A DNA stretch of 64,000 bases, from contig NZ_CP119075.1 of the NCBI RefSeq assembly GCF_029023725.1, positions 3,033,501 to 3,097,500 on the forward strand, given 5' to 3'. This document shows positions 1 through 64,000 of the stretch, in pieces; position 1 is the stretch's first letter; every line of letters starts with the position of its first letter. The DNA comes from Synoicihabitans lomoniglobus (lineage in GTDB: Bacteria; Verrucomicrobiota; Verrucomicrobiia; Opitutales; Opitutaceae). The notes below the pieces were generated by a model. That model was not told the DNA's origin, searched no databases, and saw only the letters and a list, made by a program, of their open reading frames with translations. A program made the position numbers and the translations under genes.

Positions 1-795
1 CGGCTCCGTCGCGTGGGACGTCCACAGGCGCAGGATGTTGACGGTCTCGGTGCCATAGCCGGGCACCGGAATATCGTTGGGCACGCCGACAAGTTTGTGG
101 GTGTTGACCCACTGCGGCCGGTAGTTACCGGAATCATCGAACACGTTCTCCACTTCGCCGTAGATCTGCACCTCCTGCTGATACTCCGGGTGCATGAGCT
201 CCCACGGCGTGCCGTAAATCATCCAGCTGTCCGGATTCTCCACCTGATGTCCGTTCTCAAACGCCTGACGGAAGAGTCCGAACTCGTAATTGATGCCGTA
301 ACCGATCGCCGGCAGGTCGAGCGTCGCGAGCGAATCGATGAAACAAGCGGCCAAGCGCCCGAGACCACCGTTGCCGAGTCCCATGTCGTCTTCCGATGCG
401 CGCAGCGCCTCCCAATCCACACCGAGCTCTTCCAGGGCCTGGCGGGTGTGATCATACACGCCGGCGTTTTGGAGCGAGCTGATGAGCAGACGGCCCATGA
501 GATACTCCAAGGACAAGTAGTAGAGGCGGCGCACGTTTTGGTCGTTGTGCGCGGACTGCGTCTTGATGAGACGACTCGTCAGATGGTCCCGGGCCGACAT
601 CGCCGTGGCGAGAAACCAATCCCGCGGCGTGGCTCCGGCGGTATCCCGCGCGAAGGTATGCGTCAGGTGGTCAAGAATCGATGCCTTGATCGACTCGACA
701 GGATCGTCGGACGCACGGCGACGCGGCGCCGCCACGGTCTTGGCTTGGGCAGAGGCCGCCTTGGTCTTGGCGGAGGATTTTTTAGCAGCAGGCAT
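1..795 (-). CDS. glgP: Glycogen/starch phosphorylase, N-terminal part (cut by window edge)
   Basis: Read on the minus strand from the ATG at 795, the frame stays open for 265 codons to the window edge. It encodes a Lys/Ala-rich leader of about 28 residues, then typical GT35 phosphorylase sequence: [15 protein letters not shown], the glycine-rich [16 protein letters not shown] and [11 protein letters not shown]. This family releases glucose-1-phosphate from alpha-glucan in the cytosol, using pyridoxal phosphate. The PLP lysine lies in the missing C-terminal two thirds. The family is usually 800-850 residues, so about a third is present. No strong ribosome binding site is seen. The basic leader precedes the first conserved helix and resembles low-complexity tails elsewhere in the window. 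Family assignment is firm. Confidence 0.95.
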
Positions 796-929
796 GGTTT
801 GAATCAGGAAAGAATCTAGCGCAGAGCGGAAAAGGTGCCAAGCGAGCCAGCCCCGGTCACTCTCGATTTTAGTCTCATTGATGCCGACTCCAGATCGTAA
901 CGTGAAACCGGGTTCATCGACATCTCGGA

Positions 930-2732
930 CTATTTCTGAAATCGCCGGGACAACTCACCGTGCGGCAGCTCAAAAAACGTCGGCCGCCCCGAGGGGCTGG
1001 TGAGCGGGGTGCGACACGCAAAGAGTTGGGCCACCAGTGATTGCCAGTGCACCTCCCCACTCTGCTCGGGCAACCGCACCGCTTTCGCCGCCGCCAACCG
1101 GGCCAGCTCGTCCCGGGCGAGATCGGGATTGTCCTCCGGGAAGCGCCCATCGCGCAGCGCCCCCAACAAATCACGCAAAAAGGGTTCGGCATCAGCGGGT
1201 TCCATCCAGGCGGGCACCGCTTCGACCCGGAAAAAATTCCGTCCGAACTCCGTCACTTCAAACCCGTGCGATTGCAGAAAGGCCAACTTATCCAACAGGA
1301 GCGCCGTCGCCACGGGATCGAGCTCCACCGGCACCGGCAGCAGCAGGCGCTGCCCGGCGACTTCGCCCGATTTGAACTCGGCCTGCAAACGCTCAAACCA
1401 GACTCGCTCGTGTGCCGCCCGGCGATGCAGGCACACGATACCCGACGGGGTTTCGAAAAAGCCGAACACCCCATGGCCTTGGCCGATGAAACGCCACCCG
1501 CGGTCGCCACGCGTCGGACCATCGGCAGAGGGTCGCACCGACTCCACCGCCGGCCCGCGCATGGGAGGCTGGTGCAATGGACCCAACTTGGGCATGCCCC
1601 GACTCTCCGATTCGACCGGACGCGATGGCACCGCCGCCGATGATGGTGAACTTGATGACGGCGTCGCCCACGGTCGCAGCTCGCTCGGCGGCAGCGGTTC
1701 CAGTGGCGTGTCTCGCTCCGGCGTCGCCTGTGGAACCTCACCCCGCAGCTCCCGCAGGCGCCCCAGCACCGCTCTGATCACGAAGCTGCGCACGGCCGGC
1801 TCGCTCCGAAACCGCACTTCGCGTTTGGCGGGATGCACGTTCACATCGACCTCGTGGGGCGGCAGACGGAAAAAGATGAACGCCGGCGGGTAGCGACCCT
1901 TGGGCAACGACTCGTGGTAACTCTCGATCAACGCGTAGTTGAGGGTCCGGTTGTCGACGGGACGACCATTCACAAACACGATCATCTCGTGCCGCGTCGA
2001 ACGTCCCACCCCGGGTTTACCGATCAATCCCTCCAATTGAAACACCCCCTCAGTGCTCTCGATCGGCACGAGTTGCTCCGCCAATTGCCGGCCGAAAATC
2101 TCCGCCACCCGATCGGTCAGGGCCGGACATTCCGGCGAACTGAAAATGATGCGCCCGTCCTCGATCAGCGTAAACGCCACCGCCGGACTCGCCAGGGCAT
2201 AGAGCCGCACCCCGGCGACGATGTGCGCCGCCTCGGTCTGGTCGCGTTTGAGAAACTTGCGACGCGCCGGGACGGAGTTGAACAGATGGGCCACTTCGAT
2301 GCGCGTGCCCACCGGGCGCCCGCACTCGCGCACGTGCACGATCTTGCCGCCGTTGACCAATACCTCCGTGCCGAGCTCTTCGCCTTCCACGCGGGTCTGC
2401 AGAGTGAACTTGGAAACACTCGCGATCGACGGCACCGCCTCACCGCGAAAGCCGAAACTACCGAGTCGGTCCAGATCGACCGCCTCATTGATCTTGCTCG
2501 TGGCATGCCGCTCCAACGACAGCAACGCGTTGTCGCGGTTCATGCCATGGCCGTTGTCCTCAACCCGCATCAGCGAACGCCCGCCATGGCGAAACTCCAC
2601 CTCGATGCGCGTGGCCCCGGCATCGAGGGCATTTTCCACCAATTCCTTCACCACGGCCGCCGGGCGCTCAATCACCTCGCCAGCGGCGATCTGGTTGGCA
2701 ACACGGTCGGACAGAATGCGAATATCGGGCAT
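930..2732 (-). CDS. mutL: DNA mismatch repair protein MutL
   Basis: 600 residues from the ATG at 2732. The frame extends 16 codons further upstream, but the family begins at [20 protein letters not shown]. The GHKL ATPase motifs are all present in the N-terminal third: [17 protein letters not shown] and GFRGEA. MutL couples mismatch recognition by MutS to strand incision and removal. The C-terminal dimerisation domain starts after a Pro/Ser-rich linker at about residues 345-425. The nuclease motif DQHAx2Ex4E of endonuclease-type MutL appears here as [12 protein letters not shown] (about residues 436-447), so two metal ligands are replaced; the final CPHGRP-like motif reads SPSGRP. Strand incision by this protein is therefore doubtful. 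It is the last gene of a minus-strand run with the lipoprotein, MFS and argH genes. Confidence 0.95.
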
Positions 2733-2808
2733 GCGAAGGAGGCGAACGTCAGCCTCACCGCCGGAGAAACCGGCACGCAACGCTTAAGCGCCGGTCGGCG
2801 TCGCGCGA

Positions 2809-3240
2809 TCAGCTCGACTCGTGGGCATCGGGCAATTCCAGGTGCCGGCGCTCGATCGTGCGCACGCGTTCGCGAAACACCTGAAACCACCGCGGCACAC
2901 TCTCCCCTTCCACCCAAAATATCCGATCCCGCCACTCAGCCGGCAAATCCAGCTCCACCACCGGCACCTCCAGCCGTTCGCTCACGACCGGCTTGTTGAT
3001 GTAGCTCGGGAACAAGTAGAGTCCGTCGGCAATCACCCTCGGTTCCACCATGGCCAGAAATACCGGCTCGTTCGGACCCGAAACCCGCAGCCGCACGACC
3101 GCTTCATCGGCGTCGATTACCGCGATCTTGGTGCCGTAAACCGTCGACTGCACATCCACGAACCGGGTTCGTTTCGGCGTCGTGCATCCGGCCAGGGCGA
3201 TGCACGCGATCAAGGCCGAAAGGGGTCCATGCATCTTCAT
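2809..3240 (-). CDS. Small lipoprotein of unknown function
   Basis: 143 residues. The N-terminus MKMHGPLSALIACIALAGC is a lipoprotein signal peptide with an LAGC lipobox, so the mature protein should be lipid-anchored at Cys19. An internal ATG three codons in would keep the signal. The mature part has alternating beta-like sequence (ADGLYLFPSYINKPVV, LEVPVVELDLPAEW) and a basic C-terminal helix. No known domain was recognised. It lies 14 nt downstream of the MFS gene and 76 nt upstream of mutL on the same strand, so it probably shares their transcript. The function is unknown. Confidence 0.75.
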   Translation of the reverse strand: MKMHGPLSALIACIALAGCTTPKRTRFVDVQSTVYGTKIAVIDADEAVVRLRVSGPNEPVFLAMVEPRVIADGLYLFPSYINKPVVSERLEVPVVELDLPAEWRDRIFWVEGESVPRWFQVFRERVRTIERRHLELPDAHESS

Positions 3241-3254
3241 CGCTGCTCCCTTGG

Positions 3255-4679
3255 TCAGCGGGATCCCTTGGAAGGTTCCGCTTCCGGACCGGGAGGATTC
3301 TTTTCCAACTCCCGCAAATCCACCAAACTCACCAGATAGGTCGCCGCGCGAAACGGCCGGAATATGGCGTTGCCGATAACCAACGACTTCGCCGGCTGGG
3401 TTTCATCCTCCGGCAAACGCCCCACCAGGGAGGAAAGCACCACCACGCCCACAATCACGACCCCGAAGAAAACTTGAAACATCGTGCTGTCGATCGCCGG
3501 TCCGCCCGCCGCGTTTTGCGATTTGAGAGCCATGCCCCACAGGATCGGCGACAGTCCGCCCACACATGCGGTCACCGCGCCCTGCACGGCGATCATCAGC
3601 GCTCGATTGTCGTCCTCGATCACTTGCGCGAGGTAATTGAGATTGGAAATCGTCCAACAGGCCGCCGCCAATCCCAATCCGAAATAGGCCACATACACGC
3701 CCCCCAACATCGTCCATTCGCGGTGGATGAATGCCCACCAAAACGCCGCCACCATCACGTAGAGAATCATCGCCAACAGAAAAAACGGTCGCGCGCCGTG
3801 CTGACTGATGCGCCGCTTGATAAACGCCGCCGCCGCAATCACGCCCGCATAGCGCAGCACCTCGAAACCCATGATCTGGCCGGCGCTCAGTGCCGGTCCG
3901 ACTTTGAGGTAATAAGCCAAAAACGGCGGGATTGGCGTCGACACCACCGCATACCCGACTGCGAGCCATAAGAACTGCCGAAACCGCGAAGGCCGGAACA
4001 TGTAGCGCGGCGTATCCCGAAACACCCGCCCCAGCCCGATCGGTTCGGGATTAGGCGCATCCGGCAATCGCCGCAACGACATGAAACTCAGATACGATCC
4101 GGCCAGCGCGATGCCGTATTGGATCAACAACGCGACAAAAATCGGCAACTGCGCGAACAACGCCACGCACGCCAGCAACGTGCCCACTCCCGCGAAACCG
4201 GAAATGAATTGGTCACTGGCAAAGTAGCGGCCGCGCGCCTTCGGCGGCAGGATCGAATACAACCACGGCATGATCGCCGCCGCTCCGATGGTGCGGAAAA
4301 AACAAAACCAAAACACACTGCCCACCAACGCCGGCGCCATCCACGGTTTCACGCCGCTGTGCGCGGCCGCAATCGCCAGCCACACCGGCACGATCAGGAA
4401 CAGACTGCGCGCCGCCCAGCCCCCGAGCATGACCTTTTTGTAGCCAAACTTCGGCAGTAGCGCCGTGGCCAGAATCTGGATCGGCGTGAGAATGAACACG
4501 AACGAATACGCCAGCCCCACCTGCAGCGACGACGCGCCCAGCTCCTCGGCAAACAGCACCATCGGCGTGCCGATGCCGATCTGCCAGGTCATCGCATTGA
4601 AAAACCCGAACAACAGGCCCGGCCGAAACGGCGCGAGCTCCGGATCGGACTTCTCAGTCGGAATCAGCCGCGAAATCAC
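3255..4679 (-). CDS. Major facilitator superfamily transporter
   Basis: 474 residues, starting with GTG at 4679. GGAAAAG lies a short distance upstream of that GTG, and only 18 nt separate it from the argH stop, which supports the start. The sequence is almost wholly hydrophobic, with about 12 predicted membrane segments, a charged loop after segment 6 (MSLRRLPDAPNPEP) and a loop GYKKVMLGG after segment 2 that stands in for the MFS motif A. The substrate cannot be read from the sequence. Members with this N-terminus (FGFFNAMTWQIGIGTPMVLFAEELGAS) are conserved but uncharacterised as far as I recall. Likely co-transcribed with argH. Confidence 0.85.
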   Translation of the reverse strand: MISRLIPTEKSDPELAPFRPGLLFGFFNAMTWQIGIGTPMVLFAEELGASSLQVGLAYSFVFILTPIQILATALLPKFGYKKVMLGGWAARSLFLIVPVWLAIAAAHSGVKPWMAPALVGSVFWFCFFRTIGAAAIMPWLYSILPPKARGRYFASDQFISGFAGVGTLLACVALFAQLPIFVALLIQYGIALAGSYLSFMSLRRLPDAPNPEPIGLGRVFRDTPRYMFRPSRFRQFLWLAVGYAVVSTPIPPFLAYYLKVGPALSAGQIMGFEVLRYAGVIAAAAFIKRRISQHGARPFFLLAMILYVMVAAFWWAFIHREWTMLGGVYVAYFGLGLAAACWTISNLNYLAQVIEDDNRALMIAVQGAVTACVGGLSPILWGMALKSQNAAGGPAIDSTMFQVFFGVVIVGVVVLSSLVGRLPEDETQPAKSLVIGNAIFRPFRAATYLVSLVDLRELEKNPPGPEAEPSKGSR

Positions 4680-4697
4680 CAGCTTACTTTTCCGGGG

Positions 4698-6098
4698 TTA
4701 AGCCAGGTGTTTGCGCCAGCGGGCGAGTTGCCGTTTGACCTGTTTGGGACCGGGCATGCCCGTGCCGATGCGTCGGGCGGCCGCACGCTTGAGATCAAAC
4801 ACGTCGATCCAGTCCGCCTTGAGTGCGGGATGGATTTTTTGCACGTCGGCCGTGGCCAACTTGTCCAACGGCACGCCGCTGGTTTCGGCCAGTTTCACCA
4901 CCGCGCCCACCACGTGGTGCGCTTCGCGGAACGGCACGCCGTTTTCCACGAGGTAGTCCGCCAGGTCCGTCGCCAACAACGCCGGATCCGCCACCGCCCG
5001 GGCGCAGGACTCACGCCGCATGCGCGCCCCGGTCAGCGTGCCCGCGACGACGGCGAGACACATCATGGTCTGGTCAAAGCTGTCAAAGACCGGCGGCTTG
5101 TCCTCCTGCAAATCGCGATTGTAGGTCAGCGGCAGACCCTTCGCCATCGTGAGCAACGTGGTCAGGTTACCTTGCAGGCGCGCCGCTTTGCCCCGCAACA
5201 ACTCGCACGAATCCGGATTCTTCTTCTGCGGCATCAGCGACGAGCCGGTGCAAAACGTGTCGGGCAGATCAATGTATTTAAACTCGCTGCTCGACCACAG
5301 AATCAGGTCCTCGGCCAACCGGGAAAAGTGCGTGCCCACCAGCGCGCAGGCGGTCGCAAATTCGACGAACACATCGCGATCCGCGACCGTATCCATGGAG
5401 TTCTGCGTTACCCGCGGACGTCCCCGCTCGTCGACAAAACCGAGCGCCTTGGCCGTGAACTCGCGGTCGATCGGCAAGGTCGTGCCAGCCAGCGCGCCCG
5501 CGCCCAGCGGACACCAATTGGCGTGCTTCGCCACCCCGGAGAACCGCGCCCGATCGCGCTCAAACATTTCCAAATACGCCGCCAGGTGATGGGCGACCTG
5601 CACCGGCTGGGCGCGTTGCAAGTGCGTGTAACCCGGGATCATCACCTCGCCGTCGAGCTCGGCAAGCGCGAGCAACGCCCGTTGCGCCTCCTCCAACCGC
5701 GCGTCGATTTCGCCGCAGGCCCACTTGAAAAAGAGGCGCATGTCGGTCGCCACCTGATCATTGCGACTGCGCGCGGTGTGCAGCTTCGCGGCGGCGGGCA
5801 CGCGCTGAGTCAGCGCCTGCTCGATGTTCATGTGCACATCTTCCAACGCCGTGTTCCACTCGAACTTTCCGGCCGCGATTTCCTTGCCGATGGCGTCGAG
5901 TCCCCGGTGGATCGCGTTGCGTTCCTTGGCCGTGATCAGGCCCACGTGGGCGAGCATGGCCGAGTGCGCTTTGCTTCCGGCGATGTCGAACTGAGCCAGT
6001 CGGCGATCAAACGAAACGGACTCGCTGAACGAGAGCATCAATTCGGCGGGGCCGGCCGAGAATCGGCCCCCCCAGGTCGCTTGGTTTTGCTTGGCCAT
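4698..6098 (-). CDS. argH: Argininosuccinate lyase
   Basis: 466 residues from the ATG at 6098. A longer frame begins at 6137, but the family starts at [14 protein letters not shown]. The enzyme cleaves argininosuccinate to arginine and fumarate, the last step of arginine synthesis, as a cytosolic tetramer. Diagnostic sequence: [43 protein letters not shown] and the fumarase/aspartase-superfamily signature [15 protein letters not shown] with its mobile-loop serine. The length matches the family. It is the first gene of a minus-strand run followed by an MFS carrier, a lipoprotein gene and mutL. No other arg gene is in the window. Confidence 0.97.
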
Positions 6099-6226
6099 GG
6101 TGATCGGGAGCACACGGCGGGGATTCGCCACGCGCAACGCGAAAGATATACGGACACCCCTCCCGCATTCGCCAACTAAGCCGAAGATTCGGTTGCGACG
6201 CGCCGCCCGCCGCGCACGTTGATCGC

Positions 6227-6733
6227 ATGCCGCGCCTGCTTACGTTCCTATTGCTCGTTTGGGCCCCGATGCTTCGGGCCGTCGATACGCCCGCCAGCCC
6301 GGCAGAGCCTGAGGCCCCGGCCACCGTTGAAAACGTCTCTCCGGCTTTACCCGATCAATACGACCAGGCGGTCATCGCCGAGGCGAAGACCTCCATCTAC
6401 ATCGGTGCGGTCACGCTCACCATGCCGCCCTTCCAACGTGAGGGCGAGCGATACACCTCATCGTATCAGGCCAAGGTCTTTCCGTTTTTCTTCTACAACG
6501 AAAAGGGCACGATTTCGATCAACGTCACCGACGACAACCTGCGCCAGCTGGCGGCCGGTGAGCGCGTTTACTTCGACGGCGAAGCCTTTGAATCGAAGGG
6601 GGAACCCCGTCGTATCGAAGGTCACGCCGACCCCGCGGACGCGAGCTCTGGTAAAATCAAGGTGCGTGTGTGGGTCTCGAAGAACATCGAGCTGATCTTC
6701 AATACCACCTACCAGTTCAACGGCGGCGCCTGA
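6227..6733 (+). CDS. Exported protein of unknown function
   Basis: 168 residues. A signal peptide ([18 protein letters not shown], then [13 protein letters not shown]) precedes a Pro/Glu-rich spacer and a compact domain with beta-strand patterns ([72 protein letters not shown]). It is probably periplasmic. I did not recognise a family. It is divergent from argH across about 130 nt and convergent with the downstream kinase gene, so no operon context helps. Confidence 0.7.
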
Positions 6734-6746
6734 ACGGTTTCGCCGC

Positions 6747-8321
6747 TCAAACCAACGTGCGCACGACGCGCATGAATGCCGTCATCGAAAACGGCTTTTG
6801 CAGGAAACCCGCCGCCCCCGACCGGCTTACCGCCGATTGTAGTTTGGGCTCCAAATGCCCACTCATGATGAGCACGGTGACGTCGGCCTGCAACTCACGC
6901 ATGCTGGTGAATACTTCCCAACCATTCATGCCCGGCAGGACCAGATCACAGATGACGAGATCGATTTGGGCCCGGTGCTGAGTGAAGAGGTCCAATGCCG
7001 CCGTCCCATCCTTGGCGGCAAACACCTCGAAACCCGCCCGCTGCAGGGTCTCGGAAATGGCATCGAGCAACCCTTGTTCATCATCGACGACGAGTATGGA
7101 TCGCTGTCCGGCCTGCTTGGCCGGGCGCATCGGCGGTTTTGATTGCGAGGTCTCGGCTTTCGTCAGGTGTTCCGTCGCCGCCAATGGCAGGTGAATCGCA
7201 AACAGCAGACCACCGTTGGCCTGTTCCTGTTGCCCCAGGAACCCGCTGTGCGACTCCACAATACGTTCGACCATCGTGAAACCCAGATCGTGGGACGGCG
7301 CGGTTTGCGTTTGCTCGTGCAGAGGAATGGGTGGTCGACTGCGACTCCGAGGCAGTCCGGGATGACTGATCTCGATGACCGCGTAGGCACCGTCGTCCGC
7401 CTGCGCGTAGCGGGAGCGCAACTCCGCTCCGGTCGCCCGCAGGGTGCGAATCCGCAACGCGCGTTGGCCCTTGGGGTCGAGTTGATGCAACCGACCAAAA
7501 AGATTGTCGATGGCGTCGCCCAGTTGATCCACGTCGATCGGCACCGCCCGCAACTCGGAGCTCATCGAAACGCTCAAATCAATCGGACGATCACCATGGG
7601 CCATGCGCAGCTGTTGGACTCGCGCTTCCACCATTTCCGCCAAATTTGCCCCGCGCAACACGGCGTCGGGTCGCCGCACGAGATACAGACTTTGCCGCAC
7701 CAGAGTGGACGCGCGCTCCACCGCCCCTTCCACGCCTTCAGCCACCACCCGCAATCGGCGGGAATCCGCGGTGCCTTCCTGCAACAACGCCGAATATCCC
7801 AGGATGATCGCGAGCAGGTTGTTAAAATCGTTGGCAATCGCCGAAGCCAGGGCATCGAAATTTTCCATCCGGTGCAGCAACTGCAGCTGTCGATCGCCCC
7901 GGGCCATCTTGGACATGTCGACGAAAGTGATCAACCGCAGCACTTCACCGTCCGATCCTTGCACCCGGGCGTTGCGGGAAAACGCCACCACCGGCCGACC
8001 GCGCCGGTGGACGAATTTCATCTCGCGACCGGTCCATTCGGTTTCGTTGTCGTCCGCCACCACGGCGTCGTGCATCGCACGCATCGCCAAGGCCATATCC
8101 GGCGGATGCAGCCGGGCGATGGGCAATCCTTCCAATTCATCGGCCTCGAATCCCAACGCCGCCGCGAAAGCGTCGTTGACCCGGCGAATGACCCCATCGC
8201 TCCCCACCAGACAGAGTCCCGCCGCACTGCGGCGCCAAACATCCATCGCCAGCGCGTCCCAATCTGACCTTGTTAAGTCCGAAGATGACGCACGGTTCAA
8301 TGAGTTGGAGGATTTGTTCAT
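6747..8321 (-). CDS. PAS / degenerate histidine kinase / receiver hybrid protein
   Basis: 524 residues from the ATG at 8321; a GTG at 8366 in the same frame is possible. A PAS domain lies at about residues 30-140 (GLCLVGSDGVIRRVNDAFAAALGFEADEL). A kinase core of the 'GIAHDFNN' type follows, but it reads SAIANDFNNLLAIILGY: the phospho-acceptor His is Asn164 (codon 7832-7830). The ATP-binding part lacks a recognisable N box and DxGxG box. The C-terminal receiver is intact: ILVVDDE, Asp459 in VICDLVLPGMNG, a Ser in the next strand and the Lys of LQKPF. No DNA-binding output domain follows. The receiver is probably phosphorylated by another kinase, or the protein signals by contact. It is monocistronic. 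Confidence 0.85.
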   Translation of the reverse strand: MNKSSNSLNRASSSDLTRSDWDALAMDVWRRSAAGLCLVGSDGVIRRVNDAFAAALGFEADELEGLPIARLHPPDMALAMRAMHDAVVADDNETEWTGREMKFVHRRGRPVVAFSRNARVQGSDGEVLRLITFVDMSKMARGDRQLQLLHRMENFDALASAIANDFNNLLAIILGYSALLQEGTADSRRLRVVAEGVEGAVERASTLVRQSLYLVRRPDAVLRGANLAEMVEARVQQLRMAHGDRPIDLSVSMSSELRAVPIDVDQLGDAIDNLFGRLHQLDPKGQRALRIRTLRATGAELRSRYAQADDGAYAVIEISHPGLPRSRSRPPIPLHEQTQTAPSHDLGFTMVERIVESHSGFLGQQEQANGGLLFAIHLPLAATEHLTKAETSQSKPPMRPAKQAGQRSILVVDDEQGLLDAISETLQRAGFEVFAAKDGTAALDLFTQHRAQIDLVICDLVLPGMNGWEVFTSMRELQADVTVLIMSGHLEPKLQSAVSRSGAAGFLQKPFSMTAFMRVVRTLV

Positions 8322-8475
8322 CAACGGGGTCAGACGATTCGCACGCCACCAGCGCGACGCCCCCACAACCGTGCAATTGCACCTACCGGGACAGACACTC
8401 GCCGATCTGAAGGTCCGTCCGTGTTAGCAGATCCGAGGTCGAGGTGAAGCTGATTCATAGGGAAATTTCTTAAAA

Positions 8476-8552
8476 TGGCGCGCCCGGAGGGATTCGAACC
8501 CCCGACCACCAGCTTAGAAGGCAGGTGCTCTATCCGGCTGAGCTACGGGCGC
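8476..8552 (-). tRNA. tRNA-Arg (anticodon UCU)
   Basis: The reverse complement gives a complete cloverleaf. The acceptor GCGCCCG pairs with CGGGCGC, the D arm is AGCTCAGCCGGATAGAGC, the anticodon loop CTTCTAA carries TCT, and the T loop is GTTCGAATCC. The 3' CCA is encoded (TGG at 8476-8478). Total 77 nt. It reads AGA/AGG codons, which are rare in this GC-rich genome. Confidence 0.96.
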
Positions 8553-8635
8553 ATAACCAAGTTGCAGACGGTTAAGAAGCACGGAGATTGACGACAAGGG
8601 CAATCCCCCAAACCACCGCCATCGCTGCTTCGATC

Positions 8636-8661
8636 CGCCTGCCAAGCTCGAACGGCAGGCG
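8636..8661. repeat. Short palindrome upstream of the SDR gene
   Basis: The arms CGCCTGCC (8636-8643) and GGCAGGCG (8654-8661) are perfectly complementary around a 10-nt spacer. It lies 84 bp from the 5' end of tRNA-Arg and 54 bp before the SDR start. There is no T-run, so it is not an obvious terminator. It may be a single REP-like unit or a leader hairpin of the SDR mRNA. Confidence 0.4.
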
Positions 8662-8715
8662 ATGCCGCGGAAAAAAATCTGCCACGCTCGCCGGATTTCA
8701 CCTAAAGTGCCTGTC

Positions 8716-9471
8716 ATGCCCCTTCCCTCTTTTAACCTGACTGGGCGACGTGCCCTCATCACCGGCTCTTCCCAAGGAATCGGCCGCGATCTCGCTCACA
8801 CCCTGGCCTCCGCCGGTGCCGAGGTGATCATCAATGGTCGCAACCCCGAGAAACTCGCCCGCGTGGTCGATGAATTCGCTGCGGAGAACCTGACCGTCCG
8901 CGCCTGCGCTTTTGACGTCGCCGACGAGGCGGCTGTGATCGCCGGTGCCAAGGAGGTCGGGGCCATCGACATTTTGATCAACAACGCCGGCATCCACCGG
9001 CGCGGCCCCTTGGCCGACATGCCGCTCGCCGACTGGCAGGCCGTCCTCGACTCCAACCTCACCGGTCCTTTCCTCGTCGCCCGCGCGTTCGTCAGCGGCA
9101 TGATCGAACGCGGCTCCGGCAAGATCATCAATATCTGCTCCATCATGAGCAACCTCGCCCGCCCCACCACCGGCAACTACGCCGCCTCCAAGGGCGGACT
9201 CGCCATGCTCACCAAGGCGATGACCGCCGAGTGGGCGCAGCACAACATCCAGATCAACGGCATCGCCCCCGGCTACCTCGACACGCCGCTCAACGCCCCG
9301 TTGGTCAATGATCCCAAATTCAGCGACTGGGTGAAATCGCGCACGCCGTCCCGACGTTGGGGCAAACCCGAAGATCTCGCCGGGGCCGCCATATTTTTCG
9401 CCGCACCCGCTTCCGACTACGTCAACGGCCAGATTCTCACCATCGACGGCGGTATGCTCGCCGTGGTTTGA
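8716..9471 (+). CDS. SDR-family oxidoreductase, gluconate 5-dehydrogenase type
   Basis: 251 residues from the ATG at 8716; an in-frame upstream extension to 8662 overlaps the palindrome region and lacks family sequence. A Rossmann NAD(P) site TGSSQGIGRDLA lies at about residues 15-26, with NNAGIHRRGP and the catalytic Ser (ICSIMSN), Tyr and Lys (YAASKGG) in order, and the C-terminal DGGML. Closest recalled relatives are gluconate 5-dehydrogenases (IdnO/Gno), which interconvert 5-keto-gluconate and gluconate in sugar-acid catabolism. The substrate is inferred from family only; related SDRs such as 2-deoxygluconate dehydrogenase are hard to separate. It stands alone between two tRNAs. Confidence 0.85.
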   Translation: MPLPSFNLTGRRALITGSSQGIGRDLAHTLASAGAEVIINGRNPEKLARVVDEFAAENLTVRACAFDVADEAAVIAGAKEVGAIDILINNAGIHRRGPLADMPLADWQAVLDSNLTGPFLVARAFVSGMIERGSGKIINICSIMSNLARPTTGNYAASKGGLAMLTKAMTAEWAQHNIQINGIAPGYLDTPLNAPLVNDPKFSDWVKSRTPSRRWGKPEDLAGAAIFFAAPASDYVNGQILTIDGGMLAVV

Positions 9472-9584
9472 CCCCGGCACCGCCGGCTCATTTCGAGCCC
9501 GTTCCGACCAAGAGCGAAAAACTTCCAGAACTGCGCTTGACTTGAAAAGCGCGACTTCTACGGTCTCGCCTCCTTGCCCCTCAC

Positions 9585-9661
9585 GGGGTGGTAGCTCAGT
9601 TGGTTAGAGCGTCTGCCTGTCACGCAGAAGGCCGCGGGTTCGAGTCCCGTCCATCCCGCCA
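9585..9661 (+). tRNA. tRNA-Asp (anticodon GUC)
   Basis: 77 nt with encoded CCA. The acceptor GGGGTGG pairs with CCATCCC (one G-U pair). D arm GCTCAGTTGGTTAGAGC, anticodon stem CTGCC/GCAG-type with loop CTGTCAC carrying GTC, T arm GGGTTCGAGTCCC. A hairpin terminator starts six bases after the CCA. Confidence 0.97.
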
Positions 9662-9666
9662 TTTTT

Positions 9667-9698
9667 AATCTCCGTTCACTCCTGAACGGAGATTTTTT
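9667..9698. terminator. Bidirectional Rho-independent terminator between tRNA-Asp and ndh
   Basis: A 12-bp perfect stem, AATCTCCGTTCA (9667-9678) with TGAACGGAGATT (9683-9694), has a CTCC loop. It is followed by T6 on the plus strand and flanked by an A/T-rich run (ATTTTTAA) on the other side. It ends tRNA-Asp on the plus strand and the convergent ndh on the minus strand. The last codons and stop of ndh lie inside the stem. Confidence 0.85.
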
Positions 9699-11010
9699 GT
9701 GCCGCCACCAAAGATTCCGCCGGTGATCCCCGCTGGTCCATGCCCATGATGATCCGGGCGCCCCGCTTGTAGGAAAAATACGAATAGGTCCATTGCAGCA
9801 GCACGGAGAGCCGGTTGCGGAAGCCGACCAAAAAGAAAAGGTGCAGCGCCAGCCACGCCAGCCAGGCGGGCAATCCCTGCAGATGAATGCGACCGATTTG
9901 CGCGATCGCCGCCCTCCGGCCGATCGTCGCCATGTTGCCTTTGTCCCGGTAGGCAAACGCCGGGCGTCGCGCCGGATCGCTCGGCACGCCCGACTGCAAT
10001 GAGCGATTCAGCACGTCGGCCACGAACGCGGCGCCCTGAATCGCACCTTGCGCCACCCCCGGCACGATTTGGCCGTTGGCGTCCTTCAGCGTGGTGAGGT
10101 CGCCGACCGCAAACACGTCGGAGTGGCCGGGCACGCTCAAATCCGGGTTCACCGGAATCCGTCCCGCCCGGTCCAACGCGATGCCGAGCGATTGCGTGAC
10201 GGCCGCCGCACCGACCCCGGCGCCCCACAAAACGGTGCCCGCCCGCAAGACTTCGTCACCGATGTGCACCTCACCTCGCCGCAGATCGGTGACGCGCACG
10301 CCCGTGCGCACTTCGACGCCCATTTTCTCCAGTTGGCGGCGGGCACTGGCGGCCAGATCGGGGGGAAACGCCCCCAGCACGGCATCACTCCCCTCCACGA
10401 GGATGATGCGTGCTTCCCGCGGATCGATACGATCGAAGTCGCGCCGCATGACTTTGCGCGCGAGCTCAGCCAACGAACCCGCCAATTCCACGCCGGTGGG
10501 CCCGCCTCCCACCACCACGGTGGTCATGAGGTCGCGTCGCCGCACCGGATCGTCCTCGCGCTCGGCGCGTTCGTAGGCGAGCAGCACTTCGCGCCGCACC
10601 CGCATCGCATCGTCGAGCGATTTGATGCCGGGCGCGTGTTGTTCCCACTCGGGCCGCCCGAAGTAGGTGGTGCGTCCGCCAAGCGCGATCACCAGATAAT
10701 CGTAGCTCAGCTCACCCCGGTCGAGGTGCACCCGTCTTTGCGCGAGATCGATGCCGGTGACTTCCGCCAATCGCACTTCGAGATTCGGTTTGTGCTTTAA
10801 CAGCGAACGAATCGGCTGCGCGATGTCGGGCGCCGCCAGCCCCGCCGTGGCCACTTGATACAGCAAAGGCTGAAAAAGATGATGGTTCTGCCGGTCGACC
10901 ACCGTGACCCGGGCCCGCCGCGAATCAAAATCCTGGGCAAAACGCAATCCGCCGAAACCGGCGCCGAGCACCACGACATGAGGAAGACGGGAGGAAGAAG
11001 GCTGGGACAT
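9676..11010 (-). CDS. ndh: Type II NADH:quinone oxidoreductase
   Basis: 444 residues. NDH-2 oxidises NADH and reduces quinone at the inner face of the cytoplasmic membrane without pumping protons. The two dinucleotide sites are visible: VVVLGAGFGGLRFAQ near the N-terminus for FAD and VVVGGGPTGVELAGSLAEL near residue 170 for NADH, with the FAD-closing motif DVFAVGDLTTL. The family's NHHLFQPLLYQVATAGL is present. A hydrophobic C-terminal segment (LPAWLAWLALHLFFLVGF) suggests membrane anchoring, as in larger bacterial NDH-2 forms. Its stop lies inside the terminator shared with tRNA-Asp. It is divergent from the amidohydrolase gene. Confidence 0.95.
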   Translation of the reverse strand: MSQPSSSRLPHVVVLGAGFGGLRFAQDFDSRRARVTVVDRQNHHLFQPLLYQVATAGLAAPDIAQPIRSLLKHKPNLEVRLAEVTGIDLAQRRVHLDRGELSYDYLVIALGGRTTYFGRPEWEQHAPGIKSLDDAMRVRREVLLAYERAEREDDPVRRRDLMTTVVVGGGPTGVELAGSLAELARKVMRRDFDRIDPREARIILVEGSDAVLGAFPPDLAASARRQLEKMGVEVRTGVRVTDLRRGEVHIGDEVLRAGTVLWGAGVGAAAVTQSLGIALDRAGRIPVNPDLSVPGHSDVFAVGDLTTLKDANGQIVPGVAQGAIQGAAFVADVLNRSLQSGVPSDPARRPAFAYRDKGNMATIGRRAAIAQIGRIHLQGLPAWLAWLALHLFFLVGFRNRLSVLLQWTYSYFSYKRGARIIMGMDQRGSPAESLVAAQKISVQE

Positions 11011-11128
11011 GCCGCAACCTAATCCTGATCAGACGGAAAGAAAGCCCGCCCATCGTTTAACTGCCAATGGCCGCCGACTTTCCTTTTCGCGGGAACCCCG
11101 TAGTTTCGCCCCTTCCCTACTTTTACCC

Positions 11129-11974
11129 ATGTCATTTCGCTACATCGACACCCACGTGCACTTTTGGGATCGCGCCCAGTTGCCTTACCCGTGGCTTGAG
11201 CCGCTCACCCGGATTTCGGCACCGCACGGGCCCGCCACATATCAAGCCGAGACCGGCATCACGCCGCCCGAAAAACTCGTTTTTCTCCAATGCGTCGGGG
11301 AGATCTCCAGCTGGCGCGCCGAGGTCGAGTGGATTGAATCGCTGGCCCGGGACTTCCCCCCCATCGCCGGTATCGTCGCCACCGCCCCCTTGGATCAAGA
11401 CGAGGACACCTTGCGTATATTGGACGACTTGGCGGCGCGTCCCTTGGTCAAAGGGGTCCGCCACAATACCCAGGACGAATCTTTGGGCTTTGCCCGCAAC
11501 TCGCGCTACGTCGCCGGAGCGCAAGCCTGCGGCGAACGCGGCTTGGTCGTCGACCTGTGTTGCTACCACCCACAGTTGTCCGATCTCACCGCGCTCGTCC
11601 GGCAATGCCCGACCACCCCCTTCGTGCTCGACCACCTCGGCAAACCCGGCATCCGCGACCGCTTGATCGAGCAGTGGCGGAAAGACATCAGCGAATTGGC
11701 GGCCGAACCCAACGTCACCGCCAAACTCTCGGGCATCGTGACCGAGGCCGATTTCGACCGCTGGACGATCGACGACCTGCGACCCTACGTGCAGCACTAC
11801 CTGGAAGTGTTTGGACCAGAGCGCGTGGTGTTCGGCAGCGACTGGCCCGTGGTCAAACTCGCCAGCACGCATGCCCAGTGGCTCGCCACCGCGCGCGAGC
11901 TGCTCAGCGATTTGTCCGCCGACCAGCAGGACGCCGTTTTCTACCGCAACGCCGAACGCGTCTATTCCCTGTGA
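11129..11974 (+). CDS. Amidohydrolase-2 family hydrolase (L-fuconolactonase-like, COG3618)
   Basis: 281 residues from the ATG at 11129; the in-frame upstream stretch has no family sequence. Metal-dependent TIM-barrel features: the N-terminal YIDTHVHFWD, the central FVLDHLGKPGI, then VTAKLSGIVTEA and VFGSDWPV with the late Asp, and the closing FYRNAERVYSL. COG3618 members hydrolyse sugar lactones such as L-fucono- or L-rhamnono-lactone, or related cyclic esters. Which lactone cannot be read here. The gene is divergent from ndh and convergent with the large esterase gene three bases away, so it is monocistronic. Confidence 0.85.
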   Translation: MSFRYIDTHVHFWDRAQLPYPWLEPLTRISAPHGPATYQAETGITPPEKLVFLQCVGEISSWRAEVEWIESLARDFPPIAGIVATAPLDQDEDTLRILDDLAARPLVKGVRHNTQDESLGFARNSRYVAGAQACGERGLVVDLCCYHPQLSDLTALVRQCPTTPFVLDHLGKPGIRDRLIEQWRKDISELAAEPNVTAKLSGIVTEADFDRWTIDDLRPYVQHYLEVFGPERVVFGSDWPVVKLASTHAQWLATARELLSDLSADQQDAVFYRNAERVYSL

Positions 11975-11977
11975 CGG

Positions 11978-14563
11978 CTAGGGCGTCACCGCCGACGGAG
12001 TGGTGATGTAGCGATCGGCCCAGTCTAAGAACGCCGGCCAGTTGGGCAGCGTGGTGTGTCCGCCCGCATGTTGGCGCCAGGCCAGATCCCCGGAGGCCAC
12101 CGTCTCTTCCTCCGCCGGGTAAACGTCGGTGCCCAGACCGCGAAGCCCCAGCAACTCATAGACCGGGCTCGCGGCGGCCGTGGCCATGAACATGCCACGT
12201 TGGTCGATCCATTGACCTTCCACGTTGGGTGAACCCGCACTCACAAACACCGGCCGCGGCGCGCACATCGCAATGAGTTCGTGCGCGTCCACGGGCATGT
12301 CCGCCGCAGTGAGCGGTCCGGCATATTTGAGAAAATTGCCCGCCATCCAGTGGTAGGCGCCGCCGCCGGCAAGATTCTCCACCCGCTCGCCAAAATCACG
12401 GCGGTAAAGCTTCGCGCCGCCCGCTCCCGACGAGCCGACGAAGCCGACCGCAAAACGCTCATCAAACGCCATCGCAACCAGCACCGCTTTACCGTAGCGC
12501 GACAGCCCTTCGATGGTCACTTGATCGGAATCAACGGCCGGATCGGCCTCGAAATAATCCATCGCCCGGCTGGCGCCCCACGCCCAGGCGCGCAGTGCGC
12601 CCCAGTCTGCCAAACCGCGCGGTTTGCCGTGGCTGGTCAAACCGATGATGCCTTGCGTCAATCCTTCCGCATTATCCGCCTGAAAACTCGTCGGCACGAT
12701 CGTCGCCACCCCCCAGCCATGTGCGAGGACCTGCTCCTCCCACGTCGGTCCCTCTGGCTGCGGGAACAGTGCCAGAATGCGGGCGGGCCAGCCAAAATGC
12801 AGCACGGTCGGCACGGGGCCCTCGGCGTTCGCGGGCACCGTGACGGAAAGTTCGATGGTGACTTCGAGAAACGGATACTCGCGGTGGTCGACCCGCCCCG
12901 CGAGGTGCTTGGTGGTAACGGCCATGTCGCCTTTGGTCTCGGCGATCGTATCGAGCACCTCCCAGGTCACGGCCGGCACGTCGTCCGGAATCCGACCGTA
13001 GAACTCGCGTTCAAAATGCTCCGCAATCTCGGCCCGACGTTGCGCGGTCCACTCCGCCGCCGTCCGCACCGGCGTCCCGTCGTCCGACTTCAGCGCGTCG
13101 GGAAGATCCGGATACACATTGGCTTTGGCTTCGTCGTAATTGGGCGCGTTGGGGGCGGCGGGATCCCGGGGATCGGCTCCCGGCCGCAATTTATCGATGC
13201 CGAGTTGATCGAGCAGGGCCCGATGCGCCTGCGGTCCCGTCAGCGCGACCGGCGCGGGCTCGCCCATCTTGAGCGCCGGCAGCCAGCCTTGGTAAACGCG
13301 GTCCACGTAGGGTTGCTGCGAGCCCTCGAAATCCTGGTGCCCCGATACCGGCAGCGGCACGATTTCCGTATACGCTTTGATCTGGTTGGTCGCGGCCCAT
13401 ACCGTCGCAGGCGGACAGGTGGTATCCTTCAATCCGATACCAATGAGCGTGGGGGCCTTGATCCGCGCGGCGAAGTTGGCGGCGTCGAAATAGCGGCTGG
13501 TTTCACGCACAGCCGCAGCGTCGCGGCCGGCCGTTTTTTCATACCAGCGCGGGAAGGCCGGTTCCCGGCCGACCGACGGCGCCAGCATGTCGGCGCCCGA
13601 GGGCACCAGCGCCATCGCCGCCGTGATATCCGGATGCAGCCCCGCGGTCACCAGCGTCTGCTGTCCGCCCTGACTCGTGCCCATGACGACCAGTGTGCGG
13701 CCATCCCAATCCGACCGGCTTTTCAAATACTCGACCGCCCGGTAACAGGAGAGATACATGCGCAGGAAGTAGCTCTGCTCCCGATCGTCGTTACCGATCT
13801 CCCAGTAGTTCTTGAGGGGACCCGCCTTCTGGTCCTCGTAAAATTCCTGGGGCTGATCGATTGGCAAGTCGTGCGGCAGGATGTTGAGCGTGAGCCACCC
13901 TTCCGCGGCACGATCCACCGCCCAGCTTTTCTCCAATCCGTAGACTCCCGCCCATTGCACGATGAGCAACGCCGGCAACTTCTCACCCGCGGTCGGTCTG
14001 GCGAGCTGCCCGTGGATTTCGGTGCCCCGAATGTTGTCCATCGTGATCTGCCAGTAGTCGACGCCTGCGCGACCGCCATCTTCCGCCGCGAGGCGCGGAC
14101 GGCTCGGGACGCTCGCCAGCTCAGCTACTTTCGCCTGCCAAAACGCGTCAAAGTCCGCCGGTGCTTCCGCCGCCGGCTTGATGCGCTCGGGCGAAGCCAC
14201 GGCGCCCCCACGGGCCGTTTTCGTTTCCTCGCCCTCCGTCCACGTCACCTCCAACAACAACGCGTTGGGCTCCTCGATCGGAGCCTCCAAGTGCGCAACG
14301 TTGTCGACAAACTCGACATTCCCCGAGCCCGCCTCGGTCATGCCCCCCAGCTTGAAGAGGTAGGTCGCGGCCGGGGCCGGTTGATCCGTGTCACTATCCC
14401 ACGTCACCGTCCACGGCACGGTTTCACCGGCCCAATATACTCCCGTCTCGCGATCGGGTCGCACCACCATGCGATCGGCCCACGCGGCGGCACTGACCAT
14501 TAAACTCAAGCCGATGAGTCCGAGAGAGCGAACAACGGCGCGGGGCAGTCTGGAACTAAACAT
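11978..14563 (-). CDS. Two-domain secreted carbohydrate esterase: AXE1/CE7-like plus CE15 glucuronoyl-esterase-like
   Basis: 861 residues from the ATG at 14563, whose first 30 residues form a signal peptide (LGLIGLSLMVSAAAWA). After a beta-rich N-terminal domain, residues about 140-440 resemble acetyl-xylan esterase/cephalosporin-C deacetylase (CE7): MGTSQGGQQTL with the nucleophile near residue 296, then GLKDTTCPPATVW and VSGHQDFEG for Asp and His. Residues about 500-855 resemble CE15: LHFGWPAR, IEGLSRYGKAVL with the nucleophile near residue 685, FVGSSGAGGAKLYRRDFGE, and a late AGGHTTLPNW carrying the His. CE7 enzymes remove acetyl groups from xylan; CE15 enzymes cleave lignin-glucuronoxylan esters. 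Both triads look intact, so a bifunctional xylan-debranching enzyme is inferred. It is probably periplasmic. Confidence 0.88.
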   Translation of the reverse strand: MFSSRLPRAVVRSLGLIGLSLMVSAAAWADRMVVRPDRETGVYWAGETVPWTVTWDSDTDQPAPAATYLFKLGGMTEAGSGNVEFVDNVAHLEAPIEEPNALLLEVTWTEGEETKTARGGAVASPERIKPAAEAPADFDAFWQAKVAELASVPSRPRLAAEDGGRAGVDYWQITMDNIRGTEIHGQLARPTAGEKLPALLIVQWAGVYGLEKSWAVDRAAEGWLTLNILPHDLPIDQPQEFYEDQKAGPLKNYWEIGNDDREQSYFLRMYLSCYRAVEYLKSRSDWDGRTLVVMGTSQGGQQTLVTAGLHPDITAAMALVPSGADMLAPSVGREPAFPRWYEKTAGRDAAAVRETSRYFDAANFAARIKAPTLIGIGLKDTTCPPATVWAATNQIKAYTEIVPLPVSGHQDFEGSQQPYVDRVYQGWLPALKMGEPAPVALTGPQAHRALLDQLGIDKLRPGADPRDPAAPNAPNYDEAKANVYPDLPDALKSDDGTPVRTAAEWTAQRRAEIAEHFEREFYGRIPDDVPAVTWEVLDTIAETKGDMAVTTKHLAGRVDHREYPFLEVTIELSVTVPANAEGPVPTVLHFGWPARILALFPQPEGPTWEEQVLAHGWGVATIVPTSFQADNAEGLTQGIIGLTSHGKPRGLADWGALRAWAWGASRAMDYFEADPAVDSDQVTIEGLSRYGKAVLVAMAFDERFAVGFVGSSGAGGAKLYRRDFGERVENLAGGGAYHWMAGNFLKYAGPLTAADMPVDAHELIAMCAPRPVFVSAGSPNVEGQWIDQRGMFMATAAASPVYELLGLRGLGTDVYPAEEETVASGDLAWRQHAGGHTTLPNWPAFLDWADRYITTPSAVTP

Positions 14564-14628
14564 ACAAACGGTTTTGGGGGTTGCTAACGACCGAGCCATG
14601 AACGGTCCGAGCCACCATCGAAACAAGG

Positions 14629-15153
14629 TCAAAACCGTCCGTCGAGCACCGCCTGCCAACCGGCGCGCTCTCCCGTTAAGCCCACCGCATCCAGACCAGC
14701 CCCGATCTCAGCTTCCGTCGGTTCCCGCACGTCGTGCCGAGGATCGGCCGGAAGATCCGGACGCACCCGTCGCGTGATTGCCCAGCAGGCCCACGCTCGC
14801 CATTCGCGCATCGCTTTGCGCGGTTCGTTCATGCGGTCGGCATAGTGTTGGAAATGCACTCGGGGATTCCCGCAGAACAAATCGCGCGGCACCTCGGTGA
14901 GCAACCACGCCATCGCCGCATACGGCATCGGCCACGAATGCACCACTGGTTCGTTCCCCGCCAGATCCGCTCCCATGGCACGGTCCAGACACAGAATCGC
15001 CCGGGCCGGGAGACGGCGTTGCCACAGAAAATGACCATACTCCAGGGCCGTGCCATAAAACCCCGCCCCGCGCGTTTCCCCGTGCGGCTCATACACCCGC
15101 CAATCCATGTGCGGACGCGGCGTGGGAAGATGCGGGCAAACCGGGAGTGACAT
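14629..15153 (-). CDS. Conserved hypothetical protein
   Basis: 174 residues as drawn; an internal ATG at 15108 (MDWRVYEPHGE) is an equally good start and avoids the divergent acyltransferase frame. Soluble, rich in Trp, Arg and Pro, with no signal peptide or membrane segment. The sequence GFYGTALEYGHFLWQRRLPARAIL reads as helical. I recognise no catalytic motif. The end lies 65 nt before the esterase start on the same strand, so they may be co-transcribed. Function unknown. Confidence 0.65.
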   Translation of the reverse strand: MSLPVCPHLPTPRPHMDWRVYEPHGETRGAGFYGTALEYGHFLWQRRLPARAILCLDRAMGADLAGNEPVVHSWPMPYAAMAWLLTEVPRDLFCGNPRVHFQHYADRMNEPRKAMREWRAWACWAITRRVRPDLPADPRHDVREPTEAEIGAGLDAVGLTGERAGWQAVLDGRF

Positions 15154-15256
15154 GGGGCCCTTCGCTGACGGCCTCAGCGCGCAGCGTCAACTCTCGGCGT
15201 GCGGCCCAACCATTTCGCACTTCTCTCTTCAGAATTCGCTTTCCATTCTCCGCGCC

Positions 15257-15952
15257 GTGCCTCCCTCCGCCGACGAGTCTTCGCGTGCCACCACGATCAC
15301 CGGATTTAACCGGATCGTATTGTGGGTGATGGGCTTCGTGCTGCGCGTGTGGTCGCGCACGATCCGCATGACCATCGATCCCGTTTCGCGCACCGCGCTT
15401 GGCACGATTGACGAACCCATCGCGCTGGCCACCTGGCACAACCGCCTGTTTCTCGCGGGCGAATGCACCCGCCGGTATCGGAACAACCAGCCGTTTCACG
15501 GCTTGATCAGCGCGAGCAAAGACGGCGCGTGGCTGGTGGGGTTTTTCGAAATGATCGGCATCAAAGCCATACGCGGTTCGTCGAGTTGGGGCGCGCGCGA
15601 GGCCGCGTCCGCCATGATCGCGGTGGCCCGCTCCGGCGGCGACATCGCGATCACGCCCGACGGCCCGCGCGGTCCCTGTTATGAATTCAAGCCGGGCGGT
15701 CTGATCATTTCCCGCCGGGCCAACGTCCCTCTGCTCCTGGTGGGCATGCAGTTTAAAGGCCGGATCAAAGTGCTGCGCAGTTGGGACCGGTTCATCGTGC
15801 CGTGGCCGTTCACGAAGGTGCATTTGCATTGCCGCATCGTGCGCCCCACCGAGCTGCCCCGCGACCGCACGCAAGCCATTGCCGATCTGACCCGGTTGAT
15901 GCACGAGTTGAACGGCACGACCACCGCAGCCACCGATCCCGCCCGGGCATAA
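15257..15952 (+). CDS. DUF374 lysophospholipid acyltransferase-like protein
   Basis: 231 residues from the GTG at 15257. The frame is open further upstream, including an ATG at 15152 that would overlap the divergent gene, so the start is uncertain. DUF374 motifs in order: TWHNRLFLAGE, ISASKDGAWLVGFFEMIGI, RGSSSWGAREA and ITPDGPRGPCYEFKPG, then a beta-rich end. The N-terminal VLWVMGFVLRVW suggests a membrane-associated helix. The family is related to glycerolipid and lipid A acyltransferases (PlsC/LpxL superfamily), but the substrate is unproven. It is convergent with the histone-like gene across a terminator. Confidence 0.85.
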   Translation: MPPSADESSRATTITGFNRIVLWVMGFVLRVWSRTIRMTIDPVSRTALGTIDEPIALATWHNRLFLAGECTRRYRNNQPFHGLISASKDGAWLVGFFEMIGIKAIRGSSSWGAREAASAMIAVARSGGDIAITPDGPRGPCYEFKPGGLIISRRANVPLLLVGMQFKGRIKVLRSWDRFIVPWPFTKVHLHCRIVRPTELPRDRTQAIADLTRLMHELNGTTTAATDPARA

Positions 15953-15977
15953 AAAAGCGCCCCCTGGGGAGGCGCTT
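15951..15977 (-). terminator. Rho-independent terminator of the histone-like gene
   Basis: On the minus strand a GC-rich stem (AAGCGCC at 15955-15961 with GGCGCTT at 15971-15977) is followed by T6 (the AAAAAA at 15951-15956 of the plus strand). It lies 45 nt past the stop of the minus-strand gene and just past the stop of the plus-strand acyltransferase gene. Confidence 0.75.
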
Positions 15978-16021
15978 GTCCAATAGACGGGGCCAACCTG
16001 CCGCCCCCCCGTGGGATCCGT

Positions 16022-16531
16022 TTAGAACGACGGCACGAGCGAGACTTCGCTGCCGGGCTCGACCACATAGTCCTCGCCGGCGCTCCAGCTGAGATCGTCC
16101 ACGAGGAACTTGAAAACGACCGGGCTGGTCGCGCCCGTGAGGGCAATCGTCCACTGATCATCGGCCACGCAGTTGAGCGGGGTGCCGGCATCCCAGGACA
16201 ACCCGGGACCTTCACCGCGGATGAACAGGGCATGGCCGAAACCGATGTCGATCCGGGCCGAAATAACCGTGGCGGAAACGGTGGCCTGCTTGGGGGCGAC
16301 CGTCTTTTTGACGACAGCCTTTTTAACGGCGACTTTCTTCACCGTCGCGGCTTTTTTGGGCGCAGCGGCTTTTTTCACCGGAGCCTTTTTGACGGGCGCA
16401 GGGACGACTTTGGCGGCGGGAGCAGGAGCCTTCTTGGCGACGGCCTTCTTGGTTCCCACAGTCTTTTTCGAGACGGTTTTCTTGGCCTGTGGGGTGGCAG
16501 GCGTCTTGGCGGACTTGGTGCTCTTTTTCAT
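16022..16531 (-). CDS. Histone H1-like Lys/Ala/Pro-rich tail fused to a CBM20/48-like beta domain
   Basis: 169 residues. Residues 1-85 are almost only Lys, Ala, Pro, Val and Thr in repeats such as KKAPVKKAAAPKKAA and KKVAVKKAVVKK, like eukaryotic H1 and bacterial AlgP/HctB tails that bind DNA non-specifically. Residues about 88-169 form a compact acidic beta domain: ISARIDIGFGHALFIRGEG, GLSWDAGTPLNCV, WTIALTG and VVFKFLVDDLSW. This resembles the starch-binding or AMPK-type CBM fold (CBM20/48). There is no signal peptide, so it should be cytoplasmic. The role is unknown; it could compact DNA or act at glycogen. Monocistronic, with its own terminator. Confidence 0.8.
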   Translation of the reverse strand: MKKSTKSAKTPATPQAKKTVSKKTVGTKKAVAKKAPAPAAKVVPAPVKKAPVKKAAAPKKAATVKKVAVKKAVVKKTVAPKQATVSATVISARIDIGFGHALFIRGEGPGLSWDAGTPLNCVADDQWTIALTGATSPVVFKFLVDDLSWSAGEDYVVEPGSEVSLVPSF

Positions 16532-16731
16532 GATGGTTTGCGTGAGTTGTTTTTGACTCGGTCAAGAGCCTTGCTCCCACCGGGCCACGGGCTGCAATAG
16601 CAAATTGAGGACCAACAACGATCAGCGACTGAATTTTCATGTTCGTTACGCTGATGAACAAACGTGGTTCCCCGAAAAAGGTGTTTACTCGGACGGGTGA
16701 ACTTCCCAGAACACTCCTCCTTTGGCTAAAA

Positions 16732-16807
16732 GGGGCTGTAGCTCAGTTGATAGAGCGCTTCGTTCGCAATGAAGAGGTCAGGGGTTTGATTCCCCTCAGC
16801 TCCACCA
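16732..16807 (+). tRNA. tRNA-Ala (anticodon CGC)
   Basis: 76 nt including encoded CCA. The acceptor GGGGCTG pairs with CAGCTCC, the D arm is GCTCAGTTGATAGAGC, the stem CTTCG/TGAAG closes loop TTCGCAA with CGC in the anticodon position, and the T arm is AGGGGTTTGATTCCCCT. It reads GCG, a frequent Ala codon in this GC-rich genome. A structured repeat begins at the base after the CCA. Confidence 0.95.
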
Positions 16808-16895
16808 GCCTTCGTCCCGCCCTGCGGGACTTCGGCTGGCAGGCCAGCTGAAGACGGCGAAGGCTGCCCGCCATAGCCCAACGGGCGACGGAGGG
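16808..16895 (+). repeat. Multi-hairpin element abutting tRNA-Ala
   Basis: Directly after the tRNA CCA, an outer stem GCCTTCG (16808-16814) with CGAAGGC (16858-16864) encloses two hairpins: TCCCGC/GCGGGA (16815-16829) and CTTCGGCTGG/CCAGCTGAAG (16830-16853, one G-U pair). A third hairpin GCCCG/CGGGC (16866-16886) follows. It encodes no protein. The tRNA-end position and the next gene, a GIY-YIG nuclease, suggest a mobile or processed RNA element; there is no T-run. Confidence 0.6.
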
Positions 16896-16945
16896 CCTGA
16901 CAGTCCTGCCCCCACGACACCCCATTTAGCACCTCACCGGTCTCC

Positions 16946-17188
16946 ATGCACTACGTCTACCAAATCGAATCCATTTCGCATGCGGGAGAACGTTACATCG
17001 GCTCCACCGCCGACCTCAAAGCTCGCCTCATCAAACACAACGAAGGCGGCTCGCCCCACACGGCCAAATACCGCCCATGGAAATTGGTGAGCTACCAAGC
17101 ATTTGAGTCCCCAGAGAAAGCCCGGGCATTCGAAGCCTACCTCAAATCAGGCTCCGGCCGCGCGTTCGCCCAAAGGCATATTTGGTGA
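16946..17188 (+). CDS. Stand-alone GIY-YIG nuclease domain protein (URI/UvrC-like)
   Basis: 80 residues, a single GIY-YIG domain. The first Tyr motif reads YVYQIES, the second RYIGSTADL; the catalytic Arg is in LKARLIKH, followed by HNEGG, YRPWKLV and the metal-binding Glu in AFEAYLKSGSGRAF. This matches the small single-domain GIY-YIG proteins often mis-annotated as UvrC; it has no DNA-binding extension. These nucleases cut DNA, but the target of this subgroup is not established. It lies about 140 nt downstream of tRNA-Ala, just after the multi-hairpin element. Confidence 0.9.
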   Translation: MHYVYQIESISHAGERYIGSTADLKARLIKHNEGGSPHTAKYRPWKLVSYQAFESPEKARAFEAYLKSGSGRAFAQRHIW

Positions 17189-17312
17189 CGCAACCGGCGG
17201 CGTCCCAATCCCCGCTGCTCTTATTTCTTAAATACTCCCCCAGAGATCTATCGCTCATGGGGATGTTCTTTGAAATGAACGTGGAATGGAACCACCGGCT
17301 GGACCTTTCGAC

Positions 17313-18218
17313 ATGACCGTGCGAGTCGGGTGCAGCCTCGGCTATCGCGCCACCGGCGACGCGACCTTGTTGCTCAATCTGCGTCCGCAAACGCATGCAG
17401 CGCACGCGGTCATATTTGAAGCGCTGACGATTGGGGACGAACTCCCCACCGAGTCGTTTGGTGACAGTCACGGCAACCACATGTTGCGGGGCCGACTCAG
17501 CCCCGGAGAACATTTTCTGCGCTACGACGCCATCGTGGCCGTGACCTCGCAGCCAGACGATCAGGGGGCCCACGCCTCGTCCTCTTCTCCGGCGGCCCAT
17601 TTGCCCCCGGAGGTGCTGCGCTACGCCTTTCCCAGTCGTTACGCCGATTCTGACAAATTGGTGAACTTTGCCTGGCAACACTTCGGCCACATCGCCGACG
17701 GTTATCCCCGCGTGCGCGCGATCAGCCAGTGGATTCACGAGAACATCGAATACCGCTACGGCTCCGGGGTCACGGAGATGAGTGCCTGGGATGTGTTGCG
17801 ACGCGGCCATGGCGTTTGCCGGGATTTCGCGCATCTCGCAATCGCGCTCAACCGCACGTTCAACGTGCCCGCGCGTTACGTCACCGGGCACATGCCTGAC
17901 ATTGGTTTTCCCGATCCCGAAAACCACATGGATTTCCATGCCTACGCCGAAGTCTATCTCGGAGACCGTTGGTATACCACCGATGCGCGCTTCCACGTCC
18001 CCCGCATCGGCCGCATCAAGGTTTCCTGCGGATTGGATGCCGTGGACGGCGCGTTCTCCACGATTTTCGGCGGCGCGAACTTGTCCTACTTTCAGGTTTG
18101 GGCCTACCAAGTGAAGCATGGCACTGTCGGCGTCGGCGACCCGCTCGACTTCACCCAACGGCTCGACAACCAGACGACCATCGTCACCGAAGCGCCCTAC
18201 TTCGTGCCGGAACGGTAG
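17313..18218 (+). CDS. Transglutaminase-like cysteine peptidase family protein
   Basis: 301 residues from the ATG at 17313; an ATG at 17286 in frame is also possible. An N-terminal beta domain (TVRVGCSLGYRATGDATLLLNLRP) is followed by a transglutaminase-like core. The triad is visible: Cys169 in GHGVCRDFAHLAI, His in MDFHAYAEVYL, Asp in YTTDARFHVPRIG. There is no signal peptide, so it is probably cytosolic. Such proteins act as peptidases or amidases on unknown peptides, and in some bacteria accompany circularly permuted ATP-grasp and alpha-E proteins, which are not seen here. It stands between the GIY-YIG gene and convergent small genes. Confidence 0.88.
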   Translation: MTVRVGCSLGYRATGDATLLLNLRPQTHAAHAVIFEALTIGDELPTESFGDSHGNHMLRGRLSPGEHFLRYDAIVAVTSQPDDQGAHASSSSPAAHLPPEVLRYAFPSRYADSDKLVNFAWQHFGHIADGYPRVRAISQWIHENIEYRYGSGVTEMSAWDVLRRGHGVCRDFAHLAIALNRTFNVPARYVTGHMPDIGFPDPENHMDFHAYAEVYLGDRWYTTDARFHVPRIGRIKVSCGLDAVDGAFSTIFGGANLSYFQVWAYQVKHGTVGVGDPLDFTQRLDNQTTIVTEAPYFVPER

Positions 18219-18261
18219 AGCGGCCTTTGCCTTTGTTTCGTTCGGACCGAGCGGAAACGGC

Positions 18262-18399
18262 TTACTTCTTCTTACCGGCGTTCAGTTTGGTCGCTTGCTG
18301 CGCGGTAATCTGGCGCTGCTTCTGTGCGTTGACGCCATCCGTTTTGGCCTGCTTCTGCGCCGCCTTTTTCTGATTCGATTTAGGTGATCTGTCGCCCAT
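18262..18399 (-). CDS. Small Lys/Gln-rich basic protein, 45 residues
   Basis: The ATG at 18399 opens a 45-codon frame ending with TAA at 18262-18264. It begins MGDRSPKSNQKKAAQKQAK and ends ATKLNAGKKK. About a third of residues are Lys or Arg and a fifth Gln, so a highly charged, possibly disordered, nucleic-acid-binding protein. I recall similar tiny 'MGDRSPKSNQKK' proteins in other bacteria without a known role. It lies 45 nt downstream of the rpoZ-like stop on the same strand and may share its transcript. Confidence 0.7.
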   Translation of the reverse strand: MGDRSPKSNQKKAAQKQAKTDGVNAQKQRQITAQQATKLNAGKKK

Positions 18400-18444
18400 G
18401 GGTTTGCTTTGGACTGAGTTTGGAGTGGTTAAAAAAGCGATCGA

Positions 18445-18708
18445 CTAGGCGTTGCCCAAGAGAGAAGCCAACGTCCGCGCTCGTGGTTCCACCGCCAGCG
18501 TCTGCGATTCGGATTCCCCCAGGGTGTAGCTGATCTTGCCCTCGGCGATTTCGCGCAGCGCCAGATCTTCCAACGCCAGCTTTTCCAAGGATTCAATCAT
18601 GGGGCGCGCCCCGCGACGAAGTTGTTTCACGCGACGTGAAACCACGTTCACGAGGATATTGGGATCATCAATGACCTTAAAGGCACTCTGCAGATAGTCG
18701 TTGCGCAT
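18445..18708 (-). CDS. rpoZ: DNA-directed RNA polymerase omega subunit
   Basis: 87 residues. The N-terminal DYLQSAFKVIDDPNILVNVVSRRVKQLRRGARPMI matches the omega fold, with the conserved 'R..QL..G..P' helix, and LALEDLALREIAEGKISY matches the following family segment. Omega binds the beta' subunit C-terminus and helps polymerase assembly. The length is usual for the family. In many bacteria rpoZ lies next to gmk or spoT; neither is here. The gene is divergent from eutB. Confidence 0.85.
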   Translation of the reverse strand: MRNDYLQSAFKVIDDPNILVNVVSRRVKQLRRGARPMIESLEKLALEDLALREIAEGKISYTLGESESQTLAVEPRARTLASLLGNA

Positions 18709-18925
18709 GGGATGTGGATACCGGCAGTCGTGCCGGGACGGTGCGCTTGATCGATGAAACGAGTTTCCATGATCATGGCGAACGAGTGGATTTTATTAAT
18801 TCCTTTCGGTTAACACGATACAAATCGATTTACTCGATCTAAACCGAAGCCAAAGCGGCCACAGGACAACGAGTTGACCCACATTATTTCTGTCTCCCGT
18901 GCTTCGCTCAGGTGTCGTCACCTGC
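18709..18925. promoter_or_regulatory. Divergent promoter region between rpoZ and eutBC
   Basis: A 217-bp gap, AT-rich in its middle (TTTTATTAATTCC near 18790-18803). An inverted repeat TTCGGTT (18805-18811) with AACCGAA (18842-18848) sits about 80 nt before the eutB start and could be a leader hairpin or operator. I looked for a cobalamin riboswitch, which would suit a B12 enzyme, and did not see one. Confidence 0.3.
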
Positions 18926-20353
18926 ATGTCACACGCTCCGACATCGCGCTATCCGCATCATTCGTTCAACCTCGCTCCCATGTCGGGTTGGACCTGCAAC
19001 GTTGGCGGTCGTCACCATTCCTTTGCCTCATTGCGTGAGCTCATGGCCATGGCCACGCCATTGCGTTCGGGCGACGAGTTGGCCGGCGTGGCAGCCGCAT
19101 CCGCCGAAGCACGCGTCGCCGCGCAACATTGCCTCGCCGACGTGCCGCTGACGCGTTTTCTCACCGATTTGCTCGTCCCCTACGACACCGATGAAGTCAC
19201 GCGTCTGATCATCGATACGCACGACGCCGCGGCCTTCGCGCCTGTCGCCAATCTCACCGTCGGCGCGTTTCGCGACTGGCTGCTGCGCTACGAAACCGAT
19301 GCGAGCGTCCTCACCGCTCTCGCCCCCGGACTCACTCCGGAGATGGTCGCAGCCGTCACCAAGTTGATGGCCAACCAGGACCTCGTGCTGGTCGCGAAAA
19401 AGTGCAATGTGCGCACCGCCTTTCGCAACACCCTCGGCGCCCGCGGCACGCTCGCGGTTCGTCTCCAACCCAATCACCCCACCGACGACCCGCGAGGCAT
19501 CGCCGCTTCGATCATCGACGGACTTCTCCACGGTTGCGGCGACGCCTGCATCGGCATCAACCCCGCCACCGACAACGTCGACTCCACCGTGACGCTGCTC
19601 CGTCTCCTCGACGAACTCATCACCCGCTACACCATCCCCACTCAATCGTGCGTGCTGTCCCACGTCACCACGACCATCGAAGCGATTCAACGCGGCGCCC
19701 CCGTCGACCTCGTGTTTCAGTCCATCGCCGGGACCGAGGCAGCCAATCGCAGCTTCGGCATCGACCTCGCCTTGCTCGCCGAGGCGCACGACGCGGCCCG
19801 ATCACTCCAACGCGGCACCGTCGGTCGCAACGTCATGTATTTCGAAACCGGCCAAGGCTCCGCCCTCTCCGCCGAAGCCCACCATGGCATCGATCAACAC
19901 ACCTGCGAGACACGCGCCTACGCGGTCGCCCGAGCCTTCGATCCTTTACTGGTCAACACCGTCGTCGGTTTCATCGGCCCCGAGTATCTTTACGACGGCA
20001 AGCAGATCATTCGCGCCGGGCTGGAGGACCACTGCGGCGGCAAGCTCCTCGGCCTGCCCATGGGCGTCGATGTCTGCTACACCAACCACGCCGCTGCCGA
20101 CCAGGACGATATGGACACCCTCCTCACCATGCTCGGCGTCGCGGGTTGCAACTACATCATGGGCGTGCCCGGAGCCGACGACATTATGCTCGGCTACCAA
20201 AGCACCGCGTTTCACGACAGCCACTATCTCCGCCAAGTGCTCGATTTAAAACCCGCGCCCGAATTCGCCGCTTGGCTGGACAAAATGTCGATCACCACCC
20301 CTACGGGAAAACTTCAATCCGTCACCCCCAACCACCCCTTACTCAAACCCTGA
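18926..20353 (+). CDS. eutB: Ethanolamine ammonia-lyase large subunit
   Basis: 475 residues from the ATG at 18926 (MSHAPTSRYPHH); a TTG/ATG choice at 18899 is less likely. EutB forms the catalytic TIM barrel that, with EutC and adenosylcobalamin, converts ethanolamine to acetaldehyde and ammonia. Family sequence: LMANQDLVLVAKKCNVRTAFRNT, GRNVMYFETGQGSALSAEAHHG with the substrate-binding region, and VDVCYTNHAAADQDDMD with the late NYIMGVPGADDIMLGYQ. Length is normal. eutC follows 49 nt downstream. No eutA reactivase, eutT, permease or shell-protein genes are adjacent, so degradation would be cytosolic, without a microcompartment encoded here. Confidence 0.96.
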   Translation: MSHAPTSRYPHHSFNLAPMSGWTCNVGGRHHSFASLRELMAMATPLRSGDELAGVAAASAEARVAAQHCLADVPLTRFLTDLLVPYDTDEVTRLIIDTHDAAAFAPVANLTVGAFRDWLLRYETDASVLTALAPGLTPEMVAAVTKLMANQDLVLVAKKCNVRTAFRNTLGARGTLAVRLQPNHPTDDPRGIAASIIDGLLHGCGDACIGINPATDNVDSTVTLLRLLDELITRYTIPTQSCVLSHVTTTIEAIQRGAPVDLVFQSIAGTEAANRSFGIDLALLAEAHDAARSLQRGTVGRNVMYFETGQGSALSAEAHHGIDQHTCETRAYAVARAFDPLLVNTVVGFIGPEYLYDGKQIIRAGLEDHCGGKLLGLPMGVDVCYTNHAAADQDDMDTLLTMLGVAGCNYIMGVPGADDIMLGYQSTAFHDSHYLRQVLDLKPAPEFAAWLDKMSITTPTGKLQSVTPNHPLLKP

Positions 20354-20402
20354 GTATCGTCGCTTTGGCGCAGAAACATAAGGGTTTAGCCATTTCAAAA
20401 TT

Positions 20403-21206
20403 GTGACCACCGCAACCGTTCCCGCCCCGTGGTTGAATCTTCGTCGCTTCACCGACGCTCGTATCGCGCTCGGACGCGCCGGAGGCAGCGTGCGCAGTGA
20501 GACGTTGCTTGATTTCCGCCTGGCTCACGCCCGGGCGCGCGATGCCGTGCAAGCACCGTTCAATCCCGCCGCTCTCGCCGCCACTTTCGCCGATGCCGGA
20601 ATCGCAACATTGGAACTCACCACTCAGGCCCGCGACCGCGCCACCTACTTGCGACGGCCCGATCTGGGGCGCCGCTTGGACGCTGCCGCGATAGCCGCCC
20701 TACAGCCACTCCGCGAAACACCGGCCGACGTGGCTCTGATCATCTCGGACGGACTCTCCGCACTCGCGGCACAACGCCAGGCTGCGGCCACCGCCATCGC
20801 GTTGCACCGGCACCTCACCCGGCGTGAATGGACGCTGCACCCTTTGCTGCTCGTGCCCTTTGCCCGCGTAAAATTGCAGGACGAAATCGGTGAAATCCTC
20901 GGCGTGCGCCACACCGTCATGCTCCTCGGCGAGCGCCCCGGCCTCGGCTCCCCCGACAGTCTCGGGGCCTACTTTACATATCACCCCCGAGCAGCTTGCA
21001 CCGACGCCGATCGCAACTGCGTCTCCAATATCCGCCCCGCCGGACTTCCTCCCGAAGCTGCGGCGACCAAACTCGACCTCCTACTCGCGGAGTCCTGCCG
21101 CCTCGCCATCAGTGGCGTCCAGCTCAAGGACATTCAACCGAACTCCCTTCCCGCGCCTTCGGCTGACTCTCACCCGCCAAGCTGCAACTTTCTTCGCAAG
21201 AATTGA
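20403..21206 (+). CDS. eutC: Ethanolamine ammonia-lyase small subunit
   Basis: 267 residues, GTG start at 20403. EutC binds adenosylcobalamin together with EutB. Family features: the N-terminal RFTDARIALGRAGGS then TLLDFRLAHARARDAV, the central DVALIISDGLSALA, the region FARVKLQDEIGEIL, GERPGLGSPDSLGAYFTY and the Cys-containing NCVSNIRPAGL. Length fits. Directly downstream of eutB, apparently a two-gene operon. No terminator with a T-run is seen in the 187 nt that follow. Confidence 0.96.
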   Translation: MTTATVPAPWLNLRRFTDARIALGRAGGSVRSETLLDFRLAHARARDAVQAPFNPAALAATFADAGIATLELTTQARDRATYLRRPDLGRRLDAAAIAALQPLRETPADVALIISDGLSALAAQRQAAATAIALHRHLTRREWTLHPLLLVPFARVKLQDEIGEILGVRHTVMLLGERPGLGSPDSLGAYFTYHPRAACTDADRNCVSNIRPAGLPPEAAATKLDLLLAESCRLAISGVQLKDIQPNSLPAPSADSHPPSCNFLRKN

Positions 21207-21393
21207 AAGATTTTGATTCGCGCAACCGTTCCCACCCTAACGGACCATTTCTTTATTCACTCGTTCGAAAACTCCCAACAGCGGAGTAAAAAGAAATCAG
21301 ACCGCGATATCATCATCCCTACGAGGCCCATATCACCATGGCAAAACAACCATCCCATTTAGTTCCACGCGTTTCCCCGCATGCTCCCATACT

Positions 21394-21837
21394 ATGAACA
21401 CCAATCGAAACAATCACGTCGTCCTGCTCGGAATCGGAATTGTTCTTATGCTGGCAGCTCTTCCTGCACGTTGGATGACCATCCACAATGCAACGGTCAC
21501 CGGGTTGAATACGGTTTTTAACCAGCAAACCCTTCATATCACTGGACTGAATGGATCCATCACCTTGGGTTTGAAGGTGGCGACGTGGGTAATTGTGCTC
21601 GTCGGGGTATCCGCTCTGTTTTTGTTAATTTTAAACACGTTGAAGGTGACAGCCCTTTCAAAATATCTGGTCCTAATTCCCTTGGCATTTTCCAGCATCT
21701 ATTCCGCTGCATCGATCATCGTCGGACTGGGATCGGAGCAGACCACGATGGCTTTCGGCGGATTCTTGATTCCTCTCGGTTCGGCGATTGGGCTCTATGT
21801 CTTTATCTTGAACTATCTGCAAAACAGACCGGCTTGA
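21394..21837 (+). CDS. Small integral membrane protein of unknown function
   Basis: 147 residues with four predicted membrane segments (VVLLGIGIVLMLAALPA, VATWVIVLVGVSALFLLIL, YLVLIPLAFSSIYSAASIIVG, GGFLIPLGSAIGLYVFI). A 45-residue loop after segment 1 is rich in Thr and Asn (NATVTGLNTVFNQQT) and may lie in the periplasm. Base composition is clearly more AT-rich than in neighbouring genes. No family recognised. It stands alone between eutC and tag. Confidence 0.65.
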   Translation: MNTNRNNHVVLLGIGIVLMLAALPARWMTIHNATVTGLNTVFNQQTLHITGLNGSITLGLKVATWVIVLVGVSALFLLILNTLKVTALSKYLVLIPLAFSSIYSAASIIVGLGSEQTTMAFGGFLIPLGSAIGLYVFILNYLQNRPA

Positions 21838-21998
21838 TTGGATGAGATCGCCCTTTTGAAGAAGTCCATCCGATGCGCGTCGCCATCTTCGCCTTGCAAC
21901 AAATCGAAATTCAAAGCGATGCCTGTTCACGCACACACGGTAAGATCAATAGCCCAGAGTTGCTTTAAAATAAAACCTGATCCCCCTGCAGCCACGAC

Positions 21999-22532
21999 AT
22001 GAGTTCCTACTGTGACTACGCCCCTGACCACCCCGTGCACGCGACGTATCACGATACAGAATACGGCTTTCCTATTCTCGATGACGACGGGTTGTTCGAA
22101 CGGTTAATTCTCGAAATCAACCAAGCCGGGCTTTCCTGGGAAACCATCCTGCGCAAACGCCCCCATTTCACCCGCGCTTACTCGCAATTCTCCATCAAAA
22201 AAGTCGCGGCCTACGGCGAAGCCGATCGCGCGCGGTTGCTGGGGGATGCCGGCATCATTCGCAATCGGCTCAAGGTCAACGCGGCCATCCACAACGCGCA
22301 GTGTATTCTAAAACTGCAGACGGAATTTGGTTCGTTCAAGGCGTGGCTGGACCATCACCATCCCCGGCCCAAAGCCGACTGGGTGAAGCTGTTCAAAAAC
22401 ACGTTCAAGTTCACCGGCGGCGAGATTGTGGGCGAATTTTTGATGAGCACGGGTTACCTGCCCGGAGCGCACCGACCGACCTGCCCCGTTCACGCGCAAA
22501 CCCTCGCCGCCAACCCACCGTGGAACCGGTAG
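21999..22532 (+). CDS. tag: DNA-3-methyladenine glycosylase I
   Basis: 177 residues. Tag excises 3-methyladenine from alkylated DNA. Family sequence begins with the zinc-site Cys and His (YCDYAPDHP, TYHDTEYG); the catalytic region LILEINQAGLSWETILRKR carries the Glu; KVNAAIHNAQ and LMSTGYLPGAH follow; and the C-terminal TCPVH supplies the remaining zinc ligands. Length is normal. The stop overlaps the GTG start of the downstream GNAT gene, so the two are probably translated from one message. Confidence 0.95.
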   Translation: MSSYCDYAPDHPVHATYHDTEYGFPILDDDGLFERLILEINQAGLSWETILRKRPHFTRAYSQFSIKKVAAYGEADRARLLGDAGIIRNRLKVNAAIHNAQCILKLQTEFGSFKAWLDHHHPRPKADWVKLFKNTFKFTGGEIVGEFLMSTGYLPGAHRPTCPVHAQTLAANPPWNR

Positions 22533-22987
22533 TCATTCGTCCTCCCGCCAACCCCGCCGAGTTGGCCGCCTACTACCATTTGCGCTGGGAACGCTTGCGG
22601 CGGTTGTGGGATCTGCCGCCCGGGTCGGAGCGCGACGAGCTGGAGGACGTCGCGTTTCATCTCGTGGCGGTCGTGGGCAAATCAATCGTGGGCACCGGAC
22701 GGTTGCACGGTGTCGACGCCGCAAACGCACAGGTGCGTTGCATGGCGGTGCACCCTGAGTTCGAGCGCCGCGGGATCGCGCGTGCAATTCTGCTGGCACT
22801 CGAAGCAGAGGCGCACAATCGGGGAGTGACCCGCATCCAACTCAATGCCCGCGAGTCGGCCGTGGGGTTCTACGAGAAGATGGGTTACGCCGATATCGGC
22901 AAAGGACCGTTCATGTATCGCGTCCGTCACCGCCTCATGGAAAAATGCTGGCCCCGCGCAAACCAGGCGCAGAAGTCGTCATCGTGA
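22520..22987 (+). CDS. GNAT-family N-acetyltransferase
   Basis: 155 residues from the GTG at 22520, which overlaps the end of tag by 13 nt. The same frame is open further upstream inside tag, but acetyltransferase sequence begins at VVIRPPANPAELAAYYHLRW. The acetyl-CoA motif A is VRCMAVHPEFERRGIARAIL (Q/RxxGxG/A type), and motif B includes QLNARESAVGFYEKMGY. The family resembles ElaA/PhnO-like acetyltransferases. The acceptor is unknown. Coupling to tag is seen; a link to DNA repair is not implied. Confidence 0.88.
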   Translation: MEPVVIRPPANPAELAAYYHLRWERLRRLWDLPPGSERDELEDVAFHLVAVVGKSIVGTGRLHGVDAANAQVRCMAVHPEFERRGIARAILLALEAEAHNRGVTRIQLNARESAVGFYEKMGYADIGKGPFMYRVRHRLMEKCWPRANQAQKSSS

Positions 22988-23102
22988 TCAAGTCGGTCTC
23001 CGCCCCACGACGTTCGGGACGGTCGTGATCTCCAGCTAAGCCCCGACTGGCGCGGGCTTTGCTTGAGCTGCCGGATGACCTGCGTCATGTCCGTTATTGC
23101 CC

Positions 23103-25304
23103 ATGACCTCCCCTGAATCGACCGATTCCGGGGCTACCCCAGCTCCTTCGCATTGGCTGCCCGATTTGACGGCGGCGGCGTTGTGCGCGGTCGTCACCCT
23201 CGCCTACGCCGGTAGTTTCGGCCAATTGGTCTTTGGCGGCGAATTGGCGCCCTTCGCCGGTCGCGCGGTCTTGGCGGCCTTGATCACCGGTATCTGCATG
23301 AACCTCGTGTTGTCGTGGCGGAGCTCGTTCAAGTTCTCCCTCGGCGGCGCCGATTCGAATCCGTCGGCGATTTTGGCGGCATCGGTGGCGAGCATCGCCG
23401 CCACCCTCGGCGCGGGTGCAACGTCTGGCACCGGCGAGACCGCCACGATGTTGCCTACCGTGACGGTTTATCTTTTTGGTTCGGCCGCCTTGTGCGGCTT
23501 GTGCGTCGCATTTGTCGGCGCGCGCGGCTGGGGACGCTACGTGCGCTACATCCCGTATCCAGTCGTCGGCGGTTTCCTGTCGGGCACCGGTTATCTACTG
23601 CTCGCGGGCGCGTTCAAAATGACGACCGGTCGGCGACTCAATTGGGAATTCTGGCAAGGCTGGAGCGAGGTGCCTGTCATCGCGTGGGGCACAACCGTGG
23701 TAGTGGCCGCGGGGTTGATGATCTTGTCGCGTAAATTCACCCACTACCTCGTGGTGCCGAGCATCATCGTGGCAACCATCGCTGCGTTTCATCTCATGCT
23801 CTTCGGGCTCGGCTGGGATTTCGCCTCCGCTCGGGCCGAGGGACTGCTCCTGGCTCCACTCACGCTGGGTGAATGGTCGACCTGGATCTCCCTGGACTAT
23901 GCCGCCGTCGATTGGACGGTCCTCGTATCTCACCTCGACGATGTCGGGGCCATGACGATGCTCGTCATCGTCGCAACATTGCTGAACACCACGAGTCTCG
24001 AGCACGCCACCGCCACCGACGCCAAGACCACGCGGGAGCTGGAGGCGATCGGTTGGGGCAATATCGTCGCCAGTATCATGGGAGGATTCGTCGGCATGAT
24101 TTCGTTCAATCGCAGTTGGTTGAACCGAAAAGCCGGCGCAACCACCGGTTGGGCGGCACGACTGTGCGCGTTGATGGTTGCCGCCATCGTGCTCTTTGCC
24201 CCGCAGTTGGTGGGACTGCTGCCCCGGCCGGTGCTGACAGGGTTGATCCTATATCTGGGAATTAATCTGCTCTATACGTGGCTGGTCGAAGCGCGGTCCC
24301 GGATGTTGCCGTCCGATCACCTCATCGTGATGGCGATCGTGGCCATCATCGCCGCGTTCGGCGCTGTGGCGGGCGTGGCCTGCGGCGTCATCATCGCCTG
24401 CGTGAGTCTCGCGTTCACCCTGAGTCGCAACCCGTCGATTCGCTATCGATTCACGGCGCGCAGTCGCCACGCCAACGTCGAACGACCTCCTCACGAGCAG
24501 GCGTTGCTGCAACAACACGGTGAAGAACTCCAAGGATTCTCCCTGCAGGGCATTCTCTTCTTCGGCACAGTTAACAACGTGTTGACCGACATGCGCGAAC
24601 ACCTGGAACGAGTCCGCCTGCTTCTGCTCGATTTCCGCCTCGTGCACGGCATGGATGGCTCCGCCGCCGTCGTGCTGCAGCGCGTGCAATCCTTGTGTCG
24701 CGACGCCGGCACGCGTCTGGTTTTCACGGGTCTCAACGCCGAGATGCAAGCGGCGTTGGCGGGCAGCGGTCTCGATTTTTCCGACCGCAATGTGCGCTGC
24801 TTCGACGACGTCGACCTCGGGCTCGAATGGTGCGAAGAACGCATCATCGCCCGCACCAACGAATCGACCGCGCCCCTCCCCATCGCACACAACATCATCG
24901 AAACCATCGACGCCGACTTGCTGCGGGAGTTCGAGAGTCGCGAAGTCGCCGTCGGCGAAGTCCTGATGAAGCGCGGCGATCCCGGCGACGAAATGTTCAT
25001 CATCAAACACGGACGTTTGCAGGTGCAAATCTCGTCCCGGATCGGCGGCCAGGATATCATCAAGCGTCTGCGCACCTACGGTCCGGGCACCCTCGTCGGC
25101 GAAATGGGGTTTTACTCCGGCGCCCCGCGCAGTGCCGACATCGTGAGCGTCGAACCCACGGCCGTGTATGCGATCACGCAACGTCGACTCACGGCATTGG
25201 AAGCGGCCCATCCGGGCTTCTCAGATCGCCTGCATCGCTACGTGATCAACACGCTTGCGCTGCGCCTGCGCTCGGCCAACGACGAGATTCTGCAGCTGTT
25301 GTAG
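23103..25304 (+). CDS. SulP-family anion transporter with STAS and cyclic-nucleotide-binding domains
   Basis: 733 residues from the ATG at 23103. Residues about 15-430 form the SulP/SLC26 membrane core, about 10-12 segments (ILAASVASIAATLGAGATSG, YPVVGGFLSGTGYLLL). A STAS domain covers about 455-575 (LQGILFFGTVNNVL, LLLDFRLVHGMDGSAAVVL), and a cNMP-binding domain about 595-725 (GEVLMKRGDPGDEMFIIKHG, GTLVGEMGFYSGAPRSADI). The substrate is not readable; family members carry sulfate, bicarbonate or carboxylates. The cNMP-fold cassette has GEMGFYSGAPRSA, close to the phosphate-binding cassette, so nucleotide control is plausible. Convergent with the next gene, 10 bp away. Confidence 0.9.
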   Translation: MTSPESTDSGATPAPSHWLPDLTAAALCAVVTLAYAGSFGQLVFGGELAPFAGRAVLAALITGICMNLVLSWRSSFKFSLGGADSNPSAILAASVASIAATLGAGATSGTGETATMLPTVTVYLFGSAALCGLCVAFVGARGWGRYVRYIPYPVVGGFLSGTGYLLLAGAFKMTTGRRLNWEFWQGWSEVPVIAWGTTVVVAAGLMILSRKFTHYLVVPSIIVATIAAFHLMLFGLGWDFASARAEGLLLAPLTLGEWSTWISLDYAAVDWTVLVSHLDDVGAMTMLVIVATLLNTTSLEHATATDAKTTRELEAIGWGNIVASIMGGFVGMISFNRSWLNRKAGATTGWAARLCALMVAAIVLFAPQLVGLLPRPVLTGLILYLGINLLYTWLVEARSRMLPSDHLIVMAIVAIIAAFGAVAGVACGVIIACVSLAFTLSRNPSIRYRFTARSRHANVERPPHEQALLQQHGEELQGFSLQGILFFGTVNNVLTDMREHLERVRLLLLDFRLVHGMDGSAAVVLQRVQSLCRDAGTRLVFTGLNAEMQAALAGSGLDFSDRNVRCFDDVDLGLEWCEERIIARTNESTAPLPIAHNIIETIDADLLREFESREVAVGEVLMKRGDPGDEMFIIKHGRLQVQISSRIGGQDIIKRLRTYGPGTLVGEMGFYSGAPRSADIVSVEPTAVYAITQRRLTALEAAHPGFSDRLHRYVINTLALRLRSANDEILQLL

Positions 25305-25314
25305 CCGACACCCG

Positions 25315-27276
25315 TCAGGGGGCGGCACCACCGGGCGGAAGGATTTTGAGCAGACGTATCGTCCCGGTATCCACCACGATCTGAGCCCGGGACGGATCAT
25401 GGCTGAGCTCGGCCAGAAAGTGTGCCATGTCATTGGTGCGTCCATACATGATGCGACGACGGCGGAAGCTCTTAACCTCGTCCGACCTAAAAAATGCCTC
25501 CTCGCGCACGCCCGCCCCGGCGTATTGCCAGAGCACGTAATCGATGCCAAAATCACTCACCGCGCGATGTTGTTCCGCCCGACTGGCGGAAAAGGGAAAC
25601 CCCAGCCATGGGGCCGAAAATCCGGAGGTATCCGCATCCCAGATTTGGTTGCGATTGTAATCGAGATGGAACGCGCCGAACGACGACCACACGAGAATGG
25701 ATGCTCCCGGCGGAACCGCCAACTGCGCCTCTCGCATCCAACGCCCGCCGGATGCCTCCACGATTTGATGAGTGTATCTGGCGTAGGATTCATTCGCGAC
25801 CCACCGCAGTCCGAGCAGGTGTCCCAACGTTACCGCCTGTTTACCCCGGGCGATGAGCGACGGGACGAACAAGAGGCCCACGCTCAACCACAACACCGGA
25901 CCGGCCCAACATCGCAGCGCCATCCTCGCCTTGCCCTCCTCGAACGACGTCCTTACGCGGTTCCGGCCCGGCGAGATTCCCCACAACAATACACCGGCCA
26001 GCAACATGGGTATCTGGTATCTGATGCCGCTTTGAAAACCGACGAAGTAGTGCGCCGCGCCGCCGACCCAAAACACATAGTTGAACCCGACCGCCAAGCC
26101 AATTGCCGCCGCCACCCCCCGCATCTTTTTATCGAGATCCGGATTCCATGTGAGACTCGCCGCCATCAACCCAACCACCAGCACGAGCAGCGTGTAGTGG
26201 AGCTGACGAACCTCGAAGCCAAAGTTCATCGGCACCGTGGAAAACGGGGTCCAGGCCGTCGCCGCAGTTTGCAATTCCGCCTCGGCCGGTGCGGAAACGT
26301 CCTTCAGCGCCAGATACTTGTCGGCGTTAACGCCCAACCACGGCAGGACCAACAACAGGCTCAGCGTCGGCACCCGCAGACTCCGCCCCACCCAACGCCA
26401 ACGATCCTGCACCGCGAAACTCAGTGCCAACACCAGGAGTCCGAACACCACCGGCAACATCAATGCCAACGTCGTTTTCAAACACACCATCGCCGCACAC
26501 GCCAAACCCAGGGCGAAGGCGTTGCGCCAATCGAACAGCCGGCTCACGGATTCCGTCTGCAAGACGAGGGCATAAATTAACAATAACGCCGCCGCCCCCG
26601 TGTAGTTGGCCGAAACATTCACGTGCAACGGATCAATGATCCACAGCAGCGAACTCGCGGCCACGCTCACCCACCATTTGCCCCCCAGCCGCCGCGTGAC
26701 CGTCACCACCAGCATCATACATGCGACTACGCTGATGATGGAATCGATCGCGTTGACAAAGGCCAGCGGCCCCAGACTCAGCGGAAAACACTGCAGGAAA
26801 CTCATGCCACCGAGCATCTCCGACCCCATGCCATCGAAGAACCCCGTCTTCAAATTCCCGGTGGAGAGCAACCGCACCGGATACTTCAAGTATTTCTCAA
26901 AATCGTCGTGAATATTGAAAGCCGTGGGTCGGTGATGCAGCCAAAACAGCACCGGGAAAATCAGCAGCACGCCCGCATAGTGAGCTAGAAGTTCCTTCAC
27001 TGATCGGCGGTCCCCTTCGGCACGCGTGCGACTTAAGAAGCCTCCGAGTCGTAGTCCGCCCATCACGACCCCACTCCACATGATCAGCCCGATGGATAAA
27101 TCACTCACCGCCGAAAACACCGTGAGCACGCCGCCCAGCGGCAACAACACGCCCATCCCCAAGGCGATCAAAGCACCGTCACCCAACGAAACGCCCAAAA
27201 CTCGACGGGCCGCGACGCCCCAGCCGTAAAACGATAACGCCATCAGCAACGTCGCGAGGAGGAGCAACCACGTCAT
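25315..27276 (-). CDS. Large polytopic membrane protein, GT-C glycosyltransferase-like
   Basis: 653 residues with about 11-12 membrane segments in the first 470 residues and a soluble C-terminal domain of about 180. A loop early in the protein, HRPTAFNIHDDFEKYLKYPV, contains an acidic pair of the kind used by GT-C polyprenyl-phosphate sugar transferases. The C-terminal part contains PPGASILVWSSFGAFHLDYNRNQI and FGIDYVLWQYAG, as in periplasmic domains of such enzymes. The assignment to GT-C is inference; no motif is diagnostic. It ends 25 codons into the space before lolD (9 nt apart on the same strand), so lolC, lolD and this gene could form one transcript. Confidence 0.65.
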   Translation of the reverse strand: MTWLLLLATLLMALSFYGWGVAARRVLGVSLGDGALIALGMGVLLPLGGVLTVFSAVSDLSIGLIMWSGVVMGGLRLGGFLSRTRAEGDRRSVKELLAHYAGVLLIFPVLFWLHHRPTAFNIHDDFEKYLKYPVRLLSTGNLKTGFFDGMGSEMLGGMSFLQCFPLSLGPLAFVNAIDSIISVVACMMLVVTVTRRLGGKWWVSVAASSLLWIIDPLHVNVSANYTGAAALLLIYALVLQTESVSRLFDWRNAFALGLACAAMVCLKTTLALMLPVVFGLLVLALSFAVQDRWRWVGRSLRVPTLSLLLVLPWLGVNADKYLALKDVSAPAEAELQTAATAWTPFSTVPMNFGFEVRQLHYTLLVLVVGLMAASLTWNPDLDKKMRGVAAAIGLAVGFNYVFWVGGAAHYFVGFQSGIRYQIPMLLAGVLLWGISPGRNRVRTSFEEGKARMALRCWAGPVLWLSVGLLFVPSLIARGKQAVTLGHLLGLRWVANESYARYTHQIVEASGGRWMREAQLAVPPGASILVWSSFGAFHLDYNRNQIWDADTSGFSAPWLGFPFSASRAEQHRAVSDFGIDYVLWQYAGAGVREEAFFRSDEVKSFRRRRIMYGRTNDMAHFLAELSHDPSRAQIVVDTGTIRLLKILPPGGAAP

Positions 27277-27285
27277 AACCGGGCG

Positions 27286-27960
27286 CTAAACGGATCCCAA
27301 CCGGCCGCCTTGCAGAGTCAGCTGCCGGTCCGTTTTGGCGGCATGCGCAAGGTTGTGAGTTACAAGCACCAGAGTCGTATTGGTCTCGCGGCTGAGACTG
27401 AGCAACAACTCGATTACGGCGTCGCTCGTGCGCTCGTCGAGGTTGCCGGTCGGCTCATCCGCCAACAACAGTTGCGGACGGTTCATCAACGCTCGCGCCA
27501 CGGCCACGCGCTGACGTTCGCCGCCCGAGAGTTTCGCCGGCACATGACTCGCCCGCTCGGCCAGGCCCACTCGCTCGAGCAGCGCCCTAGCTCGCGCCCG
27601 CTCCACCGGCCCCACCTTGCCCAGCATCCGCGCCGCCATCAGCACGTTGTCCAGCGCCGTGAGTTCGGGAATCAAATAAAACGACTGAAACACCATGCCG
27701 AGAAAATGCCCGCGGCGGCTCGCACCCGTATCCGGCGACCCCGCCCAGGTCAGCTCGCCCGCATCGGGTTTATCCAGTCCCGCCAACAGGTGCAGCAGCG
27801 TCGACTTTCCCGAACCCGATTCCCCCCGGATACTGACGCTCTCTCCGGCGGCCACCACCATCGAAATACCTTCCAATACGCACAACGTGCGATCACCGCT
27901 GAGGTAGGACTTCGCCAATCCCTCGGCCGCCAAAACGGGAATGCTGGTCGGGTCAGTCAT
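27286..27960 (-). CDS. lolD: Lipoprotein-releasing ABC transporter ATP-binding protein
   Basis: 224 residues. Complete ABC ATPase: Walker A GESGSGKSTLLHLLAG, Q-loop VFQSFYLIPELTALDNVL, signature KLSGGERQRVAVARAL, Walker B LLLADEPTGNLDE, switch His VTHN. The LolD/MacB class is clear from 'FQSFYLIPELTALDN'. LolD with LolC/E extracts lipoproteins from the inner membrane for delivery to LolA; an ABC of another MacB-type system is possible. The gene follows the permease gene after a 200-bp gap holding a long palindrome. Confidence 0.88.
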   Translation of the reverse strand: MTDPTSIPVLAAEGLAKSYLSGDRTLCVLEGISMVVAAGESVSIRGESGSGKSTLLHLLAGLDKPDAGELTWAGSPDTGASRRGHFLGMVFQSFYLIPELTALDNVLMAARMLGKVGPVERARARALLERVGLAERASHVPAKLSGGERQRVAVARALMNRPQLLLADEPTGNLDERTSDAVIELLLSLSRETNTTLVLVTHNLAHAAKTDRQLTLQGGRLGSV

Positions 27961-28001
27961 GCGTCGAGCCGGAGAAGAAAGGCAGGTTTATCAACGCCGG
28001 A

Positions 28002-28072
28002 ATGTCGGGCATAAAGCCCGACCCACATCGTGGTAGGGCGTGGTCTTGTGGGTCGGGCTTTACGCCCGACAT
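28002..28072. repeat. REP/BIME-like inverted repeat pair between lolD and lolC/E
   Basis: A 26-nt left arm (28002-28027) and a 26-nt right arm (28047-28072) are inverted copies with one mismatch, separated by 19 nt. Each arm is itself a hairpin, GTCGGGC-ATAAA-GCCCGAC (left) and GTCGGGC-GTAAA-GCCCGAC (right), followed by CCACA. This is the head-to-head arrangement of a BIME. It lies 41 nt upstream of the lolD start and 90 nt downstream of the permease stop, so it could alter expression of lolD relative to the permease. Confidence 0.8.
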
Positions 28073-28161
28073 GATTTCCATCGCAACGCTGATTGCAGCC
28101 TGCAGGGCTCTGCTAGCTCGGTTTCCTCCTGTGAAGTATAGCCTCGTGATTGGGACTGCTT

Positions 28162-29400
28162 TCATTCGGAACGCAGGGCTTCCACCGGTTGCAGTCGCGC
28201 CGCGCGCCACGCGGGCAACAGGCCGGCCAGGGTTGAGATGGTGATCGCCAACGAGATGATGAGCGTCAGGTCCTGCGGCGACAGATACGCCGGCAGATTC
28301 GCGAACTCATAAAACCGTAACAGCGCCTCTTCGCTGCCGGTCAGCCGCGTGAACAGGCCAATGATATCATTGCGGTAGTGCAGCACCGTGAAACCGAGCC
28401 CGACCCCGACGAGAGTGCCCGACGTGCCGATGATCAACGCCTGCCAACAGAAGCACAGCGCGACATCGCGTGCCCGCCCGCCCATCGCACTCAGGAGACC
28501 GATTTCGCGCGTCTTGCGCACCACCGAAATAAGCAGCGAGCTCGTGACCGAAAACGCCGCCACCACGATGATGAACAACAATAGGAAAAAGATCATGTTC
28601 TTCTCCAGTTGCACCACGAAGAGAAAGTCCTGATTCGAATCCATCCAGGACCGGGCGAACGCACCCGGCGCGATGTCGGCCAGCGCGACATTCATACCCC
28701 GCGCCGCGATGTCGGGATCCGTGTCGGGCGCCAGTTTCACATTGAAACCGTGCACGCCTTCCTCGAGCCCGTAGAGCTCCTGCATGCGGCGCAACGTCAC
28801 GAGCACCACGCTGCTGTCGAGTGACTGGTGACCGATCTCAAAAATCCCCACGACTTCCAACTCGCGCGGCAGCATCATTTCGCCGTCCTTCATTTTCTCC
28901 AACAAGAGCGGCGAATAGACTTCGACGACGCTGCCGATCCGGGCGCCGATGCCGTAGGCGAGTTTGGAACTCAGAATAACGGAATCATCATCCAGATCTT
29001 CCAGCGACCCCGAACGCACGTAGGAATCGAGCGGCACGACCGAGTTGACCCGATCGATATCAATGCCCTGCAACGCCGGAAACGCCGGTTTGAATTCGTG
29101 CTCCATCATCACCACGCCTTCCGCGAATGGCGTCACCCCCACCACGTCGGGCTGCGCTTCCAGCACCGAGATCACTTCGTCGACATTGTCGAGATAGGCT
29201 CCGGCGCGGATCTGCACATCGCCCTGCGTATCCACGATCATGCGACGAATCTCGCGATGAAACCCGCCCATCACGCCGATCGACACGATCAAACACCATA
29301 CGCCCAGCGTCACCCCCAGCATCGAGATCACCGTGAAAAACGGAAACCGCTTCCCCGACGGGAAGAGCTGCTTGAGGGCGAGGTAGAGAGACCAGGGCAT
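28162..29400 (-). CDS. lolC: Lipoprotein-releasing ABC transporter permease, LolC/LolE family
   Basis: 412 residues. One membrane segment near the N-terminus (FFTVISMLGVTLGVWCLIVSIG) is followed by a long periplasmic domain (about residues 50-265) and three C-terminal segments (MIFFLLLFIIVVAAFSV, WQALIIGTSGTLVGVGLGF, LTLIISLAITISTLAGLLPAW). The end PAWRAARLQPVEALRSE is the FtsX/MacB-type signature. It partners the LolD gene. Which of LolC or LolE it corresponds to cannot be told; a single fused LolF-like form is likely. A REP-like element separates it from lolD. Confidence 0.85.
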   Translation of the reverse strand: MPWSLYLALKQLFPSGKRFPFFTVISMLGVTLGVWCLIVSIGVMGGFHREIRRMIVDTQGDVQIRAGAYLDNVDEVISVLEAQPDVVGVTPFAEGVVMMEHEFKPAFPALQGIDIDRVNSVVPLDSYVRSGSLEDLDDDSVILSSKLAYGIGARIGSVVEVYSPLLLEKMKDGEMMLPRELEVVGIFEIGHQSLDSSVVLVTLRRMQELYGLEEGVHGFNVKLAPDTDPDIAARGMNVALADIAPGAFARSWMDSNQDFLFVVQLEKNMIFFLLLFIIVVAAFSVTSSLLISVVRKTREIGLLSAMGGRARDVALCFCWQALIIGTSGTLVGVGLGFTVLHYRNDIIGLFTRLTGSEEALLRFYEFANLPAYLSPQDLTLIISLAITISTLAGLLPAWRAARLQPVEALRSE

Positions 29401-29484
29401 GTGACGAGTAAGCAGTCAGCGATCCGTCCGCCGGTGTCAGCTTCAAACGCCGGAGGTTCCGTCTGATCGCCGGCGACCGGGTGC

Positions 29485-30966
29485 TCAGGCTCCGCTGCCG
29501 CCCGGCCGCAATTGCGGGAACAGAATCACGTCGCGAATGCTTTCGGCCCCCGTGAGCAGGATGCACAGTCGGTCGATGCCGATGCCCATGCCACCCGCCG
29601 GCGGCATGCCGTGCTCGAGCGCGAGCAGGAAGTCGTGGTCGATGTTCTGCTGCTCCTCACCGGCCTGGGCCTCGAACATGGCGCGCTGCACGTCGGGGTC
29701 GTTTTGCTCGCTGTAGGCGGGGGCGATTTCCATGCCGCCGATGGTGAGCTCGAACACGTCGAGCACGCTCGGGTCCACTTGATTGAGCTTGGCCAAGGGA
29801 CAGAGCTCCTTGGGCAAATGCGTCACAAAAGTCGGCTGAATCAGCGTCGGTTCGATCTTCTTGCCAAAAATCTCGTTGGTGATTTCGAAGTCCTCCCACG
29901 CCGGATTGATCTTGCAGCCCAACGACTCGGCCTTGGCGATTTTGGCGTGGCGGGGCAGCTCGAACCAACCGGCCTCGCCGGTCGCGTCGATCAGGAGCTG
30001 CTTGTAAGTCACTTCGCGCCATTCGCCAAAAAAGTGGATCTCCTCGCCCGTGGCTTGATGGGTGACGGAACGTTGATGAAGGACGTCGTAACAGATGCAC
30101 TGTATCAAATCCTTCACCAGCGTCATCATGCCGCGGTAATCGCTGTAAGCTTGGTAAACCTCGAGCATGGTGAACTCGGGATTGTGGCGACGGGAGATGC
30201 CCTCGTTGCGGAAATTGCGCCCGATTTCAAACACGCGATCGATACCGCCGACCAGCAAACGCTTCAGGTAAAGCTCGAGCGAAATGCGTAACACGAAATC
30301 GACGGACAACGCGTTGTGGTGCGTCTCAAATGGACGCGCCGCCGCGCCGCCAGCCACGTTTTGCAGCACCGGCGTTTCGACCTCGAGGAAGTTGCGATCC
30401 TCCAGGAAACGGCGGATCTGCGAGACGATCTTGGAACGCGTAATGAGGCGCTCGCGCGACTCGGCGTTAACCACGAGGTCGAGGTAACGCTGGCGATAGA
30501 CCTGCTCGGCGTCAGCCAGACCGTGAAATTTTTCGGGCAATGGCCGCAGCGCCTTGGCCACGAGCACGTAGCTGTGAGCGCGCACCGTGATTTCACCCGT
30601 GCGAGTCTTGAAGAGCGTGCCGGTCACGCCAATGAAGTCGCCCAGATCGAGCTTTTTGAACACCGGGTAAACCGCTTCGCCGATGACGTCCTTTTTCACG
30701 TAGAGCTGGATGATCCCCTGCTGATCGAGGATCTTGACGAACTGGCTCTTGCCCATGTCCCGCCGGGTGACGATGCGGCCGGCCACCGTGACCGTGATGG
30801 CGTTGTCCTCACCCTCGACGTGGGCGGCGATCGCCTCGGCCGAGAAATGCGTCGGTTTGACCTCAGCCCGAAACGGATCGCTGCCGGCCGCGCGCAGCTC
30901 GGCAAGCTTTTGCCGGCGGACGGCATGTTGGTCGTGGCTAATGTCTGGTGACGTCTCTTCGCTCAT
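29485..30966 (-). CDS. lysS: Lysyl-tRNA synthetase, class II
   Basis: 493 residues from the ATG at 30966 (MSEETSPDISHDQHAVRR); 15 upstream in-frame codons lack family sequence. The N-terminal OB-fold anticodon-binding domain (about 55-170: VTVAGRIVTRRDMGKSQFV) precedes the class II core: motif 1 RFLEDRNFLEVETPVLQ, motif 2 FEIGRNFRNEGISRRHNPEF and motif 3 GMGIGIDRLCILLTG. The enzyme attaches lysine to tRNA-Lys. Length is usual. It starts the minus-strand run toward the lolC/E permease, separated by about 85 nt. Confidence 0.97.
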   Translation of the reverse strand: MSEETSPDISHDQHAVRRQKLAELRAAGSDPFRAEVKPTHFSAEAIAAHVEGEDNAITVTVAGRIVTRRDMGKSQFVKILDQQGIIQLYVKKDVIGEAVYPVFKKLDLGDFIGVTGTLFKTRTGEITVRAHSYVLVAKALRPLPEKFHGLADAEQVYRQRYLDLVVNAESRERLITRSKIVSQIRRFLEDRNFLEVETPVLQNVAGGAAARPFETHHNALSVDFVLRISLELYLKRLLVGGIDRVFEIGRNFRNEGISRRHNPEFTMLEVYQAYSDYRGMMTLVKDLIQCICYDVLHQRSVTHQATGEEIHFFGEWREVTYKQLLIDATGEAGWFELPRHAKIAKAESLGCKINPAWEDFEITNEIFGKKIEPTLIQPTFVTHLPKELCPLAKLNQVDPSVLDVFELTIGGMEIAPAYSEQNDPDVQRAMFEAQAGEEQQNIDHDFLLALEHGMPPAGGMGIGIDRLCILLTGAESIRDVILFPQLRPGGSGA

Positions 30967-31167
30967 GGAACCGACCACCGTGCAAATCCTCCCGCCAGAG
31001 GGCAAACCCAAAGCCTATCCCGTTACCACGCCTCGGCCCCTTCCCTCAGGTTTTAGCTCGGACGGTGCATTTCAGCCCACCCGAAATGCCATGACCAAAC
31101 GGATTGCGCAGACTGGTCAAATCAGACATCTCTCCAACCCCGGGTCTGGCCACCCGCCTGAAATCCC

Positions 31168-34100
31168 ATGAATCGAATCCCCGCTTTCATCATGGTGGCC
31201 CCCCTCGCCGCCTTACTCACAACCGGCATCACGTTCGCCCAGGAGTGGCACCGCGACGAAGCCTTCGCCCCGGAGTTCACCCGGGATCAATCCGTCAACT
31301 ATTCGCTGCAAGCCGTGCCCGATGCGCGCGGTGGTTTTTTCCTTCATGGCAGTGTTCCCGCCACCCGCATCAATGGCGAGCCGGTCGGATCGCTGGTGCG
31401 ACTGGACGCCGATGGCGTGATCGACCCGAGTTTTCAAGTCGGGCACCAACAACGCACGGTTGCTGCACTCGCCCCCACCAGCGATGGCGGCGCCTGGGTG
31501 CGCTGGTCGGGATATACGGATCTTGATGAAGTCTATGTCACACCGATTGACCCGCCCGATACCTACACCGTGCAACGCCTGCGCGCCGACGGCTCCGTCG
31601 ATCCGACCTTAGCCGATATCGAGCTACCCAACGCCTCCAACTTCTCGGCGCTGCCCGACGACTCGCTCATTGTTTGGGGCAGTTTCACGGAGATTGATCA
31701 CCAACCCCGCTCCGGACTCGCGCGCATCGGTCTTTCCGGCGGATTGGATCCGTTGTTCAATCCCGCTTTCGATTTTGATGTCATCAACCTGTCCGATGTG
31801 AAGGTCGCCGATGACGGACGTATTTTCGTGCGCGGCAGACGGAGCTCAGAAAACGACGCTGAACAATTCATCATCCGTCTCAGCGCGACGGGGGACGTGG
31901 CCGCAGCTCCCATCTGGACCAATCCGGTCAACGTATCGACCGACTTCTACCCCGTTCCCGGCGGATTCGTGGTCCGCCGCGACACCCAGTTCGATGCCTA
32001 CGATGACGCGGGACAACGCCTCCATTCCAACTACCAACTCATCCCGCCCACCGACTCCAACCTCCACCGGTCGATTCGAAGCGTGGAAGCGTCGGCCCAA
32101 GGTCACCTCTTCGTCGAACTGCACAGCTTCGGAGGTGAGACGCTGCAGACCTACCATATCGTCGAATTGGGCCCCGATCTGTCCGCGCAACGCACGCTGC
32201 CCGCCACGCCGACCGCGACCACCCGCATCCATCTGGTCGCCGTCTCCCCGGACGGTAAACTCCTCCTGCGAGAGGAGCCGAACCCCACGCTTTACCCGGC
32301 GCCGCCCCCGCAGTTGCAACTGGCCGACGGCACCCAAATCACCTCGCTCAATCTCGACGCGACTCGCCGACTTCAGGCGCAACTCGGCTCCCTCCACGAA
32401 GACGCCTCCGGACGCATCATGGTCACGGGCTCGTTTACGCACATCGATGGCCAACCCCGCGCCGGCATCGCCCGCTTCATGGCCGACGGCGCACTCGATG
32501 CCGCGTTTGCGCCCTCCAGCAACATCATCACACTGCCCCTTCGCGACGGCGGCGCGATTGTGCAATACGCCGAGCTCATTGCAGTGCATCCGAACGGCAA
32601 CCCGGAGCTCGCCTGGCACTGGGGACGTCTGTCGGCCGACGGACAAACGCGGACACCACTCAACACTCCCACAGCATACCTCACCCCAGATACGCGGTGG
32701 CTGCTCGAAGCCCCTTCGGGCGAGTTCCTGATCTCCGCATTCACCGGCGATCAATCCGACGACTTCTCCGTTAACTTGATCTGGCTCAACCCGGACGGAA
32801 CGGAGAATCGGCGCCTGCCCATCACCATCATGCCTGCGGTTAACCTTTGGACGATTTATGAGGACGATCCCATCGACATTACCGAGGTTCCCTTTCCACG
32901 CTCGTCGCGCGAGAACCCTGTTCAACAAGCCGTGCTCCGAGAAGACAATCACATCATCGTCGTCGCCCGACCGGAGACCTTGGTCGACGGCGAAACGCGG
33001 CGCTTGTTTGCCCTAGATCCGGCCGGTGTGCTCGACGAAGCATACGAACCCGACGTTCCCACGCTTTCATCAAGCGATGGTTTGTGGCTGACTCCCCAAG
33101 GCGGCGTGATCGTGTTGCGGCGCACCGGCTACTCCCGACTGCGCGATTTCGAGTGGGTGAGGCTCCATCCCGATGGCGCCCGCGATCCGAGTTTCGCGCC
33201 TCCGCCGGACCAATCAATCCACATCGAACGTATCCTGCGCGACGGTCGCATCGCCGGCTACACCGGCGTGCTCACTGCGGACGGTTGGCCCGATCTCGGA
33301 CTCGCTGCCTACGCGAATTCGGCGGGCAACCTCCTGACCAGTGACGCCGTGCTTGATGCGACTGACCGACTGTGGCTCGCGGCCAGCGGGGCGCCTACCC
33401 TCGACCCCAACGAAGCGAACCTCGACCCGTTGCTATTGCGACGCTTCACCAGCGTGATCGCTCCGACGCTCACGGCTTCACCGGGTGATCGCAGTATCAC
33501 CGCCGGTGAACCAGTCTCGCTGGCCGTGGGTCTCGGCGCCCCCTCGACGGCGCTCATTCAGTGGTTCAAAAACGACATGCCTCTACCTGGCGAAACGTCG
33601 CCGCACCTCGTGATCAATCGCACCCGCCCGGCCGATGCCGGTAATTATACGGCGACCGTAACCTACGGTGAAACCGTCTTCCACAGCGAAGTCGCTTCGA
33701 TCACCGTCTCCGCCAATACGACGCGCTTGGTCAATTTTTCCGCCCGCAGTTTCGTGACCACCGAGCATCCGCAAATCGGCGGTTTTGTGACGACAATCGA
33801 CGGATCGCGACCCGTGCTGCTACGCGCGATCGGGCAAGGCATGGCCCAACTCTCCCAAATCCCGTTTATCGAGTATTTGCCCGAACCCGAGCTGCGTATA
33901 TTTGAAGGCGGCCCTTTTGTGAGACACCGTGACATCGGCAGCGCCCTCGATCCGCACATCGAATCATTGGCTGCACAGGTAGGCGCGTTTCCTGCGCGAC
34001 CGGTCGGAACGCTTTATTTTCCCGAACGTATCTACGGCTCCGCCCTCGCGATTGCCATCGGCAACCAGCCTCACACCGCCATGGTCACACCCAACAACGG

Positions 34101-34551
34101 TGAACCCGGCTTGAGCCTGTTCGAATTTTACGACGCCGGCACCGACGAACAACGCGTCGTCCACAACGTGTCGCTGCGCGGCTGGGCTGGTCGCGGCCAC
34201 AACGTGCTGACCGCTGGTTTCGTGATCACGGGCACCGGTCCTGCGCGCATCCTCGTTCGCGCCATCGGGCCGTCCTTGGCGGAATTCGGCGTGACCGAAA
34301 CCGTCAGCGATCCGGCCGTGCGCCTGTTTCGCGGCTCCTACGTGGAGGCGGCCAATCAAGATTGGTCGGGCAACGCGGAAATTCAGGCCGCCGCCTCAGC
34401 GATAGGAGCCTTCGAACTCGCACCCGACTCGCGCGATGCCGCCGTGGTCGTCGATCTACCGGCCGGTGCCTACACCGCGCAAGTCGACCTCGGTGACAGC
34501 GAGCCCGGCGAGGCCCTGCTCGAAATCTACTTGTTGGAGCCCGGCCAATAA
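31168..34551 (+). CDS. Large exported delta-60-repeat protein with an Ig-like domain
   Basis: 1127 residues. A signal peptide (MNRIPAFIMVAPLAALLTTGITFA) precedes delta-60-type repeats, recognised by units such as LVRLDADGVIDPSF, LQRLRADGSVDPTL and RLHPDGARDPSF, typical of a beta-propeller-like exported region to about residue 770. An Ig-like domain follows (about 770-855: PTLTASPGDRSITAGEPVSL, PADAGNYTATV). The C-terminal 250 residues hold two copies of a module with RAIGQGMAQL and LVRAIGPSLAEFG. No membrane anchor or sorting signal is obvious. Roles of such proteins in this phylum are unproven; surface binding is a guess. It is divergent from lysS across 200 bp. Confidence 0.8.
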   Translation: MNRIPAFIMVAPLAALLTTGITFAQEWHRDEAFAPEFTRDQSVNYSLQAVPDARGGFFLHGSVPATRINGEPVGSLVRLDADGVIDPSFQVGHQQRTVAALAPTSDGGAWVRWSGYTDLDEVYVTPIDPPDTYTVQRLRADGSVDPTLADIELPNASNFSALPDDSLIVWGSFTEIDHQPRSGLARIGLSGGLDPLFNPAFDFDVINLSDVKVADDGRIFVRGRRSSENDAEQFIIRLSATGDVAAAPIWTNPVNVSTDFYPVPGGFVVRRDTQFDAYDDAGQRLHSNYQLIPPTDSNLHRSIRSVEASAQGHLFVELHSFGGETLQTYHIVELGPDLSAQRTLPATPTATTRIHLVAVSPDGKLLLREEPNPTLYPAPPPQLQLADGTQITSLNLDATRRLQAQLGSLHEDASGRIMVTGSFTHIDGQPRAGIARFMADGALDAAFAPSSNIITLPLRDGGAIVQYAELIAVHPNGNPELAWHWGRLSADGQTRTPLNTPTAYLTPDTRWLLEAPSGEFLISAFTGDQSDDFSVNLIWLNPDGTENRRLPITIMPAVNLWTIYEDDPIDITEVPFPRSSRENPVQQAVLREDNHIIVVARPETLVDGETRRLFALDPAGVLDEAYEPDVPTLSSSDGLWLTPQGGVIVLRRTGYSRLRDFEWVRLHPDGARDPSFAPPPDQSIHIERILRDGRIAGYTGVLTADGWPDLGLAAYANSAGNLLTSDAVLDATDRLWLAASGAPTLDPNEANLDPLLLRRFTSVIAPTLTASPGDRSITAGEPVSLAVGLGAPSTALIQWFKNDMPLPGETSPHLVINRTRPADAGNYTATVTYGETVFHSEVASITVSANTTRLVNFSARSFVTTEHPQIGGFVTTIDGSRPVLLRAIGQGMAQLSQIPFIEYLPEPELRIFEGGPFVRHRDIGSALDPHIESLAAQVGAFPARPVGTLYFPERIYGSALAIAIGNQPHTAMVTPNNGEPGLSLFEFYDAGTDEQRVVHNVSLRGWAGRGHNVLTAGFVITGTGPARILVRAIGPSLAEFGVTETVSDPAVRLFRGSYVEAANQDWSGNAEIQAAASAIGAFELAPDSRDAAVVVDLPAGAYTAQVDLGDSEPGEALLEIYLLEPGQ

Positions 34552-34591
34552 TACCTCTCACACCAACGTGTAGCCTTCACCGTTCGGAGGT

Positions 34592-35442
34592 CTAAAAACG
34601 GAGTTTCATCGTCAATTCAACGTAGGCGGCGCTGTCGCCTTTGATCTCAAAATTCCGATCATAGTAGTCGAAGCGCCGGTTGATCACCGCGCCGCCGTCG
34701 AGCCTCAGTTCAATCGCGGCGGACGGTCGGTAGGATAGACCGCCGCCGAGGCGGAACTCGCGATAGTCCATGTGGGTGTCGTTCAATCCCGGGGCATTGA
34801 CGGTGGAAATGGCATAGCTTCCACCTTGGAAACACAGGCCGGCGTTGAAGCTAAGCTGCGGACTCATCTGGTAAATCACCTCGGTCTTGGGAAACCCGAA
34901 AGCCAGCGTCCAATCCGGCGAGAACTCCCATTGCAGTCCGAGCATCGGCAGCACGGGGTAATCACCCTCGGTCGAGGCGGCGAAGCCAGCGTTCCACCGG
35001 AACGTCGGGCTCACTTTATGGCCAACCGAAACGATCGCGGAGAGTCGAAAGCCGTCGCTGGAGAATCCGCCTTCGTCACTGCTCACGCTGGGACGGAGCG
35101 CAGCCATTCGCGTTCAGATCGTCGTAACTCCAGCTGATCGAACCGAAGGCGGTCGTATCACCGTTCCACTTACCACGGACGCCGTATTCGAACGCATCGT
35201 GCGCGATCTCCATGTCGCCGATGGTGGTGCCAGCCTGCTTTAGGTCGGCATGGGAAGAGAACGAGTAGGTCGCGGAGACCTCGTTGGATCCCGGAGAAAA
35301 AAGAGCGGACTGAGCGGAGGCCACGGGCAGGAGGCGGAGCGGTCACACACGCGGTCAGAAAAAAACATGTGGGCAGCGCGAACATGGCCGCGGCCGCTCG
35401 CCGACGGCGGAACAAGACGAATGAGCGACGACAAAGGTGCAT
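34592..35442 (-). pseudogene. Broken outer-membrane beta-barrel protein gene (two frameshifts)
   Basis: Three minus-strand frames must be joined. The 5' frame (from 35442 or the ATG at 35385) encodes a hydrophobic leader FALPTCFFLTACVTAP. The second (to 35076, stop) starts in effect at PVASAQSALFSPGSNEVSATYSF, which would follow the leader if one base near 35340 were removed. The third (35107-34592) carries VGHKVSPTFRWNAGFAAS and ends MKLRF, with strand-turn patterns and a C-terminal Phe as in outer-membrane barrels. The overlap of frames two and three near 35076-35107 marks the second shift. It may be a pseudogene or, less likely, assembly errors at two sites. Confidence 0.6.
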
Positions 35443-35850
35443 CTGGTCGGTGGTATTAGCGGCTAAATACGGGGACGAAAATGCCCCGATTTCCTCAACC
35501 TACCGAGTAGGCGACGAATTCCAGGCTTGAGTCGGTGATCCCACGGCACGCCTCAACCCACTATCCGCGTGGCTGCGAAGGTAACGATTGAACCCTGCCA
35601 AAAAAAGCGCGGTCCGAAAATCACGGTAGGAACGTTGAAGATGAGAACAGTCCGGATTGTGAGAGGTTTTTGGTGTCATGGCAAAAGCGTGAAATTGACT
35701 CACCGTGCACCGCAATTCTCCGCTCGCAGCACTCATACCCAGTCCGTCTGGGTAGTAACGGTAGGCCGAATTTCGGTTCCGCTTCATAGCCCCGACGCGG
35801 GTCCGGCGCTGGCTTGATCCTCGCACGATTACCCTCATGCTAAGCGCTTG
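35443..35850. other. 408-bp non-coding stretch
   Basis: No convincing gene. A plus-strand frame (35569-35817) has no recognisable sequence or start context, and the long minus-strand frame reaching to 36081 is antisense to the DUF4010 gene. A small inverted repeat ACCCAG/CTGGGT lies near 35740. It may contain the promoter of the downstream DUF4010 gene and the remnant upstream region of the broken barrel gene. Confidence 0.5.
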
Positions 35851-37110
35851 ATGCCCCTTACCCTTGCCGCCATCGCTGCCAGCGCCGGACTCGGTGCGCT
35901 CGTCGGATTGATTCGCCAATGGAGCGAGCAAACCAAGAACGAAGCCACCGACGGTCCCTCGATCGATTTCGGCGGTGTGCGCACGCACACGTTCTGGGGC
36001 GTGCTGGGTTGTCTCGGCGGCGCCGCCACCGAACGAGCGGCTTGGGCGTTGCCGGTGATCATCGCCGCGATCGCGTCCCACCAGATCGTGTTTCGCTGGC
36101 GCGGGCCGGTGCCGGGCAACGGCGGCGGCACGAGCTTTGCCGCCATGTTACTGACGATTCTGGCTGGCACGTTGGTCGCCTGGGATCTCACGCAGGCGGC
36201 CGTGTTGGTGACGACCCTCACCATGGTGACCCTGGGGTTGAAACAGCCGATTCACAATTGGACGCGTAAATTTACTGCCGAGGACGTGCGGGCCGCGCTG
36301 CAGTTTGTCGCCATCACCGGCGTGGTGCTCCCGCTCGTGCCGAATCGCGCGATGGGTCCTTTCGACGGGTTCAACCCCTACTCCACGTGGTTGATGGTTG
36401 TGCTCATTTCCGGGGTGGGATTTGCCGGTTACGTGGCCATGCGGTTGTTTGGCACCAAGTCCGGTGTGTTTGTCACCAGTTTGCTGGGAGGGCTCGCTTC
36501 GAGCACTGCCACGACGTTGGCGTTTAGTCGCCGCAGCAAAGAGGACCCCGACCTCTCCATCCACTACGCGTTCGCGATCTCCACCGCCTGCACGGTGATG
36601 GTCCCGCGGGTGATCGCGGTCATCGCCGTATTAAACGCCCCGTTGGCCATGGCCGTCGCCAAGCCTTTGTTGCTGATGACACTGCCGGCGATCGTCTTCG
36701 GCGCATGGTATGCGTTTCGACCCAGCGCCGGCAGCAGCGTGGCGTCGCCGTCCATGAACAATCCGCTGAGTTTGCGCACCTCGGTCAAATTTGCCCTGCT
36801 GTATGCGTTGTTCGCGTTTTTGGTCAAAGCGGTCACTCAACTCGATCTGCAGAGCGGATTACTGCCTTTGAGTTTCATCTCGGGCCTGACCGACATGGAC
36901 GCGATCGCTCTTTCCATGGCCGATAGTCAACGCGGCGACGGGCTACCCCTCAGTCTCGCCGTCAACGCCATCGTCATGGGCGCCATCGCCAATGCCCTCC
37001 TCAAAGCCGGCATGGCCGTGAGCCTCGGTTCCCGGCCACTGCGCCTCCCGGTGGGACTGGTGCTCGGTGCCACCGCGGTTGTGGGTGCCGTCACCATCGG
37101 ACTGAACTGA
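35851..37110 (+). CDS. MgtC/SapB-family membrane protein with DUF4010
   Basis: 419 residues from the ATG at 35851. The first part resembles the MgtC domain: GALVGLIRQWSEQ, FGGVRTHTFWGVLGCLGG. The rest is the DUF4010 membrane domain: DVRAALQFVAITGVVLPLVPN, VGFAGYVAMRLFGTKSG, LLGGLASSTATTLAFSRRS, and a late SGLTDMDAIALSMAD. About 12 membrane segments in all. The function is unknown; relatives are linked to magnesium or acid stress by distant homology only. Monocistronic as far as can be seen; it stops 63 nt before lipB. Confidence 0.85.
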   Translation: MPLTLAAIAASAGLGALVGLIRQWSEQTKNEATDGPSIDFGGVRTHTFWGVLGCLGGAATERAAWALPVIIAAIASHQIVFRWRGPVPGNGGGTSFAAMLLTILAGTLVAWDLTQAAVLVTTLTMVTLGLKQPIHNWTRKFTAEDVRAALQFVAITGVVLPLVPNRAMGPFDGFNPYSTWLMVVLISGVGFAGYVAMRLFGTKSGVFVTSLLGGLASSTATTLAFSRRSKEDPDLSIHYAFAISTACTVMVPRVIAVIAVLNAPLAMAVAKPLLLMTLPAIVFGAWYAFRPSAGSSVASPSMNNPLSLRTSVKFALLYALFAFLVKAVTQLDLQSGLLPLSFISGLTDMDAIALSMADSQRGDGLPLSLAVNAIVMGAIANALLKAGMAVSLGSRPLRLPVGLVLGATAVVGAVTIGLN

Positions 37111-37172
37111 GGCGAGTCGGCCATGTCGCTGCGGGAGTTGCACCGCCGCTGGTTTTCCCCACGCTGCGCGCC

Positions 37173-37865
37173 ATGCTCCCGACCGCGCCTTCAACCGTTC
37201 AAATCGTCGACTGGGGTCGCACCACTTACGGGGCGGCGACGGAGCGTCAACGCGGGCTGGTGGGTGAGCGCATCGCGGGCAAGACCCCAGACACGCTCGT
37301 ATTTACCGAACACGATCCGGTTTACACCGTCGGTCTGCGGCAGGGCGCCGCCGCCAACCTATTGTGGGACCCGGCGCAACTTGCCGCGCAAGGCATCACC
37401 GTGGCCGAAACCAATCGCGGCGGTGACATTACGTATCATGGCCCCGGCCAGATCGTGGGTTACCCGATCGTCGACCTTTCCGCCGTTAAAGACCTGCACG
37501 CTTACCTGCGCTTTTTGGAGGAAGTCATGATTCGTGCCGTGGGCGCGCTCGGCCTCGCCGCCACGCGTCGCGACGGACTCACCGGCATCTGGGTGGGCTC
37601 GCGCAAAATTGCGGCCATCGGCGTGGCCGTGCGCCGCTGGGTCGCCTATCACGGCTTTGCCCTCAACGTGAATCCGAACCTCGACCATTTCGCCGGCATC
37701 GTGCCCTGCGGTATCGCCTCCGCCGATGGCACCGTCACGTCCCTCGCCCGCGAATTGCCCACCGCGCCTCCTTCGATGGACGAGGTGCGCGCCGTGCTAG
37801 TGCAGGAATTCACCACGCTCTGGCCGGAGTTCATCGCGGGTCGAAGCACGCCGACTGTTTCATAA
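37173..37865 (+). CDS. lipB: Octanoyl-[acyl-carrier-protein]:protein octanoyltransferase
   Basis: 230 residues. LipB moves octanoate from ACP to the lipoyl domains of 2-oxoacid dehydrogenases and GcvH, the first step of lipoate assembly. Visible motifs: the acyl-pocket GGDITYHGPGQIVGYPIVDL, the catalytic Lys/His region SRKIAAIGVAVRRWVAYHGF and the catalytic Cys in GIVPCGI. Length is slightly above the usual 210-220. lipA lies 236 bp downstream on the same strand, but a long REP-like palindrome separates them. Confidence 0.96.
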   Translation: MLPTAPSTVQIVDWGRTTYGAATERQRGLVGERIAGKTPDTLVFTEHDPVYTVGLRQGAAANLLWDPAQLAAQGITVAETNRGGDITYHGPGQIVGYPIVDLSAVKDLHAYLRFLEEVMIRAVGALGLAATRRDGLTGIWVGSRKIAAIGVAVRRWVAYHGFALNVNPNLDHFAGIVPCGIASADGTVTSLARELPTAPPSMDEVRAVLVQEFTTLWPEFIAGRSTPTVS

Positions 37866-37872
37866 CCAACAC

Positions 37873-37954
37873 GTAGGAACGTGCTTGCGCGCGATGCACA
37901 CGTCGGGTTGGCGCCAAGAGGCTTCGTATTCATCGCGCGTAAACACGCTCCTAC
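37873..37954. repeat. REP-like inverted repeat pair between lipB and lipA
   Basis: The left arm (37873-37896) and right arm (37931-37954) are inverted 24-nt copies with three mismatches, spaced by 34 nt. The arm core reads GTAGGA-CGTG-TT-CGCGCGATG with variable positions. It starts 8 nt past the lipB stop and ends about 147 nt before lipA. The sequence is unrelated to the 28-kb pair. A terminator or RNA-stability role is possible, but it has no T-run. Confidence 0.75.
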
Positions 37955-38101
37955 AAGGCCATCAATCCGATTGCCTCCCTCGGAGCCGCCAGCCCTTGCC
38001 CAATGAACCCGGATTACTCCGTCCCAACAGCGATTCTCATAGTCGTATTTTATCCGTGTTTATTCGGGCCCACCTGTGGTTAGTTAACCGCTTCAACTCT
38101 C

Positions 38102-39007
38102 ATGGATCTGACCGACACCACACGTAAACCCTCCTGGCTCCGTGCCAAATTGCCCTCCGGCCCGGGCTACCAAGCCGTGCGCAAGCTCGTGGATGAACAT
38201 CAGCTCCACACCGTTTGCCAGAGCGCCCAGTGCCCCAATCTCGGCGAGTGTTGGTCCCGCGGCACCGCGACGGTCATGATTCTGGGCAACATCTGCACGC
38301 GCTCCTGCAATTTTTGTGCAATCCAGACCGGCCGACCCACCGAATACGACATCGCCGAGCCCGCCCGCGTCGCCGACGCCGTGGCCAAGATGAATCTGAA
38401 GCACTGCGTGATCACCTCGGTCGCTCGCGACGAGTTGGCCGATGGCGGAGCCGCGATTTGGGCCGCCACCATCCGCGCCATTCGCCACCGTAATCCCTCG
38501 ACCGCGATCGAGGTGCTCGTGCCCGATTTCAAAGGTCGTATGGACCAAGTCGATACCGTGCTCGACGCCAAGCCCGACATCTACAATCACAACGTCGAGA
38601 CCGTCGAACGCCTGCAAAAACCCGTCCGCGTGCAGGCCCGCTACGAGCGTTCCCGCTCCGTGCTGCGTCACGCCAAGTCGCGCGGTTTCACCACCAAGAC
38701 CGGCATCATGCTCGGCCTCGGCGAGCGCAAGGAGGAGATCGAGCAAACCCTGCGTGATCTGGTCGACGACGGCGTGGATATCCTGACCATCGGCCAATAC
38801 CTGCAGCCGACTCCAAAGCATTGGAAGATCGACCGCTGGGTGCATCCGGATGAGTTCGAGCACTGGCACAAGTGGGGCCTCGAAATCGGCTTCGGCGTCG
38901 TCGAAAGCGGCGCCATGGTGCGCTCCAGCTATCACGCCGACGAACAATCCGAAAAATACACCGGCGAGGAGCACCTCAACCGCTCCAACGCGCTGGCCGG
39001 GGTGTGA
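38102..39007 (+). CDS. lipA: Lipoyl synthase
   Basis: 301 residues. A radical-SAM enzyme that inserts two sulfurs into protein-bound octanoyl groups. The auxiliary cluster Cys ligands are in CQSAQCPNLGEC (Cx4Cx5C pattern), and the SAM-cluster ligands in CTRSCNFC (Cx3Cx2C). The LipA C-terminal serine ligand motif VRSSYHADEQ is present, as is YNHNVETVERL. Length is normal. Upstream, GGTTAGTTAACC near 38075 is a small palindrome of unknown meaning. It follows lipB with an intervening REP-like pair. Confidence 0.97.
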   Translation: MDLTDTTRKPSWLRAKLPSGPGYQAVRKLVDEHQLHTVCQSAQCPNLGECWSRGTATVMILGNICTRSCNFCAIQTGRPTEYDIAEPARVADAVAKMNLKHCVITSVARDELADGGAAIWAATIRAIRHRNPSTAIEVLVPDFKGRMDQVDTVLDAKPDIYNHNVETVERLQKPVRVQARYERSRSVLRHAKSRGFTTKTGIMLGLGERKEEIEQTLRDLVDDGVDILTIGQYLQPTPKHWKIDRWVHPDEFEHWHKWGLEIGFGVVESGAMVRSSYHADEQSEKYTGEEHLNRSNALAGV

Positions 39008-39370
39008 CCTTCGGAAGGTTCCAAGCCTTCATTCAGTAGGCAGAATAGTTTTTGTGCAAATCGGAACTTGAATTCCTGATTGCGCAATTTCGACCTATCT
39101 TCATGTTTACAAGTGAGATATAAATTGAGTTCCGTCGTCAACTTCTTGGATTTCCCTTTGTGACCCTGCTAGGGCCTCGTCAAGCGGCTCCCCTCGTTCG
39201 CAGCGTCTTGCCTGACCAAACCTACGTCGAACGCGACCCAGATTAGCTACACCTTTTCATTCGGTCGACGCCAGGTCCGTTCCCGCTTTAAATCTGTTCC
39301 GCCAGCCACCGGAAAGTAACGCGATGCAGCAGGTCCGGCTTTGCCTTTTAGCGCGAAAAACCTCTGATCA
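39008..39370. other. 363-bp non-coding stretch between lipA and the phosphatase gene
   Basis: AT-rich over its first 140 bases relative to the flanking genes. No convincing gene on either strand. A short palindrome ACCTTCGGAAGGT lies directly after the lipA stop, with no T-run. No tRNA or riboswitch pattern recognised. Likely contains the promoter of the downstream phosphatase gene. Confidence 0.5.
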
Positions 39371-40753
39371 ATGACCATGCGCCTGCGTTCTCTCCTCTCC
39401 GCTCTCCTCGCCACGTTGATCCTCGCGGGTGCTCTCGCTGCGGGCGAAATTGTTTCCGGCCCGATGTTGGGCTATCGTGCCCATCGCGAGGTCTTCCTCT
39501 GGCTCGAAACCAAGGACGCCAAGGAGGTCACGTTAACCTACTGGTTGCTCGGACAACCTGATTCGACCTCGTCGATCACGCATCACGACACCCCCGCTCA
39601 TCCCGCCGGCGGCCAGATCCACCATTTCCGCCCCGGACTCCTCAAAATGGGCGGCACTTACCAATACCGCATCACCATCGATGGCGAAGACCAGGCCCTC
39701 GCCGCCCCTGCGACCTTTGCCACCCAGGAACTGTGGGAATGGCGCACCCCGCCGCCCGACTTCTCGTTCATTGTTGGCTCCTGCGCCTACATTAATGAAG
39801 CCGAATTTGACCGGCCCGGCTCTCCCTACGGCAAGACCACTCGCACCTTCGAACTCATGGGTGAGTCCGACGCCGACTTCATGATCTGGACCGGAGACAA
39901 CTGGTATTGGCGCGAAGCCGACTACGACTCGATCAGCGGTCTTTGGCATCGACCCATGCACGATCGCGCCATTCCCGAGATGCAAAAGCTCCTCGGCACC
40001 ATGCATCACTACGCCACGTGGGACGACCACGACTACGGCCCCAACGACTCCAACTGGTCCTACGAATACAAGGACACCGCCCGGGACATCTTTCAGGCCT
40101 ACTGGGGCAACCACGCTTACGGCGAGCGCGACAACCCCGGGGTCTACAGCAAGTTCTATTGGGGCGACGCCGCGTTCTTCCTCATGGACAACCACTACTA
40201 TCGGGACGCCGCCGGGCTCGACCAGGACAAGCACCCGGAGAAGACCCAGTGGGGTCGCCACCAACTCGAATGGCTCAAGCAGTCCCTCCTCGCCGCCAAA
40301 GAGCTCAATCACTTCAAGTTCCTCTTCATCGCCACGGGCAACCAAATGCTCCAGTCGACGTCTCGCGGTGAAAGCCATGAACTCTACCGTCACGAACGCG
40401 AAGAGCTGATGGAGTTCATCGTGGAAAACGAGCTCACCGGCGTCGTGTTCCTCACTGGCGATGTGCACTTTTCGGCCATGTATAAACGCGAGCTCAGTGC
40501 CGGCCAGTGGGTCTACGAGATCACGTCATCGCCGTTCAGCAGCGGCGCCTGGACCAACATCGCCGACACCCCGGGCGGCAAAGATCCCGCCCTGCTCCCC
40601 GACACGCTCGTGCCGGATCAAAACTTCACCCGCGTCGATGTCACCGGATCAGGCGCCGAGCGCGCCTTGGTCGTCACCTGCATCGATAAACAAGGCACCG
40701 TGCGCTATACCCGGACGATAAAACTGTCGGATCTGCGCCCCTCCGCGCAATAA
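39371..40753 (+). CDS. PhoD-type alkaline phosphatase / metallophosphoesterase
   Basis: 460 residues. A signal peptide (LRSLLSALLATLILAGALAAG) leads into a beta-rich N-terminal domain (about 30-130) then a PhoD-like core: IVGSCAYINEAEFD, DFMIWTGDNWYWREADYD with metal ligands, YATWDDHDYGPNDSNW, FKFLFIATGNQ and VVFLTGDVHFSAMYKREL. PhoD enzymes hydrolyse phosphate mono- or diesters outside the cytoplasm using Fe/Ca; exported here by its signal. The precise substrate is unknown. No twin-arginine motif is visible, unusual for PhoD, but Sec export of relatives occurs. Followed after 49 nt by the AMP nucleosidase gene. Confidence 0.9.
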   Translation: MTMRLRSLLSALLATLILAGALAAGEIVSGPMLGYRAHREVFLWLETKDAKEVTLTYWLLGQPDSTSSITHHDTPAHPAGGQIHHFRPGLLKMGGTYQYRITIDGEDQALAAPATFATQELWEWRTPPPDFSFIVGSCAYINEAEFDRPGSPYGKTTRTFELMGESDADFMIWTGDNWYWREADYDSISGLWHRPMHDRAIPEMQKLLGTMHHYATWDDHDYGPNDSNWSYEYKDTARDIFQAYWGNHAYGERDNPGVYSKFYWGDAAFFLMDNHYYRDAAGLDQDKHPEKTQWGRHQLEWLKQSLLAAKELNHFKFLFIATGNQMLQSTSRGESHELYRHEREELMEFIVENELTGVVFLTGDVHFSAMYKRELSAGQWVYEITSSPFSSGAWTNIADTPGGKDPALLPDTLVPDQNFTRVDVTGSGAERALVVTCIDKQGTVRYTRTIKLSDLRPSAQ

Positions 40754-40802
40754 CTGCACGCGCCTGCTTGCCCCGACCCGACCGGCGGGTGTATCCATCT
40801 TC

Positions 40803-41651
40803 ATGCCGAAACCTGTCACGTCCGCCGCAGCTTCCGCGCCGCCCTCCGCTTCCCCCGTCTCCACGCCTTCGCCCAAGGGCCTGAAAACACGACGTCAGAT
40901 CGTGGAAAACTGGCTGCCGCGCTACACTGGCGTGCCACTCAAGGAATTCGGCGATCACATCCTGCTGACCAATTTTCAACGTTACGTGAACCTGTTCGCC
41001 CAATGGCACCGGGTGAAGGTCAAGGGCAAGGACAAGCCCATGCCCAATGCCACGGCCGGCAACATCACCATCATCAACTTCGGCATGGGCAGTGCCACCG
41101 CCGCCACGGTGATGGATTTGCTCACCGCCATCAAACCCAAGGCCGTGCTGTTTCTCGGCAAGTGCGGCGGACTCAAACACCGCGCTGAGATCGGTGACTT
41201 GATCCTGCCGATCGCCGCGATTCGGGGCGAGGGCACGAGCAACGACTATCTGCCGCCGGAAGTGCCCGCCCTGCCCGCCTTCGCGCTGCAGAAGGCCATC
41301 TCCACGACCATCCGCGACTCCGCCCGCGACTATTGGACCGGCACGGTCTACACCACCAACCGCCGAGTGTGGGAGCACGACGCGAAATTTAAAAAATACC
41401 TGCGCAAGATCCGCGCCATCGCGGTCGACATGGAAACCGCGACGATCTTCATGACCGGATTCTACAACGAGATCACCACCGGCGCACTGTTGCTCGTCAG
41501 CGATCAACCGATGATCCCCGAAGGGGTCAAAACCGCCGAGAGCGATGCCGAAGTCGACGAAACCTACGTCACCGATCACCTCAAAATCGGTATCGAGTCC
41601 CTCAACCAACTGATCAATCAGGGCCTCACGTTGAAGCACCTGAAATTCTAG
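40803..41651 (+). CDS. amn: AMP nucleosidase
   Basis: 282 residues. AMP nucleosidase splits AMP to adenine and ribose-5-phosphate. A disordered Pro/Ser N-terminus of about 25 residues is followed by the nucleoside phosphorylase-like core: INFGMGSATAATVMDLL, VLFLGKCGGLKHRAEIGDL, ILPIAAIRGEGTSNDYLPPE and the nucleobase site VDMETATIFMTGFYN. It is the short form (E. coli Amn has an extra N-terminal domain), as in Bacteroidota. Adjacent to the PGPGW membrane protein gene, 11 nt downstream, suggesting a shared transcript. Confidence 0.92.
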   Translation: MPKPVTSAAASAPPSASPVSTPSPKGLKTRRQIVENWLPRYTGVPLKEFGDHILLTNFQRYVNLFAQWHRVKVKGKDKPMPNATAGNITIINFGMGSATAATVMDLLTAIKPKAVLFLGKCGGLKHRAEIGDLILPIAAIRGEGTSNDYLPPEVPALPAFALQKAISTTIRDSARDYWTGTVYTTNRRVWEHDAKFKKYLRKIRAIAVDMETATIFMTGFYNEITTGALLLVSDQPMIPEGVKTAESDAEVDETYVTDHLKIGIESLNQLINQGLTLKHLKF

Positions 41652-41662
41652 CCCCACCACCC

Positions 41663-42037
41663 ATGTCCTTTTCCAAAGCCCACGCCCGGGGTGAACAAGT
41701 TGTGGACTCGTTTCGGGCCCGCATGCGCGAACACTGGCAGGAGTTTCGCACGGCCGAGCCGGGCCACCGATTCCAGGAAAGATTCGACCGACGCGCCCGC
41801 GAACGCGCCAACGGGGGATCACAGCTCAGTCGCATCCTGATCATCGGTTTCGCCTTGGTCTGCTTGGCCATTGCCATCCCGTTGATGATCCTGCCGGGCC
41901 CGGCGATTCTGTTTTACCTCCTGTCCGGTTTCCTCCTGGCGGGTGAATCGGGTTGGATCGCCTCCGGTATGGACCGGTTGGAAAAACTACTGCGCCGGAT
42001 CTTCAAACGTCCCGGCCGACGCCGCTTGAAAAGCTGA
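41663..42037 (+). CDS. PGPGW-like small membrane protein
   Basis: 124 residues. A charged, Arg-rich N-terminal half (HWQEFRTAEPGHRFQERFDRRARERA) is followed by two hydrophobic segments (ILIIGFALVCLAIAIPLMI, AILFYLLSGFLLAG) and a basic tail. The LMILPGPAILFYLLSGF segment resembles the putative transmembrane PGPGW family. Function unknown. Immediately downstream of amn on the same strand and convergent with the next gene. Confidence 0.7.
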   Translation: MSFSKAHARGEQVVDSFRARMREHWQEFRTAEPGHRFQERFDRRARERANGGSQLSRILIIGFALVCLAIAIPLMILPGPAILFYLLSGFLLAGESGWIASGMDRLEKLLRRIFKRPGRRRLKS

Positions 42038-42040
42038 GCG

Positions 42041-42850
42041 TTATTCGGGCTCGGTTTCCTTGGTCAGATCGAGCACCGGCATCGTGGCCAAATCAAAATC
42101 CTCGTCGACCACCGTCAGATCGCCGATCTCGACGCTGCCCGCCTTGCCAAACGCCCGCCCCACCGTGGACAGCTCCGGCGTCTTGGTTTCGCGGCCAATC
42201 ACCGGCCCCGCCACCTGCACGATCTGCGGCAGTGCGTCCGCCGCCCACACCCCTCGCGTCGGACACGCGATGCGCGTTTGCCACAGCGGCACGAGCTCCC
42301 CCTTGACCAGCGCCGATCGATCATACGCCGCCACATTCATCACAAACAGATCCTCCTTGGAGAGCTCCAACACGCGCTGCGCTTTTTCGGCCCGCATGCC
42401 CCGCAACCACTGGCGCACATCCAGTCCCGTCGTCGTTTCCACTTCCCACATGAGATCCAGTTTGTCGCCGCCCAGCACTTTCAACGCCGCCCCGGGTTGC
42501 GAACGCAGACTGCCCCAGGAAAACCCCAACACGATTGTCGGCGGATGCGCATCCGTCGCGGGGACATACCCCTCGCGCTTCAAGGTCCGTAGCACCGTTT
42601 GCAGGAACGCGTCGTTTTCCGGCTCTTTTTCTCCCGCCATGCCCCGCCCAAAATCCTGATAACCGGTCGTCACCGCTTGATAATACACCGGCGAATCCGG
42701 CGACGCCTCGGGATACGTGCGCCCGATCTCCGTCATGTCGGTCACGGCAATCACCGAAAGCGATTCCATCGAAGGAGCCGCCGCGAGGGTCGATGACAGC
42801 GTCAGACTGGCGAAAAGAAACGAACTGAAAAATCGGCGGAGGGAGGACAT
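42041..42850 (-). CDS. Exported protein of unknown function
   Basis: 269 residues from the ATG at 42850 (MSSLRRFFSSFLFASLTLSSTLAAA), a signal peptide; the longer frame adds 15 codons. The mature part has a short 'ALQTVLRTLKREGYVPAT' helix, HPPTIVLGFSWGSLRSQPG and VPLWQTRIACPTRGVWAADALP. It has one Cys and looks like a periplasmic soluble protein. No family recognised; it resembles other verrucomicrobial exported proteins without known role. Divergent from the next plus-strand gene across about 120 bp. Confidence 0.7.
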   Translation of the reverse strand: MSSLRRFFSSFLFASLTLSSTLAAAPSMESLSVIAVTDMTEIGRTYPEASPDSPVYYQAVTTGYQDFGRGMAGEKEPENDAFLQTVLRTLKREGYVPATDAHPPTIVLGFSWGSLRSQPGAALKVLGGDKLDLMWEVETTTGLDVRQWLRGMRAEKAQRVLELSKEDLFVMNVAAYDRSALVKGELVPLWQTRIACPTRGVWAADALPQIVQVAGPVIGRETKTPELSTVGRAFGKAGSVEIGDLTVVDEDFDLATMPVLDLTKETEPE

Positions 42851-42972
42851 GAGCAACAAGGAACCTTCGATAAAACGACCCCAACGCGACCCCAATAGTT
42901 CCGTTCCGCCACAGGTTTACCTTAACGTCAAACTCGGCGAAGCTTTCTCCCTCCCCGTCGCCCCGCCATGCC

Positions 42973-43878
42973 ATGACCATGCGTCGCCTCGTCCTACCCC
43001 TCCTGCTCGCCTCGCTCACCTTCACCGCTCGGGCCGATATCCGCACGTTGGACGTCGGGCGCAATCCCGAGAGCGTTACGCGCGGCTTCGGCGGCGACTA
43101 CTTCGTCACCATCATGGGTGAGCGCGGCTCCCATCCCGATGCCGCCACCGACGGCGAGATCCGCCGGGTCTCTCCCTCCGGACGAGTCCGCGTGTTTTCG
43201 CGCGGCGGACTCGCCGAACCCAAGGGCATTGTGTTCACCGGCGAAGCGCTCGTCACCGCCGACGGTAAAAACGTGTGGAAGATCGCCGCCGACGGCTCCA
43301 AGACCCTGCTCGCCGGTCTGGATCAGTTTCCCGAGCCTCCGGTTTATCTCAACGACGTCGCCAACGACCCCCGCGGCGAAGGCGTTTACGTGACCGACAT
43401 GAACAACAGTGGTGAACTCTTCGCCACCGGCAGCTTTGCACCGCTCGACGATGCCGGAATTCTGGCGCGCAAACCTCATGGCCGGGTCTACCACATCGCC
43501 TGGAACGGCACCGTGACCCTCGCGCTCGGCGACTCTCCGCTCATGCGTTACCCCAACGGTGTGTTCGTCGAACCCGACGGCCGTATCCTCGCAACTTCGT
43601 TTTGGTTGGGCCACGTGGTCGCCGGGTATCCGGGCGAAGCCCCACAGGTGATCGCCACCGGCTACCGCTCGGGCGACGGCGTCGAGATCGACGACCACGG
43701 CAATCTCTACGTGCTCGAGGTCCTCTCCGGAAAAATCTGGCAACTCCCGCCCCATGGTCGCGCGCCCCGTCTCCTGCACACCGCCCAGTCCGCCGCCGAC
43801 CACTACCTCGATCGCGACTCCAACACCCTGGTGGTGCCCGACAGCAAAGCCGGACAGTTGGTCTTTATCGATCTTTAG
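42973..43878 (+). CDS. Exported SMP-30/NHL-type beta-propeller protein
   Basis: 301 residues. Signal peptide MTMRRLVLPLLLASLTFTARA then a six-bladed propeller-like sequence with repeated units: GGLAEPKGIVFTGEALVTAD, VYLNDVANDPRGEGVYVTD, RYPNGVFVEPDGRILAT, GDGVEIDDHGNLYVLEVLSG. Metal-binding residues of gluconolactonase-type propellers (Glu, Asn, Asp) have plausible equivalents at 'YLNDV' and 'GDGVEID'. Probably periplasmic. The substrate is unknown, and non-enzymatic binding is possible. Followed after 125 bp by the putative glycosidase gene. Confidence 0.78.
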   Translation: MTMRRLVLPLLLASLTFTARADIRTLDVGRNPESVTRGFGGDYFVTIMGERGSHPDAATDGEIRRVSPSGRVRVFSRGGLAEPKGIVFTGEALVTADGKNVWKIAADGSKTLLAGLDQFPEPPVYLNDVANDPRGEGVYVTDMNNSGELFATGSFAPLDDAGILARKPHGRVYHIAWNGTVTLALGDSPLMRYPNGVFVEPDGRILATSFWLGHVVAGYPGEAPQVIATGYRSGDGVEIDDHGNLYVLEVLSGKIWQLPPHGRAPRLLHTAQSAADHYLDRDSNTLVVPDSKAGQLVFIDL

Positions 43879-44003
43879 CGCCCGAAGGCGGCCGCGCTCA
43901 AACGCGAGAGTCACATCACCACTGACGCCACGGGGGACGGCCGCATAACGTCGCCGTCCAGCGACCGGCGACCTCCGCCGGTCCCTCCGTCCAACCCCAC
44001 CTC

Positions 44004-45845
44004 GTGATGTCATTTCTCCGTTTCGCTCGATTCGCCGCCGGGCTCGTCTCCGGCGCCACCCTGCTCACCGCCTACGACAATTTTGAAGTCGCCGTCTACA
44101 CACGGGCCTACGAGGTCCGGCAGATGGCCGATCCCGCGTGGCTCGAAAGTCATTGGGGGGCCATCTCCTCCGAACTGCACATCGACAAAGTCTACCTCGA
44201 GACTCATCGCGATCTCATCATCGTGGATGCTGCCACGCTGGAAGCCGCCAAGGCATTTTTCGCGGCACGCGGAATCGAGACCGCCGGGGGCATCACCTTC
44301 ACCATCGATGAACCCAATCGCTTCGAAACCTTCTCGTATTCAAATCCTGAACACCGCGCCAAGGTTCAAGAGATCGTCGAACACACCGCCCGCCACTTCG
44401 ACGAGATCATTCTCGACGACTTCTTTTTCACGTCCACGAAGTCGACCCACGATATCGCGGCCAAAGGGGACCGCACCTGGACCGACTACCGGCTCGATGT
44501 CATGGCCGAAGCCGGCCAGCACCTTGTGGTCGATGCCGCCCGAGCGATCAATCCCCGGGCCCGGGTAATCATCAAGTATCCGAATTGGTATGACCATTTT
44601 TCCGCCTTGGGTTTCGACCTGCAGCGGGGACCGCAGATTTTTGACGGCGTGCACTCCGGCACTGAAACCCGCAACGCCGTAACATCGGCGCAGCACCTCC
44701 AGCCCTACCTGAGCTACAACATCATTCGCTATTTCGAAAACCTGGCCCCCGGCCGCAATGGCGGCGGTTGGGTCGATATTTTCGCATCCTCCACGACCGA
44801 CCGTTACGCTGAACAACTCGAACTCACCCTGCTGGCGAAAGCGCGCGAAATCGCCCTGTTCCAGTTCGACATCATCGCCAATCCCATCACGCCCGCCATG
44901 CGCGGCGCCTGGCAGGATCAAAGCACCAGTTTCGACTACGACGCGTTGCCCGCCGGGGCCAACTTTGCCACCGTCGCCGGACAAACCTTTGCCGCCGTGG
45001 ATCGAGTGCTGGGCGCGTTGGGTGAGCCTATTGGCCTGCAGTCTTACAAGCCGTTTCACTCCACCCAGGAGGCTTTCCTGCAAAACTTCCTCGGCATGGC
45101 CGGTCTGCCGATGGACATCGTTCCCACTTTCCCCACCGCCGAACCGATCGTGCTGCTCACGGCTCAGGCTGCCCAGGATCCGGCCATCGTGGAAAAAATC
45201 ACCACCCACCTCACTGCCGGGAAAACCGTCGTCATCACCTCGGGGTTGTTGCGCGAATTGCAGGATCGCGGCCTGCAGCACATCGCCGAATTGGAGCATT
45301 CCGGCCGGGTCGCCCTGGTCCACGACTACACCGCGGGCCGCCGACTGGTTCACGGGGAAAAACCCATTCTGATTCCTCAAATCACCTATCGCACCAATGA
45401 CTCCTGGGAATTGGTTTCCGGCATCGACGGTCCCAACGGCTGGCCCCTGCTGCACGACGCCGACTACCTCGACGGTCAGCTCCAAATTCTGACCATTCCG
45501 GAAAACTTCGCCGATTTCTCCGCGATCGCGCCGGAGGCGCTCGACCTCATTCGCGCCCAGCTCACCGCCCACCTGCCCGTCCGTCTCGAAGGTCCCGGTA
45601 AAATCAGTCTGTTCGTCTACGACAACGGCACATTCGTGGTGCAATCCTTTCGCGACGAACCCGCGGATGTCGCGGTGGTGGTCGATCTCGTCCATGCTCA
45701 GATCGAGGACATCGTTTCCGGCGAACACCTATCCGGCGAGGTGCGCATGGCGTTCCGGCGGTGGGATCAGCCGCCGACCCCGGACAAACATGCCATGGCG
45801 TTCTCCATCGCACCGCACTCCTATCGCGCGTTTCGTCTCAAGTGA
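44004..45845 (+). CDS. Secreted protein with a TIM-barrel glycoside-hydrolase-like N-terminal domain
   Basis: 613 residues. Hydrophobic leader FARFAAGLVSGATLLTA. Residues about 25-330 read as a (beta/alpha)8 barrel: NFEVAVYTRAYEVRQM, IDKVYLETHRDLIIVD, FDEIILDDFFFTSTKS with an acidic pair at a strand end, ARVIIKYPNWYDHF, FDGVHSGTETRN, and ALFQFDIIANP. A second domain (about 340-510) resembles a glutamine-amidotransferase-like fold used in beta-galactosidase trimer domains (PIVLLTAQAAQD, GKTVVITSGLLREL), and a beta domain ends the protein. I recognise no CAZy family with certainty. Export and the barrel are inferred; the enzyme activity is open. Confidence 0.6.
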   Translation: MMSFLRFARFAAGLVSGATLLTAYDNFEVAVYTRAYEVRQMADPAWLESHWGAISSELHIDKVYLETHRDLIIVDAATLEAAKAFFAARGIETAGGITFTIDEPNRFETFSYSNPEHRAKVQEIVEHTARHFDEIILDDFFFTSTKSTHDIAAKGDRTWTDYRLDVMAEAGQHLVVDAARAINPRARVIIKYPNWYDHFSALGFDLQRGPQIFDGVHSGTETRNAVTSAQHLQPYLSYNIIRYFENLAPGRNGGGWVDIFASSTTDRYAEQLELTLLAKAREIALFQFDIIANPITPAMRGAWQDQSTSFDYDALPAGANFATVAGQTFAAVDRVLGALGEPIGLQSYKPFHSTQEAFLQNFLGMAGLPMDIVPTFPTAEPIVLLTAQAAQDPAIVEKITTHLTAGKTVVITSGLLRELQDRGLQHIAELEHSGRVALVHDYTAGRRLVHGEKPILIPQITYRTNDSWELVSGIDGPNGWPLLHDADYLDGQLQILTIPENFADFSAIAPEALDLIRAQLTAHLPVRLEGPGKISLFVYDNGTFVVQSFRDEPADVAVVVDLVHAQIEDIVSGEHLSGEVRMAFRRWDQPPTPDKHAMAFSIAPHSYRAFRLK

Positions 45846-45860
45846 CCGGCGTAAAACGAT

Positions 45861-45903
45861 CACGCGCTGTTTCCGACCCATTTCGAAAACAGCGCGTGTT
45901 TGA
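45861..45903. terminator. Hairpin terminator after the putative glycosidase gene
   Basis: A perfect 12-bp stem, CACGCGCTGTTT (45861-45872) with AAACAGCGCGTG (45887-45898), and a 14-nt loop are followed by a short T-rich run (TTTGATTT). It starts 15 nt past the stop at 45845 on the plus strand. Confidence 0.6.
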
Positions 45904-46075
45904 TTTCGTGAACCAACCTTGATGCGAAAGCAGTCAACCGCCGGGACTTCCGCGAGGAAAGCCCGCCGGGACCAATTGCCGCGAGTCCGTGGTCAATCGC
46001 GCTGAAGAAGAGGCACCGGCTGCCCCGCGATCCCGCTCGCCATCCCCATCTCCACGGCAAAACGTGCCTCTCACC

Positions 46076-46531
46076 ATGCGCGCCCTCGCTCTTCTCATCT
46101 TTCTTTCCTCCTTATTCCCTGCCCTCGCCATGTCCGCTACTGCTCACGGTTCGTTCGACGTCAATTTAACGCCTGCTGCGCCCGCCGCCGGTGAGCCCGC
46201 CGAGATCGCCCGCCTCGTCCTCGACAAAACATTTTCAGGTGACCTGACCGGCACCAGCCAAGGCCAAATGCTGGCAATTCGCACCGCCACCGAGGGTTCC
46301 GCCGGTTACGTCGCGATGGAAATCGTCACCGCTGAACTCGCCGGGAAATCCGGCACCTTTGCCCTGCAACACACCGGCACAATAAACCGCGGCGCGGCCT
46401 CGCTCAGCGTCACGGTGGTGCCCGACTCCGCGACCGGCGAGCTCACCGGCTTGTCCGGCACCATGAACATTGACATCACGGCGGAGGGACATCGCTACAC
46501 CTTCGATTACACGTTGCCCGCGAGCTCGTAA
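46076..46531 (+). CDS. Exported DUF3224 protein
   Basis: 151 residues from the ATG at 46076 (MRALALLIFLSSLFPALAMS), a signal peptide; the frame extends upstream without family sequence. DUF3224 pattern: ATAHGSFDVNLTPAAPA, LDKTFSGDLTGTSQGQML, GYVAMEIVTAELAGKSGTF, LQHTGTINRG and GELTGLSGTMNIDI. DUF3224 proteins are small beta-barrels, mostly cytosolic elsewhere; here a secreted form. Function unknown. Convergent with the outer-membrane protein gene. Confidence 0.85.
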   Translation: MRALALLIFLSSLFPALAMSATAHGSFDVNLTPAAPAAGEPAEIARLVLDKTFSGDLTGTSQGQMLAIRTATEGSAGYVAMEIVTAELAGKSGTFALQHTGTINRGAASLSVTVVPDSATGELTGLSGTMNIDITAEGHRYTFDYTLPASS

Positions 46532-46544
46532 TGCCCGGGCAGGA

Positions 46545-47678
46545 TCAGAATCGGTAGCTTACGCTGCTGATGATCGAGTAGTCGGCAAACGCGGCGTCGC
46601 CCACGCGCCACACTCCCGTCGCGGCCGTTCGTTGTTTGTCGGGCACGCTTTGCTGCCGATTCCGCTGGATCGCCACCGGCACATAAATGCGGGCGTTCCA
46701 CCGGCCGTGGTTGAGGGCCAGCCCGGGCTCGATCGCCACGGCGTAACCGGGGCGACGAAACCCCGTGCTCCCACCGACTACATCGTGCACCGGCACCCCT
46801 TCGACCCGCAGCGCCAGACTGCCGACCAAGCCCTGCCGGGCGGCCAGCACATACTCGCAACCGATTCGCGCCGAATAACTGTCGGCGATCGACATTTCCG
46901 CTTCCCATTCGCTCGAACGGAAGGTCGGAACCCCGCTGCGTTCTTCCGGCGTGACGGCATACAGTCCGCTGACAAATCCCGTCAATCCCGCGCCCAGGCG
47001 GCGGTAGGCAAAGGCGGAAAACACCACCGCGTGGCCGCCGTCGCCCGGTTGGATGGACTGGTCGACCGTGCGCTCTTCTTGGTAAAACTCTCCCGTGGCG
47101 GCATCGCGCGCCGTGAAGAAATCCGTCGCCGCTTTTTCTCCGGTTGGCAGCTCCCAACCAATGCCCAGCAGGACATTTCCCCGTGGCGCATCCGCCGGAT
47201 TCCACACCCACCCCCGACCTTCGATGCGCACGTCGCCCATTCCGGCGGACTCGGTTTGGTAACGCAAAATCGGCACGCGGTTTTCGTCCCGCACGGTTTG
47301 CGAACGACGGTGCGAAACAAAGGGCAGCGTCACCGATGCGCTGTAACGCGCCGAAACCGTGTAATTGATACCGACGTCGAGAAAGTGCGACCGGTTGATC
47401 ACCTCGCTGCCTTCTTCCTGCCGTTCGGGTTCCTCGTGAATACCCCGAAAATGACGATCCGAGGTGAACCAGCGATGCCCCACCGACAGTTCCCAAGGGC
47501 TCCGCGTGGCGAGTTCCATGGCGTCCATGTGCTCGAGATGCTCCAGCAGGCCGCATCCGCGCGCCGCCACGCACCCTTGGGCTCCCGCCCGCGACACCGC
47601 GAGAACGGCGAACATTATGATAGCGACCAGCGACATTGGCGAACGCCGCAAGGCAAGATATGAGGTAACAAGGGGCAT
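46545..47678 (-). CDS. Outer-membrane beta-barrel protein
   Basis: 377 residues from the ATG at 47678 (MPLVTSYLALRRS); a later ATG (MSLVAIIMFAVLAVSRAGA) begins at the signal peptide proper, so the start is uncertain. After the signal come a CVAARGCG segment and alternating aromatic/polar strands throughout: WELSVGHRWFTSDRHF, SHFLDVGINYTVSARYSASV, YAVAIEPGLALNHG. The last residues, ADYSIISSVSYRF, end in Phe, the BAM-recognition type of C-terminus. Ligand or cargo unknown. It lies 157 nt downstream of the LytTR regulator gene on the same strand. Confidence 0.75.
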   Translation of the reverse strand: MPLVTSYLALRRSPMSLVAIIMFAVLAVSRAGAQGCVAARGCGLLEHLEHMDAMELATRSPWELSVGHRWFTSDRHFRGIHEEPERQEEGSEVINRSHFLDVGINYTVSARYSASVTLPFVSHRRSQTVRDENRVPILRYQTESAGMGDVRIEGRGWVWNPADAPRGNVLLGIGWELPTGEKAATDFFTARDAATGEFYQEERTVDQSIQPGDGGHAVVFSAFAYRRLGAGLTGFVSGLYAVTPEERSGVPTFRSSEWEAEMSIADSYSARIGCEYVLAARQGLVGSLALRVEGVPVHDVVGGSTGFRRPGYAVAIEPGLALNHGRWNARIYVPVAIQRNRQQSVPDKQRTAATGVWRVGDAAFADYSIISSVSYRF

Positions 47679-47834
47679 GGCGGTGCATTGCCCGGGTGGT
47701 GACCGACAGAAAAGATCGCAGGGACTTGCTGCCGCAATTGCGGGGCCAAGTGTCGCAAAAACGCCGCGAACTCGGGAGCACCATCCCGAGAACTTCGCCG
47801 TCACTCCGCATATCCTGCGGTCCGCGCGCTCCCC

Positions 47835-48611
47835 TTAGTCGCTCGTCGGACCGAACAACGTGTTGAGTTTGCCCCGCAAACTACGACTCAGCGGCAGGCG
47901 GGCCCCGTCTCGCAGCAGAATCGTGTAATCACCATGCGCGCCTGGTTGCAGTTCTTTGATCTGGTCCAGTTGCACGAGCGCCGAGCGGTTGACGCGCACG
48001 AATTGTTTCACCCCGAGCCGACGCTCCACCGCCGTCATCGTATCCCGCACCATGTGGCGCGGGCCCGACTCGAGGTGCAATACCACATAGTTGTCCGCCG
48101 CCTCGACCCAGGCGATTTCCGCCGGACGCAAAAACACCACCTTGCCGTCGACCTTGAACGTGAGGCGATCCGGACGAATTTCCTGCTGGGCGACCTTGGC
48201 GAGTAGCGCTTCCAGCTTCTCTTCCGTCTCCGCGCCGTGGCGGGCCTGCAGGAAGGTTTCCGCCCGGCGCAGTGCCTGCTGGAACCGTTCCCGATCAAAC
48301 GGCTTCAGCAAATAATCCACCGCCTCCTGATCAAACGCCTCAAGCGCGAACTGATCATGGGCCGTGGCAAAGATGACCGCGGGACGATCCGCGGCCGGAA
48401 GTTCCGCCAACACTTCCAGCCCGGTGGCGCCCGGCATTTCCACATCCAAAAACAACAGATCCACGCCTCCGGCATGCAGCTGCGACAACGCCTCCGCGCC
48501 GCTGCCGCACTCGCCCACAATTTCCACCATCGACTCCGCGTCACACAGACGTCGGAGCCGTTCGCGCGCCAGCGGTTCATCATCAACGATCAGAGTTCGC
48601 ATCGATTTCAT
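47835..48611 (-). CDS. LytTR-family response regulator
   Basis: 258 residues. Receiver domain (about 1-120): MRTLIVDDEPLARERL, phospho-Asp in LLFLDVEMPGATGLEVL, LLKPFDRERF. The C-terminal LytTR DNA-binding domain (about 155-255) has DRLTFKVDGKVVFLRPAEI, WVEAADNYVVLHL, FVRVNRSALVQLDQI. Its ATG overlaps the stop of the histidine kinase gene by 4 nt (ATGA), so the two are co-translated partners. LytTR regulators bind paired direct repeats; no target site is identified. A nearby target candidate is the barrel gene downstream. Confidence 0.93.
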   Translation of the reverse strand: MKSMRTLIVDDEPLARERLRRLCDAESMVEIVGECGSGAEALSQLHAGGVDLLFLDVEMPGATGLEVLAELPAADRPAVIFATAHDQFALEAFDQEAVDYLLKPFDRERFQQALRRAETFLQARHGAETEEKLEALLAKVAQQEIRPDRLTFKVDGKVVFLRPAEIAWVEAADNYVVLHLESGPRHMVRDTMTAVERRLGVKQFVRVNRSALVQLDQIKELQPGAHGDYTILLRDGARLPLSRSLRGKLNTLFGPTSD

Positions 48612-49693
48612 GTCGAAGGGGGTAATACGATCCGCACTTCCAAGCCGCCACCAGGCCGATTGGTCAATGCAAACTCATGGCTCTCGCCGTAGAGTTCCTG
48701 CAAACGCGCGCGGGTATTGCCCACTCCGATACCTTCGCGCGAGAACCCACCGGCGGGCATGCCACCGCCATTGTCGGCCACGATGAGTTCCAATCGCTCA
48801 CCCGCGCGCCGTGCAATCACATCGATGTGACCGTCCCGCGTCTGCGGCTCCACCCCGTGGCGGATGGCATTTTCCACCAGCGGCTGCAGCACCAGACTCG
48901 GCACCGGCCATTCGCGCACGTCCGGATCGACCGTCACCGTCACGGTGAATCGATCGCGAAACCGGATACGCTCGATGTCCAAATACTTTTCGATGAAGGC
49001 AACTTCGTCCCGCAGCACCGTGAGCGGCTGCCCCGACTGGTTCATGGTCAGCCGCAGCAGTTCGCTCAACCGCACCAACATCTTGTCCGCCGCATCCACA
49101 TCGCTGTGCATGAGCGAGGCGATGCCGTTGAGCGTATTGAACAAGAAGTGTGGCTTGAGCTGTCGCAACAACGCCTGCAAGCGCGCCTCGGCCAGATGCT
49201 TTTCCAACTCCAACGCATGCACCGTGCGCTCGTGATATTTGCGGTAGTAATCGAGCGCGTGACTGGCCGCGAACACCACGCCGTAAATCAACAGGTTAAA
49301 TGGATACGTCTTTACCAGCAGCGGTTGAAACACCTCTCCAAAACTCACCGGCTCCTCAATCACCCAACCGTGCACCTGCCCCACCCACGCCCGCAGCACG
49401 ACGTAAACGAGTGAAATCACCAGCGCCGCGCCCAGATGGATAAAACCCGTGCGCCACGGCCGGGACTCGTCCGGGGGAAACCGGCGCGCCAACATCACAA
49501 TCGGCAGCGACAACACCGCCCATACATACCAGTCGCCCAGCGAATAACTGATCGCCTCCCCCCACGACACCGAGCGACCGACCAACGAACTCGACAAATA
49601 AAACTGACTCGCGAACGCCAACCCCACCAGCGTCCACAACACCACCACCCCGGTGAAACGAAGGAAGGATCGTGAACCACTCGACGAATGCAT
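48608..49693 (-). CDS. LytS-type sensor histidine kinase
   Basis: 361 residues from the ATG at 49693. Four membrane segments in the N-terminal half (FLRFTGVVVLWTLVGLAFA, WYVWAVLSLPIVMLA, GFIHLGAALVISLVYVV, NLLIYGVVFAASHALDY) lead to the His_kinase region LRQLKPHFLFNTLNGIASL with the phospho-acceptor His, then an ATPase domain with VPSLVLQPLVENAIRHGV (N box) and IVADNGGGMPAGG (G box). The stimulus is unknown; no periplasmic sensor domain is large enough to name. Partner of the LytTR regulator. Divergent from the CRTAC1 gene. Confidence 0.93.
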   Translation of the reverse strand: MHSSSGSRSFLRFTGVVVLWTLVGLAFASQFYLSSSLVGRSVSWGEAISYSLGDWYVWAVLSLPIVMLARRFPPDESRPWRTGFIHLGAALVISLVYVVLRAWVGQVHGWVIEEPVSFGEVFQPLLVKTYPFNLLIYGVVFAASHALDYYRKYHERTVHALELEKHLAEARLQALLRQLKPHFLFNTLNGIASLMHSDVDAADKMLVRLSELLRLTMNQSGQPLTVLRDEVAFIEKYLDIERIRFRDRFTVTVTVDPDVREWPVPSLVLQPLVENAIRHGVEPQTRDGHIDVIARRAGERLELIVADNGGGMPAGGFSREGIGVGNTRARLQELYGESHEFALTNRPGGGLEVRIVLPPST

Positions 49694-49806
49694 CGGCAGG
49701 CAGTAGTTTTGCAGAAGGAAACAAAGGCAACAAAGACCTGACACCTGCTTCCGTCCGCGATTTCTGCTTCCTTCGTTCTCGTCGTTCCCTTCTGTAAATT
49801 AAAACA

Positions 49807-51492
49807 GTGCCCCCCAGCCGGTCAGCCCCCCTCCCTCCCGTCAGCGCCGCACGCTTGCCTTCGCTACTCCCCGTAGTGGGGCTGCTGGTCGGTGCCGCCG
49901 TGGTGCTGGGTCTGGCGTTCGCGTGGTGGTTTCCGGCTCCGGACCTGAACCAGGTCGGCCCGACCACGCGGTTCACCGACGTCACCGCCGCTGCCGGCCT
50001 CACCTTCACTCATCGCCACGGCTCCGGCCATTCCCCCACCACCCTCGGCGGTGGCGTGGCCGCGTTCGACTACGACCAGGATGGCTGGACCGACCTGCTC
50101 TTTGTCAATGGGTCCCCGTGGCCGTGGTCCAACAATGCCTGGCAATCTCCCGGCACCAGCGCCCTGTATCATAATAACGGCGACGGTTCCTTCACCGACG
50201 TCACCGCCGCCGCCGGGCTCGATTTTTTGGCCAACGGCATGAGTCCCGCCATCGGCGACTACGATGCGGACGGCTGGCCCGACATCTTCATCACCGCCAT
50301 CGGTGAAAACCGCCTCTTCCGCAATCACGGCGACGGCACATTTCATGAGACGACCAACGTCGCCGGCGTGGCCGGGGAAAACAACACGTGGAGCACCGCC
50401 GCCGTCTGGCTCGATTTCGATCACGACGGACAGCTCGACCTCATCGTCGCGCACTACGCACGCTGGCCGGGTGAACTCGGCCTGGCCGCCGCGTTTTCCG
50501 TGGCTCAAGTCGGTCGTTCCTACGGCGCCCCCGTCGGTTTCGTCGGCGTCGATCCCACCGTGTATCGCAACTTGGGCGACGGTCGGTTTGGCGTCGTGCG
50601 CGATCCGATCGGACTCCGGCACCTCGACGTCAATACCGGGCGCCCCACCGCCAAAACTCTGGCGCTGCGCACGCTCGACGCCAACAACGACGGCCACCTC
50701 GACCTGCACTTCACCTATCACACCGCGCCCGACGCCTGGTTCCTCGCCGAACCGGACGGAACCTTCACCCCGTGGAACCCGACCAGCGAACCCCGCCGCG
50801 AGGGTCTGGCCGCCACCATCACCGCCCCCGGTGCTCTCCCCTTGGCCAGCTTGAGCGATGATACCTTCCTCCAACTCGCGCCCGCTCCCGAAATAATCCT
50901 CCCTCCCTCGCTGGATCTTACGGCCAAACTCGGCGGCAGGCTACTCGACACCGACAACGACGGATACACCGAGTTTTTCGCCGCCGGCGGCCTGGCCGAA
51001 CACGACACCAACATCTTTCCCGACGACTACGAGCCCGGCCGTTTCGCGCACGCGCCACAACTGTGGTGGCGCGAACAATCCTCGTGGACGCCTGCCGCGC
51101 AGATGCCGTCCCTTACCGCCCGCGGCATGGCCACCCTCGACTTCGATGGCGACGGTGATCTCGACATCGCCATCGCGCAAAATGCCGGTCCCGCCAAACT
51201 CCTGCGCAACGACCAACGCATGTCGCTTCCGTGGTTGGCCCTCAAACTCATCGCCACCCGTTCCCATCCCGATGCGTCCGGTGCCCGCATTGAGTTGCAC
51301 ACGCCCCGACGCATTTTTGTGCGCACGGTGGCTCCCGCCACGAGCTACATGGCGCAATCCGAGTCGACGGTGCGCTTCGGGCTCGGCACCGATTCCCGCA
51401 TCAGACGCATCGTCATTCGCTGGCCTTCGGGTCAACGGCAGGAACTCAAGTCCGCCGAACTGAATACCACCCTCACCGTCCGGGAGCCTTAA
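49807..51492 (+). CDS. CRTAC1-type FG-GAP/ASPIC-UnbV repeat protein
   Basis: 561 residues, GTG start at 49807. An N-terminal anchor or signal (LLPVVGLLVGAAVVLGLAFAWWF) places it outside the cytoplasm. Seven-bladed propeller units follow with Ca-binding DxDxDG loops: FDYDQDGWTDLLFVN, GDYDADGWPDIFITA, LDFDHDGQLDLIVAH, LDANNDGHLDLHF, DTDNDGYTEFFAA and LDFDGDGDLDIAIAQ. The C-terminal ASPIC/UnbV domain reads IRRIVIRWPSGQRQEL. Such proteins are abundant in Verrucomicrobiota and Planctomycetota; their roles are unknown. The stop overlaps the 3' end of the copper ATPase gene by 20 bp on the other strand. Confidence 0.85.
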   Translation: MPPSRSAPLPPVSAARLPSLLPVVGLLVGAAVVLGLAFAWWFPAPDLNQVGPTTRFTDVTAAAGLTFTHRHGSGHSPTTLGGGVAAFDYDQDGWTDLLFVNGSPWPWSNNAWQSPGTSALYHNNGDGSFTDVTAAAGLDFLANGMSPAIGDYDADGWPDIFITAIGENRLFRNHGDGTFHETTNVAGVAGENNTWSTAAVWLDFDHDGQLDLIVAHYARWPGELGLAAAFSVAQVGRSYGAPVGFVGVDPTVYRNLGDGRFGVVRDPIGLRHLDVNTGRPTAKTLALRTLDANNDGHLDLHFTYHTAPDAWFLAEPDGTFTPWNPTSEPRREGLAATITAPGALPLASLSDDTFLQLAPAPEIILPPSLDLTAKLGGRLLDTDNDGYTEFFAAGGLAEHDTNIFPDDYEPGRFAHAPQLWWREQSSWTPAAQMPSLTARGMATLDFDGDGDLDIAIAQNAGPAKLLRNDQRMSLPWLALKLIATRSHPDASGARIELHTPRRIFVRTVAPATSYMAQSESTVRFGLGTDSRIRRIVIRWPSGQRQELKSAELNTTLTVREP

Positions 51493-53410
51493 ACGTCGCG
51501 GCAGCACGCGCGACCCCGCGCAACGACCGCACGCCCACCGCCAGACTCGATCCCACCATGAGCAGCGCCGCCACCACGGGATGCAGCCATCCGGCGGCGG
51601 CGAGCATCATGCCCCCGGCATTGTAACTCGCCGCGAAGCGCAGATTGCCATGAATGCCCCGTCGCACCGCTCGCGACAAACGCACCGCCTGCGGCAACAC
51701 CCGCAGGTCATCGCCCAGCATTGTCGCCATGGCCGACGCCCGCACCAGATCCGCGCCGCCGCGAATCGCGATCGAACCCGCCGCGATCGACATTGCGCCG
51801 GCATCGTTCACGCCGTCGCCCACCAGCACCACGGTGCGTCCGCCAGCGATCAACTCCCGCACCCGCGCCGTTTTCTCGGCCGGCGTCAGTCCCGACTTCA
51901 CCGGCACCGTCAATCCCGCCGGCGGATGGGCGTCTCCGGTCAACACTTCGACCGCGACGCCCAGAGCCGCCAGCTCCGTCAACGCCTCGTTCATTCCCTC
52001 GCGCCAACGTTCGCCCAGTTCGATCCACGCAGCCAGCCGGCCGTCGACCGAGACATACACACGCTTCCCGGGATCAGCCGACACTTCGTCCGTAAAGCCG
52101 TGCAACGCCCACTCCCCGACGCGAACCTCCCGCCCCTCCACCGTCACCACCACGCCCGCTCCCGCCTCCACGCGCCGCTCCGCGGCCGCTCCGCGAGTGT
52201 AACCATTATGGTTACACTCGCGAGTTAGTGCCTGGGCGACGGGATGTTGCAGGTCGGACTCGGCGGCGAGGACCGCGGCGCGCAGCCAGGGTTCCCGCGC
52301 TCGCCAGGCGGGTGCGGTGTGCCAGGCCGTGACGACCATGGCGGACTCCGATAGCGTCCCGGTTTTATCGATACACAGCGTGTCGGCCCGACTCAGCGCG
52401 TCGAGGATGTCCCCAGTGCCGGCAACCATGCCGAGCTTGGCCAGCTGGGCCAATCCGCTCCAGACCGCGATCGGTGTGGCCAGACCCATCGCGCAGGGAC
52501 ACGCCACCAGCAGGACGGCCATGGCATGAAACAGCGCTTCATGCCATGGACTGCGCGCGATCCAGAACGCAAAGGTCGCAACACTCACGCCCATGACGAC
52601 GGGCAGAAACCAACGCATCAAGCGATCGGCCTGCGCCTGCAACTGACTCGGGGCCAACCGCGCCTGTTCGACTGCGCTCAGGATCGTATCCAACCGACGC
52701 GGCCCGGCCAATGGCGCGATTTCCAGATCTCCATCGACGGCGTGCGTGCCGGCCAACACGGCATCGCCTGGTCCCCGCGAAACCGGCCGCCATTCGCCCG
52801 TCATCGAGGTTTCCGTCACATAGCTGCGGCCATCCACAATGGTGCCATCAACACCGATGGCTTCACCGGGCGCAACCAACACCCGGTCGTCCGTCGTCAC
52901 CTCGGTAACGGTTTTTTGAATACTTTCTCCCTCGCGCCCTCGAACGCGCACCTGGGCGAACTCCCGGCGCGTGCGATCGACCGCCGACAGGGCTGTGAGC
53001 CGACTCCGCGCGGCGATCATTTTGCCGACCGTGTGCACCGCGATGAGCACAGCGACGACTTCATAATAAATCGCCCCGGTGCGCGTGAACGTGCTCACGA
53101 GCGATCCGGCGAACGCGCCGGTGAGCGTAACCAGAAACAGGAGATCAATGCTGATTTTTCGCTGCCGCAGCGCCGCCATCGCTCCGCGCCCGAGGTCGCC
53201 GCCGAGAAATACGAGCACGCCCAGCGCCGCCGCCATGGAGCCGCCGTGCACCACCCAATAACCGACGCCGTCGGCCGGAGTGACATTGACCGCGAGCCCA
53301 AACACCATCGCCTGCCCGGCCACCGCCATGCCAATGCCGATACGCAACCAGCCACGCGCCACGAGCCGCTCGTCCGCCTGCAGGCCGGGATCGGCGGCGG
53401 TTTCGTTCAT
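51473..53410 (-). CDS. P1B-type copper-transporting ATPase (CcoI/FixI/CopA-like)
   Basis: 645 residues. The catalytic set is present: actuator MTGEW (TGE), metal site ACPCAMG near residue 290, phosphorylation Asp348 in CIDKTGTLS, HP dipeptide in LQHPVAQ, and GDGVNDAG. No N-terminal HMA (CxxC) domain, unlike CopA. The CPC motif and oxidase-locus position suggest Cu(I) export for the CuA or CuB centres of the adjacent caa3 oxidase, as CtpA/CcoI does elsewhere. Residues about 397-407 (RECNHNGYTRG) are encoded by a perfect palindrome (52192-52222) inside the N domain. The 5' end overlaps the FixH/YtkA gene stop by 4 nt. Confidence 0.92.
   Translation of the reverse strand: MNETAADPGLQADERLVARGWLRIGIGMAVAGQAMVFGLAVNVTPADGVGYWVVHGGSMAAALGVLVFLGGDLGRGAMAALRQRKISIDLLFLVTLTGAFAGSLVSTFTRTGAIYYEVVAVLIAVHTVGKMIAARSRLTALSAVDRTRREFAQVRVRGREGESIQKTVTEVTTDDRVLVAPGEAIGVDGTIVDGRSYVTETSMTGEWRPVSRGPGDAVLAGTHAVDGDLEIAPLAGPRRLDTILSAVEQARLAPSQLQAQADRLMRWFLPVVMGVSVATFAFWIARSPWHEALFHAMAVLLVACPCAMGLATPIAVWSGLAQLAKLGMVAGTGDILDALSRADTLCIDKTGTLSESAMVVTAWHTAPAWRAREPWLRAAVLAAESDLQHPVAQALTRECNHNGYTRGAAAERRVEAGAGVVVTVEGREVRVGEWALHGFTDEVSADPGKRVYVSVDGRLAAWIELGERWREGMNEALTELAALGVAVEVLTGDAHPPAGLTVPVKSGLTPAEKTARVRELIAGGRTVVLVGDGVNDAGAMSIAAGSIAIRGGADLVRASAMATMLGDDLRVLPQAVRLSRAVRRGIHGNLRFAASYNAGGMMLAAAGWLHPVVAALLMVGSSLAVGVRSLRGVARAAATFKAPGR
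52192..52222. repeat. Perfect palindrome inserted in frame within the copper ATPase gene
   Basis: Arms CGCGAGTGTAACCA (52192-52205) and TGGTTACACTCGCG (52209-52222) are perfectly complementary with a TTA spacer. The core is AT-rich inside a GC-rich gene. On the coding strand it reads R-E-C-N-H-N-G-Y-T-R without a stop. Position, symmetry and composition point to an inserted palindromic element rather than a conserved domain segment. Confidence 0.8.
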
Positions 53411-54318
53411 GGCTCCACTTCGAACCAGAACGGCACGAACGTCTCGGTGCCATCAAGGACGAGTTGCGCCCAAATCACGTAAAGCCCGGGATCAGGAATA
53501 GTGACTTGAAAGTGCAGATCGGGCTCGGCCGCACTCGGCGGTTGCGCGAGGTCGGTTTCAAGCGGATGCAGGTGGGCGAATCCGCTGCGTTCGCGGTCGA
53601 ACGCCACGAGGTGGGCAAACGCGCCCATGACTTCACCCAGAGCGATGTCGGCTCCGTCGGCCGCCCGAATGGCAAACGTAAGACGGGTCGTCTCCCGCGC
53701 TCGCACGGGCAGCGCGTCGGGCCGGAGTTCGAAGCGGAAACTCCCGACTTCGGCCGTCCAATTGGTGATGATCGGATTGACCGCAACGTCCCCCGGCACG
53801 GTGAGTTCAGCGCTGGCGTAGAGGCCGCGGGCCGTCGCGGCGGGAGTGAAGTCAGCAAAGATGCGATACGCGCCGGCCAAGCGGGGCGCGAAGCTTACCG
53901 TCCATTCACCGGCGGTGGCGGTTGGTTCGGGATGCACGTGCTGGTAATCCCGCAAGGTCGGGTCAACGACCATGACGTGCAGCTTGCGCGTGTGGGCGAC
54001 GAGCAGATCGACGGGGCCGATCGGTTTGCCGGATGAGGTCGCGAGACGCAGCGTGAATGTCTTCATCGCCCCGGTCGCGACGGACGCCGGACTGATTTCG
54101 AAAATCACCGGTGAACGCGCCGTGGTGACCGGCAGAAATTGCGGCGCGGCGGGATCGCAAAACTCGAGCACGTTGTCGCCCTCGAGACGGAAGTCGCCGT
54201 GACTCAGATTCGTGCCGGTCGGCAACCAGCGAAACACCGCGAACACGGCGACGGCCCCAAGCGTCAGCCCGATGAGCTGACGCCGTTGGCCAGGTGAAAG
54301 TGGAGCGGCGGCACTCAT
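53407..54318 (-). CDS. FixH/YtkA-like membrane-anchored protein with HxHP motifs
   Basis: 303 residues from the ATG at 54318, which overlaps the SCO gene stop by 4 nt. One N-terminal membrane segment (LIGLTLGAVAVFAVFRWL) anchors a periplasmic domain. A Cys (LEFCDPAAPQFLPV) and His-rich motifs HTRKLHVMVVDPTLRDYQHV then HPEP, and FAHLHPLE, occur in it, with two beta-sandwich-like repeats ending in FVPFWFEVEP. HxHP-type motifs in this arrangement suggest copper handling alongside the ATPase and SCO, but no ligand set is proven. The three minus-strand genes (SCO, this, ATPase) overlap end to start and form an operon. Confidence 0.72.
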   Translation of the reverse strand: MSAAAPLSPGQRRQLIGLTLGAVAVFAVFRWLPTGTNLSHGDFRLEGDNVLEFCDPAAPQFLPVTTARSPVIFEISPASVATGAMKTFTLRLATSSGKPIGPVDLLVAHTRKLHVMVVDPTLRDYQHVHPEPTATAGEWTVSFAPRLAGAYRIFADFTPAATARGLYASAELTVPGDVAVNPIITNWTAEVGSFRFELRPDALPVRARETTRLTFAIRAADGADIALGEVMGAFAHLVAFDRERSGFAHLHPLETDLAQPPSAAEPDLHFQVTIPDPGLYVIWAQLVLDGTETFVPFWFEVEP

Positions 54319-55214
54319 CGCACGATCTTGCGGACGAATTGCGTGACGTCCCATTGGCTGCCGTCCGCGCGATCGATGATGCGGCCTTTTTCATCGATGA
54401 GCAGCGTCGCGAGCGTGTGCGAAATCAGCGGACCTTCCACCTCGGCCAGCACGCCCAGTTGACGGAGCAGGTCTTTGATCGCGCTCTCCGGACCGGTGAG
54501 AAAACTGAAGTTGGTCGTATCGATGCCCCGAACCTCGGCGTAATCGCGCAACACGCCTGGCGTGTCGAACTCGGGGTCGAAGGTGATGGAGATCAACTCG
54601 AGCCGGTCGCTCTTGCCGGCTTCGGCCACGGCGGATTGCACGGCCATCATGTTGATGGTGGCGGCGGGACACATGGTGGCGATCGGGCAGCGGGTGTAGA
54701 TGAAGTTGAGCAGCACCTTTTTACCGCGAAAGCGGGAGACATCGACGACCGCGCCAGTTTGATCGTAGAGGGCAAAATCGGGCAGGTTTTCACCAACGGA
54801 GCGGTAGGCGTTGCGACCACGAATGGTGGTGTCCTCGCGCAACGCGGCGGCGGCGGCGGTCACTTGTGATGCGGCCAGCGCGTCGACTTTCCAAATGTGA
54901 GCGAGGCGAAACGTGCCGTCGGTGTCCTCGATGAGACGAGCGCGGATGCGTTCGCCGGCGACGGCGTTGGCGAGATCACCGGGGCCGGCGTGGAATTCCA
55001 TGACCATGGCGGGCATGTAGTCGGGGATCTCGTCGTGGTCGACCAGCAGCGTGCCACGTTCGGCATCGACCTTGATAATCTGCCCCGTGACCGGGCGTCC
55101 GGGCACCTCGAGTTTGGCGTCTTCCTTGGTGGCGGGCCGACATCCGACGGTCAATGCAACCGCCAGCAGGGCGGTCACGGTGAGTAAACGAGCGAGATTG
55201 AATGGCATCCGCAT
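54315..55214 (-). CDS. SCO1/SenC-type copper chaperone with an N-terminal CusF-like domain, lipoprotein
   Basis: 299 residues from the ATG at 55214 (MRMPFNLARLLTVTALLAVALTVGC); the longer upstream frame lacks a family match. Lipobox LTVGC. Residues about 45-100 resemble a CusF-type copper fold (GQIIKVDAERGTLLVDHDEI, YMPAMVMEFHA with His and Met ligands). The SCO thioredoxin-like domain follows: FIYTRCPIATMCPAAT, whose Cys pair is spaced Cx5C rather than the usual Cx3C, and the late copper His in LISHTLATLLID. SCO proteins load the CuA centre of oxidase subunit II, encoded nearby. It starts the three-gene copper operon. Confidence 0.9.
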   Translation of the reverse strand: MRMPFNLARLLTVTALLAVALTVGCRPATKEDAKLEVPGRPVTGQIIKVDAERGTLLVDHDEIPDYMPAMVMEFHAGPGDLANAVAGERIRARLIEDTDGTFRLAHIWKVDALAASQVTAAAAALREDTTIRGRNAYRSVGENLPDFALYDQTGAVVDVSRFRGKKVLLNFIYTRCPIATMCPAATINMMAVQSAVAEAGKSDRLELISITFDPEFDTPGVLRDYAEVRGIDTTNFSFLTGPESAIKDLLRQLGVLAEVEGPLISHTLATLLIDEKGRIIDRADGSQWDVTQFVRKIVR

Positions 55215-55303
55215 AGAGGCACCGATTCTCCGGAGGTTAGATTTGTCAAAGGGAATGAGGATCGTAGGGTGGCCGATTCTTTCGCTAGAATCCATCGCCG
55301 TTA
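55215..55303. promoter_or_regulatory. Divergent promoter region between the SCO operon and ctaA
   Basis: An 89-bp gap between divergent start codons, so both operons must start here or just inside. AT-rich in the middle (TTAGATTTGTCAAAGG near 55238-55253). No operator with clear symmetry found. Coordinated expression of copper-supply and heme-A genes is expected from the arrangement. Confidence 0.35.
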
Positions 55304-56278
55304 ATGCCTGCAGCCACCACTATCACCACTCGAACTTCCGACTATCAGCCTGGCTTGGCTTGGTTTGCCACGATCGGCAGCGTGTGGGTGTTTGTGCTCG
55401 TGATGCTGGGCGCCTTCACCACCAGCATCGGCGCGGGCATGATTTTCGAGGACTGGCCGTTGTCCAATGGATCGCTCAATCCGGAAGGCTGGCTGACGGA
55501 CATCATGATGTTTGCCGAGCATTCGCACCGGCTGAGCGCCGGCATGATGTCGATCATCACGATCGCGATCTGGCTGGCGGTGCGACGGTGGGAAGCGCGG
55601 GCGTGGGTGCGTAAAGTTGCGCTGGGCGCGGTGGTGCTGGTCTTTGCGCAGGCGCTGGTGGGCGGATTGCGCGTGCTGTTGGACCCCATCATTCTCGATT
55701 TCGTGAGCGTGGGCCGTCTTTTTGCCATGCTGCACGCGATCTTGGCGCAGGTGTATATCTGCACCCTGCTGGCCATTGCGCTGGGACTTTCGCGCATGTG
55801 GATCGCGAGCCAGTCGCTGGGTGCCAGCATGGCGGTCCGGCGTCTGGGCAAGTGGTGTTGCGCGCTGTTGCTGCTGCAACTGGCGATCGCGGCGGTGATG
55901 CGCCATAGTTACGCGGGCATGGCGATTCCGTCGTTTCCGCTGAGCTCCCCCGAAGGAGATCTGTTGCCGCCGTTGTGGAATTTTCGCGTCGGCATTCACT
56001 TTGCCCACCGCGTCATGGCGGTCGTGCTCACGGTGGCATTGGTGCGATTTGCCATCAGCGTGTGGCGCGACCATGAAGCGCATGCGGGCTACAAGGCGGC
56101 GGCGGCTGGCGTGATCGTGCTGCTGGTGGGGCAAATCGTCCTCGGCGCTTCGGTGATCTGGATGAGCCGCAATCCCTACGTGACGACCGGCCACGTGCTG
56201 TGCGGGGCGCTGCTGTTGGCGCTGACTTTTGCCATGACCATGTGGGCCAATCACACGGGAGAAAAGACGTCCGCATGA
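55304..56278 (+). CDS. ctaA: Heme A synthase (COX15/CtaA family)
   Basis: 324 residues with eight membrane segments. Heme A synthase oxidises the C8 methyl of heme O. The paired heme-binding His regions are visible: MMFAEHSHRLSAGMMS and FAMLHAILAQVYICT in the first half, GIHFAHRVMAVVLTV and TTGHVLCGALLLALT in the second half, as in COX15. GAFTTSIGAGMIFEDWPL is the N-terminal loop signature. Length suits bacterial CtaA without a soluble extension. Overlaps ctaB by 4 nt (ATGA). Confidence 0.94.
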   Translation: MPAATTITTRTSDYQPGLAWFATIGSVWVFVLVMLGAFTTSIGAGMIFEDWPLSNGSLNPEGWLTDIMMFAEHSHRLSAGMMSIITIAIWLAVRRWEARAWVRKVALGAVVLVFAQALVGGLRVLLDPIILDFVSVGRLFAMLHAILAQVYICTLLAIALGLSRMWIASQSLGASMAVRRLGKWCCALLLLQLAIAAVMRHSYAGMAIPSFPLSSPEGDLLPPLWNFRVGIHFAHRVMAVVLTVALVRFAISVWRDHEAHAGYKAAAAGVIVLLVGQIVLGASVIWMSRNPYVTTGHVLCGALLLALTFAMTMWANHTGEKTSA

Positions 56279-57183
56279 GCGATCCCGCGACGACGTCCGC
56301 AGCGGATGCCACGCCCCCGCAGGGCGGCTGGGGCGACTACTTGGAGTTGACCAAGCCACGCTTGAGCATGCTTTCCGTGATCACGGCGATGGTGGGCTAC
56401 CTCGTGGTCGATGCACCGTGGGCGTGGGGACACTTCCTCGCGACGATGATCGGCACCTCGGCCTGCGCGGGCGGCGTGGCGGCGCTCAACCAGTGGATGG
56501 AACGCGACACCGACGCCAAAATGGACCGCACCTCGGATCGCCCGATTCCGTCGGGCAAAGTCCCCGATGGCGCCGCCTTCGTGCTCGGCTGGGGCCTGTG
56601 CATGAGCGGACTCGCCCTGCTTTTTTCGTTCGCGAGCGCGTTGGCCGCGACCTTCGCGCTGGCCACGATCATCACGTATCTGGCGTGGTATACCCCGGCC
56701 AAGCGCTGGTCGCGCTGGAGCACGGAAATCGGCGCGATCGCCGGAGCGTTCCCGCCCTTGATCGGTTACGCTGCCGCGCACGGCGGCGTGGAGGCGCTTG
56801 GCTGGGTATTGTTCGGCATTTTGGCGCTGTGGCAGATTCCGCACTTCATGGCCATCGCCTGGACTTATCGGGAAGACTACGGTCGGGTTGATTTTCCGAT
56901 GCTTCCGGTGCGCGATCGCAGCGGACGCAGCGTGGCGCTGTGGTCGTTGGTCAATACCGTGGCGCTGATTGTGGTGTGCCTGCTTCCCAGCCTGTGGGGC
57001 GATGCGACGTGGATCTATGGCAGTGTGACGCTGGCGTTGGGAGTGTGGTTCCTGATCCGGGCGATCGCTTTCACGCGAGTCGAAGGTCGGGACCAGTCGG
57101 CCCGTAAACTGTTTTTTGCTTCAATTATTTGGCTTCCGCTGCAACTGGGGGCCTTGGTTGTCGACCGCTTGTTTTTGTTATGA
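56275..57183 (+). CDS. ctaB: Protoheme IX farnesyltransferase (heme O synthase)
   Basis: 302 residues from the ATG at 56275, overlapping ctaA by 4 nt. A polytopic UbiA-family prenyltransferase that adds farnesyl to heme B. The Asp-rich motif is LNQWMERDTDAKMDRTSDRP (N-terminal) and the second acidic region ends WTYREDYGRVDFPMLPV, with a YLAWYTPAKRWSRWSTEIGA loop between. Length is normal. Acts just before CtaA in the heme A pathway. Overlaps the DUF420 gene by 4 nt. Confidence 0.95.
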   Translation: MSDPATTSAADATPPQGGWGDYLELTKPRLSMLSVITAMVGYLVVDAPWAWGHFLATMIGTSACAGGVAALNQWMERDTDAKMDRTSDRPIPSGKVPDGAAFVLGWGLCMSGLALLFSFASALAATFALATIITYLAWYTPAKRWSRWSTEIGAIAGAFPPLIGYAAAHGGVEALGWVLFGILALWQIPHFMAIAWTYREDYGRVDFPMLPVRDRSGRSVALWSLVNTVALIVVCLLPSLWGDATWIYGSVTLALGVWFLIRAIAFTRVEGRDQSARKLFFASIIWLPLQLGALVVDRLFLL

Positions 57184-57632
57184 CGCTTCACGATATTCCC
57201 GCGCTTAACGCGACTTTGAATGGGCTCGCCACCGTGCTGATGACGGCCGGGTTCATTTTCATCAAATCCGGCAACAAGGACGCGCATCGCAAGATGATGC
57301 TGTCGGCCGGCGCGGTATCGGCACTGTTTCTGGTCGGCTACGTGACGCACAAAGTGCTGAAAGGCATGGCGGTGGGAGCCGGTGAGGCGGTGCACACCAA
57401 GTTCGGCGGTGAAGGGCCCATCGCGATCGTTTATTACGTGATGTTGATCACGCACATCATCCTCGCGATCTCGATCGGCTACCTCGTGCCGCGCACGTTT
57501 CTCCTCGCGATCAAGGGTGAGTTCGAGCGCCACAAGGCATGGGCGCGGTGGGTATTTCCCATCTGGTATTACGTCAGCGTGACAGGGGTATTGGTCTATT
57601 TCTTCCTCTACCGTTGGTGGCCCAGCGCCTGA
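57180..57632 (+). CDS. DUF420 membrane protein
   Basis: 150 residues from the ATG at 57180, overlapping the ctaB stop by 4 nt. Four membrane segments (LATVLMTAGFIFIKSG, LSAGAVSALFLVGYVTHKVL, IVYYVMLITHIILAISIGYL, VFPIWYYVSVTGVLVYFFLY) with conserved His in YVTHKVLKG, LITHIIL and FERHKAW. DUF420 genes are found in cytochrome-oxidase clusters (CtaM family), and Staphylococcus CtaM is needed for active heme-A oxidase. Third gene of the ctaA-ctaB operon. Confidence 0.85.
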   Translation: MTLHDIPALNATLNGLATVLMTAGFIFIKSGNKDAHRKMMLSAGAVSALFLVGYVTHKVLKGMAVGAGEAVHTKFGGEGPIAIVYYVMLITHIILAISIGYLVPRTFLLAIKGEFERHKAWARWVFPIWYYVSVTGVLVYFFLYRWWPSA

Positions 57633-57647
57633 GGCCCTCGCGGGTGC

Positions 57648-57679
57648 AAAAAAGCCGCCCCGCGAGACGCAGGACGGCT
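57648..57679 (-). terminator. Rho-independent terminator of the cupredoxin gene
   Basis: On the minus strand, a stem formed by AGCCG(TCC) and (GGG)CGGCT with a short inner loop is followed by T6 (plus-strand AAAAAA at 57648-57653). It lies 34 nt past the cupredoxin stop at 57713. The plus-strand DUF420 operon ends just upstream, so it may act on both. Confidence 0.65.
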
Positions 57680-57712
57680 GATAAAAGCGGAAAAGGTTGA
57701 TGCGAAGCGTTC

Positions 57713-58186
57713 TTACGGAGCGCTGACCACGATCGTGCCGCGCATACCGGCCATGAAGTGGGCGGGGAAGCTGCAGAGGAACACGTAGTTACCCGGCTCG
57801 CTGGGCACGGTGAAGGTTATGGTGTCGCTCTCGCCCGGTCCGAGCAACTTGGTGTGGGCCACAATACTGTCGGTCATGGCGGCCGGGATGTATTCGGCAT
57901 CGCGCGCCATCATGGCCGCGTTGGCAAATTTGGCAGCGTTGGCGTCCTTGGTCAGAACCACCAAGTTGTGCCCCATTGCGGCTTTGGGCAGTTTCCCGGT
58001 GTTTTCGAGAGTAATGGCGATCGTGGTGCCCGCGACGGCTTCGATCTTGGTGACATCAAAACGCATGGTGTCACCGGCTTTGACCGTGACGGATTGATCG
58101 GGCTCGGCTGCGATCGCGGCACCGGAAACCGCAAAAATCAGGGCAACTCCGGCGATCAGGGCTGAAAAGCGGGGAAAGGACTTCAT
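57713..58186 (-). CDS. Azurin/plastocyanin-type blue copper protein
   Basis: 157 residues from the ATG at 58186 (MKSFPRFSALIAGVALIFAVSGAAIAAE), a signal peptide. Type 1 copper ligands: His in AAMGHNLVVLTKD, then Cys, His and Met in YVFLCSFPAHFMAGMRGTIVV. The spacing AMGHN and the azurin-like helix insertion (ANAAMMARDAEYIPAAM) mark an azurin rather than a plastocyanin. Periplasmic electron carrier, likely between the bc-type reductase and the caa3 oxidase; this role is inferred. Transcribed against the flanking oxidase genes, with its own terminator. Confidence 0.9.
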   Translation of the reverse strand: MKSFPRFSALIAGVALIFAVSGAAIAAEPDQSVTVKAGDTMRFDVTKIEAVAGTTIAITLENTGKLPKAAMGHNLVVLTKDANAAKFANAAMMARDAEYIPAAMTDSIVAHTKLLGPGESDTITFTVPSEPGNYVFLCSFPAHFMAGMRGTIVVSAP

Positions 58187-58385
58187 AATCGTGACGGAAA
58201 TCACCCGCGCGCGAACCGCCAGCGAAATCGAATGCCGCCTGGACGTATGCAGCCAGCTTCACGAATCGATAAGCGTGATCACCTTATCGGTGTTCGGCCG
58301 ATATAAGGGCTTGAAATGCCCCGTGCCTTGGGGACGCTTTCTCACTCTCCGTGCCCTCTCGCCCGGAACGTGTTTTAAAGTTCTC

Positions 58386-59687
58386 ATGAGTTCCTCCGCT
58401 TCTTCTGGCAATCCCGCCCGACGTGTCCTTCCCGCGTTGCTCGTTGCCCTGCTGCCTTTCATTTGCGGCGGGTGGCTCGACGGGCCCCAATCCACCTTTG
58501 ATACCAAGGGTCCTGTCGCCGAGTCACAGCTCCAAGTGTTCTACGTCACTTTGTGGGTTACGGGTATTTTGTTCGTCATCGTCGCAGCCGTGCTGGCCTA
58601 CGCTACGCTCAAGTTCAAGGCGCGCAGCTCCGACGACGAGCACGCCGAACCGCCGCCCCAAGGTCACGGTAACCCCTTCGTGGAGATCGGTTTGATTGTC
58701 GGATCCATTCTCGCGCTGGTCGTCATCGCGGTGCCCACACTCAAGGCAATTTGGTTCACCTATGAGGTGCCGGAAGAGGAACGCGCCGACGCCTACCAAA
58801 TCACGGCCACGGGCTACCAATGGTGGTTTAAATTCACCTATGAAGACGAAATGACTCCTCAGCCGTTCGGCGGTGAGGCCCCGTTGGTGACCGCCAACGA
58901 GCTTGTCATCCCGGCCGGCCGCGCTGTTCACATCGAGCTGCGCACCGTCGACGTGATTCACTCGTTTTGGGTCCCTAAGCTCGCGGGTAAGGTCGACATG
59001 ATGCCCAACCGCGGCAACCACCTCTGGCTCAAGGCCGACGAGCCCGGTTACTTCTGGGGACAATGTGCCGAATACTGCGGCGAATCCCATGCCGTCATGC
59101 GTTTCCGGGTGATCGCGCTGGCCGAGGACGATTTCAACAACTGGCTCACCAACCAAAAGCTGCCCGCCCGCGAAGTCGCCGTGCCGGAAGGTGCCACCGC
59201 TCCAACCACGTTTGCCTCTTACGGTGAGTTCGAAGTCAACCAACCCGGCTGGACCGAGGAATTCGACGCCGATCCGTTCGGCCGCTGGCAGGCCCAACAG
59301 ATTCCCGCTGCCGACGAAGACCCCGCGCTCATCGCCGCGGGACGCCAATACTTCATGGAAAACCGCTGCGCCGGTTGCCACACCGTCCGCGGCCATGACG
59401 GCATGGGCGTCATCGGCCCCGACCTCACCCGCATCGGTTCCCGCACCACGGTCGCCGCCGGCTTGTTGGAAAACAGCCCCGAAAATCTCTACCGCTGGAT
59501 CACCGAGCCCAACCACGTGAAACCCGGCAACTTCATGTATAACACCCGGAAAGTCACGCCGGGCGGCATGGTCGTTATGCCCGGCTACGTCATGAACGAT
59601 CCCGAAACCGGCGATCCGATCACCGATATCGAAATCACTCCGGAAGAGGCCCACGCGCTCGTGGCCTACCTGCACAGCTTAAAGTAA
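58386..59687 (+). CDS. coxB: Cytochrome c oxidase subunit II with C-terminal cytochrome c (caa3 type)
   Basis: 433 residues from the ATG at 58386; the frame is open 65 codons further but overlaps the divergent cupredoxin start. Leader ALLVALLPFICGGWL, two membrane segments, then the CuA domain: VIHSFWVPKLAGKVDMM and WGQCAEYCGESHAVMRF give His, both Cys, His and Met. The C-terminal cytochrome c domain binds heme at CAGCH (Cys328), with an axial Met candidate in NFMYNTR or MVVMPGY. Accepts electrons and passes them to CuA and subunit I. First gene of the plus-strand cox operon. Confidence 0.97.
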   Translation: MSSSASSGNPARRVLPALLVALLPFICGGWLDGPQSTFDTKGPVAESQLQVFYVTLWVTGILFVIVAAVLAYATLKFKARSSDDEHAEPPPQGHGNPFVEIGLIVGSILALVVIAVPTLKAIWFTYEVPEEERADAYQITATGYQWWFKFTYEDEMTPQPFGGEAPLVTANELVIPAGRAVHIELRTVDVIHSFWVPKLAGKVDMMPNRGNHLWLKADEPGYFWGQCAEYCGESHAVMRFRVIALAEDDFNNWLTNQKLPAREVAVPEGATAPTTFASYGEFEVNQPGWTEEFDADPFGRWQAQQIPAADEDPALIAAGRQYFMENRCAGCHTVRGHDGMGVIGPDLTRIGSRTTVAAGLLENSPENLYRWITEPNHVKPGNFMYNTRKVTPGGMVVMPGYVMNDPETGDPITDIEITPEEAHALVAYLHSLK

Positions 59688-59709
59688 TCGGCCTCTCACC
59701 TTACTCGAC

Positions 59710-61716
59710 ATGGACCAATCCATTCCCAAGAACGACTTTATCGGCCACGAGGAGCACGCGCCCGCCGCCAAGCGCTCCTTCCTGTTTGCCCGCCCCGACC
59801 ACAAAACCGGCATCGTGAGCTGGCTCACCACGGTCGACCACAAGCGCATCGGGTTTCTCTACGGCATCACGTCGCTGTTTTTCTTTCTCGTCGGTGGGGC
59901 CGAGGCGTTGCTGATCCGCACGCAGCTCGCCTTCCCGAACAGCACGTTCCTCACGGCGCAGACTTACAACGAGATGTTCACGATGCACGCGACGACGATG
60001 ATCTTCCTCGCCGTCATGCCGCTCTCGGCCGCGTTCTTCAATTACATCATGCCGCTCCAGATCGGAGCGCGCGACGTGGCGTTTCCCCGACTTAATGGTT
60101 TCGCCTACTGGGTGTTCCTCGCGGGTGCGATCATCCTCAACGTGGGTTTTATCGCCAAGTCCGGCCTGCCCGACGTGGGCTGGTTCGGCTACGCGCCCAT
60201 GACGGCCAAAGCATTTTCCAGTGAATTCGTCGGCGACATGTCGACGGACCTGTGGGTCATGGGCCTGCAGGTGCTGGGTGTTTCCTCCATCATCGGTTCG
60301 CTCAACTTCCTCGTCACCATCATCAACATGCGGGCGCCCGGACTCACCATGATGCGCCTGCCGGTGTTTACGTGGATGACGCTCTTCACCGCCTTCTTGA
60401 TCATCCTGTCCTTCCCCGCCATCACGATCGCGTTGGTCGAGGTCATGATGGACCGTAACTTCGGCACCCACTTCTTCGAGGTGTCGGGCGGCGGTCTACC
60501 CATTCTGTGGCAGCACTTGTTCTGGGTATTTGGTCACCCGGAAGTTTACATTCTCATTCTGCCGGCCATGGGCGTGATTTCCGAGATCCTGCCCTGCTTC
60601 GCCCGCAAGCCCCTGTTCGGTTATCCGATCGTGGTGTTTTCGGGCGCGGTCATCGGTTTCCTCGGTTTCGGTGTGTGGTCTCACCACATGTTCACCACCG
60701 GCATGGGCACCGTCGCCACCGCCGCGTTCGCGTTGGCTACGATGGCCATCGCGGTGCCGACCGGCGTCAAGATCTTCAACTGGATCGGCACGCTCTGGAA
60801 GGGACACCTCATGATGCGCACGCCCATGATGTTCGCCCTCGGTTTCGTTTGGATGTTCATGTTCGGCGGTTTCTCCGGCATCATGCACTCCGCTGCACCG
60901 GCCGACGCCCAACAGCAGGATTCCTACTTCGTCGTGGCTCACTTCCACTACGTGTTGATCGGCGGTTCCATCTTCGCGCTGCTCGCCGGCATTCACTACT
61001 GGTTCCCGCTGATGTTCGGTCGCAAGGTGTCCGAGTTCTGGGGCAAACTCTCCTTCTGGGTGATCTTTGCCGGCTTCAACATCACCTTCTTCCCGATGCA
61101 CTTCCTCGGGTTGAACGGCATGCCCCGACGCACCTTCACCTACGACGGCAACATGGGTTGGAATTCCGGCAACCTCATCGCCACGATCGGTGCCTTCATC
61201 CTCGGCATCGGTATCGCCGTATACTTCGTGGTGATGGTCTACACCTACTTCAAGGGCCAGAAAGTCGGCCGCGATCCTTGGGATGCTCGCACCCTCGAAT
61301 GGTCGATCCCCAACCCGCCGCCCGCGCACAATTTTGACGTCACCCCCAAGGTGCACGCCCGCGATGCCTTCTGGTATGAGAAGAACAACAAGGCCGAAGT
61401 CGAAGCTGAGAAAGCCAAACAAGCAGCTGACGATGAAGCCCACGGCGGCATTCACATGCCCAGTAATTCCTGGTTCCCGATCATCACCGCCGCCGGCTTC
61501 TTGATCGGCGCCCTCTTCTTCGCCGGCCACAACACCTTTGACCACACGATGTCCGACCTGCTGGGGAAAGACATTCACGGCTGGGGCGTCATGGGCGCGA
61601 TCATCGGTGGAGTCATCATGTTCTTCGGCGCTTGGATGTGGTCTGTGGAAGGCCCCGGCGGTTACCATCTTCACCCGACCAAAGCAGACGGCGATGACGC
61701 CGCGTCCTCGCACTAA
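59710..61716 (+). CDS. coxA: Cytochrome c oxidase subunit I
   Basis: 668 residues, 12 core membrane segments and an extra C-terminal pair after a charged linker. Heme a His in MHATTMIFLAV; CuB His and the cross-linked Tyr in WQHLFWVFGHPEVYILILP; the His pair in GVWSHHMFTTGM; heme a3/a ligands in VVAHFHYVLIGG. GHPEVY carries the type-A1 Glu of the D-channel. Length exceeds the usual 530-560 because of the C-terminal extension (KAEVEAEKAKQAADDEAHGG then two segments). Core of the proton-pumping caa3 oxidase. Confidence 0.98.
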   Translation: MDQSIPKNDFIGHEEHAPAAKRSFLFARPDHKTGIVSWLTTVDHKRIGFLYGITSLFFFLVGGAEALLIRTQLAFPNSTFLTAQTYNEMFTMHATTMIFLAVMPLSAAFFNYIMPLQIGARDVAFPRLNGFAYWVFLAGAIILNVGFIAKSGLPDVGWFGYAPMTAKAFSSEFVGDMSTDLWVMGLQVLGVSSIIGSLNFLVTIINMRAPGLTMMRLPVFTWMTLFTAFLIILSFPAITIALVEVMMDRNFGTHFFEVSGGGLPILWQHLFWVFGHPEVYILILPAMGVISEILPCFARKPLFGYPIVVFSGAVIGFLGFGVWSHHMFTTGMGTVATAAFALATMAIAVPTGVKIFNWIGTLWKGHLMMRTPMMFALGFVWMFMFGGFSGIMHSAAPADAQQQDSYFVVAHFHYVLIGGSIFALLAGIHYWFPLMFGRKVSEFWGKLSFWVIFAGFNITFFPMHFLGLNGMPRRTFTYDGNMGWNSGNLIATIGAFILGIGIAVYFVVMVYTYFKGQKVGRDPWDARTLEWSIPNPPPAHNFDVTPKVHARDAFWYEKNNKAEVEAEKAKQAADDEAHGGIHMPSNSWFPIITAAGFLIGALFFAGHNTFDHTMSDLLGKDIHGWGVMGAIIGGVIMFFGAWMWSVEGPGGYHLHPTKADGDDAASSH

Positions 61717-61740
61717 GTCGCAACCTTTACCACCACCGTA

Positions 61741-62595
61741 ATGAGTTCACACGCCGCTGCCGGCCATATCGACCACCACCACGACGCAACCACGACGACG
61801 GGGATTCCGCACAAGAAGCTCTTCATGTGGGCATTTCTGGCGTCGGACTGCATGTTCTTCGGTTCGCTGATCGCGACCCATCTGATCTACCGCCTGCATC
61901 CGCCGGCGGGCACGCCCGACCCGCGCGATCTCTTCTCCATCGAACTCACCTCAGGTTCGACCTTCATCCTGCTGATGTCGTCGCTGCTGATGGCCCTCGC
62001 GGTGAATTCCATCCAAAAGGGTAACGTCGCCACCACCCGCAAGATGCTGATCGGCACGATCATCTTCGGACTGATCTTCCTCGGCGGTCAGGTCTACGAG
62101 TTCAACCACTTCGTCCATGTCGGCGGATTGACCCTCAACAGCAGCGTCTTCGGCTCGACCTTCTACACCCTCACCGGCACACACGGCACTCACGTCGCCA
62201 TCGGTGTGCTCTGGCTGGTGTTGATGTATATCCGCACCTTCAAGCCCGCCGATGAGTCCAATGGTCAGGGCTGGATCCTGAAAGGGGTGTTTCACTTCAT
62301 CGCCTTCACTGCGCTCACCGTGTTGAGCATGTATACGATCCTCGCTCTGATCCACGTCCTGCAGGAAGGCCACGGCTGGGGTTACTACTTCAGCCACCAC
62401 TACCTTTCCTTTGGCGGCTCCATCATCCTGCTTGGCGTGCTGTTTGCCTTCGCCCGTCAAAGCGGTCCCGTCGACTTCGGCGAGGCCCAGGCGATCGACG
62501 TTGAATCCATGGGCCTTTACTGGCACTTTGTGGACATCGTCTGGATCGTGATTTTCCCCGTCGTTTACCTCCTCGAATATATCGTTCTCGCATGA
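61741..62595 (+). CDS. coxC: Cytochrome c oxidase subunit III
   Basis: 284 residues. Seven segments expected; hydrophobic stretches include LFMWAFLASDCMFFGSLIATHL, TFILLMSSLLMALAV, MLIGTIIFGLIFLGGQVYEF and VFHFIAFTALTVLSMYTIL. The segment GTHGTHVAIGVLWLVLMYI matches the family region 'FHGLHV' and its TGTHG. Subunit III stabilises the proton-uptake path. The stop overlaps the subunit IV start by 4 nt, so the two are co-translated. Confidence 0.94.
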   Translation: MSSHAAAGHIDHHHDATTTTGIPHKKLFMWAFLASDCMFFGSLIATHLIYRLHPPAGTPDPRDLFSIELTSGSTFILLMSSLLMALAVNSIQKGNVATTRKMLIGTIIFGLIFLGGQVYEFNHFVHVGGLTLNSSVFGSTFYTLTGTHGTHVAIGVLWLVLMYIRTFKPADESNGQGWILKGVFHFIAFTALTVLSMYTILALIHVLQEGHGWGYYFSHHYLSFGGSIILLGVLFAFARQSGPVDFGEAQAIDVESMGLYWHFVDIVWIVIFPVVYLLEYIVLA

Positions 62596-62957
62596 GTGCC
62601 ACCGCCGAAGCCACCGACGTTCTCCACCCTTCCGACGAAGGTCACGCTCACGAGGGCAAGTTTCACGTCTTCGTCCAGCTGGCGATGATCCTCGCGATCA
62701 TCACTGGCATGGAATTGTTGGTGATCTACGTGCCCATGCCGCATTGGTTGATCATCACCTTGTTGATGGGCATGTCGGCCGTGAAGTTCGTCGCCGTTAT
62801 CTTTATCTTCATGCATCTGAAGTGGGATAAACCATTCTGCACCATCCTGTTCTTCATCGGACTCATTCTGGGGGGTGGCACCCTCGGCGCGTTGTTGTTG
62901 ATTCACAGTGCCGACGCTTCCGCGCCGGAGGGCCCGGCCTACGAAGAGCTGGGCTAG
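62592..62957 (+). CDS. coxD: Cytochrome c oxidase subunit IV (CtaF/CoxD type)
   Basis: 121 residues from an ATG overlapping coxC by 4 nt. An acidic and His-containing N-terminus (HPSDEGHAHEGKFHV) then three membrane segments (FVQLAMILAIITGMELLVI, ITLLMGMSAVKFVAVIFIFM, TILFFIGLILGGGTLGALLLI). It has the prokaryotic subunit IV pattern 'VKFVAVIFIFMHLKWD'. Accessory subunit with no catalytic residues. A terminator follows. Confidence 0.9.
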   Translation: MSATAEATDVLHPSDEGHAHEGKFHVFVQLAMILAIITGMELLVIYVPMPHWLIITLLMGMSAVKFVAVIFIFMHLKWDKPFCTILFFIGLILGGGTLGALLLIHSADASAPEGPAYEELG

Positions 62958-62993
62958 AGTTCGACTCTGAACATCATCTCCCCCCCCTTGACG

Positions 62994-63017
62994 AGGCGGC
63001 CTCCGGGCCGCCTTTTT
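62994..63017 (+). terminator. Rho-independent terminator of the coxBACD operon
   Basis: Perfect 8-bp stem AGGCGGCC (62994-63001) with GGCCGCCT (63006-63013), TCCG loop, then T5. It lies 37 nt past the subunit IV stop. ctaG therefore needs its own promoter or readthrough. Confidence 0.9.
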
Positions 63018-63083
63018 GTTGGGCGCCGATCGCGCTGACCGTGCCTGCAATCGATATCTCGTCCCCCTCCCTCCTCCATTCTC

Positions 63084-63881
63084 ATGATCGACTGGCGACA
63101 CTGGCATAATGAGCCCTATCTCATCGGCGGCTTGGTCTTGCTGGCGTGGACCTACGCGGTCCTGACGGGCCCCCTGCGGGAGCGTCTGACCCCGGGGACA
63201 ACCGTTCCCCGGTGGCGCCAGGTCTGCTATTACAGCTCGCTGGTGATGTTTTATTTGGCGGTGGGATCGCCGTTCGACCAAATGGGCGAACGTTTCCTGT
63301 TCTCCGCGCACATGGCCCAACATGTGATCCTGATCTACCCCTGCGCCATCCTGTGGACGATCGGACTTCCTCCCGCGCTGGTTGATGCCGTCGTGGATCG
63401 TCCGGTGCTGCGTCCTCTGGGTCGATTTTTCACCCATCCCGTGGTGGCGGGTATCCTCTACGTGATGATCCAGAGTCTGTGGCACGTGCCGGCGCTCTAC
63501 GATTTGGCGCTGCAGGATCGCCTCGTTCATGTGCTGGAGCATGTGACCTTTTTCGCTTCCGCCGTCCTGTTTTGGTGGCCGGTCCTGTCCGGCGCGCGCG
63601 TCTGGCCGCCCATGCGTTTGGCCGGGCAAATGCTTTATCTGTTTGCAGTCGCCGTGGGCCTCACGCCGCTGTTCGCCTTTGTCACCTTTTCACCGGATGT
63701 CCTCTACCCCACTTACGAATTTGCCCCCCGCCTTATCGACGGGTTCACCCCCATGGATGATCAACTCCTCGCCGGAGCCATCATGAAATTGGGCAATGTC
63801 GTCGTGACGTTCCTCGGCTTGACCTTCGTTTTTACGCGTTGGTATCGCCGCAGCGAGCGTTCCAATCTGGTCGCAAATTAA
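63084..63881 (+). CDS. ctaG: Cytochrome c oxidase assembly factor CtaG (caa3 type)
   Basis: 265 residues, seven predicted membrane segments. Family sequence: SPFDQMGERFLFSAHMAQHVILIY, GLPPALVDAVV, WHVPALYDLALQDRLVHVLEHVTFF and FWWPVLSGARVWPP. The conserved His residues in SAHMAQH and EHVTFF are likely copper or heme ligands. CtaG-type proteins are needed for caa3 oxidase assembly in Bacillus. Separate from the upstream operon by a terminator. Followed after 42 nt by the SLC13-type gene. Confidence 0.92.
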   Translation: MIDWRHWHNEPYLIGGLVLLAWTYAVLTGPLRERLTPGTTVPRWRQVCYYSSLVMFYLAVGSPFDQMGERFLFSAHMAQHVILIYPCAILWTIGLPPALVDAVVDRPVLRPLGRFFTHPVVAGILYVMIQSLWHVPALYDLALQDRLVHVLEHVTFFASAVLFWWPVLSGARVWPPMRLAGQMLYLFAVAVGLTPLFAFVTFSPDVLYPTYEFAPRLIDGFTPMDDQLLAGAIMKLGNVVVTFLGLTFVFTRWYRRSERSNLVAN

Positions 63882-63923
63882 GCTGGGAGGGCCCTGTCCG
63901 GCTCCGTAGCTTCCTCCTCACCC

Positions 63924-64000
63924 ATGACTTGGGACATCGTCCTCATATTCATCCTGCTAGCACTCACGCTGGCCAGCTTCGTGTGGGAGAAATTCCCGCC
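63924..64000 (+). CDS. SLC13/DASS-type permease, first codons only (cut by window edge)
   Basis: From the ATG at 63924 the frame runs to the window end, giving MTWDIVLIFILLALTLASFV followed by WEKFPP. This hydrophobic start followed by '(W)EK(I/F)P' is typical of SLC13/ArsB-type ion transporters with TrkA-C domains. Too short to name the substrate. Same strand as ctaG. Confidence 0.6.
   Translation, partial: MTWDIVLIFILLALTLASFVWEKFP

Follow-up and report, generated by a model that had tools for sequence, protein, structure and literature searches.

Dispersed palindromes of an untagged family occupy sites shared among species of Opitutaceae and are read in frame in several unrelated genes

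The palindrome within a copper ATPase gene of Synoicihabitans lomoniglobus (genome G000, one contig, 5.93 Mb) belongs to a dispersed family of short, perfectly symmetrical repeats, an identification that is as good as certain. It is also well supported that many of the sites are old and common to the species of the genus, with different variants of the palindrome standing at the same place in different species. The explanation favored here, to which we give an even chance, is that these are untagged palindromes similar to repetitive extragenic palindromes (REPs) and Rickettsia palindromic elements (RPEs), that old sites are rewritten by the variant current in a genome, and that the arms are matched by hairpin-templated copying.

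The window, meaning the whole stretch of 64,000 nt that was analyzed (NZ_CP119075.1, positions 3,033,501 to 3,097,500), provides the coordinates used below unless stated otherwise. An inverted-repeat search identified the perfect 31-bp palindrome CGCGAGTGTAACCATTATGGTTACACTCGCG exactly where an earlier note on this DNA had placed it. The arms, described there as 14 bp long around a 3-nt spacer, are one base longer. The features of the locus are as follows:

52192..52222, no strand: perfect 31-bp palindrome, 15-bp arms around a 1-nt centre, T
52196..52218, no strand: 23-bp family core, AGTGTAACCATWATGGTTACACT
52197-52217: inner 21 bp of the core, with 43 genomic copies (40 exact, 3 with one mismatch)
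52192..52195, no strand: locus-specific outer arm CGCG, paired with CGCG at 52219-52222 and differing among copies
52193..52222, minus strand: codons for residues 397-406, RECNHNGYTR
51473..53410, minus strand: host gene, a P1B-type heavy-metal (probably copper) ATPase of 645 aa

Several properties of the host gene agree with the earlier description. The 645-aa open reading frame (ORF) matches the NCBIfam profile TIGR01525 above its cut-off, as expected of a P1B ATPase, and the copper profile TIGR01511 below it; the palindrome is poorer in GC than the gene around it (52% versus 67%); and besides the coding frame, which gives the predicted peptide, one other frame is open across the 31-mer, the third containing TAA. 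The AlphaFold model (modest confidence, mean pLDDT of 67) places residues 397-406 at the close of helix 390-401 and in the loop preceding strand 409-415. The notion that the sequence had been inserted into the ATPase was not upheld, because the loop aligns without a gap to Archaeoglobus CopA (3j08) and three paralogs, no net insertion being visible, and the ortholog in the relative G002 has the same length (that in G006 is 3 aa shorter). Both of these orthologs, the only two found, are devoid of palindrome and peptide alike (site shared in 0/2 relatives), which disposes of the objection that the residues might be conserved where the DNA palindrome is missing. The same gene also carries a second perfect inverted repeat of unrelated sequence at 52519-52549, with 12-bp arms, CCATGGCATGAA, lying 7 nt apart, and elsewhere in the window positions 9667-9694 form AATCTCCGTTCA, a perfect 12-bp inverted repeat with a 4-nt loop.

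The 43 copies of the 21-bp core, GTGTAACCATWATGGTTACAC, were retrieved from G000 with the pattern GTGTAACCATNATGGTTACAC at up to three mismatches, and the reversed pattern, serving as control, retrieved none. Of the 83 genomic occurrences of the 11-nt half-site AGTGTAACCAT, 81 fall inside palindromes and 2 outside. This identifies the whole palindrome, rather than the arm, as the unit, and it answers the question raised earlier of whether the arm occurs anywhere else. Placement of the copies with a crude codon-usage gene finder assigned 37 of the 43 to intergenic DNA and 6 to ORFs, one of them doubtful (L071). All five convincing in-gene copies read one frame, C-N-H-[NY]-G-Y-T, despite the open second frame. 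Their hosts besides the ATPase are proteins that we take to be an exosortase-like protein, an EamA-type transporter, a DUF1365-like protein, and an NAD-dependent epimerase. A second variant, TTGTCACCTAWTAGGTGACAA, is present at 25 sites in 20 regions of G000; 21 of the sites are intergenic, and the other 4 fall within ORFs. Of the latter, three read CH[LP]IGDK, and the fourth (L339, G000 2005797-2008797) has a changed core and reads VTYWVT in another frame, as part of a hydrophobic stretch in a protein of 516 aa that presumably resembles a long iron-sulphur and membrane protein. The family is a further group, outside the Rickettsiales, in which palindromes supply the same peptide to unrelated proteins, and the earlier proposal of a dispersed, protein-invading palindrome family in the Verrucomicrobiota, with its likeness to the Rickettsia elements, was borne out by the core copies found in frame in several unrelated genes. 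Some palindromes lie within tandem arrays, one per unit, comprising five 90-bp units (L056, 3001-3381) and three 124-bp units (L057, 1991-2259).

Outside the core, the flanks vary by locus and in part continue the pairing. For the first variant, 11 of 37 non-redundant copies pair over at least 5 nt beyond the core, compared with 1.4 expected from shuffles (p of 0.0002 or less). The same run-length test for the second variant gave no significant excess after redundancy filtering (18 of 25 copies kept, p about 0.5); one copy excluded by that filter has an 18-nt extension and forms a perfect palindrome of 53 bp, the longest noted. Counted per base, the outer arms of both variants together display a weak excess of pairing (212 versus 197, sd 9). 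G-T mismatches are not in excess, with 34 observed against 42 in shuffles.

The age of the sites was assessed with G000 as reference by comparing orthologs of the five host genes across seven species of the genus. In the epimerase gene, a palindrome occupies the same codons in 5 of 7 relatives, and two relatives have none. The variants there are AGTGTCACCATATTGGTGACACT, AGTGTCACTTAATAAGTGACACT, TTTGTCATCTAATAGATGACAAA, a TTGTCACGTATTACGTGAC form, and a TTTAACCATATTGGTTATA form. The exosortase-like site carries palindromes, some of them imperfect, in 6 of 7 relatives, including GTTTGTCACCATAATGGTGACAAAC in G005 and GTTTGTCACGTATTACGTGACAAAC in G006, and none in G002. Palindromes are also found in 3 of 5 relatives at the DUF1365-like site, two of them imperfect, and in 1 of 6 at the site in the EamA-type transporter. 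In the DUF1365-like gene of G007 (L156), the peptide CNAYGYA persists over a DNA palindrome that has degenerated to GC-rich codons. Linker lengths vary among the orthologs at the host-gene sites other than that of the ATPase. Another variant, GTTTAACCATATTGGTTAAAC or GTTTAACCAATATGGTTAAAC, stands at places orthologous to G000 copies (L284 in G003, L286 in G004).

Intergenic sites present a similar picture. From nine sites, 43 segments of 450 bp beyond the orthologous gene ends were collected in the relatives (one more was excluded at a contig end, and a tenth segment had no ortholog), and 10 of the 43, at five of the nine sites, contain a palindrome of the superfamily described below. The number expected is 0.18 if copies are evenly spread and 1.5 if all copies are confined to 12% of the genome. 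The loose palindrome detector found 9 matches per 400 kb in G000, 9 in G001, 7 in G007, and 14 in G002 (2, 9, 7, and 3, respectively, when reversed), exceeding its control in G000 and G002 and equalling it in G001 and G007, and since this amounts to only 2 to 14 matches per 400 kb, the background is well below one match in 43 segments. Sites L045, L047, and L054 are empty in all relatives examined, and L065 retains decayed traces only. Two more palindromes of a GTTTAACC type, identified by eye, stand outside these counts.

At eight shared sites, 25 comparisons with G000 yielded 100 arm-pair positions that differ, which are not independent events; at 60 of them both sides have changed and still pair, and the remaining 40 are unpaired. 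The orthologous sites compared revealed no clean pair of an empty and a filled site, no exact empty site, and no target-site duplication such as MITEs leave. Two attributes given to the element in the earlier note, selfishness and active mobility, were not borne out. The same note had nothing on the intergenic majority of the copies, on the old sites common to species, or on sites that switch sequence yet stay palindromic.

An inverted-repeat census covering four genomes of the genus, with 400 kb taken from each, revealed further palindromes of the same plan, which can be written GTMAC-NNN-W-NNN-GTKAC and defines a superfamily with a conserved core of 17 to 23 bp. In G000, the pattern GTMACNNNTNNNGTKAC has 76 matches versus 7 for its control. 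Among 200 genomes sampled from the family, the superfamily is abundant and patchy. The highest totals are those of G061 (118, control 0), G140 (112, control 0), G121 (99, control 3), and G180 (98, control 3), and many genomes are at or below their own control, which reaches 19 in G058. Counts range from 2 to 112 within one genus (g61) and from 0 to 76 within another (g7). Among the places listed, the dominant variants are peculiar to each genome, and among the positions listed for G000, the largest gap is about 350 kb of the 5.9 Mb. Genome G158 has nine close pairs of one asymmetric variant, six of them in the same inverted orientation and 65 to 79 bp apart, with spacer sequences that differ by eye; in at least one pair (L377), the outer flanks of both members are complementary over 10 nt. 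Such pairing is not the rule in G000. A scan of GTDB gave two matches outside the Opitutaceae (L088, L090), about the number that we estimate for chance, and a literature search found no palindromic element described for Opitutaceae. Spread by viruses was considered and rejected, as one variant had no matches among IMG/VR viral contigs and another had 3, again close to our own estimate for chance.

Tagged REPs coexist with the untagged family in G000, with 10 matches of the GTAG form GGTAGGGCGGTTTCGNCGAAACCGCC and 6 of the GTGGGTCGGGCTTTAYGCCCGAC form in 400 kb at up to three mismatches. One RAYT (Y1 tyrosine transposase) gene has GTGG-REPs on both sides, and another has a GTAG-REP no more than 0.5 kb away; the RAYTs next to tagged REPs have open frames of 205 and 206 aa. 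The untagged palindromes have no such association. The tags GTAG, GTGG, and CGTC abut 0 of 136 ends of untagged palindromes, and within 12 nt of these ends they occur 1, 4, and 5 times, respectively. No copy of either untagged variant was located within about 2 kb of any of the 18 Y1 transposase genes in G000, 20 Y1 loci of the genus have one chance-like match within 1.5 kb, and 30 Y1 loci from eight other genomes of the family have one palindrome within 1.5 kb. Other observations concern the tagged elements themselves. Loci of the GTAG-tagged REP include L164 and L173 (G000 160-180 kb and 340-360 kb); positions 28002-28072 of the window are a GTGG-type REP dimer of two GTCGGGC-hairpins in inverted orientation, and at another place in G000 this form flanks a RAYT whose open frame is 206 aa long (L397). 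Many longer Y1 genes of the genus have GGGGTCA-like inverted repeats at their flanks (L113-L116, L119-L125, L129, L130) and resemble the TIRYT type described in PMC3733652.

According to the explanation favored here, many sites would have been inherited from old, the identity of a site outlasting that of its variant. Occasionally, one variant would spread in a lineage, rewriting the existing palindromes and seeding new ones, so that copies at old sites would come to match one another inside any one genome yet differ from one genome to the next. We infer that variants overwrite one another because the G000 copies are identical at sites where orthologs carry other variants. The element would act through its hairpin, the core being recognized by a putative enzyme of hairpin DNA, whether single-stranded or cruciform, and template switching within the hairpin would copy one arm onto the other, leaving arms that are matched and extended as the locus-specific outer arms. 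The attribution of the copying to an enzyme acting on hairpins and to template switching is proposed here; the arms of inverted repeats are reported to be homogenized by template switching (PMC8604942). No mobilizing enzyme was found among the Y1 genes of G000, of the genus, and of the eight other genomes of the family. Within genes, the palindromes would be tolerated in frames free of stops, where most would encode a hydrophilic peptide located in a variable loop or linker.

Other explanations account for part of these observations. A chance palindrome in one gene could draw only on the lone copy in the window, where the arm has, apart from its own two copies, one match with two mismatches (0.32 expected), and it is ruled out for all practical purposes by the 43 genomic copies against a control of 0. 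Hairpins acting in RNA, as terminators or mRNA stabilizers whose pairing is kept in the transcript, would explain the compensatory changes and the many copies near gene ends. This is nevertheless very improbable, as copies also lie between divergent genes (8 of 37 for the first variant and 4 of 21 for the second), the outer arms lack the G-T excess, and the flanks inspected contain no consistent T-run by eye. REPs or REPINs of the ordinary sort, mobilized by a RAYT but having lost their tag, would fit the size, the intergenic bias, and the inverted close pairs of G158, as well as the reported abundance of GTAG-REPs in Opitutus terrae, genes included (PMC3733652). The absence of an abutting tag at every end inspected, and of linkage to the Y1 genes of G000, where tagged REPs adjoin two RAYTs, makes this improbable.

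The palindromes may instead be sites for a dimeric chromosomal protein, such as a nucleoid-occlusion, macrodomain, or global regulator, fixed in place by selection and co-evolving with that protein. Perfect dyad symmetry, a strict core, conserved places, and tens of copies spread over the chromosome, with gaps of at most about 350 kb among the listed positions, are what such sites would display, and a similar picture could arise if every site were under strong selection for a binding protein that evolves along with it. Against it, each genome contains several variants, the counts within a genus differ widely, units are repeated in tandem arrays of 5 and 3, and the locus-specific palindromic outer arms would be superfluous for protein binding, so that we consider it unlikely. 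The rewriting of old sites by a current variant remains the favored explanation. Its stronger form posits a DNA replicator, about 23 bp in size, whose current master variant overwrites its own predecessors genome-wide in a process directed by the hairpin and independent of tagged REPs and RAYTs; this form is doubtful, with rather more weight against it than for it. If true, sites would be inherited for longer than species last while the word standing at them is replaced. Beyond the RAYT-REPs, little is established about how short dispersed palindromes are copied and maintained in bacteria, and here the sites, the variants, and the compensatory changes can be traced family-wide, which makes spread, overwriting, and hairpin-templated correction separately measurable.

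Among known systems, the RPEs are similar in being self-complementary repeats that lie in frame in unrelated proteins, mostly as one peptide, and also between genes. They measure 105 to 150 bp in the accounts given in PMC2229807 and PMC10969869, whereas the family described here has a core of about 23 bp (21 to 23) with variable arms and no palindrome noted above 53 bp; its copies are mostly intergenic, and its sites are common to species with switched variants. The GTAG- and CGTC-REPs share the palindromes of 20 to 40 bp, the tens of copies, mostly intergenic with some in genes, and the occasional close pairs, and the inverted close pairs of G158 recall REPINs. They differ from the untagged family, which has neither an abutting tag nor linkage to a RAYT and has perfect symmetry around a W centre. 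Opitutus terrae is rich in GTAG-REPs, also inside genes, in the description of PMC3733652, and identity of its GTAG-17, -19, or -20 with the untagged family seems unlikely; a literature search under the name of this species gave no paper on its extragenic palindromes. The palindromes are filed neither as RPEs nor as REPs, since for each kind a defining feature was looked for and is lacking here. PMC3733652 also lists untagged REP-like palindromes of Bordetella, Brucella, cyanobacteria, and others, which by description are likewise palindromic repeats with no terminal tag. The striking features of the present family are that its sites are shared while the variants change and that it contributes a set of peptides read in frame.
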